Shown here piece by piece: positions 1-64,000 of a stretch of 64,000 nt of DNA. The translations under genes were made by a program, and so were the position numbers. Numbering within the stretch: position 1 is the first letter of the stretch; every line of letters begins with the position of its first letter. The DNA comes from Acidobacteriota bacterium (GTDB lineage: Bacteria; Acidobacteriota; Terriglobia; Bryobacterales; Bryobacteraceae), in NCBI GenBank assembly GCA_016185425.1, contig JACPNQ010000009.1, forward strand, positions 1-64,000. Reading direction: 5' to 3'. Under the pieces are notes generated by a model. That model saw only the letters and a program-made list of their open reading frames with translations. It had not been told where the DNA came from and searched no databases.

Positions 1-122
1 GCTGCCGATTTTGGATAGCACTTACGGCTCTCTACAAAGGACAATACCCCAACCTCAATTTCGGATTAGCGGTTCTCCAACGCAAACTCCTTTGTTTTCA
101 AACCGCCGTCAACCTTCCTGGC

Positions 123-857
123 CTAATTTGGACAGCCCTGGGCGGAAACATAACATCCACTGAGGCCGCGCGGAACTTTGACGACGATTTGATCGAGGCC
201 CGGAAACTGCGAACGGCCGTGGTAGGAAACCTCCGCCAATTTGTGGCCGATGTAGAACTCGAAGGGAAGCGAGTTGAGGCTGGTTGGGCTGCCTATCAAG
301 CGTGTTTCGTCGTTCGTATCGGGTCCCAGTCCGGTACCCCAGAAGATGACCGTTTGATCCTCCTTGACCGGATTGGTGATTGTGAGCAAGTTGAATCCGG
401 CGTCCATCACGACAGCCTGGCCGAGGCCATTTCCGCTGAGGGTCATGATGCCGAAGGCGCTTTGGGCAACCTGGATGGCGAAAGGTGCGCTGGTGGCGCC
501 GTTGTAGGTGACCGTTATTGTGCCGGTGCCGGCCGGAGTGGCGGAGGGAAGGATGGCCGATATCTGACCTGGGGAGACGTAGTAGGGAATCGCTTCGGTG
601 GCCGTCCCGGCAACGGTGACCTTTATGGACACGCCGCCGAGATTCTTATTCAGGGCCGGGCTGAACGCTCCTGTGAGCAGCCCCGCGGGAGCCATATTGG
701 CGCCATAGATGACGAAGATACTTCCCCTCGCTATGGCGTAGTTTGGGGTACCGGGAAGCAGGTAACTGTAGTTATTCTGGAGGCCGGTGATCGCCGGCTG
801 CGCGGACGCCAGATATGCCGAGAAAAGAGCTGCGGAAACGATCGCGAGACGGCGCAT
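123..857 (-). CDS. Secreted TIGR03437-family protein, C-terminally short
   Basis: A 244-residue protein starting with a clear Sec signal peptide (charged MRR, hydrophobic core, cleavage after the A-S-A-Q region near residue 19). The body matches the Solibacter-type TIGR03437 domain: an 'IYGANMAP' strand, 'YYVSPGQISAILP', and a late 'GRSQFPGLDQIVVKVP' element. This domain is common in exported Acidobacteria proteins and has no known catalytic role. Family members usually continue for another 15 to 20 residues after the 'GLSGCYV' strand. Here the reading frame ends in an unrelated 'SAQGCPN' tail, so the last strand looks lost. It lies 27 nt downstream of glmM on the same strand and may be co-transcribed. 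The family assignment is firm; the function is unknown. Confidence 0.8.
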   Translation of the reverse strand: MRRLAIVSAALFSAYLASAQPAITGLQNNYSYLLPGTPNYAIARGSIFVIYGANMAPAGLLTGAFSPALNKNLGGVSIKVTVAGTATEAIPYYVSPGQISAILPSATPAGTGTITVTYNGATSAPFAIQVAQSAFGIMTLSGNGLGQAVVMDAGFNLLTITNPVKEDQTVIFWGTGLGPDTNDETRLIGSPTSLNSLPFEFYIGHKLAEVSYHGRSQFPGLDQIVVKVPRGLSGCYVSAQGCPN

Positions 858-884
858 AGGGGTGTCTCGGAAGTATAACCCAGC

Positions 885-2222
885 CTATGCGCGTAGTTCT
901 TGCTGGATGGCTTTAGCAATCGTCTCGGCATGATGGCCAACGCGATCGAGCGTAGTGCCTTCCACCATGACGCGCGCTAACGGCTCGGTGCCCGAAAAGC
1001 GGACGACGACTCGCCCTGCGTCGCCGAATTCGGCCTGGCAATCGCGAATCGCCGCCTGCACCGAGTCGAGGCCCTCGAGCGGACGCTTTTGCCCAAAACG
1101 CACGTTAACGAGGGTTTGCGGAAGGACATGGAGTTCCGCGGCCAGTTCGTCCAGGCTAGTCTGCAACCGAGCCATGATTTCGACGAGACGGAGCATGGTA
1201 AGCATTCCGTCGCCCGTCGTCGCCTGTTCGTGGAAAATCACGTGGCCCGACTGTTCGCCACCGATACTCGCGCCGATGCGTATCATCTCCTCGAGGACAT
1301 ATTTGTCGCCGACGGCGGTGCGGACGAGACGAATGCCGTGGTTTTTGAGGGCTATTTCCAAGCCCAGGTTGGACATGACGGTCGCTACAACAATATCGCC
1401 TGGCAACTTGCCGCGATTCTTCGCGTCGCGGCCGCATATGAGAAGAACATGGTCGCCATCCACCTTGCGGCCGGACCGCGCGGCGAAGATGACGCGGTCT
1501 GCGTCGCCGTCGAACGCAACAGCGAGGCTGGCACTGTGAGCAACCACCGCGTCCTGAATTCGCTCGCTATGGAGAGCGCCGCAGTTGAGATTGATATTGC
1601 GGCCATTCGGCGAGCAGTAGAGTTCGACCACTTCAGCGCCTAGCGAACGCAAGATCCGCGGAGCATAGGCGCTGGCCGCGCCGTTGCCGGCATCAACCAC
1701 GATCTTCAGACCGGATAGCGATTGGGTACAAATAGAGCGGAGGAAATCGACATAGGCTTCGGCCTCGGCAGGTTGCGTGGAAATGTGTCCGATAGTTGGA
1801 GTTGAATCGGCTGCCAGGGCGAATATTCGCCTTTCGAGCTCCACTTCCTCAGCGTCCGGAACCTTGTACCCGGAGTGGGCGAAGAGTTTCAGACCGTTGT
1901 CCTGAAACGGGTTGTGCGAAGCCGAGATCACGAGGCCGGCCGCATACGGACCATTCCGCGTCAGCCACGCGACACCGGGAGTAGGAACGACCCCGGCCAC
2001 CGTACATTGCACGCCGTCGCTGGCTAATCCGGCGATGACCTGCGCGGCAAGCGCCGGTCCGGACTCACGGGTATCCATGCCAATCAGGACGCGGGGTTCT
2101 GCAGCATGCGACTTCGCCCACTCGGCCAATGCCCGTCCGAAGGCAAACACCGTGCGGGCGTCCAGCGGATATTCACCGGCCACGCCACGAATGCCGTCGG
2201 TTCCGAATAGTTGTCTCGACAT
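885..2222 (-). CDS. glmM: Phosphoglucosamine mutase GlmM
   Basis: GlmM converts glucosamine-6-phosphate to glucosamine-1-phosphate in the cytosol, on the route to UDP-GlcNAc for peptidoglycan. The 445-residue length is the family norm. The N-terminus 'LFGTDGIRG' (residues 5-13) is typical. The phospho-serine loop SASHNP gives catalytic Ser102, the Mg-binding loop DGDADR is at 238-243, and the C-terminal phosphate-binding 'RFSGTEP' is present. It is the last gene of the conserved cdaA-cdaR-glmM trio, 28 nt after cdaR. In other bacteria CdaA, CdaR and GlmM interact physically and GlmM dampens c-di-AMP production, so the linkage supports all three calls. Confidence 0.97.
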   Translation of the reverse strand: MSRQLFGTDGIRGVAGEYPLDARTVFAFGRALAEWAKSHAAEPRVLIGMDTRESGPALAAQVIAGLASDGVQCTVAGVVPTPGVAWLTRNGPYAAGLVISASHNPFQDNGLKLFAHSGYKVPDAEEVELERRIFALAADSTPTIGHISTQPAEAEAYVDFLRSICTQSLSGLKIVVDAGNGAASAYAPRILRSLGAEVVELYCSPNGRNINLNCGALHSERIQDAVVAHSASLAVAFDGDADRVIFAARSGRKVDGDHVLLICGRDAKNRGKLPGDIVVATVMSNLGLEIALKNHGIRLVRTAVGDKYVLEEMIRIGASIGGEQSGHVIFHEQATTGDGMLTMLRLVEIMARLQTSLDELAAELHVLPQTLVNVRFGQKRPLEGLDSVQAAIRDCQAEFGDAGRVVVRFSGTEPLARVMVEGTTLDRVGHHAETIAKAIQQELRA

Positions 2223-2250
2223 AAGTACGGCTCCAACCTAATGCTCTGGC

Positions 2251-2928
2251 TTACTGCTCAAGCCCGGGCCCGATTCGTTCCATCACCAGCCTCACGCGGA
2301 CAGTGGAATTGCCGTCAATTCGCAACTGCGGGTCGTCCACGAAGGTACTGACTCGCGTCTCGAATTCGGAGATGATTCCGTTGAGATCGATCGGATCCGT
2401 ATCAATGGACTGCAGGTGCTCAACATGGCTGCGCGGACCAACGACACGAAGATGTTCCGGCGAGAGCTCCTGGCTGGCGATTCGGTAGCCGGGCATGGGG
2501 TTCCCCGCGTAACGTATCTGCACGGGAACATCGCGGGCGAAGCGTTCCTCGAAGCGCATGCGGATCTGCGTCGGGATGGCCCGTTCGAGTTGCAAGCCGG
2601 ACGGAACACGTACGGCACGATTATCCAGGTTGAACGTCCAATCGCCAGGCCGCTTCACACCCTCCAGATCGACCACAACAGCCACATCCTTTAGGAATGT
2701 ATCGTTCATCTTGCCGGACGGCCCGCGCACGAAGAGGTTGACCCGGTTAACCATGCCACTCGATACCTCGTACGCCTTGGGAAAATTGCGGTATTCCACA
2801 GGAACATCAATGGCGGTGGCGAGTTCCTGCTCGCCCACAATAGCGATCCAAAGGAGCGACGCAATAGCGACACTGAGCACTTTCGCGCCGAGGTTTTCGG
2901 TGACCATCCGCTTCGCGGCAGCGATCAT
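2251..2928 (-). CDS. cdaR: YbbR-domain c-di-AMP cyclase regulator CdaR
   Basis: A 225-residue protein with one N-terminal membrane anchor (about residues 15-32, 'VLSVAIASLLWIAIV') followed by extracytoplasmic YbbR-type beta repeats. The repeats are visible as recurring segments such as 'IDVPVEYRNFP' and 'RDVPVQIRYAGNP'. CdaR binds the membrane cyclase CdaA from outside and tunes its activity. Its start codon overlaps the cdaA stop in a 4-nt ATGA junction, so translation is probably coupled. With only about two YbbR repeats it is shorter than Firmicutes CdaR. Its position between cdaA and glmM makes the call strong. Confidence 0.9.
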   Translation of the reverse strand: MIAAAKRMVTENLGAKVLSVAIASLLWIAIVGEQELATAIDVPVEYRNFPKAYEVSSGMVNRVNLFVRGPSGKMNDTFLKDVAVVVDLEGVKRPGDWTFNLDNRAVRVPSGLQLERAIPTQIRMRFEERFARDVPVQIRYAGNPMPGYRIASQELSPEHLRVVGPRSHVEHLQSIDTDPIDLNGIISEFETRVSTFVDDPQLRIDGNSTVRVRLVMERIGPGLEQ

Positions 2929-3749
2929 GCACTGGTTTCCTTGGCGGCAGTAAGCGCGGAGGCGGAACCGTGACGGAAATCCACAAAGCGTTGCATCAGC
3001 CTTTGCTCGACACGGTCCATAGTGACGTCGTATTCGATTTCATTCCGCGCGGCGATGGAGATGCGGCCAGTCTCCTCGCTGACAATCAGCGAGATACAAT
3101 CGGTCTCTTCGGTGATGCCGATGCCCGCACGGTGGCGAGTGCCGAGAATGCGCAGCAGTTCGGGATTCATGGTGAGGGGAAGGAAGCAGGCGGCCGCAGC
3201 GACACGGTCGCCCTGGATGATGACAGCGCCATCGTGCATCGAAGAGCCGGGGTAGAAGATCGAGAGCAGGAGGTCACGAGAAACGTTGGCGTCCAGAGGA
3301 ACGCCGCTCTCGATGAACGTGCGAAGGCCAACCTCACGTTCGATGACGATGAGCGCGCCGATTTTCTGCTGGGAAAGCTGCTGCAAGGTGAGGAGAATCT
3401 CTTCGACTGTCTCGCGGCGATGCAGCCGCGTGCTGAAGCCGATGACGCGGCGCTGGCCAATACGGGCCAGCAGGCGGCGTATCTCGCTTTGGAACATGAC
3501 GATTAGGCCGAAGGCCGTGTAGGGCGCGGCTGTCGCGAGGATCGTCCGCAGCATCTCCATTTTGGCGTAGACGGAAATGAGGTAGACAAGAACCAGCACC
3601 AACAATCCAGCCAGCATTGCGGCGGAACGGCGTCCGCGGACGATGATGATGAACTGGTAGATGATGAACGCCGTAAGCGCGATGTCCAACGCGGCCGACC
3701 AGGTAAACCTCGGCATCTGCGACAGGAATGTCTCAAGCGCTGGCATCAT
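2925..3749 (-). CDS. cdaA: Membrane diadenylate cyclase CdaA (DAC domain)
   Basis: CdaA makes the second messenger c-di-AMP from two ATP. The 274-residue protein has three N-terminal membrane helices (about residues 18-36, 43-61 and 68-86) and then a DisA_N/DAC domain. The catalytic DGA motif is at 173-175 and the RHR motif at 205-207, inside 'GTRHRAGIGITEETD'. Its length and architecture match the CdaA (DacA) class. It starts 5 nt after the stop of the DUF362 gene, so it is embedded in a long minus-strand transcript. The short spacing leaves no room for its own promoter unless one lies inside the DUF362 gene. Confidence 0.95.
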   Translation of the reverse strand: MMPALETFLSQMPRFTWSAALDIALTAFIIYQFIIIVRGRRSAAMLAGLLVLVLVYLISVYAKMEMLRTILATAAPYTAFGLIVMFQSEIRRLLARIGQRRVIGFSTRLHRRETVEEILLTLQQLSQQKIGALIVIEREVGLRTFIESGVPLDANVSRDLLLSIFYPGSSMHDGAVIIQGDRVAAAACFLPLTMNPELLRILGTRHRAGIGITEETDCISLIVSEETGRISIAARNEIEYDVTMDRVEQRLMQRFVDFRHGSASALTAAKETSA

Positions 3750-3754
3750 AGAAT

Positions 3755-4876
3755 TTACGGTCTTCGGAACGCGAAACGAGCTTCGGAAATGGGGACTCCG
3801 AGAATCGGTATTTTCTTCAGATCCGCCGAACCAAGGCCTAACTGTTCGGCGAGCAACAGCGTGTTATCGCATTTTTCAAATGGCGCCGTGCCGCGGGTAG
3901 CTCTTGGATCATAACCCATTACGGCAGCCGCCGCCGCGTCTGTCGAAACCGCATTGAATCCAGCGAGTAGGACGCCCGGCTTCACCGCGGAAATCCCTTT
4001 GATCCACGGCCCTTCGCCTCCGGTGACGGTTTCGATACCGTCGACAATGGCAATGTCGATTGGGCGGGCGGCGTTCAACTCGGCCGTTATGCGGGGCATC
4101 CGATGCCCGGCCGCGCGGCTCGACGCCGGATCGTTCTCCGCCGGTGCGATCCGGGCTGGCTGGCGCTCTCCGAAATGGCACACTTTCAACCGGCCCTTCG
4201 TGGGGGCCTCGTTGGGATCGTCAATTCCGGCATCGTCGCCGTATATGGACGCCGGCGTGATGCCGAAGATGTTTTTCATCGACAGGGTGATGCCGCACGT
4301 GGCGTGGTCCTTCAGCTTTGCCATGCTCACGAAGACATCGGTATCCATGTAGCTGTGGTTGAGCTCGTAGGCCGGAAAAATAAAGCCGCCGCCGGGAACG
4401 GAGTGGCGGAGATAGCGTTTGCCCTTGCCGATGGCGTTCGTATTTTCGAACTCGATCTTGGACGAAATGGATTGAAGCTGGCGGACGTTCCAACCCGAAT
4501 CAAGAAGATACTCTTCGAGCGGTCCGGCCGTTCCCCAGCAGCTCTCGACGAACCGGATACGCGTCGCGCCGGCCTCGTTGAGCAGATGAGCCAGGGCCCC
4601 CGCCATCCGCGGATGGGAGTAGTGCGTCAGCGACAGAGCTTTGCCTTCGAATTTCAGAGCGGGAGAGCCCGTGAGATTCAATTTGATTGTGACGGTCTTA
4701 TTGCGGACTTTCGGCGCCAGGCCGCCAAGTTGATCGAACATCACACGCAGCGTACCAACCAGGCCGGTGCTGTAACTGTCTGCCTTTGCAATCACCACTG
4801 GGCGTAAGGGGGCATGCGCAGCCATGAGTGGCGCCGCGCTGGCCACTGCCAGGAATTCTCGCCGGGTAATCGTCAC
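3755..4876 (-). CDS. Tat-exported DUF362 family protein
   Basis: A 373-residue protein with a twin-arginine signal ('TRREFLAVASAAP', residues 3-15), so it is probably exported folded. The mature part has DUF362 features: 'TIKLNLTG', a conserved Cys in 'VESCWGTAG', 'SMAKLKDHATCGITLSMKN', and a late 'DIAIVDGIETVTGGEGP' segment. DUF362 proteins are often annotated as iron-sulfur related, but no CxxCxxC ferredoxin cluster motif is visible here. It lies between the hypothetical at 4881-6188 (4 nt gap) and cdaA (5 nt gap). The family call is good; the biochemical role is unknown. Confidence 0.8.
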   Translation of the reverse strand: MTITRREFLAVASAAPLMAAHAPLRPVVIAKADSYSTGLVGTLRVMFDQLGGLAPKVRNKTVTIKLNLTGSPALKFEGKALSLTHYSHPRMAGALAHLLNEAGATRIRFVESCWGTAGPLEEYLLDSGWNVRQLQSISSKIEFENTNAIGKGKRYLRHSVPGGGFIFPAYELNHSYMDTDVFVSMAKLKDHATCGITLSMKNIFGITPASIYGDDAGIDDPNEAPTKGRLKVCHFGERQPARIAPAENDPASSRAAGHRMPRITAELNAARPIDIAIVDGIETVTGGEGPWIKGISAVKPGVLLAGFNAVSTDAAAAAVMGYDPRATRGTAPFEKCDNTLLLAEQLGLGSADLKKIPILGVPISEARFAFRRP

Positions 4877-4880
4877 GCAA

Positions 4881-6188
4881 CTACTCCAATTCCAGTATGG
4901 CGTACCAACTCATTTCAGGTATATCAATTCCGGTACCCTCTTCGGTTGGATAGGTCTCTAATATTTTGGGCGGAACGCCTGGTTGCAGCAGAGTCGCCTT
5001 CTTCCAATTGCCCAGCATGTGAACGGTAATGGATTCAACGGGAAAGTCGGTGTAGTTGACAAGGTGGAGGAGTTGTTTTCCATGGTCTGGCGATTCGGTG
5101 AGATTGGACAGCATCGTGCCGGCATTGAAGAGCCGCGCTCCGAGATTGCGCCGCCCGGTGAGCGTGTTGACCTCCTTCCAGATGGCATCGAGCTTGGTGA
5201 GTTCCCTCTCATCCAGAACGACTTGCCCTTCACGAGGCGTGGGAAACTGCCAGTTCTTCGGGCCAGTGAGAACGGTGCCACCTGAGCGGGTGAATTGGGC
5301 GAGAACCTCACGTTCCGCGGACGTCATCGTGGACGGGCTGACGTTTACCGCCATCACGGCGCCCCGCATCTCCTTCAGCTTCATTTTGCTGGCCGGAATC
5401 GGCCGCACCGGCGTGTGCTTGACCGCGATCATGTCGAGGATTCCGCCACTGAGCATAGAGCCGCTGGCGGCATCCTGAATCAGCGTAAGTTGCCCGGCGG
5501 CGGGCCATTGCAGTTTCTCCTTTTGCGACTCGATGAATGCCAGAAGTGAGGCCAGTTTGCGCCAATCGCGCACGGCGTTGGCATCGTTGCTGAGGAGGCG
5601 TTTTTCGAAATCCTTGTCGAGTGCGATGACCCACCGCGCACCGCACATGGCCGCTTCGGCGGCAACTTGAAGGTAGCGGGAAATCGGATAGGCCTTGCCC
5701 GTTGGCGGCGTATTGGCGATCCACACCGGATTGCTTGTAAGCGCACGGGCGAAGCGGAGGAAACCGGCGTTGGTGTCGATCCAAGGGCCACCGCTAGGCG
5801 CCGCTTTTGCGTGATCGGCATCGACAGGATTTACGCCAGGCCAGACACCCTGGTTGGTGGCAGTGATGGGCACGCCTTCGAACTGCATCGCCGACCGCGG
5901 CAAGATTGGGATGGCCGATTCCTGCTGCGGGCCCTCGCTGAAGATTGCGTCGAGCTTCGCGGCCTTTGCGTCGCCGGCGTCCCAGGGCTTGCTGACGATA
6001 CCGGCTACGGTGATCCCCTGTTTGTGAGCGGCTTCGGTGAAGGCGGGTGACCAGTTGCCTGGTTCGAGCAAGAGGCAATTGATGGGAGTACCTTCCAGAA
6101 GTTTGAGCGTAGCGGGGTCTGATGCCGGCCAGCGCATCGGCACCCAGGCGGAGAGGGCGGCTACCGTGGCGGCGAGGAGGAGGGGCAT
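4881..6188 (-). CDS. Secreted protein of unknown function, possible glycosidase-like fold
   Basis: A 435-residue protein with an N-terminal signal-like stretch (residues 1-15). No family is recognised with certainty. The first half contains periodic beta/alpha signatures ('PINCLLLEPGNWSPAF', 'GITVAGIVSKPWD', 'RWVIALDKDFEKRL') compatible with a TIM-barrel. The second half has a Rossmann-like block, 'GAVMAVNVSPSTMTSAER' followed by 'FTRSGGTVLTGP', which resembles the amidotransferase-like domain of some beta-galactosidases. The final 'LVNYTDFPVESITVHM' segment looks like a beta-sandwich end. These are impressions from sequence only. It sits 10 nt after potD and 4 nt before the DUF362 gene, so co-expression is likely. 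Confidence 0.6.
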   Translation of the reverse strand: MPLLLAATVAALSAWVPMRWPASDPATLKLLEGTPINCLLLEPGNWSPAFTEAAHKQGITVAGIVSKPWDAGDAKAAKLDAIFSEGPQQESAIPILPRSAMQFEGVPITATNQGVWPGVNPVDADHAKAAPSGGPWIDTNAGFLRFARALTSNPVWIANTPPTGKAYPISRYLQVAAEAAMCGARWVIALDKDFEKRLLSNDANAVRDWRKLASLLAFIESQKEKLQWPAAGQLTLIQDAASGSMLSGGILDMIAVKHTPVRPIPASKMKLKEMRGAVMAVNVSPSTMTSAEREVLAQFTRSGGTVLTGPKNWQFPTPREGQVVLDERELTKLDAIWKEVNTLTGRRNLGARLFNAGTMLSNLTESPDHGKQLLHLVNYTDFPVESITVHMLGNWKKATLLQPGVPPKILETYPTEEGTGIDIPEMSWYAILELE

Positions 6189-6198
6189 GACTCCATTT

Positions 6199-7224
6199 TC
6201 ATGCCGATTTGATCTCCGTCCAAAGCCGGTCCCGAAGCCGCTGCGCCTCCGGCGTGACCGTGGCGAACCATTCGGCCTGAGCCATCACCTCAGGAGGCGG
6301 ATAGAGCGTCCGATTATTCTGCGTCGCGGCGGAGAGCAGTGGGCGTGCGGCGCCATTGGCAGTAGCCGTGCGCATCGTCTCCGCAATGCGGGCGCTCACG
6401 TTGGGCTCGAGCAGATAGTTCAGAAAATCGTGTGCGATCTCCTTGCGCGGACTCTCGCGGAGGAGAACCGCGCAATCGAGACTTAGCGGGAATCCGTCGC
6501 GCGGATAGACAAAGGCCAGATCACTCGACGCGTCGATCGCTTGCTGGGCCGTGGTCGACCAGATCTGCGCCCCCAGAATGTCGCCGGCGACGGCCTGGTC
6601 GCGCACTTCCGTATTGAGGTATGCCCGAAGAAGCGGCTTCTGGTTCACGGCTTCGCGCTGGGCCGCGCGGAGCTCGTTGGGATCGCGCGAATTCAAGGAA
6701 TAGCCAAGTTTGCGAAGTGCCGCGGCGAAAACTTCCGCCGGATCATCGAGCATCGTCAAATGGCCTTTCCAATGGGGCTCCCAAAGGTCCGCCCATTTGC
6801 TCGGCACCGGTGTGACTTTCTTGTTGTAGAGGATGCCGGTGGCGTTCCACATGTATGGAACCGAGTGCTGCAATTGGGGATCGCTCACGGGATGCTGGAA
6901 GGCGGGCTCGATATTCTTCAGATTCGGCAGTTGCGCATGGTCGAGTTCGGCCAATAGATTCTGCTCTCGCATGGGGGGAACGATGTAGTGGGTTGGGAAA
7001 ACAATGTCCCATCCGGAGTTGCCGGAAAAAACCCGGGCGAGCATCTCCTCATTCGACTCGTAGACGCTGTAGCGTACTTTGACCGCGTGGTGCTTTTCAA
7101 AATTGGGAACCGTTTCGGGCGCGACGTAGGCAGACCAATTGAACACGTTGAGTCGCCGCGCCGTTGGACGCGCACAACCGGAGAGGCCTGCGAGCCCGAT
7201 AAGGATTTCACGGCGGCGTGTCAT
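6199..7224 (-). CDS. potD: Spermidine/putrescine ABC transporter substrate-binding lipoprotein PotD-like
   Basis: A 341-residue periplasmic-binding protein with an RRR-containing N-terminus and a lipobox-like LSGC (Cys17), so it is probably a lipoprotein. The mature start 'LNVFNWSAYVAPETV' is the hallmark of PotD/PotF-type polyamine receptors. The segments 'GWDIVFPTHYIVPPM' and 'VPYMWNATGILYNKK' are also family-typical. The start codon overlaps the potC stop (7221-7224), so it is the last gene of a potABCD operon in canonical order. Polyamine specificity is inferred from family and operon; the exact substrate cannot be read from sequence. Confidence 0.92.
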   Translation of the reverse strand: MTRRREILIGLAGLSGCARPTARRLNVFNWSAYVAPETVPNFEKHHAVKVRYSVYESNEEMLARVFSGNSGWDIVFPTHYIVPPMREQNLLAELDHAQLPNLKNIEPAFQHPVSDPQLQHSVPYMWNATGILYNKKVTPVPSKWADLWEPHWKGHLTMLDDPAEVFAAALRKLGYSLNSRDPNELRAAQREAVNQKPLLRAYLNTEVRDQAVAGDILGAQIWSTTAQQAIDASSDLAFVYPRDGFPLSLDCAVLLRESPRKEIAHDFLNYLLEPNVSARIAETMRTATANGAARPLLSAATQNNRTLYPPPEVMAQAEWFATVTPEAQRLRDRLWTEIKSA

Positions 7225-7985
7225 CGTTTCTGCATCCGTTCGGAGAGCAGGATCAATGCCCCGAAGCCAAGAAAGATAACCGCTGAAATGGCGCTGACCA
7301 CAGGATTAGCGCCGCGGCGCGCCATAGCATAGAGAACCATCGGAAGCGTCTCGGAATCAACGCCGGCAACGAGGCTGGTGATGACATAGTCGTCGAATGA
7401 CACCGTGAAGGCGAGCAGAGCTGCGGCAATGATTCCCGGCTGCAGCATCGGCAACGTCACTAGACGGAAGGCCTGCCATTCGTTGGCGCCAAGGTCGAGG
7501 GCGGCGTCTTCCAGAGCCGGTTCGGCGGTCCGGAGACGGGCCATCACCACCAGAAGCACGTAAGCGATGGAAAAAGCCACGTGCGCCAGGATTACGGTAT
7601 GCATGCCGAGCTGAATTTGCAGATAGCGGAAGACCCATTGAAAGAAGGCGAGGAGCGATATGCCGGTGACAATCTCCGGCGTTACCAGCGACAGATAGAG
7701 CGAACCGCTCAGCCACTTTGAGCCACGTTTCCAAAGTCCATAGGCGCACAGCGTACCGATGGCGGTGGCGAGTACCGTGGACGCAAGTGCGATGACAAGA
7801 CTATTCCAGGCCGCCTCGCCGAGCTGCGCGTCGCCGAACATGGCGCGATACCATGCCAGAGAAAAGCCTTCCCAGACGGTGAACCGGGAGCTGTTGAAAC
7901 TGAATGCGCACAAGATCAGCAACGGTACATGCAGAAACGCGTAGACAAGAGCGGCAAAAACTGCCAGAAAGCGAGATTGCTTCAT
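7221..7985 (-). CDS. potC: Polyamine ABC transporter permease PotC
   Basis: A 254-residue inner-membrane permease of the binding-protein-dependent type with about six helices. The EAA loop that docks on the ATPase is visible as 'EDAALDLGANEWQAFR' followed by 'LPMLQPGI'. The late 'SFDDYVITSLVAG' is characteristic of PotC. It starts inside the stop of potB (4-nt ATGA overlap at 7982-7985) and ends over the potD start. Translational coupling through the whole operon is likely. Confidence 0.93.
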   Translation of the reverse strand: MKQSRFLAVFAALVYAFLHVPLLILCAFSFNSSRFTVWEGFSLAWYRAMFGDAQLGEAAWNSLVIALASTVLATAIGTLCAYGLWKRGSKWLSGSLYLSLVTPEIVTGISLLAFFQWVFRYLQIQLGMHTVILAHVAFSIAYVLLVVMARLRTAEPALEDAALDLGANEWQAFRLVTLPMLQPGIIAAALLAFTVSFDDYVITSLVAGVDSETLPMVLYAMARRGANPVVSAISAVIFLGFGALILLSERMQKR

Positions 7986-8815
7986 AGCGCTTCTTCCCCG
8001 TCCTGCTTCAACAACGTAGTCAGCAGAATCATCACCAGCGCCATTAGGGCGAGCGAAATGGCGGAACCGAAGGGCCAGTCGCGTGCGGTGGTGAATTGAT
8101 TCTGGATCAGATTGCCGATCATGATGCTCTTCCCGCCGCCCAACAGATCGGGCGTAAGATAGGCGCCCAGACAGGGAATGAAGACCAGTACGGCCGCCGC
8201 GCGCATCCCGGGCGCACAGAGTGGAAGAACAACGTGGCGGATGGAGTTCCAGGGCGTCGCGCCAAGATCGGCGGCCGCTTCCATCAGGTTTTTATCGAGC
8301 CGCTCCAGATTGCTGAACAGTGGCAGAACGGCGAAGGGCAGGTAGCCGTAGACAAGCCCCACAACGACGGCCGTCTCGTTATAAAGCAACGGCAACGGCT
8401 CGTTGATGATTTTCAGCGAGAGCAGCACACTGTTGATAAGCCCGGTGTCGCGCAGTAGAAACATCCAGGCGTACGTTCGGACCAAAAAGCTCGTCCAGAA
8501 AGGAAGAATAACCAGGTACAAATAGATGCTCTTCGCGCGCTCCCCCGCGCGAGCGATGAAAAGCGCGAGCGGGAACGCGATCAAAAGACAAAGGACCGTC
8601 GCGGCCGTGGACATCACGAGCGAACGCCAAAGAATGATGCCATAAAGTGGATCGAACAGGCGCTGGTAGTTCTCCGTGGTCCATGGCGCGGTAACGCCGC
8701 CATAGACTCCGCGCGTATGGAAGCTGTAGCCGACGATAATCGACAGGGGAATGAGAAACAGCACCACTGTGAACGCCGCGGAGGGCGCAAGAAATATCGC
8801 GCGGAGGCGATTCAT
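7982..8815 (-). CDS. potB: Polyamine ABC transporter permease PotB
   Basis: A 277-residue permease, partner of PotC. It begins with a single helix ('AAFTVVLFLIPLSIIVGYSF') followed by the five-helix core. The EAA loop is 'EAAADLGATPWNSIR' with 'LPLCAPG' after it. The segment 'LGAYLTPDLLGGGKSIMIGNLI' is typical of PotB. It overlaps potA at 8812-8815 and potC at 7982-7985, each by 4 nt. Family and order in the operon agree. Confidence 0.93.
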   Translation of the reverse strand: MNRLRAIFLAPSAAFTVVLFLIPLSIIVGYSFHTRGVYGGVTAPWTTENYQRLFDPLYGIILWRSLVMSTAATVLCLLIAFPLALFIARAGERAKSIYLYLVILPFWTSFLVRTYAWMFLLRDTGLINSVLLSLKIINEPLPLLYNETAVVVGLVYGYLPFAVLPLFSNLERLDKNLMEAAADLGATPWNSIRHVVLPLCAPGMRAAAVLVFIPCLGAYLTPDLLGGGKSIMIGNLIQNQFTTARDWPFGSAISLALMALVMILLTTLLKQDGEEAL

Positions 8816-9780
8816 TCGCGCACCGGCAGTTCATCGGACGTGTGCCACCATACATGAACCCGATCGCCAATCGCGTACGGCTCATCGCTATGCGGGACCT
8901 GCGCCGTGACCGCGGTGCCGTCCGCCGTGTGGGTCTGGATATGGAAACAGTCGCCTAGAAAAGTGCTCGAATCCACTTCGGCCTGAACGGCCTTCGCACC
9001 ATTCGCGGGCGCCGTTCGGGAAATGCGTGTCGACTCCGGCCGCACGCCGATGCCATCCACCCAATTCACCGCTCCCAGAAACCCGGCGACAAACCTCGTG
9101 GCCGGCGCGAGATAGATCTCCTTCGGCGTGCCGATCTGTTCAATCTTTCCCTTGTTCATCACCGCTATCTGGCCGGAAAGGGAAAGGGCTTCCTCCTGGT
9201 CGTGCGTGATGAACAGAAACGTGATTCCCAGCCGCTGTTGCAACTGTTTCAGTTCGATGCGGACCCGCTTGCGGAGAGCGGGGTCGAGCGCGGAAAGCGG
9301 CTCGTCAAGCAACAGCAACTCGGGCTCGACCACAAGGGCGCGAGCAAGAGCGGTCCTTTGCTTTTCGCCTCCAGAGAGATTTGCCGGGAGCCGCCCCGCC
9401 TTCTCCTGCAAGCCGACAAGCTCAAGCATACGATTCACTTTCGGCGCAATGTGGGCGGCAGATTCACCGCGCCGCTGGAGGCCGAAGGCGATGTTCTCCG
9501 CGGCTGTGAGATGCGGGAACAGCGCGTAGCTCTGAAAGACGGTTGTCACCGGGCGTTCATATGGGCGCAGTCCGTTCAAGCGGCGGCCATTCAATACGAT
9601 CTCTCCGGCGTCTGGTTCGGCGAATCCAGCGATCATGCGCAGGATCGTCGTCTTACCGCACCCGGAGGGCCCGAGCAACGAGTAAAAACAGCCCTTCGGC
9701 ACGTCCAGCGAGATCCCGTCGACGACCGTGTGGGACGGAAAAGATTTGTAGAGCGTCTTCAGCTCCAGCGCGTTTTCCAT
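8812..9780 (-). CDS. potA: Polyamine ABC transporter ATP-binding protein PotA
   Basis: A 322-residue ATPase that powers PotBC import. Walker A GPSGCGKTT is at 37-45, Q-loop 'TVFQSYALFPH' near 80-90, signature LSGGEKQR at 135-142 and Walker B LLLLDEP at 155-161, followed by an H-loop in 'LFITHDQEEALSLS'. The signature deviates from the usual LSGGQQQR in two positions. A short C-terminal TOBE-like domain ('GVRPESTRIS...' to the end) completes the PotA layout. It is the first gene of the operon. The DNA just upstream carries a decayed deaminase gene rather than a clear intergenic promoter. Confidence 0.94.
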   Translation of the reverse strand: MENALELKTLYKSFPSHTVVDGISLDVPKGCFYSLLGPSGCGKTTILRMIAGFAEPDAGEIVLNGRRLNGLRPYERPVTTVFQSYALFPHLTAAENIAFGLQRRGESAAHIAPKVNRMLELVGLQEKAGRLPANLSGGEKQRTALARALVVEPELLLLDEPLSALDPALRKRVRIELKQLQQRLGITFLFITHDQEEALSLSGQIAVMNKGKIEQIGTPKEIYLAPATRFVAGFLGAVNWVDGIGVRPESTRISRTAPANGAKAVQAEVDSSTFLGDCFHIQTHTADGTAVTAQVPHSDEPYAIGDRVHVWWHTSDELPVRE

Positions 9781-9787
9781 GTAAGGC

Positions 9788-10190
9788 TCAATACGGTACT
9801 TTAGCGGAAAACTCCCGCCATGCGAGAAACGGTTTTTCGGACCCCTCCGGCGGCCGCCGCCTGCTGCGTGCCGGCAACCCGGACGCGATCAAGCCTTGCC
9901 CAAAGGACGGTGCGCAGAGGCACATCGGACACGGCTCGCAGCTCGTATAGACTTCGCAGCCAGTGAGGTCGTGCATCTTCAGTTTAAGACCCGCGTTTCA
10001 ATGGCACTGATTTCGGCGTGCATCGTTGCATCGCAGAACGCGATGACGCGGTTAACACCTTCCGCAGTAATTCTCCGTCGCGAACGATCACCACGCCAAA
10101 CGGTCCGTCCGCACCGGAATTGACGTTGTCAACGGCGACGAGGGCCACGGCGTGCCGCAGCCAGTACGCCGGATCGGGGGATTCAGGCAT
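9788..10190 (-). pseudogene. Degenerate CMP/dCMP (guanine-type) deaminase remnant
   Basis: Three reading frames together spell most of a zinc-dependent nucleobase deaminase. Frame A starts at 10190 and runs 'ALVAVDNVNSGADGPFGVVI' to 'RDGELL'. Near 10069 the family sequence moves to a second frame ('AEGVNRVIAFCDATMHAEIS'), which keeps the zinc/catalytic HAE motif. That frame stops near 9979. The homology then resumes in a third frame ('KMHDLTGCEVYTSCEPCPMC'), which keeps the PCxxC zinc motif. After 'CPMC' the sequence diverges at once and the family C-terminus is missing. Two frameshifts plus a lost C-terminus make a functional enzyme very unlikely. Zinc motifs survive, suggesting recent decay. 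The remainder of the 9781-10211 gap shows no other gene. Confidence 0.8.
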
Positions 10191-10211
10191 CTCGTTGTTA
10201 TCATAGGAGAA

Positions 10212-11198
10212 ATGGCTGAGCGCGACATTGCGGCTGGGTATCGTGCCACCTCGACAGCGGCTCCCGGTACGGCGCGGCTGGACGCTTTGACCGCTCGGTT
10301 GGAGAGTTCGCTCCGCGGCAAAGCGGAGGTAGTGCGGCTCAGCCTCGCGTGCCTCTTATCGCGCGGTCATCTATTGATTGAAGATGTTCCAGGAGTCGGC
10401 AAGACCACGCTCGCCAACGCGCTGGCGCGAGCGGTCGATTGCAGTTTTCATCGGCTTCAATTCACCGCTGACATGCTGCCCGCCGATGTCACCGGAGTGA
10501 GCGTCTTCAACGCGCACTCTCACGAGTTTGAATTCAAACCAGGACCCGTGTTCACGAATTTTCTGCTGGCCGATGAGATCAACCGGGCGACACCGAAGAC
10601 GCAATCGGCACTATTGGAGGCGATGAACGAAGTGCAGGTCAGCGTCGATGGGCGAACCTACCCGCTCGGGCGGCCATTCCTGGTGTTGGCGACGCAAAAT
10701 CCCCTGGAGCATCACGGCACTTATCCGCTCCCCGAGTCTCAGCTCGACCGCTTCCTGATGCGGCTCCGCATCGGCTATCCGGACGCGGCGAATGAGCGGG
10801 AAATTTTGCGCCGCGGTCCTGGCGATCCCAACGCTCATGCCGCCGCGATTCTCACCGGCCAGGACGTAATCGAAATGCAAGAGCAGGCCGAACAGGTGCG
10901 CGTGGATGAGGCGATTGTCGACTACATCCTCGCGATCGTGGAACGGACGCGCACGCATGAATCGCTGACGTTGGGCGTGAGTCCGCGCGGAGCACAGGCG
11001 CTCTACCGCGCGGCGCAGGCGATGGCACTGCTCGATGGTCGCGGCTATGCTACGCCGGACGACGTGAAGCGGCTTGCAGTGCCGGTCTTCGCCCATCGCG
11101 TTGCGTTATCGACGCGCGTGGCGGCGGCGCAACGAACGGCCTCGGCCGCCGAGCGGATCATTGAGGAGATTCTCACTTTGATCGAGGTGCCGCTGTAG
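10212..11198 (+). CDS. MoxR-family AAA+ ATPase
   Basis: A MoxR-type chaperone ATPase of 328 residues from the chosen ATG. Walker A 'GVGKTT' is at 61-66, Walker B/DEINRA at 121-127, and 'LATQNPLEHHGTYPLPESQLDRF' carries sensor and arginine-finger elements of the AAA_3 family. MoxR proteins assist maturation of partner, often VWA-domain, proteins. No DUF58/VWA partner follows here; lnt is convergent instead. The ATG at 10212 is preferred, although GGAG lies only 2 nt before it, because the upstream in-frame extension (from 10152) is antisense to the deaminase remnant and has no family similarity. The 3' end overlaps lnt by 26 nt tail to tail. Confidence 0.9.
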   Translation: MAERDIAAGYRATSTAAPGTARLDALTARLESSLRGKAEVVRLSLACLLSRGHLLIEDVPGVGKTTLANALARAVDCSFHRLQFTADMLPADVTGVSVFNAHSHEFEFKPGPVFTNFLLADEINRATPKTQSALLEAMNEVQVSVDGRTYPLGRPFLVLATQNPLEHHGTYPLPESQLDRFLMRLRIGYPDAANEREILRRGPGDPNAHAAAILTGQDVIEMQEQAEQVRVDEAIVDYILAIVERTRTHESLTLGVSPRGAQALYRAAQAMALLDGRGYATPDDVKRLAVPVFAHRVALSTRVAAAQRTASAAERIIEEILTLIEVPL

Positions 11199-12657
11199 GC
11201 TTGCGCGGCTTCGTGAAATGCGGCCTCTGTGATGCGGCCAACGCCGCGATTACGAGCGCCGCGCCAAGTATCGGAAACCAATCCCCTGCCCTGGTGAAGA
11301 GCGTGGTCTCTTCCACATAGCCGTACGCCACACGAGCCGAACGGCTGTCGAAAGATGGAATCTGTTCGCGAACGACTCCCGCTGGATCGACAATCGCGGT
11401 GATACCGTTATTCGTCGCGCGAACAATCCAGCGGCGGTTCTCGGCGGCACGCATGCGGACGAGTTGCAAATGCTGCTGGCGGGCCGGCGTACGAAAAAAA
11501 TAACCGTCATTCGAAATGTTGAAAAACACGCTCGCCCCCGCGCGGGCGAAATCACGAACGTGGTGGCCCACCGCGGATTCGTAGCAGATAAATGTTCCCG
11601 CTTTGTGCCCGTCGAGCGGCATGAGCACTACGCTCTTGCCCGGTGTGTAGGCGCCCACTTCGTCCGATACCTGGTTGACGAACGAAAACAGCGGCGGGAC
11701 ATACTCGCCGAAGGGAACCAGGAAGACTTTGTCATAACGCACGCCGCCGGGGACCAGTTGCGCCGAATTGCGGGGCGCCCCGGCCGGATCGCGAAAGATG
11801 CTGCCGAGGATGACCGGTGCCTTCGCGGCACGGCTCACGTCCTGGACGCGCGATTGAAGGTCATTGTCCGTGTCGTAGAAAATGGGTCCCGGAGTCTCCG
11901 GCCAAACCACAACATCCACTGGGCCCTCGGCGAGCGGCATTTTCGAAAGGGCCGTCATGTTCTCTTTTGCCGCTTCATAAGACGCGGTCGTCCACTCGGC
12001 CGCGGTGGGAAGATTCGGTTGGATAACAGCGGCATGTGCCTGCGGACGTTCGTTTGCGGGGAGCGCCGGAAGCACAACCGGCACCAGCGTGATCAGCGCC
12101 CACAGGGCATGTTGCCGCGGCCGCTTTAGGAATATCGCGGCGAAGCAGCTCGCCGTGAGCGCGAAAAGGAAGGAGAGCCCATACACGCCTGCGAAAGGTA
12201 CGATCCGCAGCGGCACACCCATGTCGATTCCCGCATCCCCCAGCATCAGCCAGCCGAATAACGTCAGCGGCTCTTGCGTCCGTTCGAGCACGGCCCACAG
12301 CAACGCCATCGCCGGCGGCCCATACCAATGCCGGACCAGCACGCCGGCAAGAATGCCGAAAATCCCATAGTGAATCGACTTCAATAGACAGAACAGCGCG
12401 AAGCACCCCCATCCTCCCGCCGCGCCCATGCCGCCGTGCACCGCCAGGACAGGCGCGATCCACCAGCAGACGCCCGCCCAAAGGACAAGCCCCATAGCGT
12501 AGCCGAGGGCGAATCGTCCAGCGGGCCGGAACTCACCGCCGAGAGCGAAACACAGAGGGGTCAATGCAAGCGGCGCCAGCAGTCCGTATCCGAACGGCGG
12601 ATAAAGCAGCACCAGCAGCAATCCGGAAAGCAGCGCGAACAGGACGCGGTTGATCAC
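11173..12657 (-). CDS. lnt: Apolipoprotein N-acyltransferase Lnt
   Basis: Lnt adds the third acyl chain to lipoproteins in the inner membrane. With the GTG start at 12657 the protein has 494 residues, close to the family norm. About six N-terminal helices precede a nitrilase-type (carbon-nitrogen hydrolase) domain. The catalytic triad is visible: Glu254 in 'VVWPETPG', Lys310 in 'YDKVFLVPFGEY', and Cys358 in 'GTFICYES'. The longer open frame to 12774 overlaps lipA and lacks similarity. The GTG lies 1 nt after the lipA stop, so the two are co-transcribed. A short RK/PRSK-rich tail closes the protein. Confidence 0.93.
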   Translation of the reverse strand: MINRVLFALLSGLLLVLLYPPFGYGLLAPLALTPLCFALGGEFRPAGRFALGYAMGLVLWAGVCWWIAPVLAVHGGMGAAGGWGCFALFCLLKSIHYGIFGILAGVLVRHWYGPPAMALLWAVLERTQEPLTLFGWLMLGDAGIDMGVPLRIVPFAGVYGLSFLFALTASCFAAIFLKRPRQHALWALITLVPVVLPALPANERPQAHAAVIQPNLPTAAEWTTASYEAAKENMTALSKMPLAEGPVDVVVWPETPGPIFYDTDNDLQSRVQDVSRAAKAPVILGSIFRDPAGAPRNSAQLVPGGVRYDKVFLVPFGEYVPPLFSFVNQVSDEVGAYTPGKSVVLMPLDGHKAGTFICYESAVGHHVRDFARAGASVFFNISNDGYFFRTPARQQHLQLVRMRAAENRRWIVRATNNGITAIVDPAGVVREQIPSFDSRSARVAYGYVEETTLFTRAGDWFPILGAALVIAALAASQRPHFTKPRKPTAAPRSK

Positions 12658-12658
12658 G

Positions 12659-13561
12659 CTAATGGGAACTGGCTTGCTCGTTGACAAGATCGGCCATGTA
12701 GCTCGAGCGGACGAAAGGACCACTGAAGACCATCTGGAAACCAATGGACATGCCGTAGCTCTGGTAGGCGGCAAATTTTTCCGGCGTCACAAATTCTGAC
12801 ACGGGCAGGTTGCGGCGGGTCGGCTGAAGGTACTGGCCGATCGTGGCAACGTGAACGCCGGACTCGCGGACATCTCGAAGCAACTCCCGCACCTCCTCGG
12901 CCGTTTCACCCAAGCCCGCCATGAGACCGGACTTCGTGAGCACGTCCGGCCTGTACTTGCGCGCAAAGGCGAGCACATCCAGCGACTGCCGATAGTCGGC
13001 TTGCGGCCGTACGCGGCGGTAGAGGCGCGAAACGGTCTCCATGTTGTGGTTGTACACGTCGGGGCCGGCGTCCAGCACGCGGGCTACAGACTCGGTATCG
13101 CCGCAAAAGTCGGGTGTTAGAACTTCGATCTTTGCGTCCGGCAGCGCCTTGCGGACCTCGCGAATCGTCTCCGCCCAGTGGTGCGACCCGCCGTCGGCCA
13201 GTTCGTCCCGATTCACACTGGTAATCACGACGTAGCGAAGATTCATCTGTGCCGCCATCTCCGCCACATGCACCGGCTCGTTCGCGTCCAGCGAAAATTC
13301 CTTTTTCGCGGGTGAACCCTTCGGCACCGAACAGAATCCGCACCCGCGCGTGCACAGGTTACCGAGAATCATGAACGTCGCCGCGCCCCGATGGAAGCAC
13401 TCGTGAATGTTAGGGCATCGCGCCGATTCGCATACCGTGTGCAGATTCCGTTGGCGCAACCCGCGTTTCAACAGGTGAACGGATGCAAACTGTGTTTCCG
13501 GCTTGCGCAGCCACTCGGGAAGCCGCGGCCGGCCTGGCTCGATCTGAACGAAATCGCTCAC
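12659..13561 (-). CDS. lipA: Lipoyl synthase LipA
   Basis: LipA inserts two sulfurs into octanoyl groups on 2-oxoacid dehydrogenase E2 and GcvH. The 300-residue protein carries the auxiliary cluster cysteines C44, C49 and C55 ('CESARCPNIHEC') and the radical SAM CxxxCxxC at C70, C74 and C77 ('CTRGCGFC'). The C-terminal 'RSSY' motif that supplies a cluster ligand is present near the end. The start is GTG, 1 nt after the SPOR gene stop. A lipoyl-dependent E1 gene (38590-40698) elsewhere in the window is a plausible beneficiary. Confidence 0.96.
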   Translation of the reverse strand: MSDFVQIEPGRPRLPEWLRKPETQFASVHLLKRGLRQRNLHTVCESARCPNIHECFHRGAATFMILGNLCTRGCGFCSVPKGSPAKKEFSLDANEPVHVAEMAAQMNLRYVVITSVNRDELADGGSHHWAETIREVRKALPDAKIEVLTPDFCGDTESVARVLDAGPDVYNHNMETVSRLYRRVRPQADYRQSLDVLAFARKYRPDVLTKSGLMAGLGETAEEVRELLRDVRESGVHVATIGQYLQPTRRNLPVSEFVTPEKFAAYQSYGMSIGFQMVFSGPFVRSSYMADLVNEQASSH

Positions 13562-13562
13562 T

Positions 13563-14237
13563 TTAGAATTTTCGCAGGATTGCGCCGTCCACGCCGATCT
13601 TCTTCAGCTTCAATTTCGTGTCCGCTACCGCGTCGCTATTCTTCAGCGGGCCAATTACCACGCGGAACAGCGTAGGCGAAGAACTCGGTGTGATCACCGC
13701 CGGGAAGCCCTGTTTGCGGTACGCTTCGGCCATTCCGGTTGCGCCCGGACGGTCGATGGCCGCCACCTGGAGGTATTGTCCGGGAGCAGGCGCCTGCTGG
13801 AACAGGGCACTCGCGACTTCGGCTGCTGCCGGCGCTGGCTCCTGCTTCTTCGGCGATTCCTTCTTCGGCTCTGGCTCCTTCTTCGCCTCCTTCTTCGGTT
13901 CCTGCCTCTTCTCGGGTTCCTTCTTTGCCGATTCCTTCCTGCCCGGTTCTACCGTCACCGGCCCCGTGGCCGGTGGCGTCTCCACGGTGGATGGATTCGG
14001 CTTCACGGAAACCGTGCCCGAAGTCGGGTCAACAGTAACGGGAGGGGCCTTGCTTGCCACGGCGGCCTGCTGCCTGGCGGCGGCAAGCCGTACTTTCTCA
14101 TCGCTCGGGTTGTTGCGGCCAACAATGTAGCCCATCGTAAAAAACACACCAAGCAGAACAACCAGAATGAAGAGTACGCTCAGCAACTGCTTGTTGCCGA
14201 GCACCAGTTCCATTTCGCCGTCTTCATTACGAGGCAT
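13563..14237 (-). CDS. SPOR-domain membrane protein
   Basis: A 224-residue envelope protein: a short cytoplasmic N-terminus, one membrane helix (about residues 18-38, 'LLSVLFILVVLLGVFFTMGY'), a long low-complexity linker rich in Lys, Glu and Pro (residues about 85-145), and a C-terminal SPOR domain ('QYLQVAAIDRPGATGMAEAY', 'FRVVIGPLKNSD'). SPOR domains bind denuded glycan strands at the division septum. The linker DNA at roughly 13850-13935 is a degenerate repeat of CTTCTTCGG-like units. It is followed 1 nt later by lipA. A GGGAG ribosome-binding site lies 9 nt before the ATG. Confidence 0.9.
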   Translation of the reverse strand: MPRNEDGEMELVLGNKQLLSVLFILVVLLGVFFTMGYIVGRNNPSDEKVRLAAARQQAAVASKAPPVTVDPTSGTVSVKPNPSTVETPPATGPVTVEPGRKESAKKEPEKRQEPKKEAKKEPEPKKESPKKQEPAPAAAEVASALFQQAPAPGQYLQVAAIDRPGATGMAEAYRKQGFPAVITPSSSPTLFRVVIGPLKNSDAVADTKLKLKKIGVDGAILRKF

Positions 14238-14295
14238 GTCGGTTCTCTCCCTTCAACACTTCCTGAGTTTATACTTCCCTGCCCGCCAAAACATC

Positions 14296-14697
14296 TTATT
14301 GTAGTAATGTTTTGTTTAACGCCGCCCGCGCCGCCACGCGCAGCAGCAGGAAAACCGCCGCGGGGGCGAGCGCCGCCAGTCCCGCCGCTGTCCACTGAAT
14401 GGCTCCCGGCACCAGCATCCGGCATAGCCAGGGCACGGCCGCGATGGCCCCCCAGCCAATCCACTCCGGAGCCCAACCGTAACCGCAAATGGCTGCCGTT
14501 GCTAACGCCGCCAGCAACGCGGCGACACCCCAAACGTTTGCGTCCAACGCCGCCAGCCGGTATGCACCGCAAACCACACACATCCCACCGGCCACTCCCG
14601 GCGCCACCCATCCCGGCAGGCAGAACTCGGCGCAGATCAGCAGCACACCCATCGCCGCGAGAAGCAGCGCGCCATTCGCATCGAGCAACAACAGCAC
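14296..14697 (-). CDS. Small membrane protein, NfeD-like transmembrane region
   Basis: About 133 residues with four or five hydrophobic helices. The segment 'ALLLAAMGVLLICAEF' followed by 'CLPGWVAPGVAGG' resembles the membrane part of NfeD proteins, which pair with stomatins. No OB-fold NfeD C-terminus and no stomatin neighbour are seen, so this is only a resemblance. The start is uncertain. The frame is open to a TTG at 14730, overlapping the divergent sulfatase; a GTG at 14697 or a TTG at 14691 preceded by TAGGAG are better placed. It precedes the SPOR-lipA-lnt series by 58 nt on the same strand. Confidence 0.5.
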   Translation of the reverse strand: MLLLLDANGALLLAAMGVLLICAEFCLPGWVAPGVAGGMCVVCGAYRLAALDANVWGVAALLAALATAAICGYGWAPEWIGWGAIAAVPWLCRMLVPGAIQWTAAGLAALAPAAVFLLLRVAARAALNKTLLQ

Positions 14698-14721
14698 TCC
14701 TACACAGGGTACACTGCTGCG

Positions 14722-16206
14722 ATGAGTCAATCGCGCAGATCGTTTCTAGGATCGTTCTCGGCGGCCATGGCGCAGACGGCGCCGAGGAGGCGGAACGTTA
14801 TTTTTATCCTCACCGACGACCACCGTTACGACGCGATCGGCTTCCTGCGCGGACAGTCGTGGCTGCAAACCCCAAACATGGACCGTCTGGCGCGGGAAGG
14901 CGCCCACATGAAGAATGCCTTCGTCACCACTGCGCTCTGCTCCCCGTCGCGCGCTAGTATCCTCACGGGCCGATACGCGCACGCACACAAAATTGTCGAT
15001 AACAACACCGCCATTCCGAAAGGCACTTCGTTCTTCCCGCAACTGCTGCAACAGGCCGGGTACAAGACGGCATTCATGGGCAAATGGCATATGGGCGGTG
15101 AGAGCGATGCGCCCCAGCCAGGTTTCGACAAATGGATCAGCTTCCTCGGCCAGGGTACGTACAATCCGTCGAAAAACGGCCTGAATATCGATGGGAAGAA
15201 GGTGCCGCAGAAAGGCTACATCACCGACGAACTGACCGGCTACGCCGTCGAGTGGCTCCAGCAGCAGCCGAAGACGCAACCGTACTTTCTCTACCTGAGC
15301 CACAAAGCCGTTCATGGCGATTTTATCCCCGCGCAGCGACACGAGGGCAAGTTCAAGAATGAACAATTCGTACCTCCCGCCAGCATGAGCGGGCCCGCGG
15401 TCAATCGCCCGATGTGGGTACAAAATCAGCGCAATTCATGGCACGGCGTGGAGTATCCGTATCACACGGGCATGGACATTGAAACCTATTACAAGATGTA
15501 TGCCGAGACGCTGCTGGCTGTCGACGAGAGCCTGGGCCGCGTGATGGACGTGCTCCGTGAGCGCGGGGAGTTGGATTCCACACTTATCATCTACATGGGT
15601 GACAACGGCTTCGCGTTCGGCGAACACGGTCTGATCGACAAGCGCACAGCGTACGAAGAATCGATGCGTGTGCCGATGCTCGCGCGCTGTCCGGAGCTAT
15701 TCGGCGGCGGAAAGACAATCACGGAAGTGGTCGCAAATCTCGATATCATGCCGACCGTGCTTGAAACCGCGGGAGTCACGCCGCCCGCCGGCATCGATGG
15801 CCGCAGTTTCCTACCGATTCTGCAAGGTCGTAAAACCGAGTGGCGCGATTCCCTTCTCTACGAGTACTTCTGGGAGCGTAATTTCCCGCAAACGCCCACG
15901 ATGCACGCCCTCCGCACGGACCGCTATAAGTACATTCGTTACCACGGCATTTGGGATCTCGACGAGCTCTACGACTTGCAGGAAGATCCGCTCGAACTCC
16001 GCAACCTGATCGCCGAGCCGGCCCACGCGCCAACTGTTAAGGCAATGAACGGCCGGTTATTTTCCATCCTTGAACAAACCGGCGGGATGAGCATGCCCCT
16101 CTATCGGGATGGTGGTGCGCAGCAGAGGCTGCGGCATCCGGACCGGTCCAAGGCGGCACCATTCCCCCAGACCCTGGACGGTCCGCGAAATAATCCTGCC
16201 CCATAG
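14722..16206 (+). CDS. Tat-exported arylsulfatase-type sulfatase
   Basis: A 494-residue type I sulfatase. The N-terminus 'SRRSFLGSFSAAMAQTAP' is a Tat-like signal. The formylglycine motif CSPSR starts at Cys73, which must be oxidised by a maturation enzyme to be active. Metal-binding 'ILTDDHRYD' (residues 29-37) and the late 'IYMGDNGFAFGEHG' are typical, as is 'SLLYEYFWERNFPQTP'. It hydrolyses sulfate esters, possibly on polysaccharides; the substrate cannot be told. It is the first plus-strand gene after the envelope cluster and is followed 104 nt later by the giant secreted protein. Confidence 0.93.
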   Translation: MSQSRRSFLGSFSAAMAQTAPRRRNVIFILTDDHRYDAIGFLRGQSWLQTPNMDRLAREGAHMKNAFVTTALCSPSRASILTGRYAHAHKIVDNNTAIPKGTSFFPQLLQQAGYKTAFMGKWHMGGESDAPQPGFDKWISFLGQGTYNPSKNGLNIDGKKVPQKGYITDELTGYAVEWLQQQPKTQPYFLYLSHKAVHGDFIPAQRHEGKFKNEQFVPPASMSGPAVNRPMWVQNQRNSWHGVEYPYHTGMDIETYYKMYAETLLAVDESLGRVMDVLRERGELDSTLIIYMGDNGFAFGEHGLIDKRTAYEESMRVPMLARCPELFGGGKTITEVVANLDIMPTVLETAGVTPPAGIDGRSFLPILQGRKTEWRDSLLYEYFWERNFPQTPTMHALRTDRYKYIRYHGIWDLDELYDLQEDPLELRNLIAEPAHAPTVKAMNGRLFSILEQTGGMSMPLYRDGGAQQRLRHPDRSKAAPFPQTLDGPRNNPAP

Positions 16207-16248
16207 CTCGGTAAAAAGTAAAATCTGACGCCTGTCGATGTAAATTAG

Positions 16249-16287
16249 TTAAAGGCACAACGGAGTTTTTCCGCGCTATACCTTTAA
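16249..16287 (+). other. Imperfect hairpin in the leader of the giant secreted protein gene
   Basis: TTAAAGG at 16249-16255 pairs with CCTTTAA at 16281-16287, and CGGA at 16261-16264 pairs with TCCG at 16270-16273 inside it. The structure ends 23 nt before the ATG at 16311. It is not followed by a T-run, so it is not a standard terminator for the sulfatase. It may be a 5' leader structure or chance. Confidence 0.3.
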
Positions 16288-16310
16288 GGGAGAAAGACAG
16301 GTAAATAAAC

Positions 16311-19300
16311 ATGAGCCGCCTTTGCTTTATGTTCGCCGGGGCCGCTATTGCATCGGCTCTCTATGGTCAGGAGCTGGCGTTTCCGCTCACTGCACGGCTG
16401 CAAGCGAGAATTCCTTCCGCCGGTATCCCTGCCGATGCCTATTACCTCCCGGGCAGCGCAGATGTCTCCTGTTTTGAGGCAACTCCCTCCGGCAGCCGCT
16501 ACCTGTGTCTCTCTGACTCCGGAACGATCGTCGAGTGGACCGCCGACAACCGTATTCGGCAGGTCGCCGACGGATTTGTCGGACCCTTGCAAGCCAAGGT
16601 AGCGCCTGACGGCACGCTCTACGTTCTCGATCTCGGCCGCGGGACGCTCTCCCAGATCTCGCCCAACGGTACCGTCACACGTCTCATGGGCTCCGGCTCT
16701 GACCGTGTGATCCGCGAAAGGATGGACCCGCGCACTTTTGATCTTCCACTGTTCACCATGTCGCGAGATACCTACATTAACTCGGTGCAGCTCGCGATCG
16801 ACCCGCAAGGCAACCCGTACCTCGGCATTCTGCGCCAGGACACCACCAAAGATGGCGGCAACGATGTCACGAAGCGCTACCTGTACATATTCCGGCTTGA
16901 GAACAACGTGTCCGCGATGGTCCTGCACTGGGATGGCTCTACAACGCTTACCGGTCTCGAACGGCTTCCCGATTTCGACGCACTGTCCGTCGACAAGGAT
17001 CGCAATATCTTTTACGCGATGGACGGAAAGCTGTACCGGCTGGAGTCCAATCTCCGCCCGGCCGCTCTAGTCAATGGCGCGTATACGGTTCTCAATTCGA
17101 ATCCCGTAAAGTCGATCGTACAGACCGACGACGGCAACATCTTCCTTTACTCGCCATCCACGTTGAACATATTTCGCCTTCGCTACCGCGAGCTTGGCCT
17201 CGATCTCGATAGCTTTGCAGCGCTGAAAGGCCGCATGACGCGCCAAGGCGGTCAACTGATCGCACTCGATCTGAACGAAAAACGCCTTCTCAGTTATATC
17301 GCGGATCCGGCGAAGATCTTCGTGCCGAAGGAAGTCGCCCGCCTGCTTCGCTACATCCCGATCACGGGGAACAACTCGTTCCGCGCAGCCTTCGACAATC
17401 CTGTCAGTGTCAGCACCGATAATCAGGGGCAAGTATTCGCCGTTGAAGGAGAAGACGGCTCGGTTTATCGAATCGCCGCAAACGGAGTCGTTCAGCGCGT
17501 CGGCAAAAGCACCTTCAATCCGGACAATCCTCCCGCCGGTCGTTTCACGAGCGAGAACATCGCCATGGACGCCTTCCCATACCCCATCGTCGCCGTTGGC
17601 AACGACTTTGAAGGCCGCTTATACCTCCTCGACCGCGCCTGCAACTTCTTCATTCAAATTGGGACCTCCACAGCGCGGCGGGCCGCGGTCCTGGGCTCCA
17701 CTTGTACGGAAGCCGTCATGGCGGCCGATCAGGCAAAGCGAATGCATGTCGCCATTGTTGGTACAGGTAGCGTCATGTCGGCGTCGGGTGACCCATTGGC
17801 CGGTGACTGGACCTTCACCAGATCTTACTCCGGGAGCAGCGTCCGATCCTTCGCTGTGCTTCCCACCGGCGATTTGCTTGTCCTCGACGGTGCCTCTCCC
17901 TCCTTCTGGAGCCTGTGGCGCGTCAATTCGAATACGCGTGCATTCGTTCGTGTCACGCTCGACGACTCTCTCCGCAACGATGTGAACATCCGGTTGAGCT
18001 CCGTCGCTGTCGATTTCAGCGGCCGCATCCTCGCGGTCTCCTGCTGTTCGGCCGGCAGTTCCAACGAGTCCGGCCGCCGATTTCTTTACTCGTTTCAGCT
18101 AAGCGGTACCAACGTTCTCATCGGGCAATCGCGCCCGGTCGCCTATTTCGATGGAGCAGGACAGGCGCCCGACAAGCTCTTCTCCCATCCGCGCGGCATC
18201 CTCATCAAAACGAATCAGGGCCGCCTCTACTATTTCGAGGATCCGCAGTTCCGTAGCCAGGCTGCGGTGTCACTACCCAATAGGCAAACCTGGACCTACG
18301 CGCCCGACTCCGGCATTCAGGAATTGGCGGTCCCCGCAATTCCCGGCTTCGGCCCAACGGCTTTCCGCACACGCCTCGCCTGCGACGGAGGCTTTGGCCG
18401 GTATGTCCGGCTCGGCCCATCCGCTGCGGTTGCCCCCACACAATTGCGTTTGGCCCTCGATACGCTCTCCGCGCCGTCCCGCTCTGCGTCCTGCCGGATC
18501 GAGCTGACTCCAGTCGATAGCACCCGCGTTATGGCCAACACGACGATCGACCTGGTCCCCGATCCAGCCAAGCTGGCGCTCATTCCCGCTATTACGATGT
18601 TGGATCAGCTAACGCCCTTCAAGGTAGATCCCGCGCAAACATCGATCACGAAGACGGTTCGGCTCTTCAACAATGCTCCGGACAACGTGGACATTCGCAT
18701 GGAGGGTGCCCTTCCTGACGGCGTTATGGTCTCTCCGGCTGTTCTCACGCTGGAACCGAAACGGTCGGGCGACTTCACGTTCACCATTTCGCCTCAACAG
18801 CTCTTCCGCCAGCACTACCAGATTCCGCTCCAGGCGGCCTGCAACGCATGTGCAAAGCCCATTCCGCTTAACCTGAGCTTCCAGATTAGCGGCCGCACGA
18901 CTTCGATCGATATCTCGGCCGAAGCGGCCCTCATCGATATCGCCGGCTTGAATGCGCGCAATGCCGGACGGCTGGCCGCTACCTCCATCGTGCTCTCCGG
19001 CCTGGACGAAACCGACGTCAACATTCGCACTGACCAGCCTGCGGCATCGCCCTGGTTCTCCATCCAAAAATCGGCTTCCACACGTACGGACGACGGTAAA
19101 CTCGTCATCACCTACGACGTCGTGCTGAATCGCGCCTCTCTACCTGCTAAACAGTCCAGCAATATCGTCACGTTCGAAACACAGACGCAGCAGGGCGTCG
19201 CCCGCCGGTTCCTCACCGTCTTCTACTTCCCCGAGGGCGCTACCGTCCAACGTCTCTTTGAGAGCGGTTCCGCGGGTTCCACCATCAACCTGGGCACGTC

Positions 19301-20663
19301 GCGCAGCGCAACGGTGACGATCCCGGTTTTCAGCCGTTCGGACACGGCCATGGTCTTTAGCACCTACACGCTCGGCGGCGACTCGGGTACTGTGTCCGTT
19401 CCCTCAACGCAGGGAGTCGTGGGCAAGGGAACGAACGAGATTCAGTTCGATGTTTCACGCACCGGCACTGCCGTCGAAGCCTCGGAGATCAAGGACATCG
19501 TGATCCTCTTCTCGAATGGCGAACGCCTGATCTATAACCTCAATGTGCTCACCGCGTCGCTCCAGGCGGCCACTCAATCCAAAGGCGGAGAGCGTGCGAT
19601 CGGCGCGTGCGCCAGCGCCCGCCTGCTGGTATCGCCGAAAGAACCGGGCCTTCCGTACACCGTTGTCCGGAACGTCGGCATGCGCTTCGTCTTGGAGCTG
19701 AAGGATGAGTGCAATCAATTGGTCAATGCCTCGGACAAAGCGCAGATCCGTTTCAGTACCGAGCCGGCCAACGGTAACGTCACCGTAACTTCGGTTGGCA
19801 AAGGGCTCTGGGAGATCTTCTGGAAGCCGGAACGGACGGGCGAGAACATTGTGGCAAAAGTGGTCGCGGTGCGCGGCGTGTCCGAAAAGGAGATCTACGT
19901 CGGAACGCTGACGTTAAGTGGCCGCGTCTCCGATTCAACAGTCCCAAGCCTGAAGTCGTTCAGCATTGTTGATGCCATCAGCTACCAGGCGAAGTCCATT
20001 ACAGCGCCGGGTGCGTTCATTACGATCTACGGCGAGAACCTCGCTACCAAGGATACGCTCGGGTTCGACACTCCGGGAGTATTCCCGCTCGAATTGGACG
20101 GCTTGCAAGTGCAGTTCAATGGCAAGCCCGCGCCGCTGCTCTTTACGTCGCCTGGACAGATCAACCTGCAGGTGCCATATGACCTGGAAACCAGCGAATA
20201 CCGCATGGTGATTCGGCGTGGCGATCTGGTTTCCGCCCCGGCGGCGTTAGGAGTCGGGAGTTCATCGCCAGCTATCGTCAGCGCCAATGGCAGCGGGACC
20301 GGACAGGGTGCGATTTATCGGATATCTTCGGACGTGCCAACCTCGTTCGCAACGCCGGCCAATCCGGCCACGGCGGGCGAATCGGTGCTCATCGTGACAA
20401 CGGGGCTCGGCGCCACCAATCCGTTCTTTGACGAAGGCAAAGCCGTTCCCTCGGATAACGTTTTGTCCGTCTCCGGCGCCCTCCAGGTGGCAATCGGTGG
20501 GGTTCTCGCGGAAAACGTCGCAGGCTACCTGGCGCCCGGACAGATCGGCATCTACTTCGTCAACGCGGTGATCCCGCAAGGCGCTCCGGCGGGAGACGCA
20601 GTTCCCGTTGTGGTGCGCGGCAATGGCGTCGAAAGCCAGACAGTGACAATGGCCATCAAGTGA
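16311..20663 (+). CDS. Giant secreted propeller/Ig-like protein with TIGR03437 C-terminus
   Basis: A 1450-residue exported protein. A signal peptide occupies about residues 1-20. Residues about 50-650 hold repeated NHL/SMP-30-like blades ('APDGTLYVLDLGRGTLSQIS', 'STDNQGQVFAVEGEDGSVYR'). Residues about 770-1100 are Ig-like/abnormal-spindle-type beta-sandwich repeats ('LFNNAPDNVDIRM'). Residues about 1225-1450 form the Solibacter-type TIGR03437 domain ('ITIYGENLATKDT', 'SPGQINLQVPYD'). No catalytic motif is visible. The architecture suggests an extracellular binding or surface protein. It abuts the convergent GT2 gene with zero spacing (TGA|TCA). Confidence 0.85.
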   Translation: MSRLCFMFAGAAIASALYGQELAFPLTARLQARIPSAGIPADAYYLPGSADVSCFEATPSGSRYLCLSDSGTIVEWTADNRIRQVADGFVGPLQAKVAPDGTLYVLDLGRGTLSQISPNGTVTRLMGSGSDRVIRERMDPRTFDLPLFTMSRDTYINSVQLAIDPQGNPYLGILRQDTTKDGGNDVTKRYLYIFRLENNVSAMVLHWDGSTTLTGLERLPDFDALSVDKDRNIFYAMDGKLYRLESNLRPAALVNGAYTVLNSNPVKSIVQTDDGNIFLYSPSTLNIFRLRYRELGLDLDSFAALKGRMTRQGGQLIALDLNEKRLLSYIADPAKIFVPKEVARLLRYIPITGNNSFRAAFDNPVSVSTDNQGQVFAVEGEDGSVYRIAANGVVQRVGKSTFNPDNPPAGRFTSENIAMDAFPYPIVAVGNDFEGRLYLLDRACNFFIQIGTSTARRAAVLGSTCTEAVMAADQAKRMHVAIVGTGSVMSASGDPLAGDWTFTRSYSGSSVRSFAVLPTGDLLVLDGASPSFWSLWRVNSNTRAFVRVTLDDSLRNDVNIRLSSVAVDFSGRILAVSCCSAGSSNESGRRFLYSFQLSGTNVLIGQSRPVAYFDGAGQAPDKLFSHPRGILIKTNQGRLYYFEDPQFRSQAAVSLPNRQTWTYAPDSGIQELAVPAIPGFGPTAFRTRLACDGGFGRYVRLGPSAAVAPTQLRLALDTLSAPSRSASCRIELTPVDSTRVMANTTIDLVPDPAKLALIPAITMLDQLTPFKVDPAQTSITKTVRLFNNAPDNVDIRMEGALPDGVMVSPAVLTLEPKRSGDFTFTISPQQLFRQHYQIPLQAACNACAKPIPLNLSFQISGRTTSIDISAEAALIDIAGLNARNAGRLAATSIVLSGLDETDVNIRTDQPAASPWFSIQKSASTRTDDGKLVITYDVVLNRASLPAKQSSNIVTFETQTQQGVARRFLTVFYFPEGATVQRLFESGSAGSTINLGTSRSATVTIPVFSRSDTAMVFSTYTLGGDSGTVSVPSTQGVVGKGTNEIQFDVSRTGTAVEASEIKDIVILFSNGERLIYNLNVLTASLQAATQSKGGERAIGACASARLLVSPKEPGLPYTVVRNVGMRFVLELKDECNQLVNASDKAQIRFSTEPANGNVTVTSVGKGLWEIFWKPERTGENIVAKVVAVRGVSEKEIYVGTLTLSGRVSDSTVPSLKSFSIVDAISYQAKSITAPGAFITIYGENLATKDTLGFDTPGVFPLELDGLQVQFNGKPAPLLFTSPGQINLQVPYDLETSEYRMVIRRGDLVSAPAALGVGSSSPAIVSANGSGTGQGAIYRISSDVPTSFATPANPATAGESVLIVTTGLGATNPFFDEGKAVPSDNVLSVSGALQVAIGGVLAENVAGYLAPGQIGIYFVNAVIPQGAPAGDAVPVVVRGNGVESQTVTMAIK

Positions 20664-21401
20664 TCAGGCCGTCCGCACATCGCGGCCGGTCACCTGCGGC
20701 ATGATGACCAGCGTCACATACAAGCGAACCAACTGAAAAAACGTCACGGCAAGCGACTGGAGCCGGAAAAACTGCGAACGGCCGTGAAGACGCGGGTAGT
20801 GGCTCACACCCACTTCCTCGACAAGGTAGGGGCACATTTCCAGCTTCTTGACGAGCTCCACGCAAATCGTGCCGCTCGTCGATCGCAGTGACAGCTCTTC
20901 CAGCAGGCTGCGGCGGATCAGACGGAAATCACAGTCGATATCTCGCAGTTGGATCCCGAAAATAAAGCGGGCGAACCGGTTATATAGCCAGCCGATCGCG
21001 ACGCGGTGCCACGGATCGTTACGGCTCTCTTTATAGCCGTTCACAAAACCCACCGCCGGGCCCATCTTCTTCAACAGCAGATCCAGTTCCAGCGGATCGT
21101 ATTGGGCGTCTCCGTCAGTGTAGAACACTAGATCTTTCGAAGCCGCGGCGAATCCGCTGCGCAGCGCTCCGCCGTATCCGCGGTTCTCTTCATGGGTGAT
21201 TACGCGCATGTGCCGCGGATTCGCCCGGCGCAGGCCCTCCAGAACGTCCGCTGTCTCATCGGCGCTTCCGTCGTTGATGACGATCACTTCGTAGTCATCG
21301 GTCAGTCCGGACAACATTGCCAAGGTCTTCTCTACCAGGTCCCCGATCGTTCTGCCGTCATTGTATGCCGGGAAGAACGCGCTGATACTCTCACGACTCA
21401 T
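20664..21401 (-). CDS. Family 2 glycosyltransferase (DPM1/DPG-synthase-like)
   Basis: A 245-residue GT2 enzyme from the ATG at 21401. 'SAFFPAYNDGRTIGDLV' and 'YEVIVINDGSADETADV' form the nucleotide-sugar fold, 'FYTDGDAQYD' carries the DxD metal site, and 'RDIDCDFRLIRRSLLEEL' is typical of polyprenyl-phosphate glycosyltransferases. The final hydrophobic stretch ('LVRLYVTLVIMPQV') may bind the membrane. An in-frame extension to 21494 exists but lacks similarity. The likely job is transfer of a sugar from a nucleotide donor to a lipid carrier. Confidence 0.88.
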   Translation of the reverse strand: MSRESISAFFPAYNDGRTIGDLVEKTLAMLSGLTDDYEVIVINDGSADETADVLEGLRRANPRHMRVITHEENRGYGGALRSGFAAASKDLVFYTDGDAQYDPLELDLLLKKMGPAVGFVNGYKESRNDPWHRVAIGWLYNRFARFIFGIQLRDIDCDFRLIRRSLLEELSLRSTSGTICVELVKKLEMCPYLVEEVGVSHYPRLHGRSQFFRLQSLAVTFFQLVRLYVTLVIMPQVTGRDVRTA

Positions 21402-21539
21402 GGTGATTTGGACTCCAGGTCCACCCCTACGTGGACTGCGGTCATTCCGATACTTCGCTGTGGGCATGATCTCACACACCCGCTGGTTCCGCAAACCGGA
21501 CTGCGCGCCAGGGCTGGGATCAGCCGTGCCGCCGGCGAT

Positions 21540-21641
21540 TCATCTCCGTATGGTAAAGTGCGCGTGCTCAAACAACCACGCGATGGCCGCCGTAATCGCC
21601 GGCAATCCCAACATCCACAGGAGAAACGCTGTCTTCCCCAT
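21540..21641 (-). CDS. Unannotated 33-residue single-helix membrane peptide
   Basis: A short ORF with an unusually good ribosome-binding site: AAGGAGG ends 6 nt before the ATG at 21641. The product starts MGKTAFLLWMLGLPAITAA and continues IAWLFEHAHFTIRR, giving one hydrophobic helix (about residues 4-24) between a Lys and a basic/His-rich tail, consistent with an inner-membrane microprotein. It lies 59 nt downstream of the DUF2071 gene and 138 nt upstream of the GT2 gene on the same strand, filling an otherwise empty gap. No family is recognised. Confidence 0.6.
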   Translation of the reverse strand: MGKTAFLLWMLGLPAITAAIAWLFEHAHFTIRR

Positions 21642-21700
21642 GACAAGCCTCCTTTCGCACTCCTAAGCGCGGGCAGGGGCCAATCGGGGCCGTCTCACTG

Positions 21701-22432
21701 TTAGATTCGCCGTCGCCAGCCCGTCATCACATGCGTAACCGCCGAATAGTGCGCGAGCGGTTCGCCCTTTGGATCGGGCAACCCTGCCGCTCGCAGCAGC
21801 GACTCGTCCAACGCACCCACGCGCACTCGCTGCAACGGCCAGCGAGCATGATCGATATCGGCGCGGAGGACCCGGCCGTGTCGATACGCAAACAGGCTCC
21901 AGCGAGCGGTGAGAAACGCTGCAAGGGGCGAAGTTTCGCCAATCATTTCACCGGGCGTCACGCGGATCTCCGTATGGCCACCGGGGCCAACCCGCCGCCG
22001 GCTGCGATAATCGACGCTCCCGCCCGTAGCATCCACGGACATCCGCGCCCAGTAATACGGCAGCGCATAACCGGCCCGCGCCCCGACCACTGCCGCCAGG
22101 CGAGCCGCATCCAGGGAGAAGAACCAAACGCCCCGCCGGCCCTGCTTGTCGTAGACATACGTCCGCAAATTCGTCTCGGGAAATCGCGAAAACCACGGAA
22201 CCGCCGGAGCCATTGGCAGCGTGAGATCCGCCAGAATGAACGGAACCAGGCCCACGTAGATGCGGCCTTCCCATAGATCCAGCTCAAGTTCTCCCGGTAT
22301 GAGCGGCCGCACAACCACCGGATCGAAGCTCCAGTGGAGGAAGGTCAAAGCCAGCCACGACTGCCGCAATACCGGCCTCGGAACGCGAAACGGAGCGTCG
22401 ATCGAGATCGGTTCCACAGGCGTTTCAAGCAT
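21701..22432 (-). CDS. DUF2071 (YqjF-like) family protein
   Basis: A 243-residue protein with DUF2071 signatures: 'QSWLALTFLHWSFDPVVVRP' with 'LIPGELELD' after it, 'IYVGLVPFILADL', 'ETNLRTYVYDKQGRRGVWFF', and 'ARMSVDATGGSVDYRSRR'. The family has an acetoacetate-decarboxylase-like fold but its reaction is unknown. Length fits the family. It is divergent from the NRAMP-like gene, with 70 nt between the starts. Confidence 0.85.
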   Translation of the reverse strand: MLETPVEPISIDAPFRVPRPVLRQSWLALTFLHWSFDPVVVRPLIPGELELDLWEGRIYVGLVPFILADLTLPMAPAVPWFSRFPETNLRTYVYDKQGRRGVWFFSLDAARLAAVVGARAGYALPYYWARMSVDATGGSVDYRSRRRVGPGGHTEIRVTPGEMIGETSPLAAFLTARWSLFAYRHGRVLRADIDHARWPLQRVRVGALDESLLRAAGLPDPKGEPLAHYSAVTHVMTGWRRRI

Positions 22433-22502
22433 GTCTCATTATCCGGAAAATGTAACCGCCGGCCGTCGACCGCCGATGCGAAAACGCGATACAGTAACGG
22501 GG

Positions 22503-23888
22503 ATGTCCACAGAAGCCCGCCTGCAGCCAGCGCCCGTGTTGAAAGACCCGTATGCCTACCACACGGAAGACGTGGCCGAACCGCCCGTTGCTTTTGGCGA
22601 CATTCTGAAGCGCATCGGACCCGGTATGATTCTCGCGGCCTCCATTGTAGGTTCGGGGGAGTTGATCGCTACCACGACGCTCGGCGCCGAGGTCGGTTAC
22701 CTCGCGCTGTGGATCATCATCATCAGTTGCTTTCTCAAACCGGCCATTCAATCGGAGATGGGCCGCTTCACCATCGCCACCGGTCAGACCGGCCTCGCAT
22801 CTTTCAACCTCGTTCCCGGGCCCCGCTTCGGTGTCGGCTGGGTCGTATGGATGTGGGCAATCATGGTGCTGATCACCATGTTTCAGATCGGCGCAATGTT
22901 CGCAGGCGTTGCGCAAGTCCTCAACAGCCTGATGCCCGCCCTCGCCGTATCCGCATGGGTACTGGTGCTGCTGGTCTTCACTCTCTGGCTTCTTCTCGGC
23001 GGCGGCTATGATCGCATTGAACATCTGGCCACTTTGAAAGTCGGCTTGTTCACCATGCTGACCCTCCTCTGCGCCATGATGCTCACCAGCAAACCGCAAT
23101 ACTTCTCCTGGGCGCAGCTCATGGAAGGCTTCGAGTTCAGACTGCCCGGCGGCGGACTGACCACCGCGGTTGCCGTATTCGGTATCACCGGCGTGGGTGC
23201 GGCGGAGCTCTTCATGTATCCCTACTGGTGCGTGGAAAAGGGATACGCGCGCTACACCGGACCCATCGACGGTACAGCGGACTGGAAGCGCCGCGCGCAC
23301 GGCTGGATCAAGGTGATGAACGTCGACATCATTGCGTCGATGATCATCTACACCGTTGCCACCCTCGCCTTCTACCTTCTCGGCGCTGGCGTCCTGCACT
23401 CGCAAGGCCTCCTGCCGAAGGGCAACGAAATGATTGCCGTACTCTCCAGGATGTACACCGAGACACTCGGCCCTTGGGCGCTGTGGCTCTTCTACGCCGG
23501 TGCAATCGCCACACTCTATGGCACCATTTTCGCCGCCACCGCCGCCAACAGCCGCGTCTATGCCGATATGATGACCCTCCTCGGTGTATTCGACCGCGGC
23601 GACTACCAAACCCGCGTCCTCTGGCGGAAACGGTTCGTGGTAGCGCTGCTCCTCATTCCCGTCGGATTATATTTTCTTAAGGTTGACCCCAGCTTCATGG
23701 TGAAAATCGGCGGCGTTGCGCAGGCGATGATGTTGCCGGTAATCGCAGTAGGTACGCTTTATCTTCGTCATAAGCACATGCCAAAAGAGGTCTACCCGCA
23801 GACTTGGGTTACCGCCAGCCTTTGGGTAGCATCTCTTTTCACAATTTTTATGATGGGGTACTACACAATTCTCTTGGTTCGGGGTTAG
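22503..23888 (+). CDS. Divergent NRAMP-superfamily transporter with GSGE in place of DPGN
   Basis: A 461-residue membrane protein from the ATG at 22503, with about eleven helices and the overall NRAMP/APC (LeuT-like) layout. The first unwound helix reads 'AASIVGSGELIATTTLGA', so GSGE (residues 50-53) replaces the metal-binding DPGN of classical NRAMPs. The helix-6 region reads 'AELFMYPYW' with M238-Y-P where classical members have MPH. The substrate is therefore unlikely to be bound as in MntH; this is inference from motif loss. The in-frame extension upstream to 22260 is antisense to the DUF2071 gene and was discarded. A terminator-like hairpin lies about 90 nt after the stop. Confidence 0.8.
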   Translation: MSTEARLQPAPVLKDPYAYHTEDVAEPPVAFGDILKRIGPGMILAASIVGSGELIATTTLGAEVGYLALWIIIISCFLKPAIQSEMGRFTIATGQTGLASFNLVPGPRFGVGWVVWMWAIMVLITMFQIGAMFAGVAQVLNSLMPALAVSAWVLVLLVFTLWLLLGGGYDRIEHLATLKVGLFTMLTLLCAMMLTSKPQYFSWAQLMEGFEFRLPGGGLTTAVAVFGITGVGAAELFMYPYWCVEKGYARYTGPIDGTADWKRRAHGWIKVMNVDIIASMIIYTVATLAFYLLGAGVLHSQGLLPKGNEMIAVLSRMYTETLGPWALWLFYAGAIATLYGTIFAATAANSRVYADMMTLLGVFDRGDYQTRVLWRKRFVVALLLIPVGLYFLKVDPSFMVKIGGVAQAMMLPVIAVGTLYLRHKHMPKEVYPQTWVTASLWVASLFTIFMMGYYTILLVRG

Positions 23889-23978
23889 TATAGGTGGTAG
23901 GATCTGGTACTTCGAGTGCCCAGAACCGCCGCAATTTGAGTTCGGTCGATCGATCCGCCCGCAGCGGAACATACGACC

Positions 23979-24018
23979 AGCCGGTGAGCATCCTCCTCCG
24001 AGTGCTCACCGGCTTTCT
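23979..24018 (+). terminator. Rho-independent terminator-like hairpin after the NRAMP-like gene
   Basis: A perfect 12-bp stem: AGCCGGTGAGCA (23979-23990) pairs with TGCTCACCGGCT (24003-24014) around a 12-nt loop, followed by TTCTAATTT. The T-run is weak. The right arm overlaps the last codons of the convergent FAD oxidoreductase gene, so it might act on both strands. Confidence 0.55.
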
Positions 24019-24986
24019 AATTTGGGGCGCGTCAGGCTAAAAAACCACGCCGGAGGGACTAACGGAGCCAAAAAGCGCGGCCAACCGAACTCCAAAGCCG
24101 CTCTAAGCCGCGCGCACCACTCATTCTGCCGTTCTAACCCTGCCCGTACTGATTGATAGTACTCCGCTGCCGGCCGGCCTTCCGCGGCAAATCTTCCCGC
24201 CATACCACCTGTCCAAATGGCAATAGCCATACCAGTACCAGTGAACGGGTCGACGAACTGAAGCGCATCCCCAGCCAGCAACTCTTCCACCGGTGGGGTG
24301 GTCAGCCGGGTGTCGAAAACCAGCGGCCCCGTCGACAGCCAGTCCATCGACCGGCTCAACGGCCGCACCCGTTCCGCAAGGGCACGGTTTCCCTCACACA
24401 CCAGTGCGTCGTAGTCGAAACCCAACCGCTTAAATCCGGACTCAGGTCCCAACCCGCACACATTGGTCAGGCCATCCTCCACCGGATTCACTCCCACATA
24501 AAACCCATCGAAGAAATACAGCTCCACCGCATCACTCACCGGGCCGCGAAAATGCGCCTTGAACCCGAACAGCCGCTCACGCCCCGCAGGCACAAACTGC
24601 CTTCCATGAGCCACAATATCCACCCGTCCCGGTACCCGCTCCACAATCCACTGCGCCCCCCGGGTCTCTGCCTCTCCCCGGAGCAGCGCATCCAACCGGT
24701 AACGGCTCAGCCCCAAAGCGGATTCGGCAAACCGGCTCTCCGACGACCGCCGCCCGAACGTCAGCTTCATTCGCCGCATTCTGGCCGGATTCGTGGCGAG
24801 GAACTGCTCCCACAACCCCAACTCTTCCAGAACAGGCTGCACTTCCGGCGTCAGGAACTCGCCGCAGACCTTGTGCTTCGGAATCCGCGAGGGATCCCAC
24901 ATCCGCGCGCTAGCCCCCGACCGCAGCGCAGCGATCGCCGCCGCGGACCCCGCCAGCCCCGCGCCTGCAATCCGCACCAGCGCCAA
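24006..24986 (-). CDS. FAD-dependent oxidoreductase (geranylgeranyl-reductase/UbiH-like)
   Basis: A 326-residue flavoprotein. The dinucleotide-binding 'IAGAGLAGSAAAIAA' is at residues 6-20, and a second FAD motif 'AGDALQFVDPFTGTGM' lies near 240-255. The 'VCGEFLTPEVQPVLEELGL' segment after the first fold is typical of geranylgeranyl reductase-like and other group A flavoproteins. The substrate is unknown. It follows the secreted TPR gene by 8 nt. Its stop overlaps the terminator-like hairpin shared with the convergent transporter. Confidence 0.82.
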   Translation of the reverse strand: MALVRIAGAGLAGSAAAIAALRSGASARMWDPSRIPKHKVCGEFLTPEVQPVLEELGLWEQFLATNPARMRRMKLTFGRRSSESRFAESALGLSRYRLDALLRGEAETRGAQWIVERVPGRVDIVAHGRQFVPAGRERLFGFKAHFRGPVSDAVELYFFDGFYVGVNPVEDGLTNVCGLGPESGFKRLGFDYDALVCEGNRALAERVRPLSRSMDWLSTGPLVFDTRLTTPPVEELLAGDALQFVDPFTGTGMAIAIWTGGMAGRFAAEGRPAAEYYQSVRAGLERQNEWCARLRAALEFGWPRFLAPLVPPAWFFSLTRPKLESR

Positions 24987-24994
24987 GTCCGGCC

Positions 24995-26617
24995 TCAGTT
25001 CCCGCCGCTAACCGCCGAATCGTGCCGCCGCGTGGTCAACTGCCGCAATCCTTCCACCGAAATCCGGCTCTCCGGCATTTCGTGAAGAGCGATCCGGAAC
25101 GCCTTTTCGGCCATCTTCCGCTCCCCGGCCCGCAGAGCCGCCTGCCCCCAAGCTTCCGCAACCATCCGCGGATAAATCGGCGGCTCGTTGTAGCGCAGCG
25201 CGCGCTCGGCTTCCGAAGCCATCTCCAGCGTCTTCCAACCCCGCTTCGTCTTCCCTTGCGCCAGATAAATAAAGCCCTGGACATCTTGCAAGGCCACGGT
25301 AAATTCACGTGGCGGCGCGGCCTTCACCGCGTCTTTGAATCCGGTCTGCACCGCACGCATCGCGGCAAGCTCCGCGGCCGCGCTCGCCGCGTCTTTCTTC
25401 GCGCTGAAGGCTAGCGCCCGCGCCCAGTGCCGCCAGAACTTTTCCCGGGGCGTCGTCAACTCCGGCAACAGCGAACCGGTTAAAATCTCATCCCACTTCT
25501 CCGCCCAGACAAGCGACCGCACCATCGCGAACGAACCCTGCCGGTAAGCGGTCCGGTAAGCATCGGGCGTCTTCTTCTCCTTCTCCGTTTCCGCATAACC
25601 CAGCAGCTCCTTTGCCGCCCGGATCGCCGCGTCGAACTGCCCGCCGGCCGCCAGGGAAACCGCCAGGAAATGCACGTTGTGCCCGTGATGTCCGTTGCCA
25701 TAGTCCTTGTCTTCGGCCATATACTTTCGCTCCAGCGCCGCGGCCGCCGTAAACGCCTCCTGCGCTTCCTTCAGCTTGCCCGTCTGCGCATAGATATGTC
25801 CCGGCATGTGCAGCGCGTGAGGGATGTTCGGCACCAGCTCCGCGTACTGTTTGCAACTCGCCCATGCGTCCTTGGCAAAGCTCGATCCTTCCCAGCCGTG
25901 AATGATGTAGTGGTGGACGCCCGGATGCCCCGGCGCTTCCTTCGCCAATTGCCGCAGAGTCTCCACCGCTTCCATGCTGCCTGGGCGCGGCTCCCGCGCC
26001 GGCGTCTCAAACCCGTCCATCAGGTGCAGTGCCAGGTAGGTCCGCGCCTCCACGTCCCTCGGATTCGCCGCGATCGCTTTCCGTAGCCCCGCGACGTACG
26101 CTGCATCCTGGTCGGCCGTGTCCGGATTCCGCCGCGCCCAGATCGCTTCGATATACAGCTTCTCCATCTCGGTCGCCTTGCCCGGTACCGCGGCCAATTC
26201 CTTCGCGCGCTTCGCCGCCGCCAATGCCCGTTTCGCGTTGGGCGTCGAAGGCGGCGTGCCAGGCAAATGCTTATCCCGCACTAACTGGAAATGAGGCCTG
26301 TAGTCGCCATTCGCAACCATCGCCACGCCCCACCACGGCATCGGCGCTGACGGGTCCAACTGCGCGGCCTGCAGAAAACTCCGCTCCGCTTCGCGCGCCC
26401 AAAATGAGTGCATCTGCGCCACGCCCTGCTCGAAGAATCTCTTTGCTTCCGTACTCGACGACGTAATCGGAAAATCGATTTTCCCCTGCCCTTCCAGCAG
26501 CTTCGCCGGTAGCGGAGGCGCACCTTCGCTCACAACGGCGCAATGGTTCGCGGTGTCCGCGGCTGGCTGTCCCGCGAGCAGCGCCGAGGTCATCAGAATC
26601 AGCAGAGTCGCACGCAT
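24995..26617 (-). CDS. Secreted tetratricopeptide-repeat protein
   Basis: A 540-residue exported protein with a signal peptide (residues 1-16, 'MRATLLILMTSALLAG'). TPR-like helical repeats are visible: 'AEARRFFEQGV'-type starts, 'ERSFLQAAQLDPSAPMPWWG', and 'KLKEAQEAFTAAAALERKY'. A conserved histidine-rich stretch, 'DYGNGHHGHNVHFLAVSLA', around residues 300-318 could bind metal but is not a known motif. An excellent ribosome-binding site (GGAGG, 4 nt before the ATG) sits in the divergent region shared with the transketolase operon. Role unknown, probably protein-protein interaction in the periplasm. Confidence 0.82.
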   Translation of the reverse strand: MRATLLILMTSALLAGQPAADTANHCAVVSEGAPPLPAKLLEGQGKIDFPITSSSTEAKRFFEQGVAQMHSFWAREAERSFLQAAQLDPSAPMPWWGVAMVANGDYRPHFQLVRDKHLPGTPPSTPNAKRALAAAKRAKELAAVPGKATEMEKLYIEAIWARRNPDTADQDAAYVAGLRKAIAANPRDVEARTYLALHLMDGFETPAREPRPGSMEAVETLRQLAKEAPGHPGVHHYIIHGWEGSSFAKDAWASCKQYAELVPNIPHALHMPGHIYAQTGKLKEAQEAFTAAAALERKYMAEDKDYGNGHHGHNVHFLAVSLAAGGQFDAAIRAAKELLGYAETEKEKKTPDAYRTAYRQGSFAMVRSLVWAEKWDEILTGSLLPELTTPREKFWRHWARALAFSAKKDAASAAAELAAMRAVQTGFKDAVKAAPPREFTVALQDVQGFIYLAQGKTKRGWKTLEMASEAERALRYNEPPIYPRMVAEAWGQAALRAGERKMAEKAFRIALHEMPESRISVEGLRQLTTRRHDSAVSGGN

Positions 26618-26689
26618 AAATCCTCCAGGGGTCTTTGCTACATGGTAATGCAGTTACGGTGTTTCAAGATGCTAAAGTAGAGAGAATCT

Positions 26690-27514
26690 ATGCAAAAAAC
26701 GAGTGATATTGGCGAGTTGCAGGCAATCGCCAAACGAGTGCGCCAGCACATTGTCACCATGATCTGTGCGGCCAAGTCCGGTCATCCGGGCGGCTCACTA
26801 TCCGCCGTCGAAACTTTGGTCACACTGTACTTTGACGTGATGCGCCATGACCCTGCTAACCCCACTTGGCCCGAACGCGATCGCTTCATCCTTTCCAAGG
26901 GCCACGCCGCCCCGGTTCTCTACAGCGTCTTCGCGGAAGCAGGCTACACCCCCATCGACAGCCTCAACACGCTGCGCAGCCTCGGCTCCATCTATCAGGG
27001 CCACCCCGACCGCCGCTACATTCCCGCGCTCGAAGCCTCCACAGGCTCGCTCGGCGTCGGCCTCTCGCTCGGCCTCGGCATGGCCGAAGCGGCCCGCCTC
27101 GATAACTCCCCCACTCGCGTCTACGTCGTCCTCGGCGATGGCGAAATCCAGGAAGGCCAGATCTGGGAAGCCGCCATGTACGGCGCGTTCCACAAAGTGG
27201 ACAACATCTGCGCCATCGTTGACTACAACCGCATCCAGCTCGACGGCTTCGTGAAAGACATTATGGAGCTCGAACCGCTCGCCGACAAGTGGCGCGCCTT
27301 CGGCTGGAACACGCTGGAGGTCGACGGCCATGACTTCGCCGCGCTGCAAAAAGCCTTCGCCGAAGCCGCCGCGACAAAAGGCAAACCGACTGTTCTGATC
27401 GCCCACACCATCAAGGGCAAGGGTGTCTCCTTCATGGAGAACAATCCCAAATTCCACGGCGTTGCGCCGACAAAAGAAGAACTCGAGAAAGCACTGCAGG
27501 AGATCGGCGCATGA
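26690..27514 (+). CDS. Transketolase, N-terminal (TPP-binding) subunit
   Basis: A 274-residue TPP-binding half of a two-subunit transketolase. 'KSGHPGGSLSAVETL' (29-43), 'FILSKGHAAPVLYSV', and the TPP motif GDGEIQEGQ (149-157) with 'DYNRIQLDG' following are diagnostic. Transketolases exchange two-carbon units between sugar phosphates in the pentose phosphate pathway. Its stop overlaps the start of the C-terminal subunit (27511-27514, ATGA). Split transketolases are known in archaea and several bacteria. It heads an operon that continues into a two-component system. Confidence 0.93.
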   Translation: MQKTSDIGELQAIAKRVRQHIVTMICAAKSGHPGGSLSAVETLVTLYFDVMRHDPANPTWPERDRFILSKGHAAPVLYSVFAEAGYTPIDSLNTLRSLGSIYQGHPDRRYIPALEASTGSLGVGLSLGLGMAEAARLDNSPTRVYVVLGDGEIQEGQIWEAAMYGAFHKVDNICAIVDYNRIQLDGFVKDIMELEPLADKWRAFGWNTLEVDGHDFAALQKAFAEAAATKGKPTVLIAHTIKGKGVSFMENNPKFHGVAPTKEELEKALQEIGA

Positions 27515-28476
27515 GCGTGAAAGAGAAATTCGAATTGAAAATGGGCGCGGCTACGCGCGAAGCATTCGGCAAGGCCCTGGTCGAACTTGGCCGCGAGGAT
27601 TCCAACGTCGTCGTCTGCGACGCGGACCTCTCCAAGTCCACCTTCACTCACCTGTTCGGCAAGGAGTTCCCCAAACGCTTTTTCTCCTGCGGCATCGCCG
27701 AGGCCGACATGATCTCCATCGGCGCCGGCCTCGCCTCCAGCGGCAAAATCGCCTTCGTCGCCAGCTTCTCCGCATTCGTTCTCAACAAGGGTTTCGAACA
27801 GCTCCGCGTCAATGTCGCCTATGCGCAGGTGCCCCTAAGAGTGGTCGGCACCCACAGCGGTATCTCCATCGGCGAAGACGGCCCGTCGCAGATGTCTGTC
27901 GAAGATATCAGCCTTGCCTGCTCGCTCGCCGGATTCACTGTGCTCAGTCCCGCCGATGAGGTCGCCACGTTCGCCCTCGTGAAAGCCGCCGCCTACCATC
28001 CCGGCCCCGTATTTATTCGCGCGGGCCGCCTCAAGGTGCCCGTCATCTACACTGCCGGTCAGAAGTTCGAAATCGGCAAGGCCAACACCTTGATCGAGGG
28101 AAAGGACCTGACCTTCATTACAACGGGTCTGTTGGTCGCCGAATCGATCCGCGCCGCGGAAATCCTCGAAGCGGAAGGCATCTCCGCCGGCGTCATAGAC
28201 ATCCACACCATCAAACCGCTCGACAAGGCGGCCATCGCCGCCGCCGCCCGCTCTACAGGCTGTCTCGTCGTCGCCGAAGAGCATTTCACTGACTCCGGTC
28301 TCGGCGTCAAAGTCGCGCAGGCGGTCTGCGAAACGCACCCGTGCATCATGGAGTTCCACGGCATCGGCAACTACTACGCCGAAAGCGGGACGCCGGAGGA
28401 CCTGCTGACCAAGTACAAGATGACGGCCAAGGACCTCGCGGTCACGGCGCGGAAAGCACTCGCTCGAAAGAAGTAG
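27511..28476 (+). CDS. Transketolase, C-terminal subunit
   Basis: A 321-residue partner carrying the pyrimidine-binding and C-terminal domains. 'TREAFGKALVELGRED', 'RFFSCGIAEADMISIGAGLA' (the glutamate-containing TPP contact) and 'THSGISIGEDGPSQMSVEDI' are conserved. 'YHPGPVFIRAGRLKVPVIY' and 'IDIHTIKPLD' mark the C-terminal domain. Together with the previous gene it makes a full transketolase or a DXPS-like enzyme; absence of DXPS-specific features and the split favour transketolase. The histidine kinase starts 10 nt later. Confidence 0.93.
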   Translation: MSVKEKFELKMGAATREAFGKALVELGREDSNVVVCDADLSKSTFTHLFGKEFPKRFFSCGIAEADMISIGAGLASSGKIAFVASFSAFVLNKGFEQLRVNVAYAQVPLRVVGTHSGISIGEDGPSQMSVEDISLACSLAGFTVLSPADEVATFALVKAAAYHPGPVFIRAGRLKVPVIYTAGQKFEIGKANTLIEGKDLTFITTGLLVAESIRAAEILEAEGISAGVIDIHTIKPLDKAAIAAAARSTGCLVVAEEHFTDSGLGVKVAQAVCETHPCIMEFHGIGNYYAESGTPEDLLTKYKMTAKDLAVTARKALARKK

Positions 28477-28485
28477 GTTCCCATC

Positions 28486-29109
28486 ATGGACAGCCCCGCC
28501 GCCATCCTGAAGCTGGCTGCGCTGTTGCAAGAGAAAGAAAGCCGCGCCGCGCAAGTGGCGCGGCTTTTGCACGATGAGGTCGGTCCGCTGCTCAGCGCGA
28601 CCGGATTCCAGCTCCACGCGCTCCGGGACGCCGATCCGGAGACGCTCAAACTCATCCGTGACCATCTCGAACGCGCCATGGAAGGCGTGCGCACGGCCAG
28701 TTCGCAACTGCATTCGAACCTCGTAGAGCGTTCCGGCCTGGCGATGGCGATCGAGTCGCTCATTGCCCGTGAGCGCCAAACCCTCCCGATCGAGTGCAAG
28801 CTCGATGCCCAACACCGTTTCCCCGGCGCAACCGGCCACGCCGTCTATCGGATCATCGAGTTGGCTTTGGATAATGTTCGCCGCCACGCCGAAGCCAGCG
28901 CCGTCACAGTCTCCTTGTCCGCCGGCCCGGCCGGTTTAGTTGCCGGCGTCGTCGACAACGGGAAAGGCTTCGATGTCCCGCACACGCGGGTAACGCTACC
29001 CGGAACTGGGTTAATATTGATGGATTCTTATGCGGGGGGTGCTAACCTGCATTTGCGCATTGATTCTGCCCCTGGACGGGGTACAATCATAGAGATCCAA
29101 ACAGCCTGA
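28486..29109 (+). CDS. Soluble NarL-type histidine kinase without a sensor domain
   Basis: A 207-residue kinase with no membrane segment. The HisKA_3-type dimerisation helix carries the phospho-acceptor His29 in 'RLLHDEVGPLLSATGFQL'. The ATPase domain has an N-box 'IIELALDNVRRHAEA' and a G1 box 'VVDNGKGFD'. The C-terminus 'GRGTIIEIQ' is typical. There is no PAS, GAF or receiver domain, so its input must come from a partner or from the N-terminal 20 residues. The LuxR-type regulator that follows (40 nt) is the obvious partner. Confidence 0.88.
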   Translation: MDSPAAILKLAALLQEKESRAAQVARLLHDEVGPLLSATGFQLHALRDADPETLKLIRDHLERAMEGVRTASSQLHSNLVERSGLAMAIESLIARERQTLPIECKLDAQHRFPGATGHAVYRIIELALDNVRRHAEASAVTVSLSAGPAGLVAGVVDNGKGFDVPHTRVTLPGTGLILMDSYAGGANLHLRIDSAPGRGTIIEIQTA

Positions 29110-29148
29110 AGATGGATGGTTTTCTGGAGGGATAGCTGCGGTACCAGT

Positions 29149-29838
29149 ATGCCTTTTCAAGTCCTTCTCGTTGACGACCACAAAATACTTCGCGACGGTA
29201 TCAAGGCGATTCTCCGCGCCGAAGGCGATTTCGATGTTATCGGCGAAGCCGACAACGGCACAGATGCCGTACAACTCAGCCGCCGTCTGAACCCGGACGT
29301 CGTCGTCATGGACATTGGACTCCAAGGCTTGAATGGCGTCGAAGCCACCGCCGAGATTCTCCGTCACACGCCCGACGCAAAGATCATCATCCTTTCCATG
29401 TACGACGACGAGCACTCCGTCGTCAGTGCGATTCGTGGCGGCGCCCGGGCCTTCGTCCTGAAAAAAGCCTCGGACGGCGATCTCGTCGACGCTCTCCGTA
29501 CCGTCGCCAAAGGCGGCTTCTATATGAGCCCGCAAGTCTCGGAAAAACTCCTCGTCCGCATCCAGCGTGGCGACTTGGAGCATAAACCCGTCCCCTCGGT
29601 TCTGGAGGGCCTTTCCCCCCGGGAATTGCAGGTCCTTCGCCTCGTTGCGGAAGGCAAAACCAGCAAGGAAATCGCCGTTTTGCTGGACCTCGGGCTGCAA
29701 ACGGTCCGCAGTTATCGCAAAACGATGATGAAAAAACTGGCGGTGAACAATGTGGCCTCGCTCACGCAACTGGCCCTTTCCGCGGGAATAACGCGCTTTG
29801 GCCCCAACGGCGAGGCGACCACCGGCGCCGGAGTCTGA
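29149..29838 (+). CDS. LuxR/NarL-family response regulator
   Basis: A 229-residue regulator from the ATG at 29149; the frame is open to an ATG at 29116. Receiver domain: 'VLLVDDHKILRDG' acidic pair, phospho-acceptor Asp55 in 'VVVMDIGLQG', and the lysine in 'AFVLKKAS'. HTH domain: 'LSPRELQVLRLVAEGKTSKE' then 'TVRSYRKTMMKKL'. TGGAGG lies about 18 nt before the chosen ATG, too far for a standard site, so initiation may be coupled to the kinase gene. It probably controls target genes in response to the upstream kinase. Confidence 0.9.
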   Translation: MPFQVLLVDDHKILRDGIKAILRAEGDFDVIGEADNGTDAVQLSRRLNPDVVVMDIGLQGLNGVEATAEILRHTPDAKIIILSMYDDEHSVVSAIRGGARAFVLKKASDGDLVDALRTVAKGGFYMSPQVSEKLLVRIQRGDLEHKPVPSVLEGLSPRELQVLRLVAEGKTSKEIAVLLDLGLQTVRSYRKTMMKKLAVNNVASLTQLALSAGITRFGPNGEATTGAGV

Positions 29839-30735
29839 GTGGTGCAAACCCCGTGGGGAGAGTTCGCTGTTCGCGACGCTCACGTTCATTTCTTTTCTCA
29901 TCGCTTCTTCAGCATTCTCACCGGCGGCCGCGACGTGGCGGAAGTCGCTGCGCAACTCAACTGGGATGCCCCGTCCCCGCATGCCGATGGTCTCGCGGAC
30001 CGCTGGGCGGGTGAGCTCGATAAACACGATGTCGCGTCCGCCTCTTTGATTGCCAGTTTGCCCGGCGACGAAGCCTCTGTCGCCCATGCCATAATCCGCC
30101 ATCCCGGCCGCTTTCATGGCCAGTTCCTGTTCAATCCACTCGCTCCGGATGCCCGTGTCCGTCTGCAATCGGGCTTCGACGCAGGTCTTCGCACTGTCTG
30201 TTTCTTCCCGGCCATGCACCGCTATTCCATGGCCGACGAGCGCCTGGAGCCCCTGTGGCAGCTCGCGGCCGGCCACAACGTCTTTGTCCACTGCGGTGTC
30301 CTTAGCGTCGGTGTCCGCAAAAAACTTGGCCTGCCCTCGCCCTTTGATATGCGGTTCTCCAACCCGCTCGACGTGCACAATGTCGCTTTGCGCCACCCAT
30401 CGGTCCGCTTCATTATTCCGCACTTCGGCGCGGGCATGTTCCGCGAAGCGCTGATGCTCGCCGCCCTCTGCCCCAACGTCTATCTCGATACCTCCAGCTC
30501 CAACAACTGGATGCAATTCTCCGAATCGCCGCTCACGCTCGAGGCCGTCTTCCGCCGCGCGCTCGACGTTGCCGGCCCTCGCCGTCTACTCTTCGGAACG
30601 GACTCCTCCTTCTTCCCGCGCGGCTGGGTCCAATCTGTCTTCGCCGCCCAATCCGAAGCACTCCAATCCATCGGCATCGGCTCCGCCGACGCTGCCGCCA
30701 TCTTCGGCGAAAACCTCCTGGCCCTCCAGCGCTGA
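29839..30735 (+). CDS. Amidohydrolase_2 family metal-dependent hydrolase
   Basis: A 298-residue TIM-barrel hydrolase. The metal-binding HxH is in 'VRDAHVHFFSH', a further His in 'VFVHCGVLSVG', a third in 'FIIPHFGAGMF', and the Asp in 'LLFGTDSSFFPRG'. This pattern fits the amidohydrolase_2 group, which includes decarboxylases and lactonases. The start is GTG directly after the TGA of the response regulator with no gap, so translation is likely coupled. The substrate is unknown. The link to a transketolase and two-component operon is unusual. Confidence 0.87.
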   Translation: MVQTPWGEFAVRDAHVHFFSHRFFSILTGGRDVAEVAAQLNWDAPSPHADGLADRWAGELDKHDVASASLIASLPGDEASVAHAIIRHPGRFHGQFLFNPLAPDARVRLQSGFDAGLRTVCFFPAMHRYSMADERLEPLWQLAAGHNVFVHCGVLSVGVRKKLGLPSPFDMRFSNPLDVHNVALRHPSVRFIIPHFGAGMFREALMLAALCPNVYLDTSSSNNWMQFSESPLTLEAVFRRALDVAGPRRLLFGTDSSFFPRGWVQSVFAAQSEALQSIGIGSADAAAIFGENLLALQR

Positions 30736-30771
30736 TTCCAATTCGCCGCCAAATGCGCCATTACTGGTAGC

Positions 30772-31575
30772 ATGCTGCGCACACTCCTCCTTTCCACGCT
30801 GGCCGCCGCGCTCACGGCCGCGCCCGGTACGCTCGTCCTGGGCGGCAAGTCTTACGCGCTCACCCACGTTTATGCCCGCAAGGGACCCAATGCCTTCGAG
30901 CCGAAGAAGATCTCCACCTACGTCCTTGCCGCCGACCGGGAACTTTCCCCCGCCGAGCGCACCGATGGAGACGCTATCCGGGAACTCGCCTGGGAAGGCA
31001 AGCTCAACGGCATCGAAATAGAGCTGACCGACGGCGGTATCTCCTGGTCCATCAAGACAAACCAGATCAAGGCCAGCATGTCCGGCTCTCAAACTCCCGA
31101 CCCCTATAAACTCACTGTCGCGGCCGATCGCATTACCGGCACCGTAAAAATGGAGAAGCCGGAAAAGCTCGGCGAAACGGAATACTTCTTCGCGTTCGAC
31201 ATCGACGCCCCCATCGAAGTCAAGGTCGAGCCGCCGCCGCCCACCGCCGCCGACAAAGCGGCCGCGCAAAACGCCGCCTCTGCGAAGGCCTATAAAGCCT
31301 ATCTCGCCGTGCTCATGAAAGGCGACAAAGCTGCGCTGATGAAGGCCGTGGACCCCGAGAAAGCCAAAATGATCGATACGCCCGAATTCCCGCAAATGCT
31401 CAAGTTCATCCAGTCCATGCAGCCGAAGAACATTCAGATCCTCCGCGCCAGCGAAGCTGGCGGCACCGCCGAACTCGCCGTCTCCGGCAATGCCGGCGCC
31501 GACGTCGGCACCGTGAAAATGCAGAAGATCGGAGACGCCTGGGTAGTGATGAAGGAATCCTGGAAAAGTCGTTAA
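30772..31575 (+). CDS. Secreted hypothetical protein
   Basis: A 267-residue exported protein (signal peptide about residues 1-16, 'MLRTLLLSTLAAALTA'). Residues 25-140 form a beta-rich domain ('LGGKSYALTHVYARK', 'GGISWSIKTNQIKASMSG'). A proline and alanine-rich linker ('VEPPPPTAADKAAAQNAAS') leads to a C-terminal domain that resembles small lumazine-binding/NTF2-like folds ('YKAYLAVLMKGDKAALMKAV', 'KIGDAWVVMKESW'). No family is recognised with certainty. Its stop codon overlaps that of the convergent MFS gene in a TTAA palindrome. Confidence 0.65.
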   Translation: MLRTLLLSTLAAALTAAPGTLVLGGKSYALTHVYARKGPNAFEPKKISTYVLAADRELSPAERTDGDAIRELAWEGKLNGIEIELTDGGISWSIKTNQIKASMSGSQTPDPYKLTVAADRITGTVKMEKPEKLGETEYFFAFDIDAPIEVKVEPPPPTAADKAAAQNAASAKAYKAYLAVLMKGDKAALMKAVDPEKAKMIDTPEFPQMLKFIQSMQPKNIQILRASEAGGTAELAVSGNAGADVGTVKMQKIGDAWVVMKESWKSR

Positions 31576-32765
31576 GCCGGCGTCTGCGCCTTCGGCCGGA
31601 ACACGGCCATGAACACAATCGCACAGATCACCGTCAGCACCAGCGGGACCATGAAGATGCGCGTGTAGTCGTTCTTGAACGTTCCGGCAATAAAGCCTGC
31701 GAACCGGCTGCCCACCACCAGCCCGATTCCCAGCAGCACAAAAGCGATCAGTCCTTGTGCCGACGCGCGGATCTCCGGCCCGGCCACTTGGTCCACGTAA
31801 ATGTAGGAGGCCGTGAAGAAGCACACGTAGCAGATCCCGTGTAGTGTCAACGACGCCAGCACCAGCCACAACGGCCCACCCATCGCAAAGATCGCATAGC
31901 GGATCGGCCACGCCAGAATTCCCACTGCCATCGTCCCGCGTATGCCCCACTTCCGCAGCATCTTCGGCAGCAGAATCATCGTGAGGATCTCCGCCGCCTG
32001 CGCAATCGCCATCCACGCCGGCGCCTGTCCCTCGGGCAACCCCAGCGAGTATAGGAACGGTCCTGTCAGGATGAAGTAGAACATCAACTCTGTAGCCACC
32101 ACAAACGCCAGCGCAAGGAACACCGCGAACTCGCGGTTCTTCAACAGTGTCAACGCTCCCAGAAACGCCAGCGGACTATCGTTCTTCTTCGCCGGCGGCG
32201 TATGCGGCAGCGTCAGGCAGAACAACCCCAATATCACCGACAACCCCGCCGCCAGCCACATTCCGTCGAACCCGCCCAGACCGCCGGCCAATCCCGGCAG
32301 CCACTCGCGCATCAATACACCTAACAGCAGCCCCACCGCAATCCAGCCGATCGTCCCCCAAACCCGCACCAGACCGAACTCCCCTTCCGCCGCCGGCATA
32401 TGGTGAAAACAGATCGAATTCGTCAGCGCCAGCGTCGGACCGTACAGCAGTGCCCACAAGGCCATCCAAATCCAGACGCCGTCATAGCTGTGCGCGGACG
32501 CCATCAGGTACAGCGGTACCGTGCCCGCCAGGTGCAGAATGACCAGCAGCCGGTCCGTCGGCATGAACCGGTCGGCCAACTGCCCAGCAAAAAAGGGCGC
32601 GATCATGCAACCCACCGGCAGCAGCGCGTAAATAGCGCCGATCTCGCCGTCGCTGAAGCGTAGCGCCTTCCCCATGTATGCCGAGAAATCCGGATACCAG
32701 GCTCCCCAAACCATGTACTCCAGGAGCATCATCAGGCTGAGACGAAAACGAATCGAGAGGAACAA
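31572..32765 (-). CDS. MFS permease, nucleoside:H+ symporter (NupG/YegT) type
   Basis: A 397-residue transporter with about twelve helices. The N-terminus 'MLLEYMVWGAWYPDFSAYMG' and 'IYALLPVGCMIAPFFAGQLA' match the nucleoside:proton symporter group of the major facilitator superfamily, as does 'FGLVRVWGTIGWIAVGLLLG'. Length fits the family. The substrate is inferred from family and not proven by sequence. It ends on the shared stop with the small secreted protein and starts 27 nt after the GGDEF/EAL gene. Confidence 0.83.
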   Translation of the reverse strand: MFLSIRFRLSLMMLLEYMVWGAWYPDFSAYMGKALRFSDGEIGAIYALLPVGCMIAPFFAGQLADRFMPTDRLLVILHLAGTVPLYLMASAHSYDGVWIWMALWALLYGPTLALTNSICFHHMPAAEGEFGLVRVWGTIGWIAVGLLLGVLMREWLPGLAGGLGGFDGMWLAAGLSVILGLFCLTLPHTPPAKKNDSPLAFLGALTLLKNREFAVFLALAFVVATELMFYFILTGPFLYSLGLPEGQAPAWMAIAQAAEILTMILLPKMLRKWGIRGTMAVGILAWPIRYAIFAMGGPLWLVLASLTLHGICYVCFFTASYIYVDQVAGPEIRASAQGLIAFVLLGIGLVVGSRFAGFIAGTFKNDYTRIFMVPLVLTVICAIVFMAVFRPKAQTPA

Positions 32766-32792
32766 GTACAGTAGCTTAGCGCGAATTGCCGC

Positions 32793-35171
32793 CTACTGCC
32801 GCAGTTTCCGTTCCTGCGCCCACCGCAGCGCCACCGGGCTTCCGTTGGGCCCGGCCGCCGCGGCATGCATGGCCTGCAGTCCCGCCGACGTTGGCGGCGT
32901 CCCCTGTCTGGATCGCATTATCTCCACCAGTTCTTCTTCGGGCACGGGTTTTCCGGTCAGGTAGCCCTGCACATGGTCGCAGCGTTCGGCCCAAAGGAAT
33001 TGGAACTGATCCTTACGCTCCACGCCCTCGGCCACCACCGAAATGCCCATATGATGCGCCATGGAAATCAACCCCCGCGCCACTGCCGCCGTCTTCGAAT
33101 TCGTTGTGATTTCAGAAACGAATTTCCGGTCCATCTTCAACGTGTGGAACTCGAACTGCCGCAGGTGTATGAGCGACGAGTCGCCAGTTCCGAAATTGTC
33201 GATCGCCGTGCGTATTCCCGAGTCGCCCAATCGCTTCAGCGTGCCCGCCGCCATCTCCGAACTGCGCATCAACGCGATTTCCGTCAGTTCCAGTTGCAGC
33301 CATTCCGGACGGAGATTTGTCTCCGCCAGCACCCGCTGCACAATCTCCGGCAGGTCCCGTTGCTGCAACTGCCGGGCCGACAAGTTCACCGATACGCGCA
33401 CGGGCGGCAGACCGGCCCGCTGCCAGGCTGCGCTTCTTGCGCACGCCGTGCGCAGCGTCCATTCGCCAATCGCGTGGATCAGTCCGCTCTTCTCCGCCAA
33501 CGGAATGAAGTGGGCCGGATACATCAGTTCTCCGGACGCCCGGCGCCAGCGAACCAGCGCCTCCGCACCCACAATACGACCCGTAGTCATCTGGAACAAC
33601 GGCTGGTAGTGCAGCAACAATTGTCCGCGCTCAACGGCGTTCTCCAGTTCCCGCTGCAACTCTTCCTGCCTATTGCTCTCCTCGAGCATCGACGGATGGA
33701 ACAGCTTTACCTGCCCCTTTCCGCCCCGCTTCGCCTGATACATCGCAATGTCGCCGAAGCGCAGAATCTCTTCGGCTCCTTTGAACCGTTCGCTGCTCAA
33801 CGCCAAGCCGATACTGCCGCCGCTCTGCACCTCGTGCTCACCAAGCTGGAACGGCGTCATCAGCGCAGTCAGCATCCGGTGCGCTACTTGCATCGCTTCG
33901 TCCGGCCCAGCCAGGTTTCGCAACAGCACGACGAACTCATCTCCGCCAAACCGCGCCACAAGATCGTCCGGCCGCGCGCCATTCCGCAAACGGCCGGCCA
34001 CGGCCATCAATAACTCATCGCCGACATGATGGCCCATTGTGTCGTTGACGAATTTGAAGCGGTCCAGATCCAGAAACATCACCGAGAAAAGCGGCGCCTG
34101 CCGGCCAAGCTTACGGCGTTCTTCCAGCGCCATCCCCAGGTGGCTCATCAGGAAACTGCGGTTTGCCAGCCCCGTCAACTGGTCCTTGAACGTATCCGTC
34201 AGCAACCGCTTCTCTACTTCGATAAGCGGCGTAATATCGCTATGCGAGCCCGCCAGAATCACCGGTTCCCCGGCTCCATTCCGCATCACTGTGCCTCGCG
34301 CCAGCACCCACATGTACGTCCCGTCCTTCCGGCGCAGACGGTGCTCATTCCGGAAGTGCGGAGCCTCTCCGTAGAGATGCGTTTTCAGTTCTTTGTGGAG
34401 GCGCTCCAGATAGCCCGGATGTACGCGCGACATCCACTCCTCCGGACTCTTCGCCAACTCGCGCGGCTCAAAACCCAGCATCGCCGCCCACGCCGGCGAA
34501 AAGTGGAAGACGTCGCTCTTCAGCTCCCAATACCAAAGTCCGTCCTGCGTCCCCGCAATCGCCTTCTCCAAGTACTCGCTGCTGAACGCGACGCCCTTGT
34601 TCTTCCTGCGCAACTTCCACAACCGGTACTGCAAGTTAGCGCCGGAGAGTCCCGCCGCGCAGAGCAGAATCAGCGCCCAATAGGCCAAATCGTTCGCGGG
34701 TAGAAGCAGCCATGAGGCGGCAACCCAGCTCGCAAGGCAGGCGCCGGCGATCAGCCAGTACCACGCCAGTGAGTAGAGCGCCACGCCGCTCGTCGCTACA
34801 ACAAGGAAAACTACCGTCGCCGGCGTCGGCCAAGTGGAAACGGGCATGCCCGTCCAGCCGTTCGCCAGTACCGCACCCGCAACCACGGCTGCGGCCGGAT
34901 GAACCATTCGCATCGGTACTTTATCCGCGCGTATCAGCAGCCAAAGCACCAGACTGATTGCGCCAGCCGCCAATGCCGATACACCGCCCGCCAGCCGCAC
35001 TTCTCCCGACCGCAGGAGATACGCCGCCGCGGCCGCATAGAGCAAGTATGCGCCCGCCAATACTGGCAGTATGGAGCGGAGCCGGGCGCAAGCCGCCGCG
35101 CTGAATTCGTCTGGCACGCCAAACGTACCCAGTTTCACTCCCCCCTTTGACTGAAGGGCGGTTGCTGTCAT
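32793..35171 (-). CDS. Membrane PAS-GGDEF-EAL cyclic-di-GMP protein
   Basis: About 792 residues from the ATG at 35171 (a GTG at 35225 is also in frame). Six or so N-terminal helices (residues about 25-190) form a membrane sensor. A PAS/PAC domain follows ('GLWYWELKSDVFHFSPAWAA'), then a GGDEF domain with intact 'FGGDEFVVLL', then an EAL domain with 'GAEALVRWRR', 'ARQLQQRDLPEIVQ' and 'IDNFGTGDSSLIHLRQF'. The EAL domain keeps metal-binding positions, so both synthesis and breakdown of c-di-GMP are possible. TATAGT lies about 15 nt before the ATG, suggesting a very short 5' leader with no clear ribosome-binding site. Confidence 0.92.
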   Translation of the reverse strand: MTATALQSKGGVKLGTFGVPDEFSAAACARLRSILPVLAGAYLLYAAAAAYLLRSGEVRLAGGVSALAAGAISLVLWLLIRADKVPMRMVHPAAAVVAGAVLANGWTGMPVSTWPTPATVVFLVVATSGVALYSLAWYWLIAGACLASWVAASWLLLPANDLAYWALILLCAAGLSGANLQYRLWKLRRKNKGVAFSSEYLEKAIAGTQDGLWYWELKSDVFHFSPAWAAMLGFEPRELAKSPEEWMSRVHPGYLERLHKELKTHLYGEAPHFRNEHRLRRKDGTYMWVLARGTVMRNGAGEPVILAGSHSDITPLIEVEKRLLTDTFKDQLTGLANRSFLMSHLGMALEERRKLGRQAPLFSVMFLDLDRFKFVNDTMGHHVGDELLMAVAGRLRNGARPDDLVARFGGDEFVVLLRNLAGPDEAMQVAHRMLTALMTPFQLGEHEVQSGGSIGLALSSERFKGAEEILRFGDIAMYQAKRGGKGQVKLFHPSMLEESNRQEELQRELENAVERGQLLLHYQPLFQMTTGRIVGAEALVRWRRASGELMYPAHFIPLAEKSGLIHAIGEWTLRTACARSAAWQRAGLPPVRVSVNLSARQLQQRDLPEIVQRVLAETNLRPEWLQLELTEIALMRSSEMAAGTLKRLGDSGIRTAIDNFGTGDSSLIHLRQFEFHTLKMDRKFVSEITTNSKTAAVARGLISMAHHMGISVVAEGVERKDQFQFLWAERCDHVQGYLTGKPVPEEELVEIMRSRQGTPPTSAGLQAMHAAAAGPNGSPVALRWAQERKLRQ

Positions 35172-35278
35172 GAAGTTACAGTAGACTATAAGTTCGAAAA
35201 GAATACTATAGGTCAAACGGCCCACAGGCCCGCTTACTTCCGTACCTCAAATCGCTAGGGGAAAGCACTTAAATTCAA

Positions 35279-36679
35279 TTATTTAGCGCCGCCTCGAAAG
35301 CGATACAACGCCCCATCCGTGCGCAAATAAAGGTCCCCTTCGGCCAGCGCCGGTGTGGCATAACTTCCCTCTCCTAACGGCGTAACCGACAAAACATCCC
35401 ACTGCCCGCCGGCTCGTAGAATCGCTATATTTCCCTCTTCGCTCACTAAGTAGATCTTCCCGTCCGCCGCCACCGGCGACGTCGAATAACCGCCCAGCGC
35501 GCCTGCCACACGGCCGGTCTTTAACACCGCTCCTGTCTTCGCGTCGAGCGACGTCAATATACCCCCGTTCTTCACAAAATAGACCACTCCCTGGTATACC
35601 AGCGGCGACGGTATAACAGCCGTGAAACTCTTCTCATACCGCCAAAGTTCCCGGGGCTGGATCACACCCTGCGCGTCATACTCTAACTGATACGCCACGA
35701 GGCAGTTAGGGCCCATCACTTCCTTCTGCTTTTCGTTCCATTCGTCTTCCGTAATTACCATGTCCCGGTTGCCTACATACTTCGCAATGCCGGCCAGAAA
35801 CGGCTCGTCCAGATACTCGTCCTGTGACAGCTTCCCGTCGCCGTTCTTATCCAGCTTCTGCAGCCGCTGCGAAAACGGCGCCGGCGCGTCGGAACCATAG
35901 CCCTGCACATATAACACACCGTCGGCGATCAGCGGACTCCCAACCACGGTAGTCGCCAGTCCGCGCAGCGAGCTAACCCGCTTCCCTGCAAGGGTGTATG
36001 CGCCAAATTGTCCGCGGCTGGTGGTCAATATGTATGGCCTCCTCCTCGCCTCCGGTTGATAGAAGAGGGGTGTTCCCCATCCCTCTCCTTCTTCGCGATC
36101 CGCCTTCCAGCGCAACTCGCCATTTTTCCGGTCAAGCGCCGAAATAAAGGAGCCTTCCACCTGATCGGCCAGTAAAATTACATTCGTTCCGGCCAACACC
36201 GGCGACGCACCCAGGCCCATAGTATTGTTGAACGGGCCCATCGGCGTCTTCCACTGCTCGTTTCCCTTCGCGTCGTAAGAAACGAAACCGAAATCTTTGA
36301 AAAACACGAAGACGCTTTCGCCATCGGTCGCCGGCGTAATCGCCGCGGGATGGTTTAACTGGTTCGCGATGATGTGGGACCTGCGATCCACGCTCCGCTC
36401 CCACAGGAGCCTTCCGGTTGCGCGGTCGAAGCACTGCGTGTACAGCTTTCCACCCTCGTAACCCGTCAGAAATACGTGCCGCTTCGTCAATACCGGTGAC
36501 GACTTACCCGGACGCACCGGTGTCCGCCACACGGTCCCGCTGGCTTTGTTAATCTCGGCGGGATAGCCTGTTCCGCTTGCTACCCCAGCTCCATTCTCGC
36601 CGCGGAAACGTGTCCAGTCGTCCCCGAAACCGGACACGCCCGCGGCTAGGATCGGAATCATTAATATGTAGGACCGCAT
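35279..36679 (-). CDS. Secreted PQQ-type beta-propeller with EF-hand insertion
   Basis: A 466-residue exported protein with a signal peptide (residues 1-18). Repeated blades such as 'GKLYTQCFDRATGRLLWERS' and 'SALDRKNGELRWKAD' are PQQ_2/BamB-like. An insertion near residues 275-320 contains a canonical EF-hand loop 'DKNGDGKLSQDEYLDE', with Ca-ligand Asp, Asn, Asp and Glu at the right spacing, followed by 'DMVITEDEWNEKQ', possibly a second weaker hand. This combination is common in Planctomycetes and Acidobacteria. Role unknown; possibly calcium-stabilised extracellular binding. Confidence 0.87.
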   Translation of the reverse strand: MRSYILMIPILAAGVSGFGDDWTRFRGENGAGVASGTGYPAEINKASGTVWRTPVRPGKSSPVLTKRHVFLTGYEGGKLYTQCFDRATGRLLWERSVDRRSHIIANQLNHPAAITPATDGESVFVFFKDFGFVSYDAKGNEQWKTPMGPFNNTMGLGASPVLAGTNVILLADQVEGSFISALDRKNGELRWKADREEGEGWGTPLFYQPEARRRPYILTTSRGQFGAYTLAGKRVSSLRGLATTVVGSPLIADGVLYVQGYGSDAPAPFSQRLQKLDKNGDGKLSQDEYLDEPFLAGIAKYVGNRDMVITEDEWNEKQKEVMGPNCLVAYQLEYDAQGVIQPRELWRYEKSFTAVIPSPLVYQGVVYFVKNGGILTSLDAKTGAVLKTGRVAGALGGYSTSPVAADGKIYLVSEEGNIAILRAGGQWDVLSVTPLGEGSYATPALAEGDLYLRTDGALYRFRGGAK

Positions 36680-36717
36680 TCGGTCTGCGAGTCTAACATA
36701 CCGGACAAACCGTTATT

Positions 36718-37998
36718 TCATCGGGAAGCCCGCGCCTTCGCTGCCTTCGCCGCTTTCATTAGTTCCAACAGTCCCCGCCGCTCTTCATCGGAACCGTCGC
36801 CCAGCGCCGATTCCGCCAGCGACATAGCCCGGCCGTAATCCGATTTCCCTTTCCACTTCGACTCGGAAAGGATCATGGCGAACTCGGCCACCGCCGCCGC
36901 GAACCGGAAATCGTCTGAAGCTCTTGCCAGGTGCGGAACGGCTCGGTCCGCCTCTACCGGAACCGAAATCTCCTTCGAACTATCCTCGTCCCACGCCTTG
37001 TACCGGGCTTTCACAAACGCAGCTTCCTCGCGCTTTTTCTTCACAGACTTTGCGGCCGTCTGATACCGCAGTCTATCCGCCCGTTCCGCCACTCCCGGCG
37101 TGCCCGCGGGAACCAACTCATAGAGCGCCACTACCGTGTGCCCGCTCCCCAGTTCCCCGGCGTCTTTCTTATCGTCCTTGAAGTCCTCCGGATTCAACAG
37201 CCGGTTCTCATAGCCGATCAACCGGTATTCGCTGATATGCTCGGGGTTGAACTCCACCTGGAGCTTCACATCCTTCGCCACCGTGAGTAAGTTGCGGCCC
37301 ATCTCCTTCACCAGGAACTTACGCGCCTCCAGGATCGAATCGATATAGGCGTAGTTTCCATTCCCGGCATCCGCCAACTGCTCCAGATTCGAGTCTTTCA
37401 GATTGCCCATTCCATAGCCAAGCACCGTGAGAAAGATCCCCGATTTCCGCTTCTCCTCGATCAAACGCACCAGTTCGCCGTCGCTCGACACGCCGGCGTT
37501 AAAATCCCCGTCCGTAGCCAGGATCACACGATTGTTGCCTTTCGGGATGTAGGATTTCGCGGCCAGGCTATACGCCAGCCGGATGCCGCCCGCACCGTTC
37601 GTGCTGCCTCCCGCGTGCAGAGCCTGAATCGCGTCGAGGATTTTTCCCTTGGCGCTGCCCGGCGTGGCCTCGAGCGCTACGCCTGTGCCGGAGGCATAGT
37701 AGGCGATCGAGACCCTATCCTGTGGCCGCAACTGTTCCACCAGCAAACGGAACGACTGTTTCAGCAGCGGCAATTTGTTCGCGTCCATCATCGAACCCGA
37801 GACGTCGATGAGAAACACCAGGTTCGCCGGCGGCATGTCGCCGGCGCTCAGTTCCTTCGTGCGCAGACCGGTGAACAGCAGTTGATGATCGCCATTCCAC
37901 GGGCACGGACCAAGCTCGGTATGAATGCGGAGCGCTGTATTCCCCTCCGGCGTGGGCAGCTTGTAGTGAAAGTAGTTCAAAAACTCTTCGACTCGCAC
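36718..37998 (-). CDS. VWA-domain protein (YfbK-like), 3' part of a frameshifted gene
   Basis: The longest open part (426 residues) begins at a GTG only because the true upstream frame was lost. It starts inside the conserved 'VRVEEFLNYFHYKLP' segment of YfbK-like proteins. A von Willebrand A domain follows with the MIDAS motif in 'VFLIDVSGSMMDANK' and 'ATDGDFNAGVSSDGE'. The C-terminus has the DUF3520 element ('FRFAAAVAEFAMILSESKW'). The missing N-terminal part is encoded by the ORF at 37977-38477. The two join by one base change in the C-run at 38020-38024 (a G-run on the coding strand). Confidence 0.85.
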   Translation of the reverse strand: MRVEEFLNYFHYKLPTPEGNTALRIHTELGPCPWNGDHQLLFTGLRTKELSAGDMPPANLVFLIDVSGSMMDANKLPLLKQSFRLLVEQLRPQDRVSIAYYASGTGVALEATPGSAKGKILDAIQALHAGGSTNGAGGIRLAYSLAAKSYIPKGNNRVILATDGDFNAGVSSDGELVRLIEEKRKSGIFLTVLGYGMGNLKDSNLEQLADAGNGNYAYIDSILEARKFLVKEMGRNLLTVAKDVKLQVEFNPEHISEYRLIGYENRLLNPEDFKDDKKDAGELGSGHTVVALYELVPAGTPGVAERADRLRYQTAAKSVKKKREEAAFVKARYKAWDEDSSKEISVPVEADRAVPHLARASDDFRFAAAVAEFAMILSESKWKGKSDYGRAMSLAESALGDGSDEERRGLLELMKAAKAAKARASR

Positions 37999-38477
37999 TG
38001 CATCCGGAGGCGGTAGATTCCCCCGGCAAGGAACCGGCGCGTGTTGGAATAGGAAGCCGTGTCCGCATCGCTCGAAAACGTCGACAGCGGATGATCCTTC
38101 ACATGCCGGAACCCGTTCTCGGTCTGGCGCCGGTAGTTCTCCGTGTTCAATTCAATGTAGCTAACCTCCACCGGCTCGCTCACGTACCCTACCTGCAGCC
38201 GGATTGCAAACGGCGCCGTTCCGCGCGGAATGTTGGTCACGCGAAACGGCCGGAATCCCGGCGATTCCGCCTTCAAAGCACACCCCCGCACATCGACTCC
38301 AAGGAAGGAGAACGCCCCACTGGAATCGGTCTTTGTTTTCCGGTCCATGCCGCCGCACGTCAGCGTGACGACTGCATTTGCAATCGCCGCCTCGGAAGCT
38401 TCGACAACCACGTCACGAAAAAGTTCTGCCCCGTTAGCAAACAAAGCAGAAAATGCCCAAACAAGAAGAAATCGCAT
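37977..38477 (-). CDS. N-terminal part of the frameshifted VWA protein (carboxypeptidase-regulatory-like domain)
   Basis: 166 residues: a signal peptide ('MRFLLVWAFSALFANGA'), then a carboxypeptidase-regulatory-like beta-sandwich ('VVVEASEAAIANAVVTL', 'TDSSGAFSFLGVDV'), then the YfbK-type leader 'PLSTFSSDADTASYSNTRRF'. In intact relatives this leader runs directly into 'LPPPDAVRVEEF'. Here the frame goes on to a spurious 'IYRLRMQCESKSF' and stops. Reading one base differently at 38020-38024 restores 'NLPPPDAVRVEEFLNYF'. A strong ribosome-binding site (AAAGGAG, 5 nt before the ATG) shows the gene start is intact. Confidence 0.85.
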   Translation of the reverse strand: MRFLLVWAFSALFANGAELFRDVVVEASEAAIANAVVTLTCGGMDRKTKTDSSGAFSFLGVDVRGCALKAESPGFRPFRVTNIPRGTAPFAIRLQVGYVSEPVEVSYIELNTENYRRQTENGFRHVKDHPLSTFSSDADTASYSNTRRFLAGGIYRLRMQCESKSF

Positions 38478-38527
38478 GCAATCTCCTTTGTAAGTCAGGT
38501 TTACTCTGCGGGAAAAGGAGACTCCTC

Positions 38528-38542
38528 CGGCGTTAGGCCGGT
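38528..38542. other. Short GC-rich hairpin between the VWA and dehydrogenase genes
   Basis: CCGGC (38528-38532) pairs with GCCGG (38538-38542) around GTTAG. It lies between the stop of the E1 gene (38590) and the start of the VWA gene (38477). On the minus strand it is followed by AGGAGTCTCCTTTT. It may be a weak terminator for the dehydrogenase gene. Confidence 0.35.
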
Positions 38543-38589
38543 TTCAATTACTTCTCGGTCCTTCCAAGGCGAAAGTCCGCGACGACATC

Positions 38590-40698
38590 TCAATACGAGA
38601 GCAGATTCAGAGTTGCCCCTACCAGATCGTCCACCTGCGGCAGGATGTGGTCTTCAAGTACCGGACTGTACGCAACCCACGTATCCTTCGCCGCCACACG
38701 CTTCACGGGCGCGTCCAGATACTCGAATAACTCATCGGCGATTCGCGCCGCTATCTCCGCCCCGTACCCCCAGCTCAGCGTATCTTCGTAAGCGACGATC
38801 ACCCGGTTCGTCTTCCGCACCGATGCGGCGATGCCCTCCCAATCGTACGGCGAAAGGCTCCGCAGATCGATCACTTCCACCGTCCGGCGCGCCACGCGCG
38901 CCTCCACCTGCTGCGCCGCCAGCAGCGACTTCTGCACCAACGCGCCGTACGTCAATATCGTCAGGCTCTCACCCGGCTTCGCCACGCGCGCCTTCCCGAA
39001 CGGAATCGTAAAATCCGGACCCGGATGCGCCGATCGGTTATACGGCTCCCGATACAACTTCTTGTGTTCCAAAAACAATACCGGATCGTCGCAGCGAATC
39101 GCCGTGCGCAACAAACCCACGGCATCGAGCGCGTTCGACGGAAACACAACGCGAAGCCCCGGAATATGTGTGAACGTTACTTCCCCACACTGGCTGTGGT
39201 ACACCGATCCGCCCGTCAAATAGCCGCCGATCGGCACCCGAATTACGCCCGGGCACGAAAAACCGTTGTTCGATCGCCACCGGATGTTCGCCATCTCATC
39301 CCGAATCTGCATCATCGCCGGCCAGATGTAGTCGAAAAACTGAATCTCCGCCACCGGCTTCATTCCCCGCGTCCCCATCCCGATCGCGCGCCCGGCAATA
39401 CACGCCTCGGCGATCGGCGTATTGAAACAGCGATTGCTTCCAAACTGCCGCTGGAGGCCGAGCGTTGCTTTGAATACGCCGCCCTTGCCCTTTACCTCCG
39501 GCAGATTCTCCTCTCGCGAACAATCGGCCACATCCTCGCCGAACACGACAACGCGCGGATCGCGCGCCATCTCCTCGGCCAAAGTCAGACTGATCGAATC
39601 GACCATTGTCCGAGGCTCACCCGAAAACTGCGGCTCAGTCGCAAAACGCGGCGACGTCGGATCGACCGCCGGCGAATAGAGAAAGCGCATCGCCGTTCCC
39701 AAGTCCGGCGGCGCGGCCTGCAGCGCATATTCGGTCGCCGCTTCTACTTCCCGCACAATTTCTGCGTACATCCCTTCCATCTCGGCCTCATTCAGGATGC
39801 CGTTCTTTTTTAACCACTCTGGATACAGCGCCAGCGGATCGCGTTGCGCCTCGTCGGACCGCTCGCCCTCAGTCTTGTAGAAACGCTCATCGTCGCTGAG
39901 CGAATGGCTGTACGGCCGGATGCAATGGGCGTGAACCAACGCCGGGCCAATCCCGGCACGGCAATGCGCCGCCGCCTCTTCCATCGCCTTCCATGACTCC
40001 ACGAAATCCGATCCGTTGATCTCAAGACGCAGCAAGCTCGGAAACCCCGCCAGCAACTTTGAGATGCTCCCGCCCGGCGTCTGATACTCCACCGGAACCG
40101 AAATCGCGAAGCCATTGTCTTCGATGAGGAAGATAATCGGCAGCTTCTCCAGACACGCCGCGTTGACCGCCTCCCAGAACTCGCCCTCGCTCGTCGCCCC
40201 GTCGCCCGAGGTCACCAGCGTTACTTCATCGGAATCCGGGTACAACAGCCGCCCCGCATGTGCGCAACCCACCGCTTGCACATACTGCGATCCCGTCGGT
40301 GACGATCCCGTCACGACATGCAATTCACGCGACGACCAGTGCGATGGCATCTGCCGTCCGCCCGACTGCGTGTCCTCTCCCGCCCCCACCGCCTGCAGCA
40401 TCATCATCTGCGGTGTAATGCCGCATGCCAGCGCCAACGCCCTATCGCGGTAGTAGGAATAGAACCAGTCGAATCCGGGACGCAAATACAGACCGGCCGC
40501 CGTCTGTATCGCCTCATGCCCCGCGCCCGATACCTGGAAGAAGATCCGGTTCTGGCGTTTCAGCATTACTTCCCGGTCATCAATTCGGCGGGAAGTCTGC
40601 ATAACACGCAACGCATGAATCAAAGTGGCGCGGTCTAGCTGCTTCGACGCGGAGCGGCTAAGACCAGCCCGATCAACTGCGGCGGTCCGGGAAACCAT
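38590..40698 (-). CDS. Fused 2-oxoacid dehydrogenase E1 alpha-beta subunits
   Basis: About 702 residues. The alpha half (to about residue 345) has the TPP motif GDGATSEGE with '[13 protein letters not shown]' (GDG at about 165-167, Asn near 195 with the ATG at 40698). The beta half starts near '[20 protein letters not shown]' and includes '[19 protein letters not shown]' and '[13 protein letters not shown]'. It decarboxylates 2-oxoacids (branched-chain or pyruvate) and loads lipoyl-E2. The fusion is a known variant. No E2 or E3 gene is adjacent. The likely start is the ATG at 40698; a TTG two codons earlier is also in frame. Confidence 0.9.
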
Positions 40699-40755
40699 AT
40701 GCAAATTATCGCAAACGCAGGCGGTTCTCGCTGTTAGGAATACTACATCTCACAG

Positions 40756-41412
40756 CTATCGAGCGGAAAGGAACGGTACCAACGCAAGCAACGCGGCAAA
40801 CACTCCCAATCCCCACGAAGTCCGCGGCTCCGGCAGTTCCGCCTCCACGCGCACATCGTCCAAATTCCAGGAACTAGCCGCAAATGCACCGGGTTGCCGG
40901 GCAAATCCGAACCGCACTTGGAGTTTTGCGTTCTGATGCGCGCTGATATCGAATGTCTGATGCACCCAGCCCGCGTCCGCGACACTTCCGGCGTTGGTCG
41001 AGTCCCAAACAACAACCCATACTTTGCCGTTGTATACCTCTACGCGATTGGTCATGTACGGGGCCTGATCCGAATTCAGCCACCGCTCAAAATGCAGCGC
41101 CACGCGTCGCGCGCCGGAAACAGAAATAATCGGGCTCGTCAGCCAATACGGCTCGGAATGGCTTGCTCCTAAAGCATTTCCGCCAATCTGCACCCCGGCG
41201 ATGCCATTCGCGACGCGCCCGGTGTGATCGCTGGCGGGGTCGGGATTTCCTTGCGCATGGCCCTTTGAAGCCTTCGCCTGCCCAATCTGCCACTCCGGTC
41301 CCAGTGTCCAGCCAGCCGGCGCAGTATCAAAAGTCTCTGAAAACAGAACGGTTGCGGGCGGAGCCGCGCCTAAAATTCCAACACAAACCACAAGGGGAAG
41401 TGCGCGCCGCAT
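40756..41412 (-). CDS. PEP-CTERM anchored secreted protein
   Basis: 218 residues from the ATG at 41412. A signal peptide ('MRRALPLVVCVGILGAAPPA') is followed by a jelly-roll-like domain ('WLTSPIISVSGARRVALHFE', 'SSWNLDDVRVEAELPEP'). The C-terminus 'LPEPRTSWGLGVF' plus a hydrophobic run ending 'FLSAR' is a PEP-CTERM sorting signal, so processing by an exosortase encoded elsewhere is expected. The ATG lies 2 nt after the stop of a 38-residue ORF. The gene is 57 nt upstream of the dehydrogenase E1 gene on the same strand. Confidence 0.75.
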   Translation of the reverse strand: MRRALPLVVCVGILGAAPPATVLFSETFDTAPAGWTLGPEWQIGQAKASKGHAQGNPDPASDHTGRVANGIAGVQIGGNALGASHSEPYWLTSPIISVSGARRVALHFERWLNSDQAPYMTNRVEVYNGKVWVVVWDSTNAGSVADAGWVHQTFDISAHQNAKLQVRFGFARQPGAFAASSWNLDDVRVEAELPEPRTSWGLGVFAALLALVPFLSAR

Positions 41413-41414
41413 AT

Positions 41415-41531
41415 CTAATTCGGGGCCTCCACAACATTGCTCACCGGCAACCGCAGCCGCGCCCAAGCCAACGAGGATACCCACGCGACCAGCACGGTCG
41501 TCAGCAGCATCTTGGTCAAGGCAGTCAACAT
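41415..41531 (-). CDS. 38-residue hydrophobic leader ORF coupled to the PEP-CTERM gene
   Basis: ATG at 41531 is preceded by AAGGA with 5 nt spacing. The product starts MLTALTKMLLTTVLVAWVSS and ends PVSNVVEAPN, a signal-like hydrophobic segment with a short tail. Its TAG is followed 2 nt later by the ATG of the PEP-CTERM gene, a layout that favours translational coupling. It may be a coding leader or a small exported peptide. No family is recognised. Confidence 0.45.
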   Translation of the reverse strand: MLTALTKMLLTTVLVAWVSSLAWARLRLPVSNVVEAPN

Positions 41532-41694
41532 TGTTCCTTGAGAATAATCCTGCCCGAAAAATCGACAGGGAAAAAGCAAGTCTCCCGCTACCAGGGGGAT
41601 ACGTGTGGGAAAAGTCTGGGTAACGTCAGGTAACGTCTTTTATTTTGAAGAACTTGTCGCCAAGTATCCGATTGTGGTTACATGGTGGGCATTC

Positions 41695-43164
41695 ATGCTT
41701 GTGCCGGGAAATCCAGAAGCGGATGAGCGGATCAGGCGAGCGTTGGAAGCTGTCCTTGCGACACCGCTGTTCCAACGCGCCGAGAAGCAGAGCGCGTTCC
41801 TCCGCTATGTCATCGAAAAACACCTGGCTGGCGAATCGGCATCGATCAAGGAATATGAGATCGGCACCAAGGTCTATCACCGCAGCGATTCCTACGACCC
41901 GCGCGAAGACCCGATCGTTCGAGTGGAAGCATCCCGGTTGCGAGCGCGGCTGCGGGAGTATTATGACACCACCGGAAAGAACGATCCGGTCAGGATCGAG
42001 CTCCCAAAGGGCACGTATATACCCACTTTTGACGGTGTTTTAGCATCAAAAACAACACAAAATGATGCAATTTTGCCCCCTTTCGCACCTGTTTTGGCGC
42101 AGCCTGACCGGCGAGTCTGGTATCTTCTGGCTGGCGTCGTTGTCGTCGCCGGGATCGGTTATTGGCAGTTTACCGACCGGGCGCAACGCGCCGCCGAGGT
42201 ACGGAAGGCTTCGCGAAGGACCTTCCAAAAAGCTTCCGACCTGCACGCGCAGATGACACCCGCGGCCATCAAGGAAGCTCGCTTGCTGCATGAGGCGATT
42301 CTCCGGTCCGATCCCGACTGGGCGACCGCTCACTCCGGCTTGTCCCACACCTACATCTCCCTGATTTCGGTGGGCGGCGCTAGACGCGATGATTTGGGCA
42401 AAACGGCATTGGCAGAGGCCCGGCGTTCGTTGGAATTGGACCCGCACCTGGCGGATGGGTTCGCGGCGCTCGTCCGCTATTACCGCGATATCGAAATGGA
42501 CTTCGGCAGTGTGGAGAGTGTATGCCGCACCGCACTGGAAAAGGCACCCGATCCGTTTCAGATACTCGCGAACTGCGCACCAGTGCAAAGCATTCGCGGC
42601 AATCACGAAATTGCCGAGCTCTGGGCGCGGGACGCCGTCCGCATCCGGCCTCGCTGGAGCGAGACCTGGTCCGTGCAGGCGTTTGTGTTGTGGCGCGCGG
42701 GGAGAGGCGCGGAAGCAGTGGCTCCCGCGCGAAAAGCCATCGAGGTCGATCCGAAATGCATCGGGGCACGTGCCATTCTGGCAATGATTGCGGTCGATAA
42801 AGATGAGTTGGAAGAAGCGATGCGGGTGATGGAAGAGGGGCTGCCTTCGAGCGGAATCGACCGCGAGGAGTGGTACGCGTATCGAGGCTACGTCGCGGCG
42901 CTCTCGGGGATGAAGAGCGAAGCGGCGCGCATGTATGAGGCGCTCGAGCAACGGTCGCAGACACACATCGTTTCGCCGATATCGTTTGCACGGATACGCA
43001 TGGGAGAGCGGAACACGGAGGCGGCGTTGACGCTGATCGAAGAGGCTGTGCGGCGGCGTGACGTCGAAGCGGCGATGTTCATTACTTCTCCCGAAGCACT
43101 GCCCATTCGAAATAATCCGCGTTACCGGGCTGCCGCGCGCGCGCTTGGAGTGCGGACCTTCTAA
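41695..43164 (+). CDS. Membrane protein with DNA-binding-like N-terminus and TPR C-terminus
   Basis: About 489 residues from the ATG at 41695. The N-terminal 115 residues ('ADERIRRALEAVLATPLFQR', 'SFLRYVIEKHLAG'-like, 'EDPIVRVEASRLRARLREYY', 'IELPKGTYIPTF') match a domain common in Acidobacteria and related adenylate-cyclase/TPR proteins that resembles winged-helix CadC folds. A single helix follows ('VWYLLAGVVVVAGIGYW'), then TPR repeats to the end. The plan recalls CadC-type membrane regulators, but DNA binding is not proven. Its stop codon overlaps that of the convergent dehydrogenase in a CTAA palindrome. Confidence 0.72.
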   Translation: MLVPGNPEADERIRRALEAVLATPLFQRAEKQSAFLRYVIEKHLAGESASIKEYEIGTKVYHRSDSYDPREDPIVRVEASRLRARLREYYDTTGKNDPVRIELPKGTYIPTFDGVLASKTTQNDAILPPFAPVLAQPDRRVWYLLAGVVVVAGIGYWQFTDRAQRAAEVRKASRRTFQKASDLHAQMTPAAIKEARLLHEAILRSDPDWATAHSGLSHTYISLISVGGARRDDLGKTALAEARRSLELDPHLADGFAALVRYYRDIEMDFGSVESVCRTALEKAPDPFQILANCAPVQSIRGNHEIAELWARDAVRIRPRWSETWSVQAFVLWRAGRGAEAVAPARKAIEVDPKCIGARAILAMIAVDKDELEEAMRVMEEGLPSSGIDREEWYAYRGYVAALSGMKSEAARMYEALEQRSQTHIVSPISFARIRMGERNTEAALTLIEEAVRRRDVEAAMFITSPEALPIRNNPRYRAAARALGVRTF

Positions 43165-44102
43165 GGGTTCGTGAGCAGAATTTTCAGCGTGCCCTTCTCC
43201 ACGGCATGGGAGAATGCCGCGGGAGCGTCGTGGAGCGGATGGCAGCCGTGCACCATCTGTTCGACGTCGATCCGGCCCTCCTTCAGCAGCTTGAGCGCCG
43301 GGGCGAAGCGGCCGCAGCGCGAACCGAGAAGCGTAATCTCGGGCACGATGACCGCAGCCATATCGATGGCGACTTTGCCATGAACGGTCGATTTCATGAT
43401 CACCGTACCTCGCGGGCGGCACATGGAGACAGCCGTCATCAAGCCCTCGGGGCTGCCGGTGGCGTCGATGACGTAGTCAAACTGGGCGATGGGCACCTTG
43501 CCGCCAATGATCGCGCCGCGGCGCTTCACGATTTTCAGCTTGTCCCGGTGGCGGCCGAATTGATGCACGTTGATGCCATTGGCGAGCAGCACCTGGCCGA
43601 TAAGCAGGCCGAGTTTACCGTCTCCGAGCACGGCCGCCTCCCCGCCCTTGGGAATTCTCAACTGCTCCAGGATTTCGCACGCAGCGGCAATTGGTTCCAC
43701 AAAAACCGCCACCTCATCCGAAAGGTTCTTTGGAACCGCAAGCAGGTTCTCTGAGGGGAGGGTAAGATATTCCGCGAAGGCTCCCGGATGTTTGACGATG
43801 CCGAGGACAGTGCGTCTGGGGCAATGGCGGCCGAGGCCGCGCTGGCACCATGAGCACTTGCCGCAAGCGAGATTGATTTCTCCGACGACACGTTTCCCGA
43901 GCCACTCCTCCGGGCCGCTTTCGACCACACCGACGAACTCGTGGCCGGGAATGCCGCGAAACCCGTAGTAGCCGGCTTTGAGCTCCAGGTCGGTGTTGCA
44001 GATGCCGGCGGTGGTCAGGCGGATGAGCGCATGGCCTCTGGGTCTGGGTTTACGAACTTCGCGGATGGAGACTTCGCCGTTCTCGATGTGAGCAGCGATC
44101 AC
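43161..44102 (-). CDS. Zinc-dependent alcohol dehydrogenase family protein (MDR)
   Basis: 313 residues from the GTG at 44102, which forms a 4-nt GTGA overlap with the upstream gene. The catalytic zinc site is indicated by 'AGICNTDLEL' (Cys) and 'GIPGHEFVG' (His-Glu). The structural zinc lobe 'CGKCSWCQRGLGRHC' has all four cysteines. The nucleotide-binding 'AAVLGDGKLGLLIGQVL' follows. The substrate is unknown. The open frame to 44147 overlaps the helix-hairpin-helix gene and was not used. Confidence 0.9.
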   Translation of the reverse strand: MIAAHIENGEVSIREVRKPRPRGHALIRLTTAGICNTDLELKAGYYGFRGIPGHEFVGVVESGPEEWLGKRVVGEINLACGKCSWCQRGLGRHCPRRTVLGIVKHPGAFAEYLTLPSENLLAVPKNLSDEVAVFVEPIAAACEILEQLRIPKGGEAAVLGDGKLGLLIGQVLLANGINVHQFGRHRDKLKIVKRRGAIIGGKVPIAQFDYVIDATGSPEGLMTAVSMCRPRGTVIMKSTVHGKVAIDMAAVIVPEITLLGSRCGRFAPALKLLKEGRIDVEQMVHGCHPLHDAPAAFSHAVEKGTLKILLTNP

Positions 44103-44374
44103 AGCCTGCCCTCTTTGCGGAGGCGGCTCCAGTACCACCAATTGCATTTTGCCTTGGCCAGCCGGGGATCACGGGCTTGGGCGACGGCGCAGCGAAAGGT
44201 GTCGAGTACGCACGGATCCTGGCGTGAATTTGTGCGTTCGCAGAGTTCTTCGTAAAGCTTGTCGGGATTGGTCTCGGCGAGTTGGTCGACGGTGCGAATT
44301 CCGAGCAAGGCAAAGTCGGCGAGCATGGCTTTCCCTATGCCGCTGAGGTCGCCCAATTTTCGTGTCGCCTGCAT
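44099..44374 (-). CDS. Helix-hairpin-helix (Cdd1-like) small protein
   Basis: 91 residues. The segment 'LGDLSGIGKAMLADFALLGI' is a helix-hairpin-helix, and 'QLAETNPDKLYEELCER' with 'DPCVLDTFRCAVAQA' is typical of the small Cdd1/mitomycin-resistance-like family. HhH motifs bind DNA non-specifically, but the role of this family is unclear. It is translationally coupled to the dehydrogenase (GTGA overlap) and divergent from threonine synthase by 23 nt. Confidence 0.8.
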   Translation of the reverse strand: MQATRKLGDLSGIGKAMLADFALLGIRTVDQLAETNPDKLYEELCERTNSRQDPCVLDTFRCAVAQARDPRLAKAKCNWWYWSRLRKEGRL

Positions 44375-44397
44375 AGGGCGAGTATAATCGAGGATTC

Positions 44398-45705
44398 ATG
44401 CCTGCCGCGCTCGTCTGCTTCGAGCCCACCTGTCGTGCCCAATATCCCACCTCGGAAGTCATTTACAACTGCCCGAAGTGCGGGGGACTGCTCGAAGCGG
44501 CCATCGATTACGACAAAGAAGACGCCAAGTTGTGGAAGGACCGGTGGCGGAAGCGCCGGTTGACCAACGATCCGCTGGATACGAGTGGTGTTTGGCGGTA
44601 CCGGGAAATGCTGGACCTATTCGGGGGCGGTTTTGAAAACGTCGTCACGCTTCGTGAGGGCAATACGCCGTTGTTGTCCGGACCGAAGGCGGCTTCATAC
44701 GCGGGACTCGATCGGCTGGTTTTCAAGCATCAGGGGTTCAATCCGACGGGGTCATTCAAAGACAACGGAATGACGTGCGGCGTCGCGCAGGCTGTGAAGT
44801 TAGGGATGAAGCGCGTGGCGTGCGTCTCGACGGGAAACACGTCAGCGTCGATGGCGGCCTATTCGTCGGCGGCCGGGTTGGACCCGATTATCTTTATTCC
44901 CAATGGAAACATCAGTTTCGGCAAGCTGTCCCAGGCGCTCGATTACGGCGCGAAAACGCTGCAGGTGGAGGCGAACTTCGACCAGATCCTTGCGTTGGTG
45001 CGCGTGCTCGCGGAGCGGTTGGGAATCTACCTGCTGAACTCGATCAATCCGTTCCGGATCGAGGGCCAGAAGTCGATTGTGATTGAGATGATGGACCAGC
45101 GGGACTGGAAGGTGCCGGATTGGATCGTGCTGCCCGGCGGAAATCTGGGAAACACGAGCGCGTTTGGAAAGGCGCTGCGGGAGTTATTTGAGTTAGGGCT
45201 GATTGACCGGCTGCCTAAGTTGGCTGTTATTCAGGCAGCCGGGGCTTCGCCCTTTTATGACTACATCCGGCAGGAGGACCGTTCGCAATTTCCAACAGTA
45301 GAGAAGCCGGAGACGTTGGCGACGGCGATCAAGATCGGCGACCCGGTGTCTTACCCGAAGGCGCTGCACGAAGTGTTGACGACCGGCGGTGTAGTGGAGA
45401 AGGCGGCCGAGCAGGAGATTGCGGACGCTAAGGCGGTGATCGGCGCGTGCGGGATCGGAAGTGAGCCGGCGTCGGCGGCGACATTGGCCGGGTTGAAGAA
45501 GCTGGTGGCGGCGGGGACCGTGCGGCCGGACGAGGATGTGGTGGCTGTATTGACGGGGAATGTGCTGAAGGACCCGGATTACATTTATAAATATCATACG
45601 GGTCATTTGGACGATCCGCATGGGGCTCGACTGAAATCGTCGTTCGCGAATCAGCCGATTGTCGTGCCGAACGACGCGGACCGGATTGCGGCGTTATTGG
45701 GCTAA
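44398..45705 (+). CDS. thrC: Threonine synthase
   Basis: ThrC makes threonine from O-phosphohomoserine with PLP. 435 residues; the PLP lysine is Lys121 in 'NPTGSFKDNGMT'. An N-terminal zinc-ribbon-like part (C7, C12, C25, C28) is present in this subgroup. 'VSTGNTSASMAAYSSAAGL' is the phosphate-binding region. The length and motifs fit the threonine synthase class with the N-terminal ribbon. An EamA transporter follows at 6 nt, possibly an amino-acid exporter co-expressed with it. Confidence 0.92.
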   Translation: MPAALVCFEPTCRAQYPTSEVIYNCPKCGGLLEAAIDYDKEDAKLWKDRWRKRRLTNDPLDTSGVWRYREMLDLFGGGFENVVTLREGNTPLLSGPKAASYAGLDRLVFKHQGFNPTGSFKDNGMTCGVAQAVKLGMKRVACVSTGNTSASMAAYSSAAGLDPIIFIPNGNISFGKLSQALDYGAKTLQVEANFDQILALVRVLAERLGIYLLNSINPFRIEGQKSIVIEMMDQRDWKVPDWIVLPGGNLGNTSAFGKALRELFELGLIDRLPKLAVIQAAGASPFYDYIRQEDRSQFPTVEKPETLATAIKIGDPVSYPKALHEVLTTGGVVEKAAEQEIADAKAVIGACGIGSEPASAATLAGLKKLVAAGTVRPDEDVVAVLTGNVLKDPDYIYKYHTGHLDDPHGARLKSSFANQPIVVPNDADRIAALLG

Positions 45706-45711
45706 TCCTAA

Positions 45712-46563
45712 TTGAAGTCCAGCTGGTTCCTCTTAATCATTCCCGGCCTCATTTGGGGGGCGTCGTTTCTGTTTATTGCAGAAGGGCTGCGGTCGATTGG
45801 GCCGAACGGAGTGGCATTCCTGCGGATCTGCATTGGGTTTGCCACACTCGCGATGTTCCCCTCCGCGCGCAAGCCGGTCGCACGCGAGGATTGGGGGCAG
45901 GTGGCCTGGTTGGGGCTGCTCTGGTTCGCCTTTCCCCTTTCGATGTTCCCTTATGCGGAACAGCGGGTTTCCTCCGCGCTCACCGGGATGCTGAATGGCG
46001 CGAACCCCTTGTTTGCAACGCTGGTCGCTTCCTACATCGCTCGCAAGGCGCCATCGCGGGGAGTGGCCATTGGACTGGTAGTCGGGTTGGCCGGTACAGT
46101 GCTCATGGCCGTTCCGGCTCTAAACGAGGGACAGAGCAGCACCATCGGCGTCGCGATGATTGTCACCGCTTTGATCTCCTACGGCTTCGCGCTTTCTGTA
46201 GCGCGGGCCCTCCAACTGAAGTACGGGCCTGTACCGGTGATCTGGCGCGCCCAGGGGTTGGCAATCATTCTCACAGCCCCGCTGGGAATTCCGGATCTGC
46301 TTGCGGCGCAGTGGACGCCTGTGCCGCTGCTCTCGCTGCTGGCCCTCGGGGCGTTTGGCACCGCGATCGCTAATGTTGTGATGGCAAATGCGGCCGGACG
46401 ATTTGGGGCTGCGCGCGCTTCCAGCACCGCGTTCCTGATCCCCGTTGTCGCCCTTGGTTTAGGCGTCGTTCTGCGGCACGAGCAAGTCGCGTTATTGGCG
46501 GTCCTGGGCGGGATGGTTTGCTTGGCTGGGGCAGCGTTGATGAAGCGGGCGAGCAGCCACTAA
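45712..46563 (+). CDS. EamA/DMT-superfamily transporter
   Basis: A 283-residue membrane protein with ten helices in two EamA repeats ('[20 protein letters not shown]' and '[15 protein letters not shown]' with following helices). Several DMT members export amino acids, and the position 6 nt after threonine synthase suggests threonine/homoserine or a related metabolite. That is inference. The frame starts at TTG; no ATG lies near. The stop shares a CTAA palindrome with the convergent AHSA1 gene. Confidence 0.85.
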
Positions 46564-47027
46564 CCGATGGTCTTGGCGAGCGCGACGAGTTGATCGAGCG
46601 CCTTACCCCACCCGTCATGGAAACCCATATCAGCGTGCTTTTTGCGGGTCTCTTCGTCGCGGTGAACGGCTGTGGCGACGTAGCGCGTCCCGGCTTCGTA
46701 GGGCTGGATTGTTAGGATGCCGGTGAAGAAAGGATCCGGCGAAGGCCGGTAGCCAGGGAGTAGCGCATCCGTCCAAACCAAACGTTCGTTTGCAACTACT
46801 TCGAGGTAGCAGCCGACATTCGGAAACTCGACGCCCTCCGGCGAACGCATTACGGTCCGAAAGATGCCGCCAGGACGAAGGTCGATCTCGCAATCGGAGA
46901 CGCTCCACGGAGCCGGACAGAACCATTTCATGAGATGCTCAGGCTGGGTCCAGCATGCCCAGACGAGTTCCGGCGCAACATCTACGACGCGCTCGAGGAC
47001 AAGGTCGAGCTTGGGATCTAGTTTCAC
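46560..47027 (-). CDS. AHSA1/SRPBCC-domain protein
   Basis: 155 residues of the START/SRPBCC fold. '[20 protein letters not shown]' and '[20 protein letters not shown]' followed by '[15 protein letters not shown]' are typical of AHSA1-type proteins. The function is not defined; such proteins often accompany ArsR-type repressors. The start is GTG overlapping the ArsR stop at 47024-47027. Confidence 0.9.
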
Positions 47028-47359
47028 TGCTGCTTCTCCTTCAATTCAATGAGGTAGTTGTCGAGCCGGTTGAGGCGGCGTTCCCAAAACCCGCGCTGCT
47101 CGCTCAGCCAGTCTTCGGCGATGCGGAGACGGCTTTCGGCGAGATGATAGGTGCGAACCCGCCCGATCTTCTTGGAAGTGACGAGCCCGGACTCTTCCAG
47201 CACGGCCATATGTTGGACAAATGACGGCAGGGCAATTGAGAACGGAGCGGCGAGCTCTGAGACCGACGCCGGACTGCGGCTCAGGCGCTCGAGCACCTGA
47301 CGGCGGGTGGGATCGGCGAGGGCACGGAAGACTTGGTCAACGGGCTGTGCGGCGAGCAT
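47024..47359 (-). CDS. ArsR-family winged-helix repressor
   Basis: About 111 residues from the ATG at 47359 (a GTG at 47389 is also in frame). '[20 protein letters not shown]' and '[20 protein letters not shown]' followed by '[18 protein letters not shown]' form the ArsR winged helix. No cysteine metal site is seen, so the effector is unknown. It is the first gene of the arsR-AHSA1 pair. A perfect inverted repeat (TTAGGT-N4-ACCTAA) lies 31 nt upstream of the ATG, a likely operator. Confidence 0.88.
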
Positions 47360-47389
47360 CGCCAGTCGAGTATAGGTCAGTTCTAACAC

Positions 47390-47405
47390 TTAGGTCAATA
47401 CCTAA
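47390..47405. promoter_or_regulatory. Inverted-repeat operator candidate between arsR and the NRAMP gene
   Basis: TTAGGT (47390-47395) and ACCTAA (47400-47405) form a perfect 6-bp inverted repeat with a 4-nt spacer. The outer half-sites match those of DtxR-type boxes, though the spacing is shorter. It sits between the divergent arsR and NRAMP-USP genes and directly before a candidate promoter (TTGATC at 47409-47414, TAAACT at 47431-47436, 16 nt apart). Confidence 0.45.
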
Positions 47406-47459
47406 CTGTTGATCCCTGCCAATCGCATGATAAACTGTAGTTAAGCTTTCGGCGAAACT

Positions 47460-49319
47460 GTGCTTCACTCCGATTCGCGATCCCTATCCGAACTGAACTC
47501 GAGTGTGCCGACGTCCGTTCCCGGTGCCTGGAAACGGCTGGCGGCGTTTGCCGGTCCGGCGTATCTGGTCTCGATCGGCTACATGGATCCCGGCAACTGG
47601 GCGACCGACCTGGAAGGCGGGTCGCGGTTCGGGTACGCGCTCCTGTGGGTGCTGGTGGTTTCAAATGCGATGGCGATTCTGCTGCAGACATTGAGCGCCC
47701 GGCTGGGCATCGTGACGCGGCGGGACTTGGCGCAGGCGTGCCGGGAGGCGTATCCCCGGCCGGTGACGCTGGCGCTTTGGGTTTTGTGCGAGATTGCGAT
47801 CGCGGCCACCGACTTGGCGGAAGTATTGGGCGCTGCGATCGCACTGAATCTATTGTTCAAGATACCGCTCTTATGGGCGGTGATGCTAACCGCGTTCGAC
47901 TCTTTCTTTATCCTTTATTTACTAAAGCTTGGCGTACGTAGATTCGAGTTAATTGTACGCGCCCTTGTCGCGGTGATCGGGATCTGTTTTGCGGTGGAGC
48001 TATTTCTCGCCAAGCCCGAGTGGGGAGCCGTGGCAAAGGGGCTGGTCCCCGCCCTGAACGACCAGAGTTTGTACATCGCCATCGGCATACTTGGAGCAAC
48101 TGTAATGCCCCACAACCTGTACCTCCACTCGTCACTAGTGCAGACCCGGCAATTCGGCGCCGGCGATGTCGAAAAACGGAAGGCATGCCGGTTTAACTTG
48201 ATCGACTCGGTTTTTGCCTTGAACGCGGCACTGCTTGTGAACGCGGCGATTCTGATTCTGGCGGCAGCGGTCTTTTACCGCAGGGGGATTGCCGTGACCC
48301 AGATTCAGCAGGCGCACCAGATGTTGAGTCCCCTCCTGGGAACCGCGATGGCAAGCGGGCTCTTTGCACTCTCCCTGCTGCTTTCCGGACAGGCATCTAC
48401 ATTAACAGGAACCCTTTCCGGACAGATAGTTATGGAAGGTTTTCTAAACCTTCGCTTGAGTCCGTGGCTGCGGCGATTAGTGACCCGGGCGCTGGCGTTG
48501 ATTCCGGCAGTCGCGGTCATATATACGATGGGCGAGAAGGAAGTCTACAACCTGCTCATTCTAAGCCAGGTGGTGTTGAGCTTGCAGTTGCCATTCGCAA
48601 TCATTCCACTTATCCGGTTAACGAGCGACCGGGAGCGGATGGGAATCTTTGCGAACGGACCGTGGTTGATCGGCTTGTCCTCGCTGGTTGCATCCGTCAT
48701 CCTTTTCCTGAATGGATGGCTCGTAAAGGTCACATTGGAAAGGTCTATGGAATCTGGAACAAACGTTTATATCGTAGTAGTTCCGGGCGTTCTCCTGACC
48801 GGTCTTCTGGTGTATCTGCTGGCGGAACCGTGGATCCGGCGCTGGACGGTAAGCGATGCGGTCACGATGCCGGCACCGGAGGTCGCGGCAGAGGGAATCC
48901 TTCCGGTGTACCGGAAGATACTCGTGCCGCTGGATCATTCCCGGTCTGACAGGGTTGCATTGCGCCATGCGGTTGCGCTGGCACGGCAGTCGGGCGCCAG
49001 GCTTATTCTGCTGCACGTCGAAGAGGGAGCGACGAGTCAAGTGTACGGGCCGCAAAGCTCGACGGCCGAGGTCGCGAGGGGGTCGGCTTATTTAAATGAA
49101 ATATCAGCCAGGCTGTTTGAACAACAAGTTACATGTGATTTATTCATCCTTCACTCGACATCGCCAGCGAAGGAAATTATTCGGTTTGCGAAAGAGGAGC
49201 AACCGGATCTGATTGTCATGGCGGCGCATGGGCACGGCAGGATCGGGGATTTCATATATGGGGAGACGATCGAGCACGTGCGGCATGGGCTGAAAATCCC
49301 GCTTTTCGTCGTACAATAG
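47460..49319 (+). CDS. NRAMP Mn/Fe transporter fused to a UspA domain
   Basis: A 619-residue fusion. Residues 1-460 are a classical MntH-type NRAMP: metal-binding DPGN at 43-46 ('SIGYMDPGNWATD') and M216-P-H ('ATVMPHNLYLHSSL') in helix 6. Residues 484-619 form a universal-stress domain ('YRKILVPLDHSRSDRVALR') with the ATP-binding 'AAHGHGRIGDFIYGETIEHV' pattern. NRAMP imports Mn2+ or Fe2+ with protons; the USP part may sense ATP and adjust transport, which is inference. Start GTG at 47460. Confidence 0.93.
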   Translation: MLHSDSRSLSELNSSVPTSVPGAWKRLAAFAGPAYLVSIGYMDPGNWATDLEGGSRFGYALLWVLVVSNAMAILLQTLSARLGIVTRRDLAQACREAYPRPVTLALWVLCEIAIAATDLAEVLGAAIALNLLFKIPLLWAVMLTAFDSFFILYLLKLGVRRFELIVRALVAVIGICFAVELFLAKPEWGAVAKGLVPALNDQSLYIAIGILGATVMPHNLYLHSSLVQTRQFGAGDVEKRKACRFNLIDSVFALNAALLVNAAILILAAAVFYRRGIAVTQIQQAHQMLSPLLGTAMASGLFALSLLLSGQASTLTGTLSGQIVMEGFLNLRLSPWLRRLVTRALALIPAVAVIYTMGEKEVYNLLILSQVVLSLQLPFAIIPLIRLTSDRERMGIFANGPWLIGLSSLVASVILFLNGWLVKVTLERSMESGTNVYIVVVPGVLLTGLLVYLLAEPWIRRWTVSDAVTMPAPEVAAEGILPVYRKILVPLDHSRSDRVALRHAVALARQSGARLILLHVEEGATSQVYGPQSSTAEVARGSAYLNEISARLFEQQVTCDLFILHSTSPAKEIIRFAKEEQPDLIVMAAHGHGRIGDFIYGETIEHVRHGLKIPLFVVQ

Positions 49320-49473
49320 AGCTTCCAAACAAGTTCACCTGAAATTGTTGCGCTCCAAGCTGTCCCACAGCGTGTGTCACCCTGCCACGGCGCTGCCCGG
49401 CACTTCCTCCGTAACTCCAACAAAACAACAGGCCACTCTCTGGCCCAGCGATTGCAGTTTCGAATCCTGTTCT

Positions 49474-49998
49474 ATGCGGCACCTGACGACGATCCTGGCG
49501 GCACTGGCGGCGACCCTCACCGGCACTACGCTCGAGAAGCTCACTTTTGACGACATGGTGGCGAAGTCGACCCAGATCGTGCGGGGCCGGATTTCGCTGA
49601 CCAACGTACAACAGCACGGACCGATCTACTACTCACACTATAAAGTGCAGGTATCGGAGCAGTACAAGGGCACGCCGGCAAAGACCATTGATGTTGTAGT
49701 ACCTGGCGGTACGATCGGCCGGAACCAGCAGACGTTCTCCGGCGTCCCCAGCTTTCCTGCCGATACCGACCTCGTGCTGTTCCTGTGGACTTCGAAATCG
49801 GGGCTGGCGCACGTCATCGGATTGTCGCAGGGTGTTTTCGAGGTAACGAAGAATACCGCGGGAGAGACGATTTTCTCGCGGGGGGCGATTCAGGAAGGGT
49901 TGGTGGATGCACGGACGGGACGTCCGGCCAACGATACCGGGATGCGTTTTACGGCCGGGGAGTTTGCGGCGCGGGTAGGCCGGGGGGCGGTGCAGTGA
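49474..49998 (+). CDS. Secreted hypothetical protein coupled to a metalloprotease
   Basis: 174 residues from the ATG at 49474. A hydrophobic start ('MRHLTTILAALAATLTG') is followed by a beta-rich domain ('STQIVRGRISLTNVQQHGPI', 'YYSHYKVQVSEQYKG', 'IDVVVPGGTIGRNQQ'). No family is recognised. Its TGA overlaps the ATG of the next gene (TGATG at 49996-50000), so the two products are probably made together; it could be an inhibitor, chaperone or substrate of the protease. The region 49320-49473 holds no further gene. Confidence 0.65.
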   Translation: MRHLTTILAALAATLTGTTLEKLTFDDMVAKSTQIVRGRISLTNVQQHGPIYYSHYKVQVSEQYKGTPAKTIDVVVPGGTIGRNQQTFSGVPSFPADTDLVLFLWTSKSGLAHVIGLSQGVFEVTKNTAGETIFSRGAIQEGLVDARTGRPANDTGMRFTAGEFAARVGRGAVQ

Positions 49999-52502
49999 TG
50001 CGGTTTGTGGTGCGGATGGCTGTGGCGGCGGCGCTGGTAAGTTCGGCGTCGTTCGGATACTACCACTTTGTTCACTACAGTTCCGCCCTTGGGCCGTATA
50101 ACGCGATTCCGGAAAAATTCGACCTGTCGGCGCTGCCAAACAACACGGTCACCTATCAGATTTCCGAGAACGGACCGGCCACCTTCGCGGCGACCGATGG
50201 GTTCTCCCTGGTGGTGGGCCAGATCCGGGCAGCGGCGAAGGTATGGAACGACGTGGAGACCTCCGAATTGCGGCTGCGGTTCGGGGGAGTGGCGCCACAG
50301 GGTTCGAGCCAATCGGCGTCGACACCGTCGATCGACGTGGTGTTTGAGGATCTGCCACCGGGCGTCAATGGCTACAGCGGCCGTACCGTGCGGAACGAGG
50401 TGGCGACCAATTCCTCCGGCGCGCTGATACCGATCCAGCGGTCGGTAGTCGTTCTTTCGAACGACATTTCAAACCGGCCGTCGTGGAGTGAACAGTACTT
50501 TTTGACTGCCGTCCACGAGTTTGGGCATTCCCTGGGCCTGCAGCACTCCTTTGTTTCCGGCGCCATGTCGACCGAGATTACGCGGGCGACTACTAAGATC
50601 CGGCCGATTCTGCCGGACGACATGGTGGGTTTGTCGTTACTTTATCCAACACGTTCGTTCAAGGACGGGTTGGGCGCGGTAAGCGGGCGCGTCGTCGCGG
50701 GCACGAGCGATGCCATGGGTTTGGCCAGTGTGGTGGCGGTCTCGCCGGGCGGCGCCGCCATTGGGACGCTTACCCATCCGGACGGGACGTTCCGGATTGA
50801 AGGATTGGCGCCGGGGCAGTATTTCCTGTACGCGCATCCCCTGCCGCCGGCCTTGCTGGCCGAAGCGACGCCGGGAAATGTCGTGCTTCCCGTCGACAAT
50901 TCCAACCGGGCACTGCCGGGCGGCCAGCAGTTCGACACGGTGTTTTACCCGGCCAGCCGCCAGCCGTTTGCGACCGTTGCGGTGACGGCGAATTCGACCG
51001 TCGAGGGCATCAACTTCTCGGTGACCCGGCGCAATTCGCCGACGTCGATCCACTCGGTGCAGACGTATAGCTTTCCCGGCCAGCGGGCCGTCAAGCCGGC
51101 CCATGTATACACGGCGGGCGCGCGAAACCTGGTGGTGATTGCCGGAAATGGACTGGTGCAAGGCGCGCAGCCGGCGTCCGGATTGCAGATCAGCTCGATT
51201 AGCGGCGTAGTCTCGGTTGCGCCTGGCGGAATCCGGCCCTATGCGACGGCGCCCGATTCCTATTTGCAAGCGGAGTTTCAGTTCGGTCAGTTTGCGAGTG
51301 AAGGGCCGGTTCACCTGATCTTCTCGCGAAACAACGACCTGTACGTGCTGCCCTATGGGCTGCGGGTGGCCGAGCGGGCCGCGCCGCAGATTGATTCGAT
51401 CACGCGCGGCGACGGTAACGATGTGACGATCGCCGGCAGCGGGTTGACGGCGTCAACGCGAGTGAGCTTTGACGGCGCCTTTGCGACGTTCCGTTCGTTC
51501 GATGAAATTTCGGGACGTCTGACAGTGACGCCTCCGAACGCCCCCTCCGGCGCCACGATGCACGCCGTCGCCTACAACTCCGATGGGCAGAGCAGCCTGT
51601 TCCTGCAACCGGCGGTGAATTACACGAATGGTGTGGGCGAAGGCTTAATTGCCTCGCTGCCCACGATTTCGACCTCGACGCTGCCGACGGGTACGGAATC
51701 GGTGGTCGAGATAACCGGCGCGAATTTTGCCGAAGGATTCACGTCGTTCGGATTCGGCACGCCGGATATCGATGTGCGTCGCGTGTGGTTCCCTTCCCCA
51801 AGCCGGGCGCTGGCAAACGTCTGGGTATCCCCGAATGCTGCGGCAAATAGCTATACCATCACCGTTCTGAACGGGCTTCGGCTGACGACACAGCCCGGTG
51901 CATTGCAGGTGACTTCGAATAAAGCGCCCTGGATCAGCCTTGTGCCGACGGCCGCGGGCGGACTAGTCGGCGGTACGACAGCCACGATTCAGGTAAACGG
52001 CTTGACAATTTCCGGACTGGCACCATTGACACTGACTGTAAACGACCGGCCGGTGCAGATCCTGGGCGTCGATGGAAACAACGTGAACTTTACCGTACCG
52101 GGCGGATTGACGCCGGGCGTGGCGGTGCTGAAGCTGCAATCCGGAGCCGACACGGCGCTGCCGCTCGCGGTTTCCGTGGTGCAGCCGCAGGCAACGATTT
52201 CTTCCGTGACGGCCGGCTTTGGCGCATTGATCACTCCGGAAAGACCGGCACGTTTTGGCGAGCTGGTGAGCATGTTGGTCGTAGGGCTGCCGGAGAATCT
52301 GGCCCCGGCGGGATCGCAGCCGAAGGTTACGCTGACGATAGCCGGTATTGAACACCGGCTGCTGCTGATCAGTCCTAGCGGCGGGTTCCTGTCGCTGCAG
52401 TTCACCGTGCAATCCCTGGTACCGCAAGGCATTCAGACGATGCAAGTGACTGTGGAAGGCGTGAGTGTTGCGCCGTACTCGCTGCCCGTGCGCGCGTTCT
52501 AG
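49998..52502 (+). CDS. Secreted matrixin-like metalloprotease with Ig/IPT repeats
   Basis: 834 residues from the ATG at 49998. A signal peptide is followed by a metzincin domain with HEFGHSLGLQH starting at His173, giving the three zinc histidines and catalytic Glu; the Met-turn 'SGAMSTEI' follows. Then comes a carboxypeptidase-regulatory-like domain ('GTLTHPDGTFRIEGLAPGQY') and several IPT/TIG-like beta-sandwich repeats to the end, the last one TIGR03437-like. It is likely an extracellular protease. The stop shares CTAG with the convergent propeller gene. Confidence 0.88.
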   Translation: MRFVVRMAVAAALVSSASFGYYHFVHYSSALGPYNAIPEKFDLSALPNNTVTYQISENGPATFAATDGFSLVVGQIRAAAKVWNDVETSELRLRFGGVAPQGSSQSASTPSIDVVFEDLPPGVNGYSGRTVRNEVATNSSGALIPIQRSVVVLSNDISNRPSWSEQYFLTAVHEFGHSLGLQHSFVSGAMSTEITRATTKIRPILPDDMVGLSLLYPTRSFKDGLGAVSGRVVAGTSDAMGLASVVAVSPGGAAIGTLTHPDGTFRIEGLAPGQYFLYAHPLPPALLAEATPGNVVLPVDNSNRALPGGQQFDTVFYPASRQPFATVAVTANSTVEGINFSVTRRNSPTSIHSVQTYSFPGQRAVKPAHVYTAGARNLVVIAGNGLVQGAQPASGLQISSISGVVSVAPGGIRPYATAPDSYLQAEFQFGQFASEGPVHLIFSRNNDLYVLPYGLRVAERAAPQIDSITRGDGNDVTIAGSGLTASTRVSFDGAFATFRSFDEISGRLTVTPPNAPSGATMHAVAYNSDGQSSLFLQPAVNYTNGVGEGLIASLPTISTSTLPTGTESVVEITGANFAEGFTSFGFGTPDIDVRRVWFPSPSRALANVWVSPNAAANSYTITVLNGLRLTTQPGALQVTSNKAPWISLVPTAAGGLVGGTTATIQVNGLTISGLAPLTLTVNDRPVQILGVDGNNVNFTVPGGLTPGVAVLKLQSGADTALPLAVSVVQPQATISSVTAGFGALITPERPARFGELVSMLVVGLPENLAPAGSQPKVTLTIAGIEHRLLLISPSGGFLSLQFTVQSLVPQGIQTMQVTVEGVSVAPYSLPVRAF

Positions 52503-53791
52503 CGGATGAGATAGAGCGTGTTCCTGCCGCGGAGATAGATCTCGCCATCCGCGATGGCGGGCGTGGCAATGAAGAACTCGTCGGGCATCTGGTTTTTGGA
52601 GACGAGCTCGAACTTGTCTCCCATCTTCACAACCAGCACATCGCCTTGTTCGGTGGAGATGTATAGATTGCCGTTGGCGGCAACGGGCGAAGCCTTCAAA
52701 GAATAAGTTCCAGGGAGCCGTTCCTGATAGACGACTTCGCCGGTGGTGGCGTTGACGCTGGTCAGGATCCCGTTGTCGGTGACGAAATAGAGCCGGCCCT
52801 GATGAAGCACAGGGGACGCGCTGTAGGAGTTGCCCTTGGTGTTCTGCCAGAGAATGGCGTCCGTGCCGGTGAGGTCGCCGTCGCGCCCGAGCTTGATAGC
52901 CATGCGATTGGGATCGCGGTGGCCGCTCATGACGATGACGGTGTTGTTGTGGATGACAGGAGCGGGGATGACGTTGGTGCCCAGTCCTGCGCACTGCCAG
53001 ATGAGCTTACCGGTCTGGTAGTCATAGGCTCGGGTCCTGGCGGACGCGGCGACGACGATCTGCTTGCGTCCGCCTACTTCGACAACGGTGGGCGGGGACC
53101 AGGAGCTGACTTCCTCTCGCTCGACTTTCCAGATCTCTTTGCCGGTGCCTTTGTCCAAAGCGAGCAGATACGAGCCGTCTTCCTGGTCAAAGTTTAGGAG
53201 GAGGCGATCGCCATCGAGAACAGTGGGCACACCTTCGCCGAAGCCAAGGCGCATGCGCATTTTGCCGAAGGTCTTGGTCCAGACAATGTTGCCTTTGAGA
53301 TCGAGCGCATAGATGCCGCGGGAGCCGAAGAACGTGTAGAGGAGCTTACCGTCGGTGACCGGGGAGTTGGACGCGAAGCTGCCGTAGCGGAAGTGGTAGC
53401 CCTCATGCGGCGTGGCGGTCAGGAGTGTTTTCTCCCAATTGGATTTGCCGGTTTTGCGGTCAAAGGCGAATACCACGAACTTGTGTTCGACGCCGGAGGC
53501 GAAGCCGCCGCCCGCGCCACCGCCGCCGGAGTTCCCTGCCGTGGCCGCCGCGGGATCCCTGGCGGGGACGGCGGTGGTGACAAATATCTGGTCGCCCCAG
53601 ATGACGGGGGAGCTATGGCCGCGGCCTGGGATGTGGACTTTCCAGGCGATGTTTTTGGTGTCGCTCCAGACGGTTGGGGCGGATCCGCGAGCGACGCCGG
53701 TTTCGGCGGGTCCGCGCCATTTAGGCCAGGCGGCGGGGTCAGTGGCGGCCATCAACGTGGGGGCGAAGAGGAAGAGGGAGCGGCGCGTCAT
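52499..53791 (-). CDS. Secreted PQQ-type beta-propeller protein (BamB-like)
   Basis: 430 residues, with an N-terminal signal ('MTRRSLFLFAPTLMAATDPA', Tat-like TRRS). Repeats such as 'VFAFDRKTGKSNWEKTLL' and 'LLALDKGTGKEIWKVEREE' form PQQ_2 blades. A short Gly-rich insert is present near residue 80-95. No PQQ-dehydrogenase catalytic residues are obvious. It is coupled to the M14-like gene by a 4-nt overlap and ends on the shared CTAG. Confidence 0.87.
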   Translation of the reverse strand: MTRRSLFLFAPTLMAATDPAAWPKWRGPAETGVARGSAPTVWSDTKNIAWKVHIPGRGHSSPVIWGDQIFVTTAVPARDPAAATAGNSGGGGAGGGFASGVEHKFVVFAFDRKTGKSNWEKTLLTATPHEGYHFRYGSFASNSPVTDGKLLYTFFGSRGIYALDLKGNIVWTKTFGKMRMRLGFGEGVPTVLDGDRLLLNFDQEDGSYLLALDKGTGKEIWKVEREEVSSWSPPTVVEVGGRKQIVVAASARTRAYDYQTGKLIWQCAGLGTNVIPAPVIHNNTVIVMSGHRDPNRMAIKLGRDGDLTGTDAILWQNTKGNSYSASPVLHQGRLYFVTDNGILTSVNATTGEVVYQERLPGTYSLKASPVAANGNLYISTEQGDVLVVKMGDKFELVSKNQMPDEFFIATPAIADGEIYLRGRNTLYLIR

Positions 53792-54975
53792 TTTCGCAGT
53801 GTAGCAGCGATGGTGTCAGCCAGTTCGCGGCCAAAGCGCAGGCGATCCGCGATGAGCGGTTTGCGGCCGTATTTCGGCTGCGCGGAGACGCGCTGTTCCA
53901 TGAGGAACCCGGGGATGCCGAAGTCCTTATAGAGGCCCTGGATGACGTTCATGCGGCCGTTCATGCCGGCGGTGGTGGAGGAATCGGAGAAGAAAAGCTT
54001 ACGCGTGGGAGCGAATGATGTTTGGGTTTCCAGAAGCGCGAAGAATCGTTCGGCGAGGGCCGTGTACTTCCCTTCTCCGCCGTTTGCGGGCGGACCTTCG
54101 AGATACTCGGCTGTTTCGGTGTTGTGGAGACTGAACAGGAGGTCGATGGTGTGGCCGGACGCAAGCCACGCTTTGATGGCGGCGCGCTGAGCCGTGATTT
54201 CGGGCATCTTCTCCACGCCGTTGACGTCCCAGTTGCGATTGAGATCGTAGCCGAACTTGTTGAAACGGACGCCGCCGCGGGATACGCCGTCGGGATCGGG
54301 GAGCGGAAAGATTTTCCAGGTGATTGCCTGGCGGAGCGGCACGCCTTCGGCGGAGATGAGGTGACGAACGAGGCCCTCGCCCACCCAGGAGCTGCCGGTT
54401 TCCCAACTGTGCTGGCGGAAAAACAGCCACACCGTTTTGGGTCCGTTGCCGATGGTCCAGAGGGGGATCCGGCGCTTTTCGACCGAGTACCCGGCAGTGG
54501 TTTCGACGATTTGCGAGCCGGCGAATTTGCGGAGCGCGGCGAGGTGCACGCTGGTGTAAGGCGGGACATGGGCGATCCAGAAGCGTCCGGTCTTTGGGGT
54601 GATTCTCAACGTCATGCGCGGTTCGGCGGCGTCGTACTCGAACGCTTCGACATGGTTCCAGGTTTTGTTGTCGAAGCTAATGACAGGAGGAGTGTCGGCC
54701 GTAACGGCGCCGCGATTGGGCTTGTAGTTGTATTCACCGGGAAGGCTGACGAGGTCAATGACGAGGCTTTGATTGGCCGGGGCCTCAACCTGGAAGTAAT
54801 ACCAGTTTGCCTGGCGGTTGCGGCGGTCCTGGTCGGACTCGCCGGCGAGATGCGCACGGTAATGAGCGGCGTCGACTCGCTCCACACGGCCAAGGTTGCC
54901 GCCTTCGAAACGCCACGTGATTTTGATTTCGGCAAACGCGGCGATGGATAAAAGAAAAGCTGTTGCGTAGCGCAT
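53788..54975 (-). CDS. M14-type zinc carboxypeptidase-like secreted protein
   Basis: 395 residues with a signal peptide (residues 1-15). After an N-terminal beta-domain (typical of cytosolic/AGBL-like M14 members) comes 'WLFFRQHSWETGSSWVGEGL', whose HxxE supplies two zinc ligands, then 'GYDLNRNWD' and 'LLFSLHNTETAEYLEG' (third ligand His). A Glu in 'GFLMEQRVS' is the candidate catalytic base. The layout fits peptidase family M14. It overlaps the downstream propeller gene by 4 nt. Confidence 0.8.
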   Translation of the reverse strand: MRYATAFLLSIAAFAEIKITWRFEGGNLGRVERVDAAHYRAHLAGESDQDRRNRQANWYYFQVEAPANQSLVIDLVSLPGEYNYKPNRGAVTADTPPVISFDNKTWNHVEAFEYDAAEPRMTLRITPKTGRFWIAHVPPYTSVHLAALRKFAGSQIVETTAGYSVEKRRIPLWTIGNGPKTVWLFFRQHSWETGSSWVGEGLVRHLISAEGVPLRQAITWKIFPLPDPDGVSRGGVRFNKFGYDLNRNWDVNGVEKMPEITAQRAAIKAWLASGHTIDLLFSLHNTETAEYLEGPPANGGEGKYTALAERFFALLETQTSFAPTRKLFFSDSSTTAGMNGRMNVIQGLYKDFGIPGFLMEQRVSAQPKYGRKPLIADRLRFGRELADTIAATLRK

Positions 54976-55021
54976 GAGTTGTTAGATATATAGTTTGCAC
55001 AGTAGACGACTGGAGGCGTAC

Positions 55022-55450
55022 CTGATACGAGATCGATTTATTGGCGTATGGCGCCTGGTGAGCTGTGAGCGGACGCGCGAGGACGGAACGGTAGATTTCC
55101 CCTACGGCGAAGATCCTGTGGGGCGGATCACGTATGATGCCGCGGGGAGGATGTCGGCGCAGTTGATGGCGCGGGGCCGGCGGACCACTGTGGGGCCGGG
55201 GATGAACATGGCGACGGCCGGCGCGGAGGAGATTCGCGACGCGGTGAAGGGGTACGCGGCGTACTTCGGCACCTTCGATGTGGACGAGCTGGCGGAGATG
55301 GTGATCCACCACGTGGAGGCGGCCCTGGTGCCGAGCTGGGTGGGCACGGATCTGCGGCGGAAGTACCGGTTTTTCGACGGCCGGATGGCGCTGATCGCGG
55401 CGCTGCCGGGAATGGTGGCCGAACTGGTGTGGGAGCGCGACCCGGATTGA
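55022..55450 (+). CDS. Lipocalin-like domain protein, non-AUG start
   Basis: About 142 residues. 'IRDRFIGVWRLVSCERTRED' and 'GRITYDAAGRMSAQLMARGR' are typical of Lipocalin_5-like proteins, which form small beta-barrels. No ATG precedes the domain. A CTG at 55022 is preceded by GGAGG with 5 nt spacing; the only other option in frame is a TTG at 54995 without such a site. The function is unknown. It is divergent from the M14-like gene. Confidence 0.75.
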   Translation: MIRDRFIGVWRLVSCERTREDGTVDFPYGEDPVGRITYDAAGRMSAQLMARGRRTTVGPGMNMATAGAEEIRDAVKGYAAYFGTFDVDELAEMVIHHVEAALVPSWVGTDLRRKYRFFDGRMALIAALPGMVAELVWERDPD

Positions 55451-55509
55451 ATCAGTTAACAACTGCATATCTGGTACGGGCGCTGGAAAGAGAATAATCT
55501 GGAGGTCGC

Positions 55510-56427
55510 ATGTACAACGACAATGAGCAAGATCCGGTAAATGAGCTCGTCCATTTGTATGTGGATGGAGCGTTTGACAGGCGCGAGTTGATCTCTCGTG
55601 TGACGAAGTTATTCGGCAGCGCGGCGGCTGCGACGGTGGCGTTAGGGAGCTACTCCGAGGTGTTGGCGCAGACGCCAAGCGCCTGTCCCGCCAACATCAA
55701 AGTGCCGCTCGATGCGCCCGATATTGTGGCGAAGGACGTGGAGTTCACGGCGAACGGCGTGCGGATCTTCGCGCACTTCGCCTATCCGAAGGGCGTGGAT
55801 GGGAAGATTCCCGGGGTGATCGTGATACACGAGAATCGCGGACTGGTGGATCACATCAAGGATGTCTGCCGGCGCGCGGCGCGGGCGGGTTTCGCGGCGA
55901 TTGCGCCCGATCTGCTCTCGCGGCAGGGCGGCGTGCAGCAGTTCCCGGACGCGCAGCAACAGACGGCGGCTTATGGGCGGACAAATCCGCTGGAGCGGCG
56001 GTTGGATTTGATCGGTGCGCTAGATTACCTGAAGTTCACGCCGTTCGTGCATCATGACCGGATTGGCGTGGTAGGCTTCTGTGCGGGTGGCGGCAACGTA
56101 TGGGACCTGGTGGTGAACCTGCCGGAGCTCGCGGCGGCCGTGCCATTTTACGGATCGCCTGTGCCAGCGGTCGAAGACGTTCAAAATATTCAGACGCCCG
56201 TGCTGATGATCTATGCCGAGCGGGACCGGGCTTTGACGGGGCGAGTGGCGCCGGTAATGACCGAGCTGCTTGCGCGGCAGAAGGTGTTCGGCTTCCGTGT
56301 GTATGAAGGCGTCGGACACGCATTCCACAACGATACCGGCGCCGCATACGATGCGACGGCCGCCTGCGCGGCGTGGGCGGAGACAATCACTTATTTCAAT
56401 AAGTGGCTGCGGGTGCCGCACACGTAG
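55510..56427 (+). CDS. Dienelactone hydrolase family protein
   Basis: 305 residues of an alpha/beta hydrolase. The nucleophile Cys191 is in 'VVGFCAGGGNVWD' and His270 in 'GVGHAFHNDTG'. An N-terminal extension of about 65 residues ('LISRVTKLFGSAAAATVALG') is a Tat-like or hydrophobic leader, common in this subgroup. These enzymes cleave dienelactones or related esters in aromatic degradation; here the substrate is unknown. TGGAGG lies 5 nt before the ATG. The stop is 3 nt from the convergent SRPBCC gene. Confidence 0.92.
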   Translation: MYNDNEQDPVNELVHLYVDGAFDRRELISRVTKLFGSAAAATVALGSYSEVLAQTPSACPANIKVPLDAPDIVAKDVEFTANGVRIFAHFAYPKGVDGKIPGVIVIHENRGLVDHIKDVCRRAARAGFAAIAPDLLSRQGGVQQFPDAQQQTAAYGRTNPLERRLDLIGALDYLKFTPFVHHDRIGVVGFCAGGGNVWDLVVNLPELAAAVPFYGSPVPAVEDVQNIQTPVLMIYAERDRALTGRVAPVMTELLARQKVFGFRVYEGVGHAFHNDTGAAYDATAACAAWAETITYFNKWLRVPHT

Positions 56428-56430
56428 GAC

Positions 56431-56964
56431 TTACTTCTTTTCAGCGAGCGCCTTCATCTGCGTCAGACCTTTTTCAAAGTCTGGGCCAATGGCTTTGTCC
56501 ATACCGCCCATGAAGAGGCAGAAGGCTTTCGATATGAAGTTGCTCTCTCCGCTCATCGTCCATTCCACCTTCGAACCAGCGCCCGCCGGCATGACGGTGA
56601 AATCCGTGATGGAGTTAGAGGCGAAGGGCTTGAGGAACTCGAGCTTGATCTTGACGAGCTGTGGCGGCTGGCTTTCGATGATCGTCATGCGGCCTTCCCC
56701 CACCTGGTCGTTGCCTATCCAGTAGTAGCTCGCGCCTTGGCCCGAGCCGGGGCCGGAGAACGTGGTTTTCATGTTGGGGTCGATTTTAGCCCAGGGCGAC
56801 CAGCCATCCCATTTGTGGAAGTCGTTGATGATGGCATGGACATCGGCCGGCGGCGCCGCGATTTCGGCGCTCCTGCTGACGGTGTATTTATCGGGCTGCA
56901 TAGCGATGACGCCACCGAGTATGGCGAGGGCGGCGGCCAGAAACAAAACGATCTTCTTGAGCAT
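56431..56964 (-). CDS. SRPBCC-family protein with N-terminal anchor
   Basis: 177 residues: a signal or anchor helix ('VLFLAAALAILGGVIAM') and a polyketide-cyclase/START-type domain ('AEIAAPPADVHAIINDFHKW', 'MSGESNFISKAFCLFMGG'). It probably binds a hydrophobic ligand at the membrane. It is directly downstream of the TonB receptor gene (15 nt) on the same strand. Confidence 0.88.
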   Translation of the reverse strand: MLKKIVLFLAAALAILGGVIAMQPDKYTVSRSAEIAAPPADVHAIINDFHKWDGWSPWAKIDPNMKTTFSGPGSGQGASYYWIGNDQVGEGRMTIIESQPPQLVKIKLEFLKPFASNSITDFTVMPAGAGSKVEWTMSGESNFISKAFCLFMGGMDKAIGPDFEKGLTQMKALAEKK

Positions 56965-56979
56965 GGGCGGGTCTCCGAA

Positions 56980-59900
56980 TCAAAAATAGAGTTTCAGCCC
57001 GAGTTGCATTACGCGGGCTGGCGCGGTGTTTGAGATTACTCCAGCCAGCGCATTGCCGATGCTGGAGTTAGGCGAATTGAAATTGGCGCGGTTAAATGCG
57101 TTGAACATCTCCCAGCGGAATTGCACGCGGCGCGCTTCACCGAATGGGAACTCGCGCTGGACGCCGAAATCGGTATTGATACTGCCAGGCCCCATTAAGA
57201 TACCGCGGCCGGAGTTGCCGTAGGTAAACTGTCCGGGGCTGACGAAGGCGGTGAGGTCGAACCAGCGATCGATTGTTCGCTCGGAGAGCGGGAGATTGCC
57301 GTTCCTGATGCGGTTGGGGCGGTCGCCTCCGCCGCCCGCGGAATTGGACACTCCCGCCGCGGACGTAGCAGTGAACTTTTCGCCCGTGGCCATCGTCCAG
57401 ATGCCTGTAATGTTCCAATTGCCGGCGACATGGCTGAGTGGACCGCTCGTGAGAAACCGGCGGCCTTTGCCGAACGGAATCTCCCAATTGTGATTGACGA
57501 CGGCGATATGATTCTTATCCTCCGGCATCGGGCCCCACTCACAGCGCGTGCAGCGGCTATCCTGCGGCGCGCCATTGCCGCCGCCGTTGATGTTGGTGCC
57601 GTTGGCCATGTACTTCGAGTAGGTATATGCCAATGAGGCGGTAAACCCCTTGCTGTAGCGCTTCTCGATCCGTGCTTGCAGGGAATGATACTTGGCCGCT
57701 CCGTAATTGGTCCGGTAGGTGAGGTTGACTATATTGGGATTTACGGTGAAGAACGGACGGCGAGGGTTCTGAGCCCCGGCACCTGGTACCGACTGGTTGA
57801 TGTTCACGTTCGACACGAGGCCAATCGTGCGTGTTCCGACATAGGAGACGTCGAGTAGCATCTGAGGCAGAATCTCCCGCTGAACGCCGAAACTCCACTG
57901 CATTACTTTCGTCGATTGGAGGTTGTAATCCCAAACGTTCGGGCTGCCGGAGGAGAGTTGCACGCTATCGGAGGGATCGAGCGCGACGGCGGGCGGGATC
58001 CCGTCCGAGAGCCGGCGCGGCGGCGCCGCGTTCTGGTCGGTGGCGATGACTTGCGAGAAGAAGAACGGCAGGTTCTTGTATAACTGGCCGCCTCCTTGCC
58101 CCGCCTCCACGTAGGACATGCCGAAGCCGGTGCGCAGGACCGTCCTGCGATCCTTGGTCAGCATGTAGGTAATTCCCATTCGCGGAGCCAGGTTATTCAG
58201 ATCCAGGTTGCGCAGCCTGCGCTGCACGCCGCTGCCTTTGGCGATTTCGAGCTGCGCGGTATCGAGGTTGAAGTTCGACCAGCGGTTGTAGACTTCATAT
58301 GGCGGCGCCTGAATATCGTACCGGAGGCCCGCGTTGAAGGTCAGCCGGCTATTGACGCGCCATGTATCGTCGACAAACGCTCCCATATTCCAGAACCGCA
58401 TACCGAAAGTACCTACGAGAATGTTGCGGTTAATAGCGCTGGTGGCGCCGAGGGCGAAGTCGGAGAGCGCCGTTGCGGAAGTTGTCGACCCGATCTGGCG
58501 TGTGAACTGGCCATTAAAGCTGAAATCGCCGCGCGTTGGAAATGCGGAGAATCCGTTGAATCGATGACGGACATAAACGCCGCCCGCTTTTAGCGTGTGA
58601 TTCCCCCGCGTCCAGGTCATTACATTTTCATACTGGAAGGAGGTTGTGCGGCTGACTTCCGGATAAGTGGAGTTATCGCCAAGCCCGGAGAACCCGGTAA
58701 CCGAAAGGGAGGGCAATCCGCCTGATTTGTCGTTTACGTTGACGCCGGGAATGCCGATTGCCGATGCCGTCGAGAAGGGGTTGCCGAGCGGCTCGATGTT
58801 CTGATTCCAGCGGACAACGCCGAGCCTGGTTTCATTGATAAGAAAGGGAGTGAAGACTTTGACGTAATTGAATGTCGCCGATTGATTGCGCAGAGGCGTG
58901 TCAGTGGCGGTGTAAGTGCCGTCGGCGGCTAAGAATGGGTTCTTGTCCACAGTGGCTCCGGGGCGCACAGGAATGAATCCGGGAATGACAAGGCTGGTGT
59001 TGTCCCAGGAGTATTTGAAGAAGAGGCGGTCCGCGGAGCCGATGTTCTGGTCCAGCTTGACGTCAAACTGGCCGGTGGATTGGGTCTGCGTGGGATTGTA
59101 AGCGAAATTGCGATTGGCGGCGGACGAAGTTGGATCGGGCAGAAGCGAGATCACTTTAACCGCGGCCGGATCGAGGCGAGTCCGCGGAATCAGGTTGGCG
59201 GCGAACGGCGTGCGCAGCCCGCCCGACAGTGTGTATGGATCGAAAATCTGCGTGCCGAGAGCCGCGAAGTTGCCGGTGGCCGCCATATCCCGCTGGGCGA
59301 GAGTAGCGATGGTGGAGATACTCGAACGGGGTTGCGCGACGCGGATGCCCTGATAATCGGCGAAGAAGAAGGTTCGATCCTTGCGGATGGGGCCGCCGGC
59401 GGTGCCTCCGAATTCATTACGCCGGAAGGCGGGTTTGGCGACGCCCAGCCGGTTGTTGAAAAACGTGTTCGCGTCGAGCGCGGAATTGCGCAGGAATTCG
59501 TAGGCGCTGGCACGAAAGCGGTTTGTACCGGAACGCGTCTGCACAATGGTTACGGCGCCGGCCGCAATCCCGTATTCGGCTGAATAATTGGATGTGAGGA
59601 CGCGCATCTCCTGAATGGAGTCAACGGTCGGGACCATGATTAGCGTGCTCAGCCAAAGGTTCCGGTTCACCATGCCATCAATGAAATAGGAATTGTTCTG
59701 CGGACTGGAACCGTTAACCGAGATGTTCACATCCCCGCGCATCGCGTAGGGAGACGTTGTCAAATTGCCCGCCGAGCCGGCGTAAGCGCCCGGACCCAGC
59801 AGCACGAGCGATGTAAACGTCCGGCTCTTCAGCGGCATCTCGATCATCTGCTCGTTGGTGACGAGCGACGAGACCATCGCCGTTTGCGATTGCAGCAGCG

Positions 59901-60252
59901 GCGCCGCTTCGGAAACCTCGATCGTTTGCCGGACATCGCCGACGGCGAGCCGTAAATCGATCGTAATCGCGTCGGCCGCGGTCAACTCAATCGCCGTCCG
60001 CACGAGCTTCTGGAATCCCGGGTGTTCAACCGTAATTTTGTACTGGCCGGGCGGAAGAGCATAGGCAACGTACTGGCCGCCGGCATTGGATACGGCTTCG
60101 CGATTGACTCCGGCGGCTTCGTTCCGCAGCAATACTTTGGCGTTGGCGACGACAGCGCCGCCTTGATCGGTAACCTGGCCGGCAATGGTTCCGTTAGTGC
60201 CTTGCGCGGAGAGAATCGGAGAAATGGCGAGAGCGAACAGGAAGCGATACAT
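56980..60252 (-). CDS. TonB-dependent receptor, Oar-like, with carboxypeptidase-regulatory plug
   Basis: 1090 residues from the ATG at 60252. A signal peptide ('MYRFLFALAISPILSAQ') is followed by a carboxypeptidase-regulatory-like domain ('GTIAGQVTDQGGAVVANAKV'), the plug ('NVSVNGSSPQNN'-type segment, 'FIDGMVNRNLW'), and a large beta-barrel ending in Tyr-Phe ('LGLKLYF'), as outer-membrane barrels do. Oar-like receptors move large substrates or serve adhesion; the ligand is unknown. The open frame to 60357 lacks a signal-like start and was discarded. No ribosome-binding site is evident. Confidence 0.92.
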   Translation of the reverse strand: MYRFLFALAISPILSAQGTNGTIAGQVTDQGGAVVANAKVLLRNEAAGVNREAVSNAGGQYVAYALPPGQYKITVEHPGFQKLVRTAIELTAADAITIDLRLAVGDVRQTIEVSEAAPLLQSQTAMVSSLVTNEQMIEMPLKSRTFTSLVLLGPGAYAGSAGNLTTSPYAMRGDVNISVNGSSPQNNSYFIDGMVNRNLWLSTLIMVPTVDSIQEMRVLTSNYSAEYGIAAGAVTIVQTRSGTNRFRASAYEFLRNSALDANTFFNNRLGVAKPAFRRNEFGGTAGGPIRKDRTFFFADYQGIRVAQPRSSISTIATLAQRDMAATGNFAALGTQIFDPYTLSGGLRTPFAANLIPRTRLDPAAVKVISLLPDPTSSAANRNFAYNPTQTQSTGQFDVKLDQNIGSADRLFFKYSWDNTSLVIPGFIPVRPGATVDKNPFLAADGTYTATDTPLRNQSATFNYVKVFTPFLINETRLGVVRWNQNIEPLGNPFSTASAIGIPGVNVNDKSGGLPSLSVTGFSGLGDNSTYPEVSRTTSFQYENVMTWTRGNHTLKAGGVYVRHRFNGFSAFPTRGDFSFNGQFTRQIGSTTSATALSDFALGATSAINRNILVGTFGMRFWNMGAFVDDTWRVNSRLTFNAGLRYDIQAPPYEVYNRWSNFNLDTAQLEIAKGSGVQRRLRNLDLNNLAPRMGITYMLTKDRRTVLRTGFGMSYVEAGQGGGQLYKNLPFFFSQVIATDQNAAPPRRLSDGIPPAVALDPSDSVQLSSGSPNVWDYNLQSTKVMQWSFGVQREILPQMLLDVSYVGTRTIGLVSNVNINQSVPGAGAQNPRRPFFTVNPNIVNLTYRTNYGAAKYHSLQARIEKRYSKGFTASLAYTYSKYMANGTNINGGGNGAPQDSRCTRCEWGPMPEDKNHIAVVNHNWEIPFGKGRRFLTSGPLSHVAGNWNITGIWTMATGEKFTATSAAGVSNSAGGGGDRPNRIRNGNLPLSERTIDRWFDLTAFVSPGQFTYGNSGRGILMGPGSINTDFGVQREFPFGEARRVQFRWEMFNAFNRANFNSPNSSIGNALAGVISNTAPARVMQLGLKLYF

Positions 60253-60341
60253 GGTGTTGTTGTGGGGAATGCTATCAGAGTTCCGGGGCGTGCGGCGGCG
60301 GTTATGCAAGTCATTCATTCCTATAGAGATGAGCAGCAAAC

Positions 60342-60410
60342 GAACGGCGCCGTTCAACCCGGAATATCGCCGTTCGACCGCGAATATCCCCGTTCGATGG
60401 CCAGTACTTG
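60342..60410. repeat. Palindrome and three tandem 20-bp repeats upstream of the radical SAM gene
   Basis: A perfect 14-bp palindrome GAACGGCGCCGTTC (60342-60355) leads into three 20-bp units starting at 60351, 60371 and 60391. Each begins CGTTC; units 1 and 2 agree at about 16 of 20 positions and unit 3 at about 12. The array ends at the -35 element of a candidate promoter and lies between the divergent TonB receptor and radical SAM genes. It looks like a multi-site operator. Confidence 0.6.
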
Positions 60411-60436
60411 GGTGCTAGGGGGACCAAATGTACACT
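60408..60436 (+). promoter_or_regulatory. Candidate sigma70-type promoter for the radical SAM gene
   Basis: TTGGGT (60408-60413) and TACACT (60431-60436) are separated by 17 nt. Both match the consensus only in part (3 and 4 of 6). The array of CGTTC repeats ends at the -35 box. The ATG follows 57 nt later, with AGGGAG 3 nt before it. Confidence 0.4.
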
Positions 60437-60493
60437 AAGGTACCGTAGCTATCCGTCTACGCTCGGACTCCAAACTCTTCATTCAGGGAGAAT

Positions 60494-62599
60494 ATGCACA
60501 AGCCCATTAAGTACGTAGAAAAGGCCGTCACCGTAACGGCGAACCTCGCCTGGCAAGTCTTCGACCGGCTGAATCAAATCAGCCCCAATCCTTCGTTCAC
60601 CCCGAAGTGGTCCGAGAAGCCGCTGCTGAAGAGCTACGAAAAGATGAAGCCGACCCTCGGATGGCCGCGCGAGACCGACTCGCTGTGTCCCAAGTGCATC
60701 CCGGAGTTGCGGAACAAGGTTGTGAACGGCGAAACGCCGGTGGAAGTGCTGCTGAACGAAAAGCGCGGCGAGATCAAGGCGCGCATCATCGAAAAAGACG
60801 GCAAGATCGTCATGGAGAAGGAATGCCCGATCCATGGCAAGTTCGAAGACTTGATGTCGATCGACCCGGCGTTCTCCAAGCACCTCGAAGACGTTTTCCC
60901 GGGCCGCGATATTCGCGCCCACAACGATGAGAAGCTGCACAATCATGGCAGCTCGACGATTACCCACGGCCGCGGTTCGGTGCTCACGATCGACCTGACC
61001 AACCGCTGCAATATGATGTGCGACCCGTGCTTCATGGACGCCAACCAGGTTGGCTTCGTTCATGAGCTGAGCTGGGAAGACATCAAGACGATGCTCGACA
61101 ACGCCATCTCGATCAAGCCGCGCCGCCAGATGTCGGTGCAGTTCTCGGGCGGCGAGCCGACGCTGTCACCGTACTTCCTCGACGCCGTGCGCTACTCGCG
61201 GAAAGTCGGGTACAACTCGGTGCAGGCCGCGACGAACGGCATCGAATTCGCCAAGAGCCCGGAATTCTGTAAGCAGGCCGCCGAAGCGGGCCTCCGCTAC
61301 GCCTACCTGCAGTTCGACGGTATCGGCAACGAAGCCAACAGCCACCGCCGCGTGGGCAATCTGTTCGACGTAAAGCTGAAGGCGATCACGAACCTGCACA
61401 ACGCGGGCGTCGACATCGTCCCGGTCATTACAATCGTCAACGGCATTAACAATGAGCAGGTGGGCGCCGTTGTCCGTTTCGCGCTCGACAATCCGAAGAT
61501 CATCAGCTTCCTCTCGTTCCAACCGGTTTCGTTCACGGGCCGCGATGAAGAAGTGACTCCGGAACGCCGCGCGGCGCAGCGCTACACATTGAGCCACCTG
61601 GCGCACGACGTGAAAAACCAGGTCGGTCTGGGTGTTCCCACGCGCGACTGGTTCCCGATCTCGTTCATGTCCACCTTCTCCGATTGGGCCGATCTGGTCC
61701 ATGGGCCGGAGCATGAGTGGGGCCAGCTCTCCTGCGGCTGCCACCCGAACTGCGGCATCGGCATGGCGCTGATGGTCGATAAGGAAACAAAGGAAGCCCG
61801 TCCGGTGACCGCCTTCCTGAATGCCGACCGTTTGGCCAAGGACATCGCCCGCATCAACGACGCGGCTCGCGGCAAGAAGATGTCGATCCTCGGTGTCTCC
61901 CTTGCGCTGCTGCGGAATTACAAGCCGTTTGAAGCTCCGACCCACTTCCGCCTGGTCGATTTGTTGCAGAAATTCGATAAGTGCTTCGGCGCGACCGGCC
62001 GCAGCTATGGCAAAGTGACCGGCGATCGGACGATGCAAGACATCCAAAAGCGCCGCGCCGACCGTTGGAACTTCCTGTTCATCGCCGGCATGTGGTTCCA
62101 GGATCTCTTCAACTATGACTTCCGGCGCACGGAACAGTGCATCATCCCCTACGCCACGCAGCAGGGTGAAATCAGCTTCTGCGCCTACAACACCGGTGTG
62201 GGTTGGCGGAACATTATCGAAAAGATGCACATGACCGCGACGCTCACCAAGTGGTACGACGAGCACGGGCGGCACGAGATTTTCGCCGGCGGCAAGAGCG
62301 TCAATCTCGACTCGAAGTTGCACAAGCTGCTGCTGAACGAAGAAGACGTGAATCGCGAACGCCAGCACGATCTCGACGGTATGGCCAAGAATGCTCGCGA
62401 AGAGAAGATCAAGGCTCGCGACGAGAAGATGAAGGACCAGGCCAAGAACGCGGAGATGGCGAAGCTGTATCGCCAGCACGTGCTGAAAGAGCCGCAGCCG
62501 GAAGGCGGTTTTGTGCCGCTCGGCGCGGTGGGCGGAATTGCTCCGGCCGCTCCGAAAGCCTCGGAAAAGAACGAGGAAGTAGGCTCGTTCGGCGATTAG
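60494..62599 (+). CDS. Cysteine-rich radical SAM enzyme, tetraether/membrane-spanning lipid synthase-like
   Basis: 701 residues. N-terminal 'SLCPKC' (C65, C68) and 'KECPIHGKF' (C111) form the rubredoxin-like zinc or cluster site seen in the MJ0619/Tes class. The radical SAM motif CNMMCDPC has C172, C176 and C179; 'SGGEPTLSP' (218-226) binds SAM. Further cysteines C414, C416 and C420 ('SCGCHPNC') and C549 and C563 ('ISFCAYNTGVGWRN') suggest auxiliary clusters. A Lys/Glu-rich tail follows residue 605. Relatives join lipid alkyl chains (tetraether synthesis in archaea, membrane-spanning lipids in bacteria) or methylate pterins. Acidobacteria make the membrane-spanning iso-diabolic acid, so this is a plausible candidate. 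Radical SAM is certain; the reaction is inference. Confidence 0.85.
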   Translation: MHKPIKYVEKAVTVTANLAWQVFDRLNQISPNPSFTPKWSEKPLLKSYEKMKPTLGWPRETDSLCPKCIPELRNKVVNGETPVEVLLNEKRGEIKARIIEKDGKIVMEKECPIHGKFEDLMSIDPAFSKHLEDVFPGRDIRAHNDEKLHNHGSSTITHGRGSVLTIDLTNRCNMMCDPCFMDANQVGFVHELSWEDIKTMLDNAISIKPRRQMSVQFSGGEPTLSPYFLDAVRYSRKVGYNSVQAATNGIEFAKSPEFCKQAAEAGLRYAYLQFDGIGNEANSHRRVGNLFDVKLKAITNLHNAGVDIVPVITIVNGINNEQVGAVVRFALDNPKIISFLSFQPVSFTGRDEEVTPERRAAQRYTLSHLAHDVKNQVGLGVPTRDWFPISFMSTFSDWADLVHGPEHEWGQLSCGCHPNCGIGMALMVDKETKEARPVTAFLNADRLAKDIARINDAARGKKMSILGVSLALLRNYKPFEAPTHFRLVDLLQKFDKCFGATGRSYGKVTGDRTMQDIQKRRADRWNFLFIAGMWFQDLFNYDFRRTEQCIIPYATQQGEISFCAYNTGVGWRNIIEKMHMTATLTKWYDEHGRHEIFAGGKSVNLDSKLHKLLLNEEDVNRERQHDLDGMAKNAREEKIKARDEKMKDQAKNAEMAKLYRQHVLKEPQPEGGFVPLGAVGGIAPAAPKASEKNEEVGSFGD

Positions 62600-62620
62600 T
62601 CCGGAGATCGATTAGTAGGC

Positions 62621-62658
62621 TCGGGCCGCTGGTACTACCGGCGGCCCGAAGTTTTTTT
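62621..62658 (+). terminator. Strong rho-independent terminator after the radical SAM gene
   Basis: A 13-bp stem (one T-G wobble) with loop ACT: 62621-62633 pairs with 62637-62649, starting TCGGGCCGC and ending GCGGCCCGA. It is followed by AG and seven T (62652-62658). It lies 22 nt after the stop codon. Confidence 0.92.
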
Positions 62659-62704
62659 GGGCCGCTACAGTTTGCCTATCGGCGTGCCGATGGTTCGGAT
62701 AGGC

Positions 62705-64000
62705 ATGTTTCGCAGGATATTGGCGACTCTTTTGATGTTGGAGGGGGGCATATTCCTTTCGGCGGGGCTAGCGCCGGGAATAGCGGATGTAGTGCGGCAG
62801 GCATTCATCCAGCACCCCGAGCTCCTTTCGGCCGCACGGCTGGAAGAGCTGCTCGCGGCGTTCGCCCTTCTGCAGAGGATCGCGATGGCTTTCGGCTTGC
62901 TTTGCATCTGCGGTGGATGGGGGGCCATGCAAGGCACCCGATGGGGTAAACGAGTGGCTATTGTAGCGTCGGTACTCAATCTTCCGCTCATTCCTCTGTT
63001 CACGCCGATCGGAATCGCCGGACTGATCGTCTTCTCACGCACGGAGACGACCGGGCAGCCGGCCACGGAAAGTGACAAGCAACCAGCGGCAATCGCCGAG
63101 CGGCCGGAGCCGGTTTCGCACGTGCTGGTAATCGTCGCGAGCCTCGCGCTCGTAGTCTACTTCTCGCACCTGATTCGCCAGTTTGCCGTAGCCCAGGGCT
63201 TACCCGCCAACGTATCCGGCCGTCTGGGCCTGCAATGGATTATCGCGGGGCAGTTGGTGTTCACGTTGCTGCATGAACTGGGCCATCTGTTGGCGGCGTG
63301 GGCCACCGGCTTCCAATTTCATCAGATCAATGTCGGCCCGGTGACGCTCACCGAGAGGCCGGGCGGCAGTTGGGCGCTTCGTTTTCAGTTAGACGGTCTA
63401 TTGACGGCGGGCGGGTATCTGCGCGCGGTCCCGCAGTCGGAGCAAGACCTGCGGATGAACTGGATCTTCGTCGTGGTTGCGGGTCCGGCGGCGTCGCTTC
63501 TGCTGGCGATGCTCGGGTTCCTGGCGCTGGTTAGTCTGCCGGGAACGCCCGCCGCTGGATATTGGGATTGGGCGGCGTATGTTGCCTCCATCTGCCTGGC
63601 GGACTGCGTTTCCAACCTGCTGCCGCTCGGGCTGACCGATGGCGCATTGCTCTTCCACACGGTTTTCGAAACGAATCGTGGAAAGGCGGTTCTGGCAGGG
63701 CTGGAGGCGGCGATGTTGAACGACCGGGCAGAGCGACAGGGCGGGTTGATGGACCCGGCCGAACTGCTTGAGACGCGGCGGCAGGCGTTGGAACAATTAG
63801 AGAAGAGTCCGGAGGTTCCGGGACTGGACGTTGCCATACAACGGATCGAGTTCGCCCGTGCGTCGATGAGAAATGGCCGCGCCGAGGAAGCCGCCAATGC
63901 GCTGCAGGAGGCAGGAAGGTCGCTCCAGAGTATGACGGGCGTTCCGGACGTGGTGTGGTTCCGTTACTGGGTGGAGACCTTTGAATCGGCGACCGCGCGA
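62705..64000 (+). CDS. M50-family site-2-protease-like membrane protein (3' end outside window)
   Basis: 432 codons are visible from the ATG at 62705 and the frame is open at the right edge. N-terminal helices ('LATLLMLEGGIFLSAG', 'AMAFGLLCICGGWGAM') precede a core with the zinc motif HELGH in 'FTLLHELGHLLAAWATG' and the second site 'NLLPLGLTDG', together the S2P signature. A soluble helical region starts near residue 330 and continues past the edge. Such proteases cut membrane proteins in signalling. It is separated from the radical SAM gene by the terminator. Confidence 0.8.
   Translation, partial: MFRRILATLLMLEGGIFLSAGLAPGIADVVRQAFIQHPELLSAARLEELLAAFALLQRIAMAFGLLCICGGWGAMQGTRWGKRVAIVASVLNLPLIPLFTPIGIAGLIVFSRTETTGQPATESDKQPAAIAERPEPVSHVLVIVASLALVVYFSHLIRQFAVAQGLPANVSGRLGLQWIIAGQLVFTLLHELGHLLAAWATGFQFHQINVGPVTLTERPGGSWALRFQLDGLLTAGGYLRAVPQSEQDLRMNWIFVVVAGPAASLLLAMLGFLALVSLPGTPAAGYWDWAAYVASICLADCVSNLLPLGLTDGALLFHTVFETNRGKAVLAGLEAAMLNDRAERQGGLMDPAELLETRRQALEQLEKSPEVPGLDVAIQRIEFARASMRNGRAEEAANALQEAGRSLQSMTGVPDVVWFRYWVETFESATAR

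Follow-up and report, generated by a model that had tools for sequence, protein, structure and literature searches.

Gene and immediate surroundings

The long-type Tes homologue described here is encoded at positions 60494–62599 on the plus strand of the window, which is the whole 64-kb stretch of acidobacterial DNA that was analysed. The open reading frame begins with an ATG codon preceded by GGGAG and specifies a protein of 701 amino acids, whose assignment draws on its match to the NCBIfam Tes model, its match to PDB entry 7TOL, its position in a phylogenetic tree, and the resemblance of its predicted fold to 7TOM. Cysteines are located at positions 65, 68, 111, 172, 176, 179, 259, 414, 416, 420, 497, 549, and 563, and the protein carries the motifs CPKC (65–68), CPIHG (111–115), and CNMMCDPC (172–179). 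All cysteines named in an initial annotation of this gene (C65, C68, C111, C172, C176, C179, C414, C416, C420, C549, and C563) are present, as are the motifs it had listed.

Upstream of the gene is a 20-bp direct repeat of 2.4 copies (60350–60397, no strand assigned; Tandem Repeats Finder score 68). When up to three mismatches were allowed, the repeat unit gave two matches, both within this same region, and none elsewhere in the 64-kb window. The initial annotation had described the region as a repeat-rich promoter. The repeat itself is real, but no sigma70-like site was found within it, and a sigma70 promoter at this position was rejected because the only such site detected is intragenic (0.9 expected by chance). 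The accompanying suggestion that the gene encodes a regulated key enzyme is not supported, since the argument leans on this repeat. The downstream region fits its earlier description better, as hairpin searching and folding do reveal an intrinsic terminator on the plus strand (62621–62649), consisting of a 13-pair GC stem followed by T7. The hairpin has a folding energy of −29.6 kcal/mol (z −3.2; two of 200 shuffled sequences fold equally well) and is the strongest of three terminator-like sites in the window, where 3.3 are expected by chance.

In a comparison of 37 loci, no neighbour family recurs widely across those of the long type. Apart from the gene itself, one family (F1) is widespread, and it consists mostly of the antisense shadow ORF of the gene. 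The 437-aa ORF on the minus strand of the window (61166–62479) is an antisense shadow as well. A TonB receptor adjoins the gene, and its plasmid matches with at least 80% coverage come only from Granulicella or Acidisarcina (five of five such records).

Family assignment and predicted fold

The Pfam domains detected in the window protein are Radical_SAM (3.7e-19) and Zn_ribbon_HMPTM (4.1e-13), the second of which presumably takes its name from an old pterin-methylase annotation of MJ0619. The best NCBIfam model is that of Tes (NF045702; 319.1 bits, E 4.5e-95), at a score below the 450-bit cut-off of this family. The TrsS model (NF045646) yields 208.6 bits, which is below its cut-off of 490 bits, and the model for intein-bearing Tes yields 165 bits. 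Scores for the NirJ, AhbC, and MoaA models are 53–67 bits, and among the best 25 of 50 NCBIfam matches, these models together with SPASM and others span 27–67 bits, far below their respective cut-offs. A search of the PDB places the MJ0619 structure 7TOL at the top (E 4.5e-63), with MoaA next at 1.7e-4.

A predicted model of the protein (mean pLDDT 76.6, pTM 0.75) matches 7TOM with a TM score of 0.86 by target length (E 3.2e-40), and the first non-Tes fold match is MoaA at rank 3 (E 3.5e-9). Because the input alignment combined the window protein with 56 of the 80 archaeal Tes loci, the model is biased toward the Tes fold. Sequence identity to archaeal Tes proteins is 27–36%. By its sequence matches, the window protein is a member of the Tes/GDGT-MAS (MJ0619) branch of radical SAM enzymes, in agreement with the class originally proposed from its cysteine pattern, and its nested position in the Tes tree (see below) points the same way.

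When plasmid sequences were searched with the window protein, distantly related radical SAM proteins were matched in 24 records, with 23–30% identity among the best 15 of the 24. Nine of these matches (H1–H9) are from Haloarchaea, Mycobacterium, Mycolicibacterium, Nonomuraea, and Persicobacter, and most align from the rubredoxin site onward. They possibly represent further Tes/TrsS-type groups.

Metal sites and conserved residues

Four metal sites are described for MJ0619 by Lloyd et al. (2022; PMC9433317). These are a rubredoxin-like site (C9/C12/C33/H36), an N-terminal [4Fe-4S] cluster (C73/C77/C80/His), the radical SAM cluster, and a C-terminal [4Fe-4S] cluster with a labile Met439 ligand, the last of which is concluded by these authors to carry the substrate via a sulfur–carbon bond. 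The equivalent ligands were surveyed in 181 homologous rows, comprising 80 archaeal, 51 long-type, 30 bacterial Tes, three intermediate, 16 TrsS-like or other sequences, and one MoaA. Three long-type rows are fragments and were set aside where gapped, which leaves 49 or 50 covered rows. All protein features given below lie on the plus strand.

Three of the four sites are conserved in the long type. The rubredoxin-like iron site is formed by C65, C68, C111, and H114 (60686–60835), which match the four MJ0619 ligands (PMC9433317), and all 50 covered long-type rows have it in full. Relative to Tes, about 22 additional residues separate the two halves of the domain. The site is likewise complete in 77 of 80 archaeal Tes rows, the others being two end gaps and one partial site (L134). 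The radical SAM CX3CX2C motif (C172, C176, and C179; 61007–61030) is also present in 50 of 50 covered long-type rows. By alignment, the loop F342-QPVSFTGR-350 (61517–61543) corresponds to the SAM-gating loop containing Q268, S271, and R275 of MJ0619, and its residues Q343, S346, and R350 are invariant in 39 of 39 long-type rows. Finally, alignment and motif lines place the ligands of the C-terminal auxiliary [4Fe-4S] cluster at C420, M533, C549, and C563 (61733–62182), where the three cysteines are assigned by conservation. The same region includes Tyr553, which aligns with Tyr459 of MJ0619, and an extra cysteine, C414. The cluster cysteines, the methionine, and the tyrosine are complete in 49 of 49 covered long-type rows. 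The placement of a C414 equivalent in the three intermediates differs between two alignments, and by eye it is present in the two that were displayed.

The initial annotation had anticipated four metal sites, and it is here that the long type departs from Tes. None of the three cysteine ligands of the N-terminal [4Fe-4S] cluster occurs in any of the 50 covered long-type rows, and a single row (L191) aligns a histidine in the column of the fourth ligand. By alignment, these ligands are replaced by a cysteine-free loop containing D145, H149, H151, and S154 (60926–60979), and the entire stretch from the rubredoxin site to the radical SAM motif is devoid of cysteine in 49 of 50 long-type rows, with one stray cysteine in L079. 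The four loop residues are among 156 positions that are invariant over 39 long-type rows, and residues 140–157 have low pLDDT in the predicted model. In contrast, all four N-terminal ligands are found in 112 of 113 Tes rows (80 archaeal, 30 from the phylum, and three intermediate), and the sole exception, L119, keeps two of the three cysteines and is located at a contig edge.

Overall, the long type shares with Tes/GDGT-MAS (MJ0619; 7TOL, 7TOM; NF045702) the fold, the rubredoxin-like site, the radical SAM motif, the SAM-gating loop, the active-site tyrosine, and the C-terminal cluster ligands with a labile methionine. It differs in lacking the N-terminal [4Fe-4S] ligands, in the rubredoxin-domain insert, in its subthreshold score against the family model, and in N- and C-terminal extensions that bring its length to 701 residues compared to about 500. 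The C-terminal extension (62339–62596) is charged and helical, with a helix predicted at residues 616–663, is poorly conserved, and is absent from Tes. TrsS-like sequences, among which L175 is the sole row that passes the TrsS cut-off, also have the rubredoxin site and radical SAM domain in common with the long type, as does the TrsS (seleno)protein family (NF045646). However, their pattern of ligands is the opposite of that of the long type. The 16 TrsS-like or other rows keep the N-terminal ligands in 15 cases, and have complete C-terminal cysteines in eight, the methionine in five, and the tyrosine in three. These comparisons suggest that the long type is probably a variant of Tes that would work like Tes but fails one of the defining features tested.

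Descent of the long type

A phylogenetic tree was computed for 62 of the 181 rows and rooted on TrsS-like rows, with pterin, heme, and peptide radical SAM enzymes left out. The 19 long-type rows included form a single clade (support 100/100). This clade joins three bacterial four-cluster Tes sequences, the intermediates L051, L053, and L054, again with support of 100/100. These three proteins are 539–549 residues in length and, unlike the long type, have complete N-terminal cluster ligands in all three cases. The long type is nested within bacterial Tes (100/98) with archaeal Tes outside, and a quick tree agrees. The four-cluster acidobacterial Tes proteins belong to the same larger clade but retain all four metal sites (N-terminal ligands in 30 of 30 rows), whereas TrsS-like rows form a separate clade.

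A constraint that groups the 34 four-cluster Tes rows to the exclusion of the long type costs 103 log-likelihood units and is rejected by the AU test (p-AU 0.000165). Row L093, which is labelled TrsS-like, sits among Tes sequences in the tree, and when this stray row is left free, the same constraint costs 79 log-likelihood units (p-AU 2.8e-5). L093 and four other rows have long end branches, and the branch leading to the long type is itself long, at 1.58 changes per column, which calls for caution. Given that the long type is nested in four-cluster Tes, the absence of the N-terminal cluster is most readily interpreted as a loss, with the long type being a derived Tes.

Two genomes of the phylum each have a Tes protein nested inside the archaeal clade, L087 (G282:C2:333901-335319) and L088 (G294:C18:102242-103660), and L087 is at most 57% identical to Bathyarchaeota Tes. 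Their presence in these genomes would reflect either gene transfer or bin contamination.

Distribution and gene associations

An orthologue with at least 64% identity is present in 30 of 31 good-quality genomes, including that of the window. The exception, G021, gives only a generic match (5e-5), and in two genomes (G001 and G005) the gene is split into two contig-end pieces. The window genome, which is 93.7% complete, carries one Tes-family gene, with MoaA as the next-best match. We also surveyed 395 genomes of the phylum with completeness of at least 90%, calling the long type at E ≤ 1e-120. It occurs in 180 of these, namely in 54 of 54 genomes of the window genome's own class (the window genome included; this class count was deduced from list order, with 20 of the 215 non-match genomes listed) and in 126 of 341 outside it. 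Four-cluster Tes proteins that exceed the curated cut-off, here termed Tes-proper, are found in 33 genomes, a count that omits G430 (418 bits, below the cut-off), and 13 of the 33 also carry the long type.

As a proxy for ether-lipid genes we used DUF2229, which we take to be a domain of Ger/PlsA-type ester-to-ether reductases. The search matches the control organism Thermotoga maritima but also Lactococcus lactis, so a match is not a specific mark of Ger/PlsA. DUF2229 is strongly associated with four-cluster Tes (25 of 33 versus 64 of 362 genomes, p 1e-11). For the long type there is no such link among the 395 genomes (37 of 180 versus 52 of 215, p 0.40; the Elb and AGPS routes to ethers lie outside this comparison), and the 93.7% complete window genome has no DUF2229 match. 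Cytochrome oxidase subunit 2 shows another pattern, being present in 174 of 180 long-type genomes versus 111 of 215 others and in 10 of 20 genomes with Tes-proper alone. The link between oxidase and long type persists when counted by family (39 of 40 versus 26 of 44, p 1.4e-5). Memberships for all of these associations were read by eye from tables, and shared descent was corrected, by family count, for the oxidase only.

Several genomic arrangements were observed in the course of this survey. A DUF2229 match is located about 2.3–2.4 kb from a four-cluster Tes gene on the same strand in G204 (C20:59513-64044) and G258 (C59:1631-6031), and on the basis of this proximity the two genes may be a candidate brGDGT gene pair. 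Long-type and four-cluster Tes genes are close neighbours on one strand at L055 (7817–12000), L056 (5990–15480), and L057 (6255–13491), which derive from three genomes of one family and are separated by about 245 bp in L055; proximity of the two gene types is noted for genomes G283, G105, and G147. In family f24, G165 (L069, L070) and G228 (L071, L072) each carry two long-type copies, one longA and one longB, where longB is 48–58% identical to the window protein. Other f24 genomes likewise show two long-type matches.

Candidate function and alternatives

We consider it reasonably probable that the long type is a derived Tes-family enzyme that couples two saturated acyl chains at their methyl-branched termini, most likely iso-C15 chains of ester phospholipids, to form membrane-spanning iso-diabolic acid. 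The earlier proposal of a lipid-tail coupling enzyme is supported as a plausible role. By analogy with the mechanism described for MJ0619 by Lloyd et al. (2022), a 5′-deoxyadenosyl radical would take a hydrogen from one chain end, the resulting chain carbon would be bound by a sulfur atom in the C-terminal cluster, and a radical on the second chain would then displace it to create a C(sp3)–C(sp3) bond. The substrates would be acyl (ester) chains with specificity for iso-C15, electrons might enter via the rubredoxin site or directly, and loss of the surface-exposed N-terminal cluster could be an adaptation to life in air. A Tes relative that is class-wide and independent of ether genes is what an iso-diabolic acid synthase would be expected to look like.

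Lipid data are consistent with this proposal at the level of the class at best. Across 17 cultures from subdivisions 1 and 3 of the Acidobacteria, iso-diabolic acid is reported to account for 20–40% of the fatty acids, and its reported range covers subdivisions 1, 3, 4, and 6 (PMC13274423); we infer that the class of the window genome is that of subdivisions 1 and 3. In addition, the MJ0619 pocket is described as binding a bacterial ester phospholipid (PMC9433317). Edaphobacter aggregans, which makes both iso-diabolic acid and brGDGT, is reported to have one Tes homologue with 32% identity to the Methanosarcina acetivorans protein, and the top bacterial Tes homologues given in the same report are acidobacterial (Zeng et al. 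2022). Since the window protein has 27–36% identity to archaeal Tes, the E. aggregans homologue may itself be a long-type protein. That report also contains closer homologues from Solibacter and Koribacter, which probably belong to the four-cluster class.

Other observations weigh against a simple equation of gene and product. One of two M. acetivorans Tes homologues, when expressed, is reported to have given no GDGT and traces of macrocyclic archaeol (PMC8941075), so membership of the family does not guarantee the product. For Solibacter usitatus, two Tes homologues but no detectable iso-diabolic acid are reported, for which the authors offer the alternative that the intermediate may not accumulate (PMC10087280). 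Family members G019 and G020 carry the long type, and if one of the two S. usitatus homologues is also of this type, then presence of the gene is insufficient. The score of the window protein below the Tes cut-off, the missing cluster, and the lack of conserved neighbours at long-type loci likewise count against the proposal.

Among other identities, a role as a pterin, heme, molybdopterin, or peptide-modifying radical SAM enzyme finds some encouragement in the name of the N-terminal Pfam domain, which presumably reflects the pterin-methylase annotation once attached to MJ0619. We regard this as very improbable, and the NCBIfam and PDB scores and the fold largely refute it. The corresponding models stay at 27–67 bits among the best 25 of 50 NCBIfam matches, and MoaA trails Tes widely in both the PDB search (1.7e-4 versus 4.5e-63) and the fold search (3.5e-9 versus 3.2e-40). 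Thus, the clustering with such enzymes that the initial annotation had named as a refutation is not seen in scores or fold, the enzymes themselves being absent from our tree. Furthermore, Lloyd et al. report that they were unable to corroborate a pterin role even for MJ0619 (PMC9433317).

A second alternative, which accepts the family but assigns a different product, is unlikely yet deserves more weight. The enzyme might serve ether lipids (brGDGT only), bridge chains, methylate C5 or C6 of iso-diabolic chains, or generate a sulfur-bearing lipid. The long branch and the lost cluster leave room for new chemistry, MJ0619 is reported to have given sulfur-bearing lipid species under limiting SAM (PMC9433317), and the coexistence of the long type with four-cluster Tes in 13 of 33 genomes means that the two need not share a function. 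However, all checked residues tied to radical storage and coupling are conserved in the long type, which is also unlinked to the ether-lipid proxy and has no DUF2229 partner in the window genome. Less probable still is the idea that an Mss-type enzyme performs tail coupling in this organism and that the window gene serves some unrelated purpose in lipid or cofactor metabolism. The reaction proposed here resembles that of Mss from T. maritima, a tail-to-tail coupling of fatty acids, and Mss function is said to be confirmed by expression in Escherichia coli (Sahonero-Canavesi et al. 2022, cited in PMC11604127 and PMC13274423). Although Mss matches occur in 11 of 97 acidobacterial MAGs from the Black Sea, Tes homologues occur in 17 of the same 97 (PMC11868695), and a later E. 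coli strain carrying both mss and ger yielded no membrane-spanning ether lipid (PMC11604127). For T. maritima, from which the characterised Mss comes, neither the Tes model at 1e-30 nor the TrsS model at 1e-20 gives a match. This comparison via the models is indirect and does not establish the Mss-like kinship suggested in the initial annotation. Gms and GrsA/GrsB are radical SAM enzymes that also act on membrane-spanning lipids, and they are set apart by their description. Gms is described as a SPASM-domain protein that holds two auxiliary clusters, and only a single cluster is most likely for GrsA/B (PMC11186832).

Implications for acidobacterial membrane lipids

Acidobacterial Tes homologues have already been proposed in print as possible makers of membrane-spanning lipids (Zeng et al. 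2022; PMC10087280). In the literature searched, which did not extend to subscription papers, preprints, or supplements, we found no description of the N-terminal cluster loss, of the long-type class, or of its separation from Tes-proper by ether genes and oxidase. Iso-diabolic acid is a component from which brGDGT, a proxy for soil temperature, is built, and the sources consulted regard the enzyme that makes it in Acidobacteria as unproven. With a candidate that is found throughout the class and is readily recognised by its sequence, the identity of this synthase can be tested directly.

More tentatively, and with somewhat less than even confidence, the candidate function can be extended to a division of labour in Acidobacteria between two distinct tail-coupling enzymes of archaeal-type ancestry, in which four-cluster Tes would serve ether lipids (brGDGT) and the long type, with three metal sites and adapted to air, would be the general ester iso-diabolic acid synthase of aerobic members. 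The loop with D145, H149, H151, and S154 may hold another metal. The distinction between the long type and Tes-proper provides a genetic marker by which producers of ester lipids may be told apart from those of ether lipids. If the proposal is true, the long type would show how an archaeal-type enzyme for C(sp3)–C(sp3) coupling adjusted to aerobic conditions through the loss of a cluster, and that the coupling chemistry can proceed without the N-terminal cluster.
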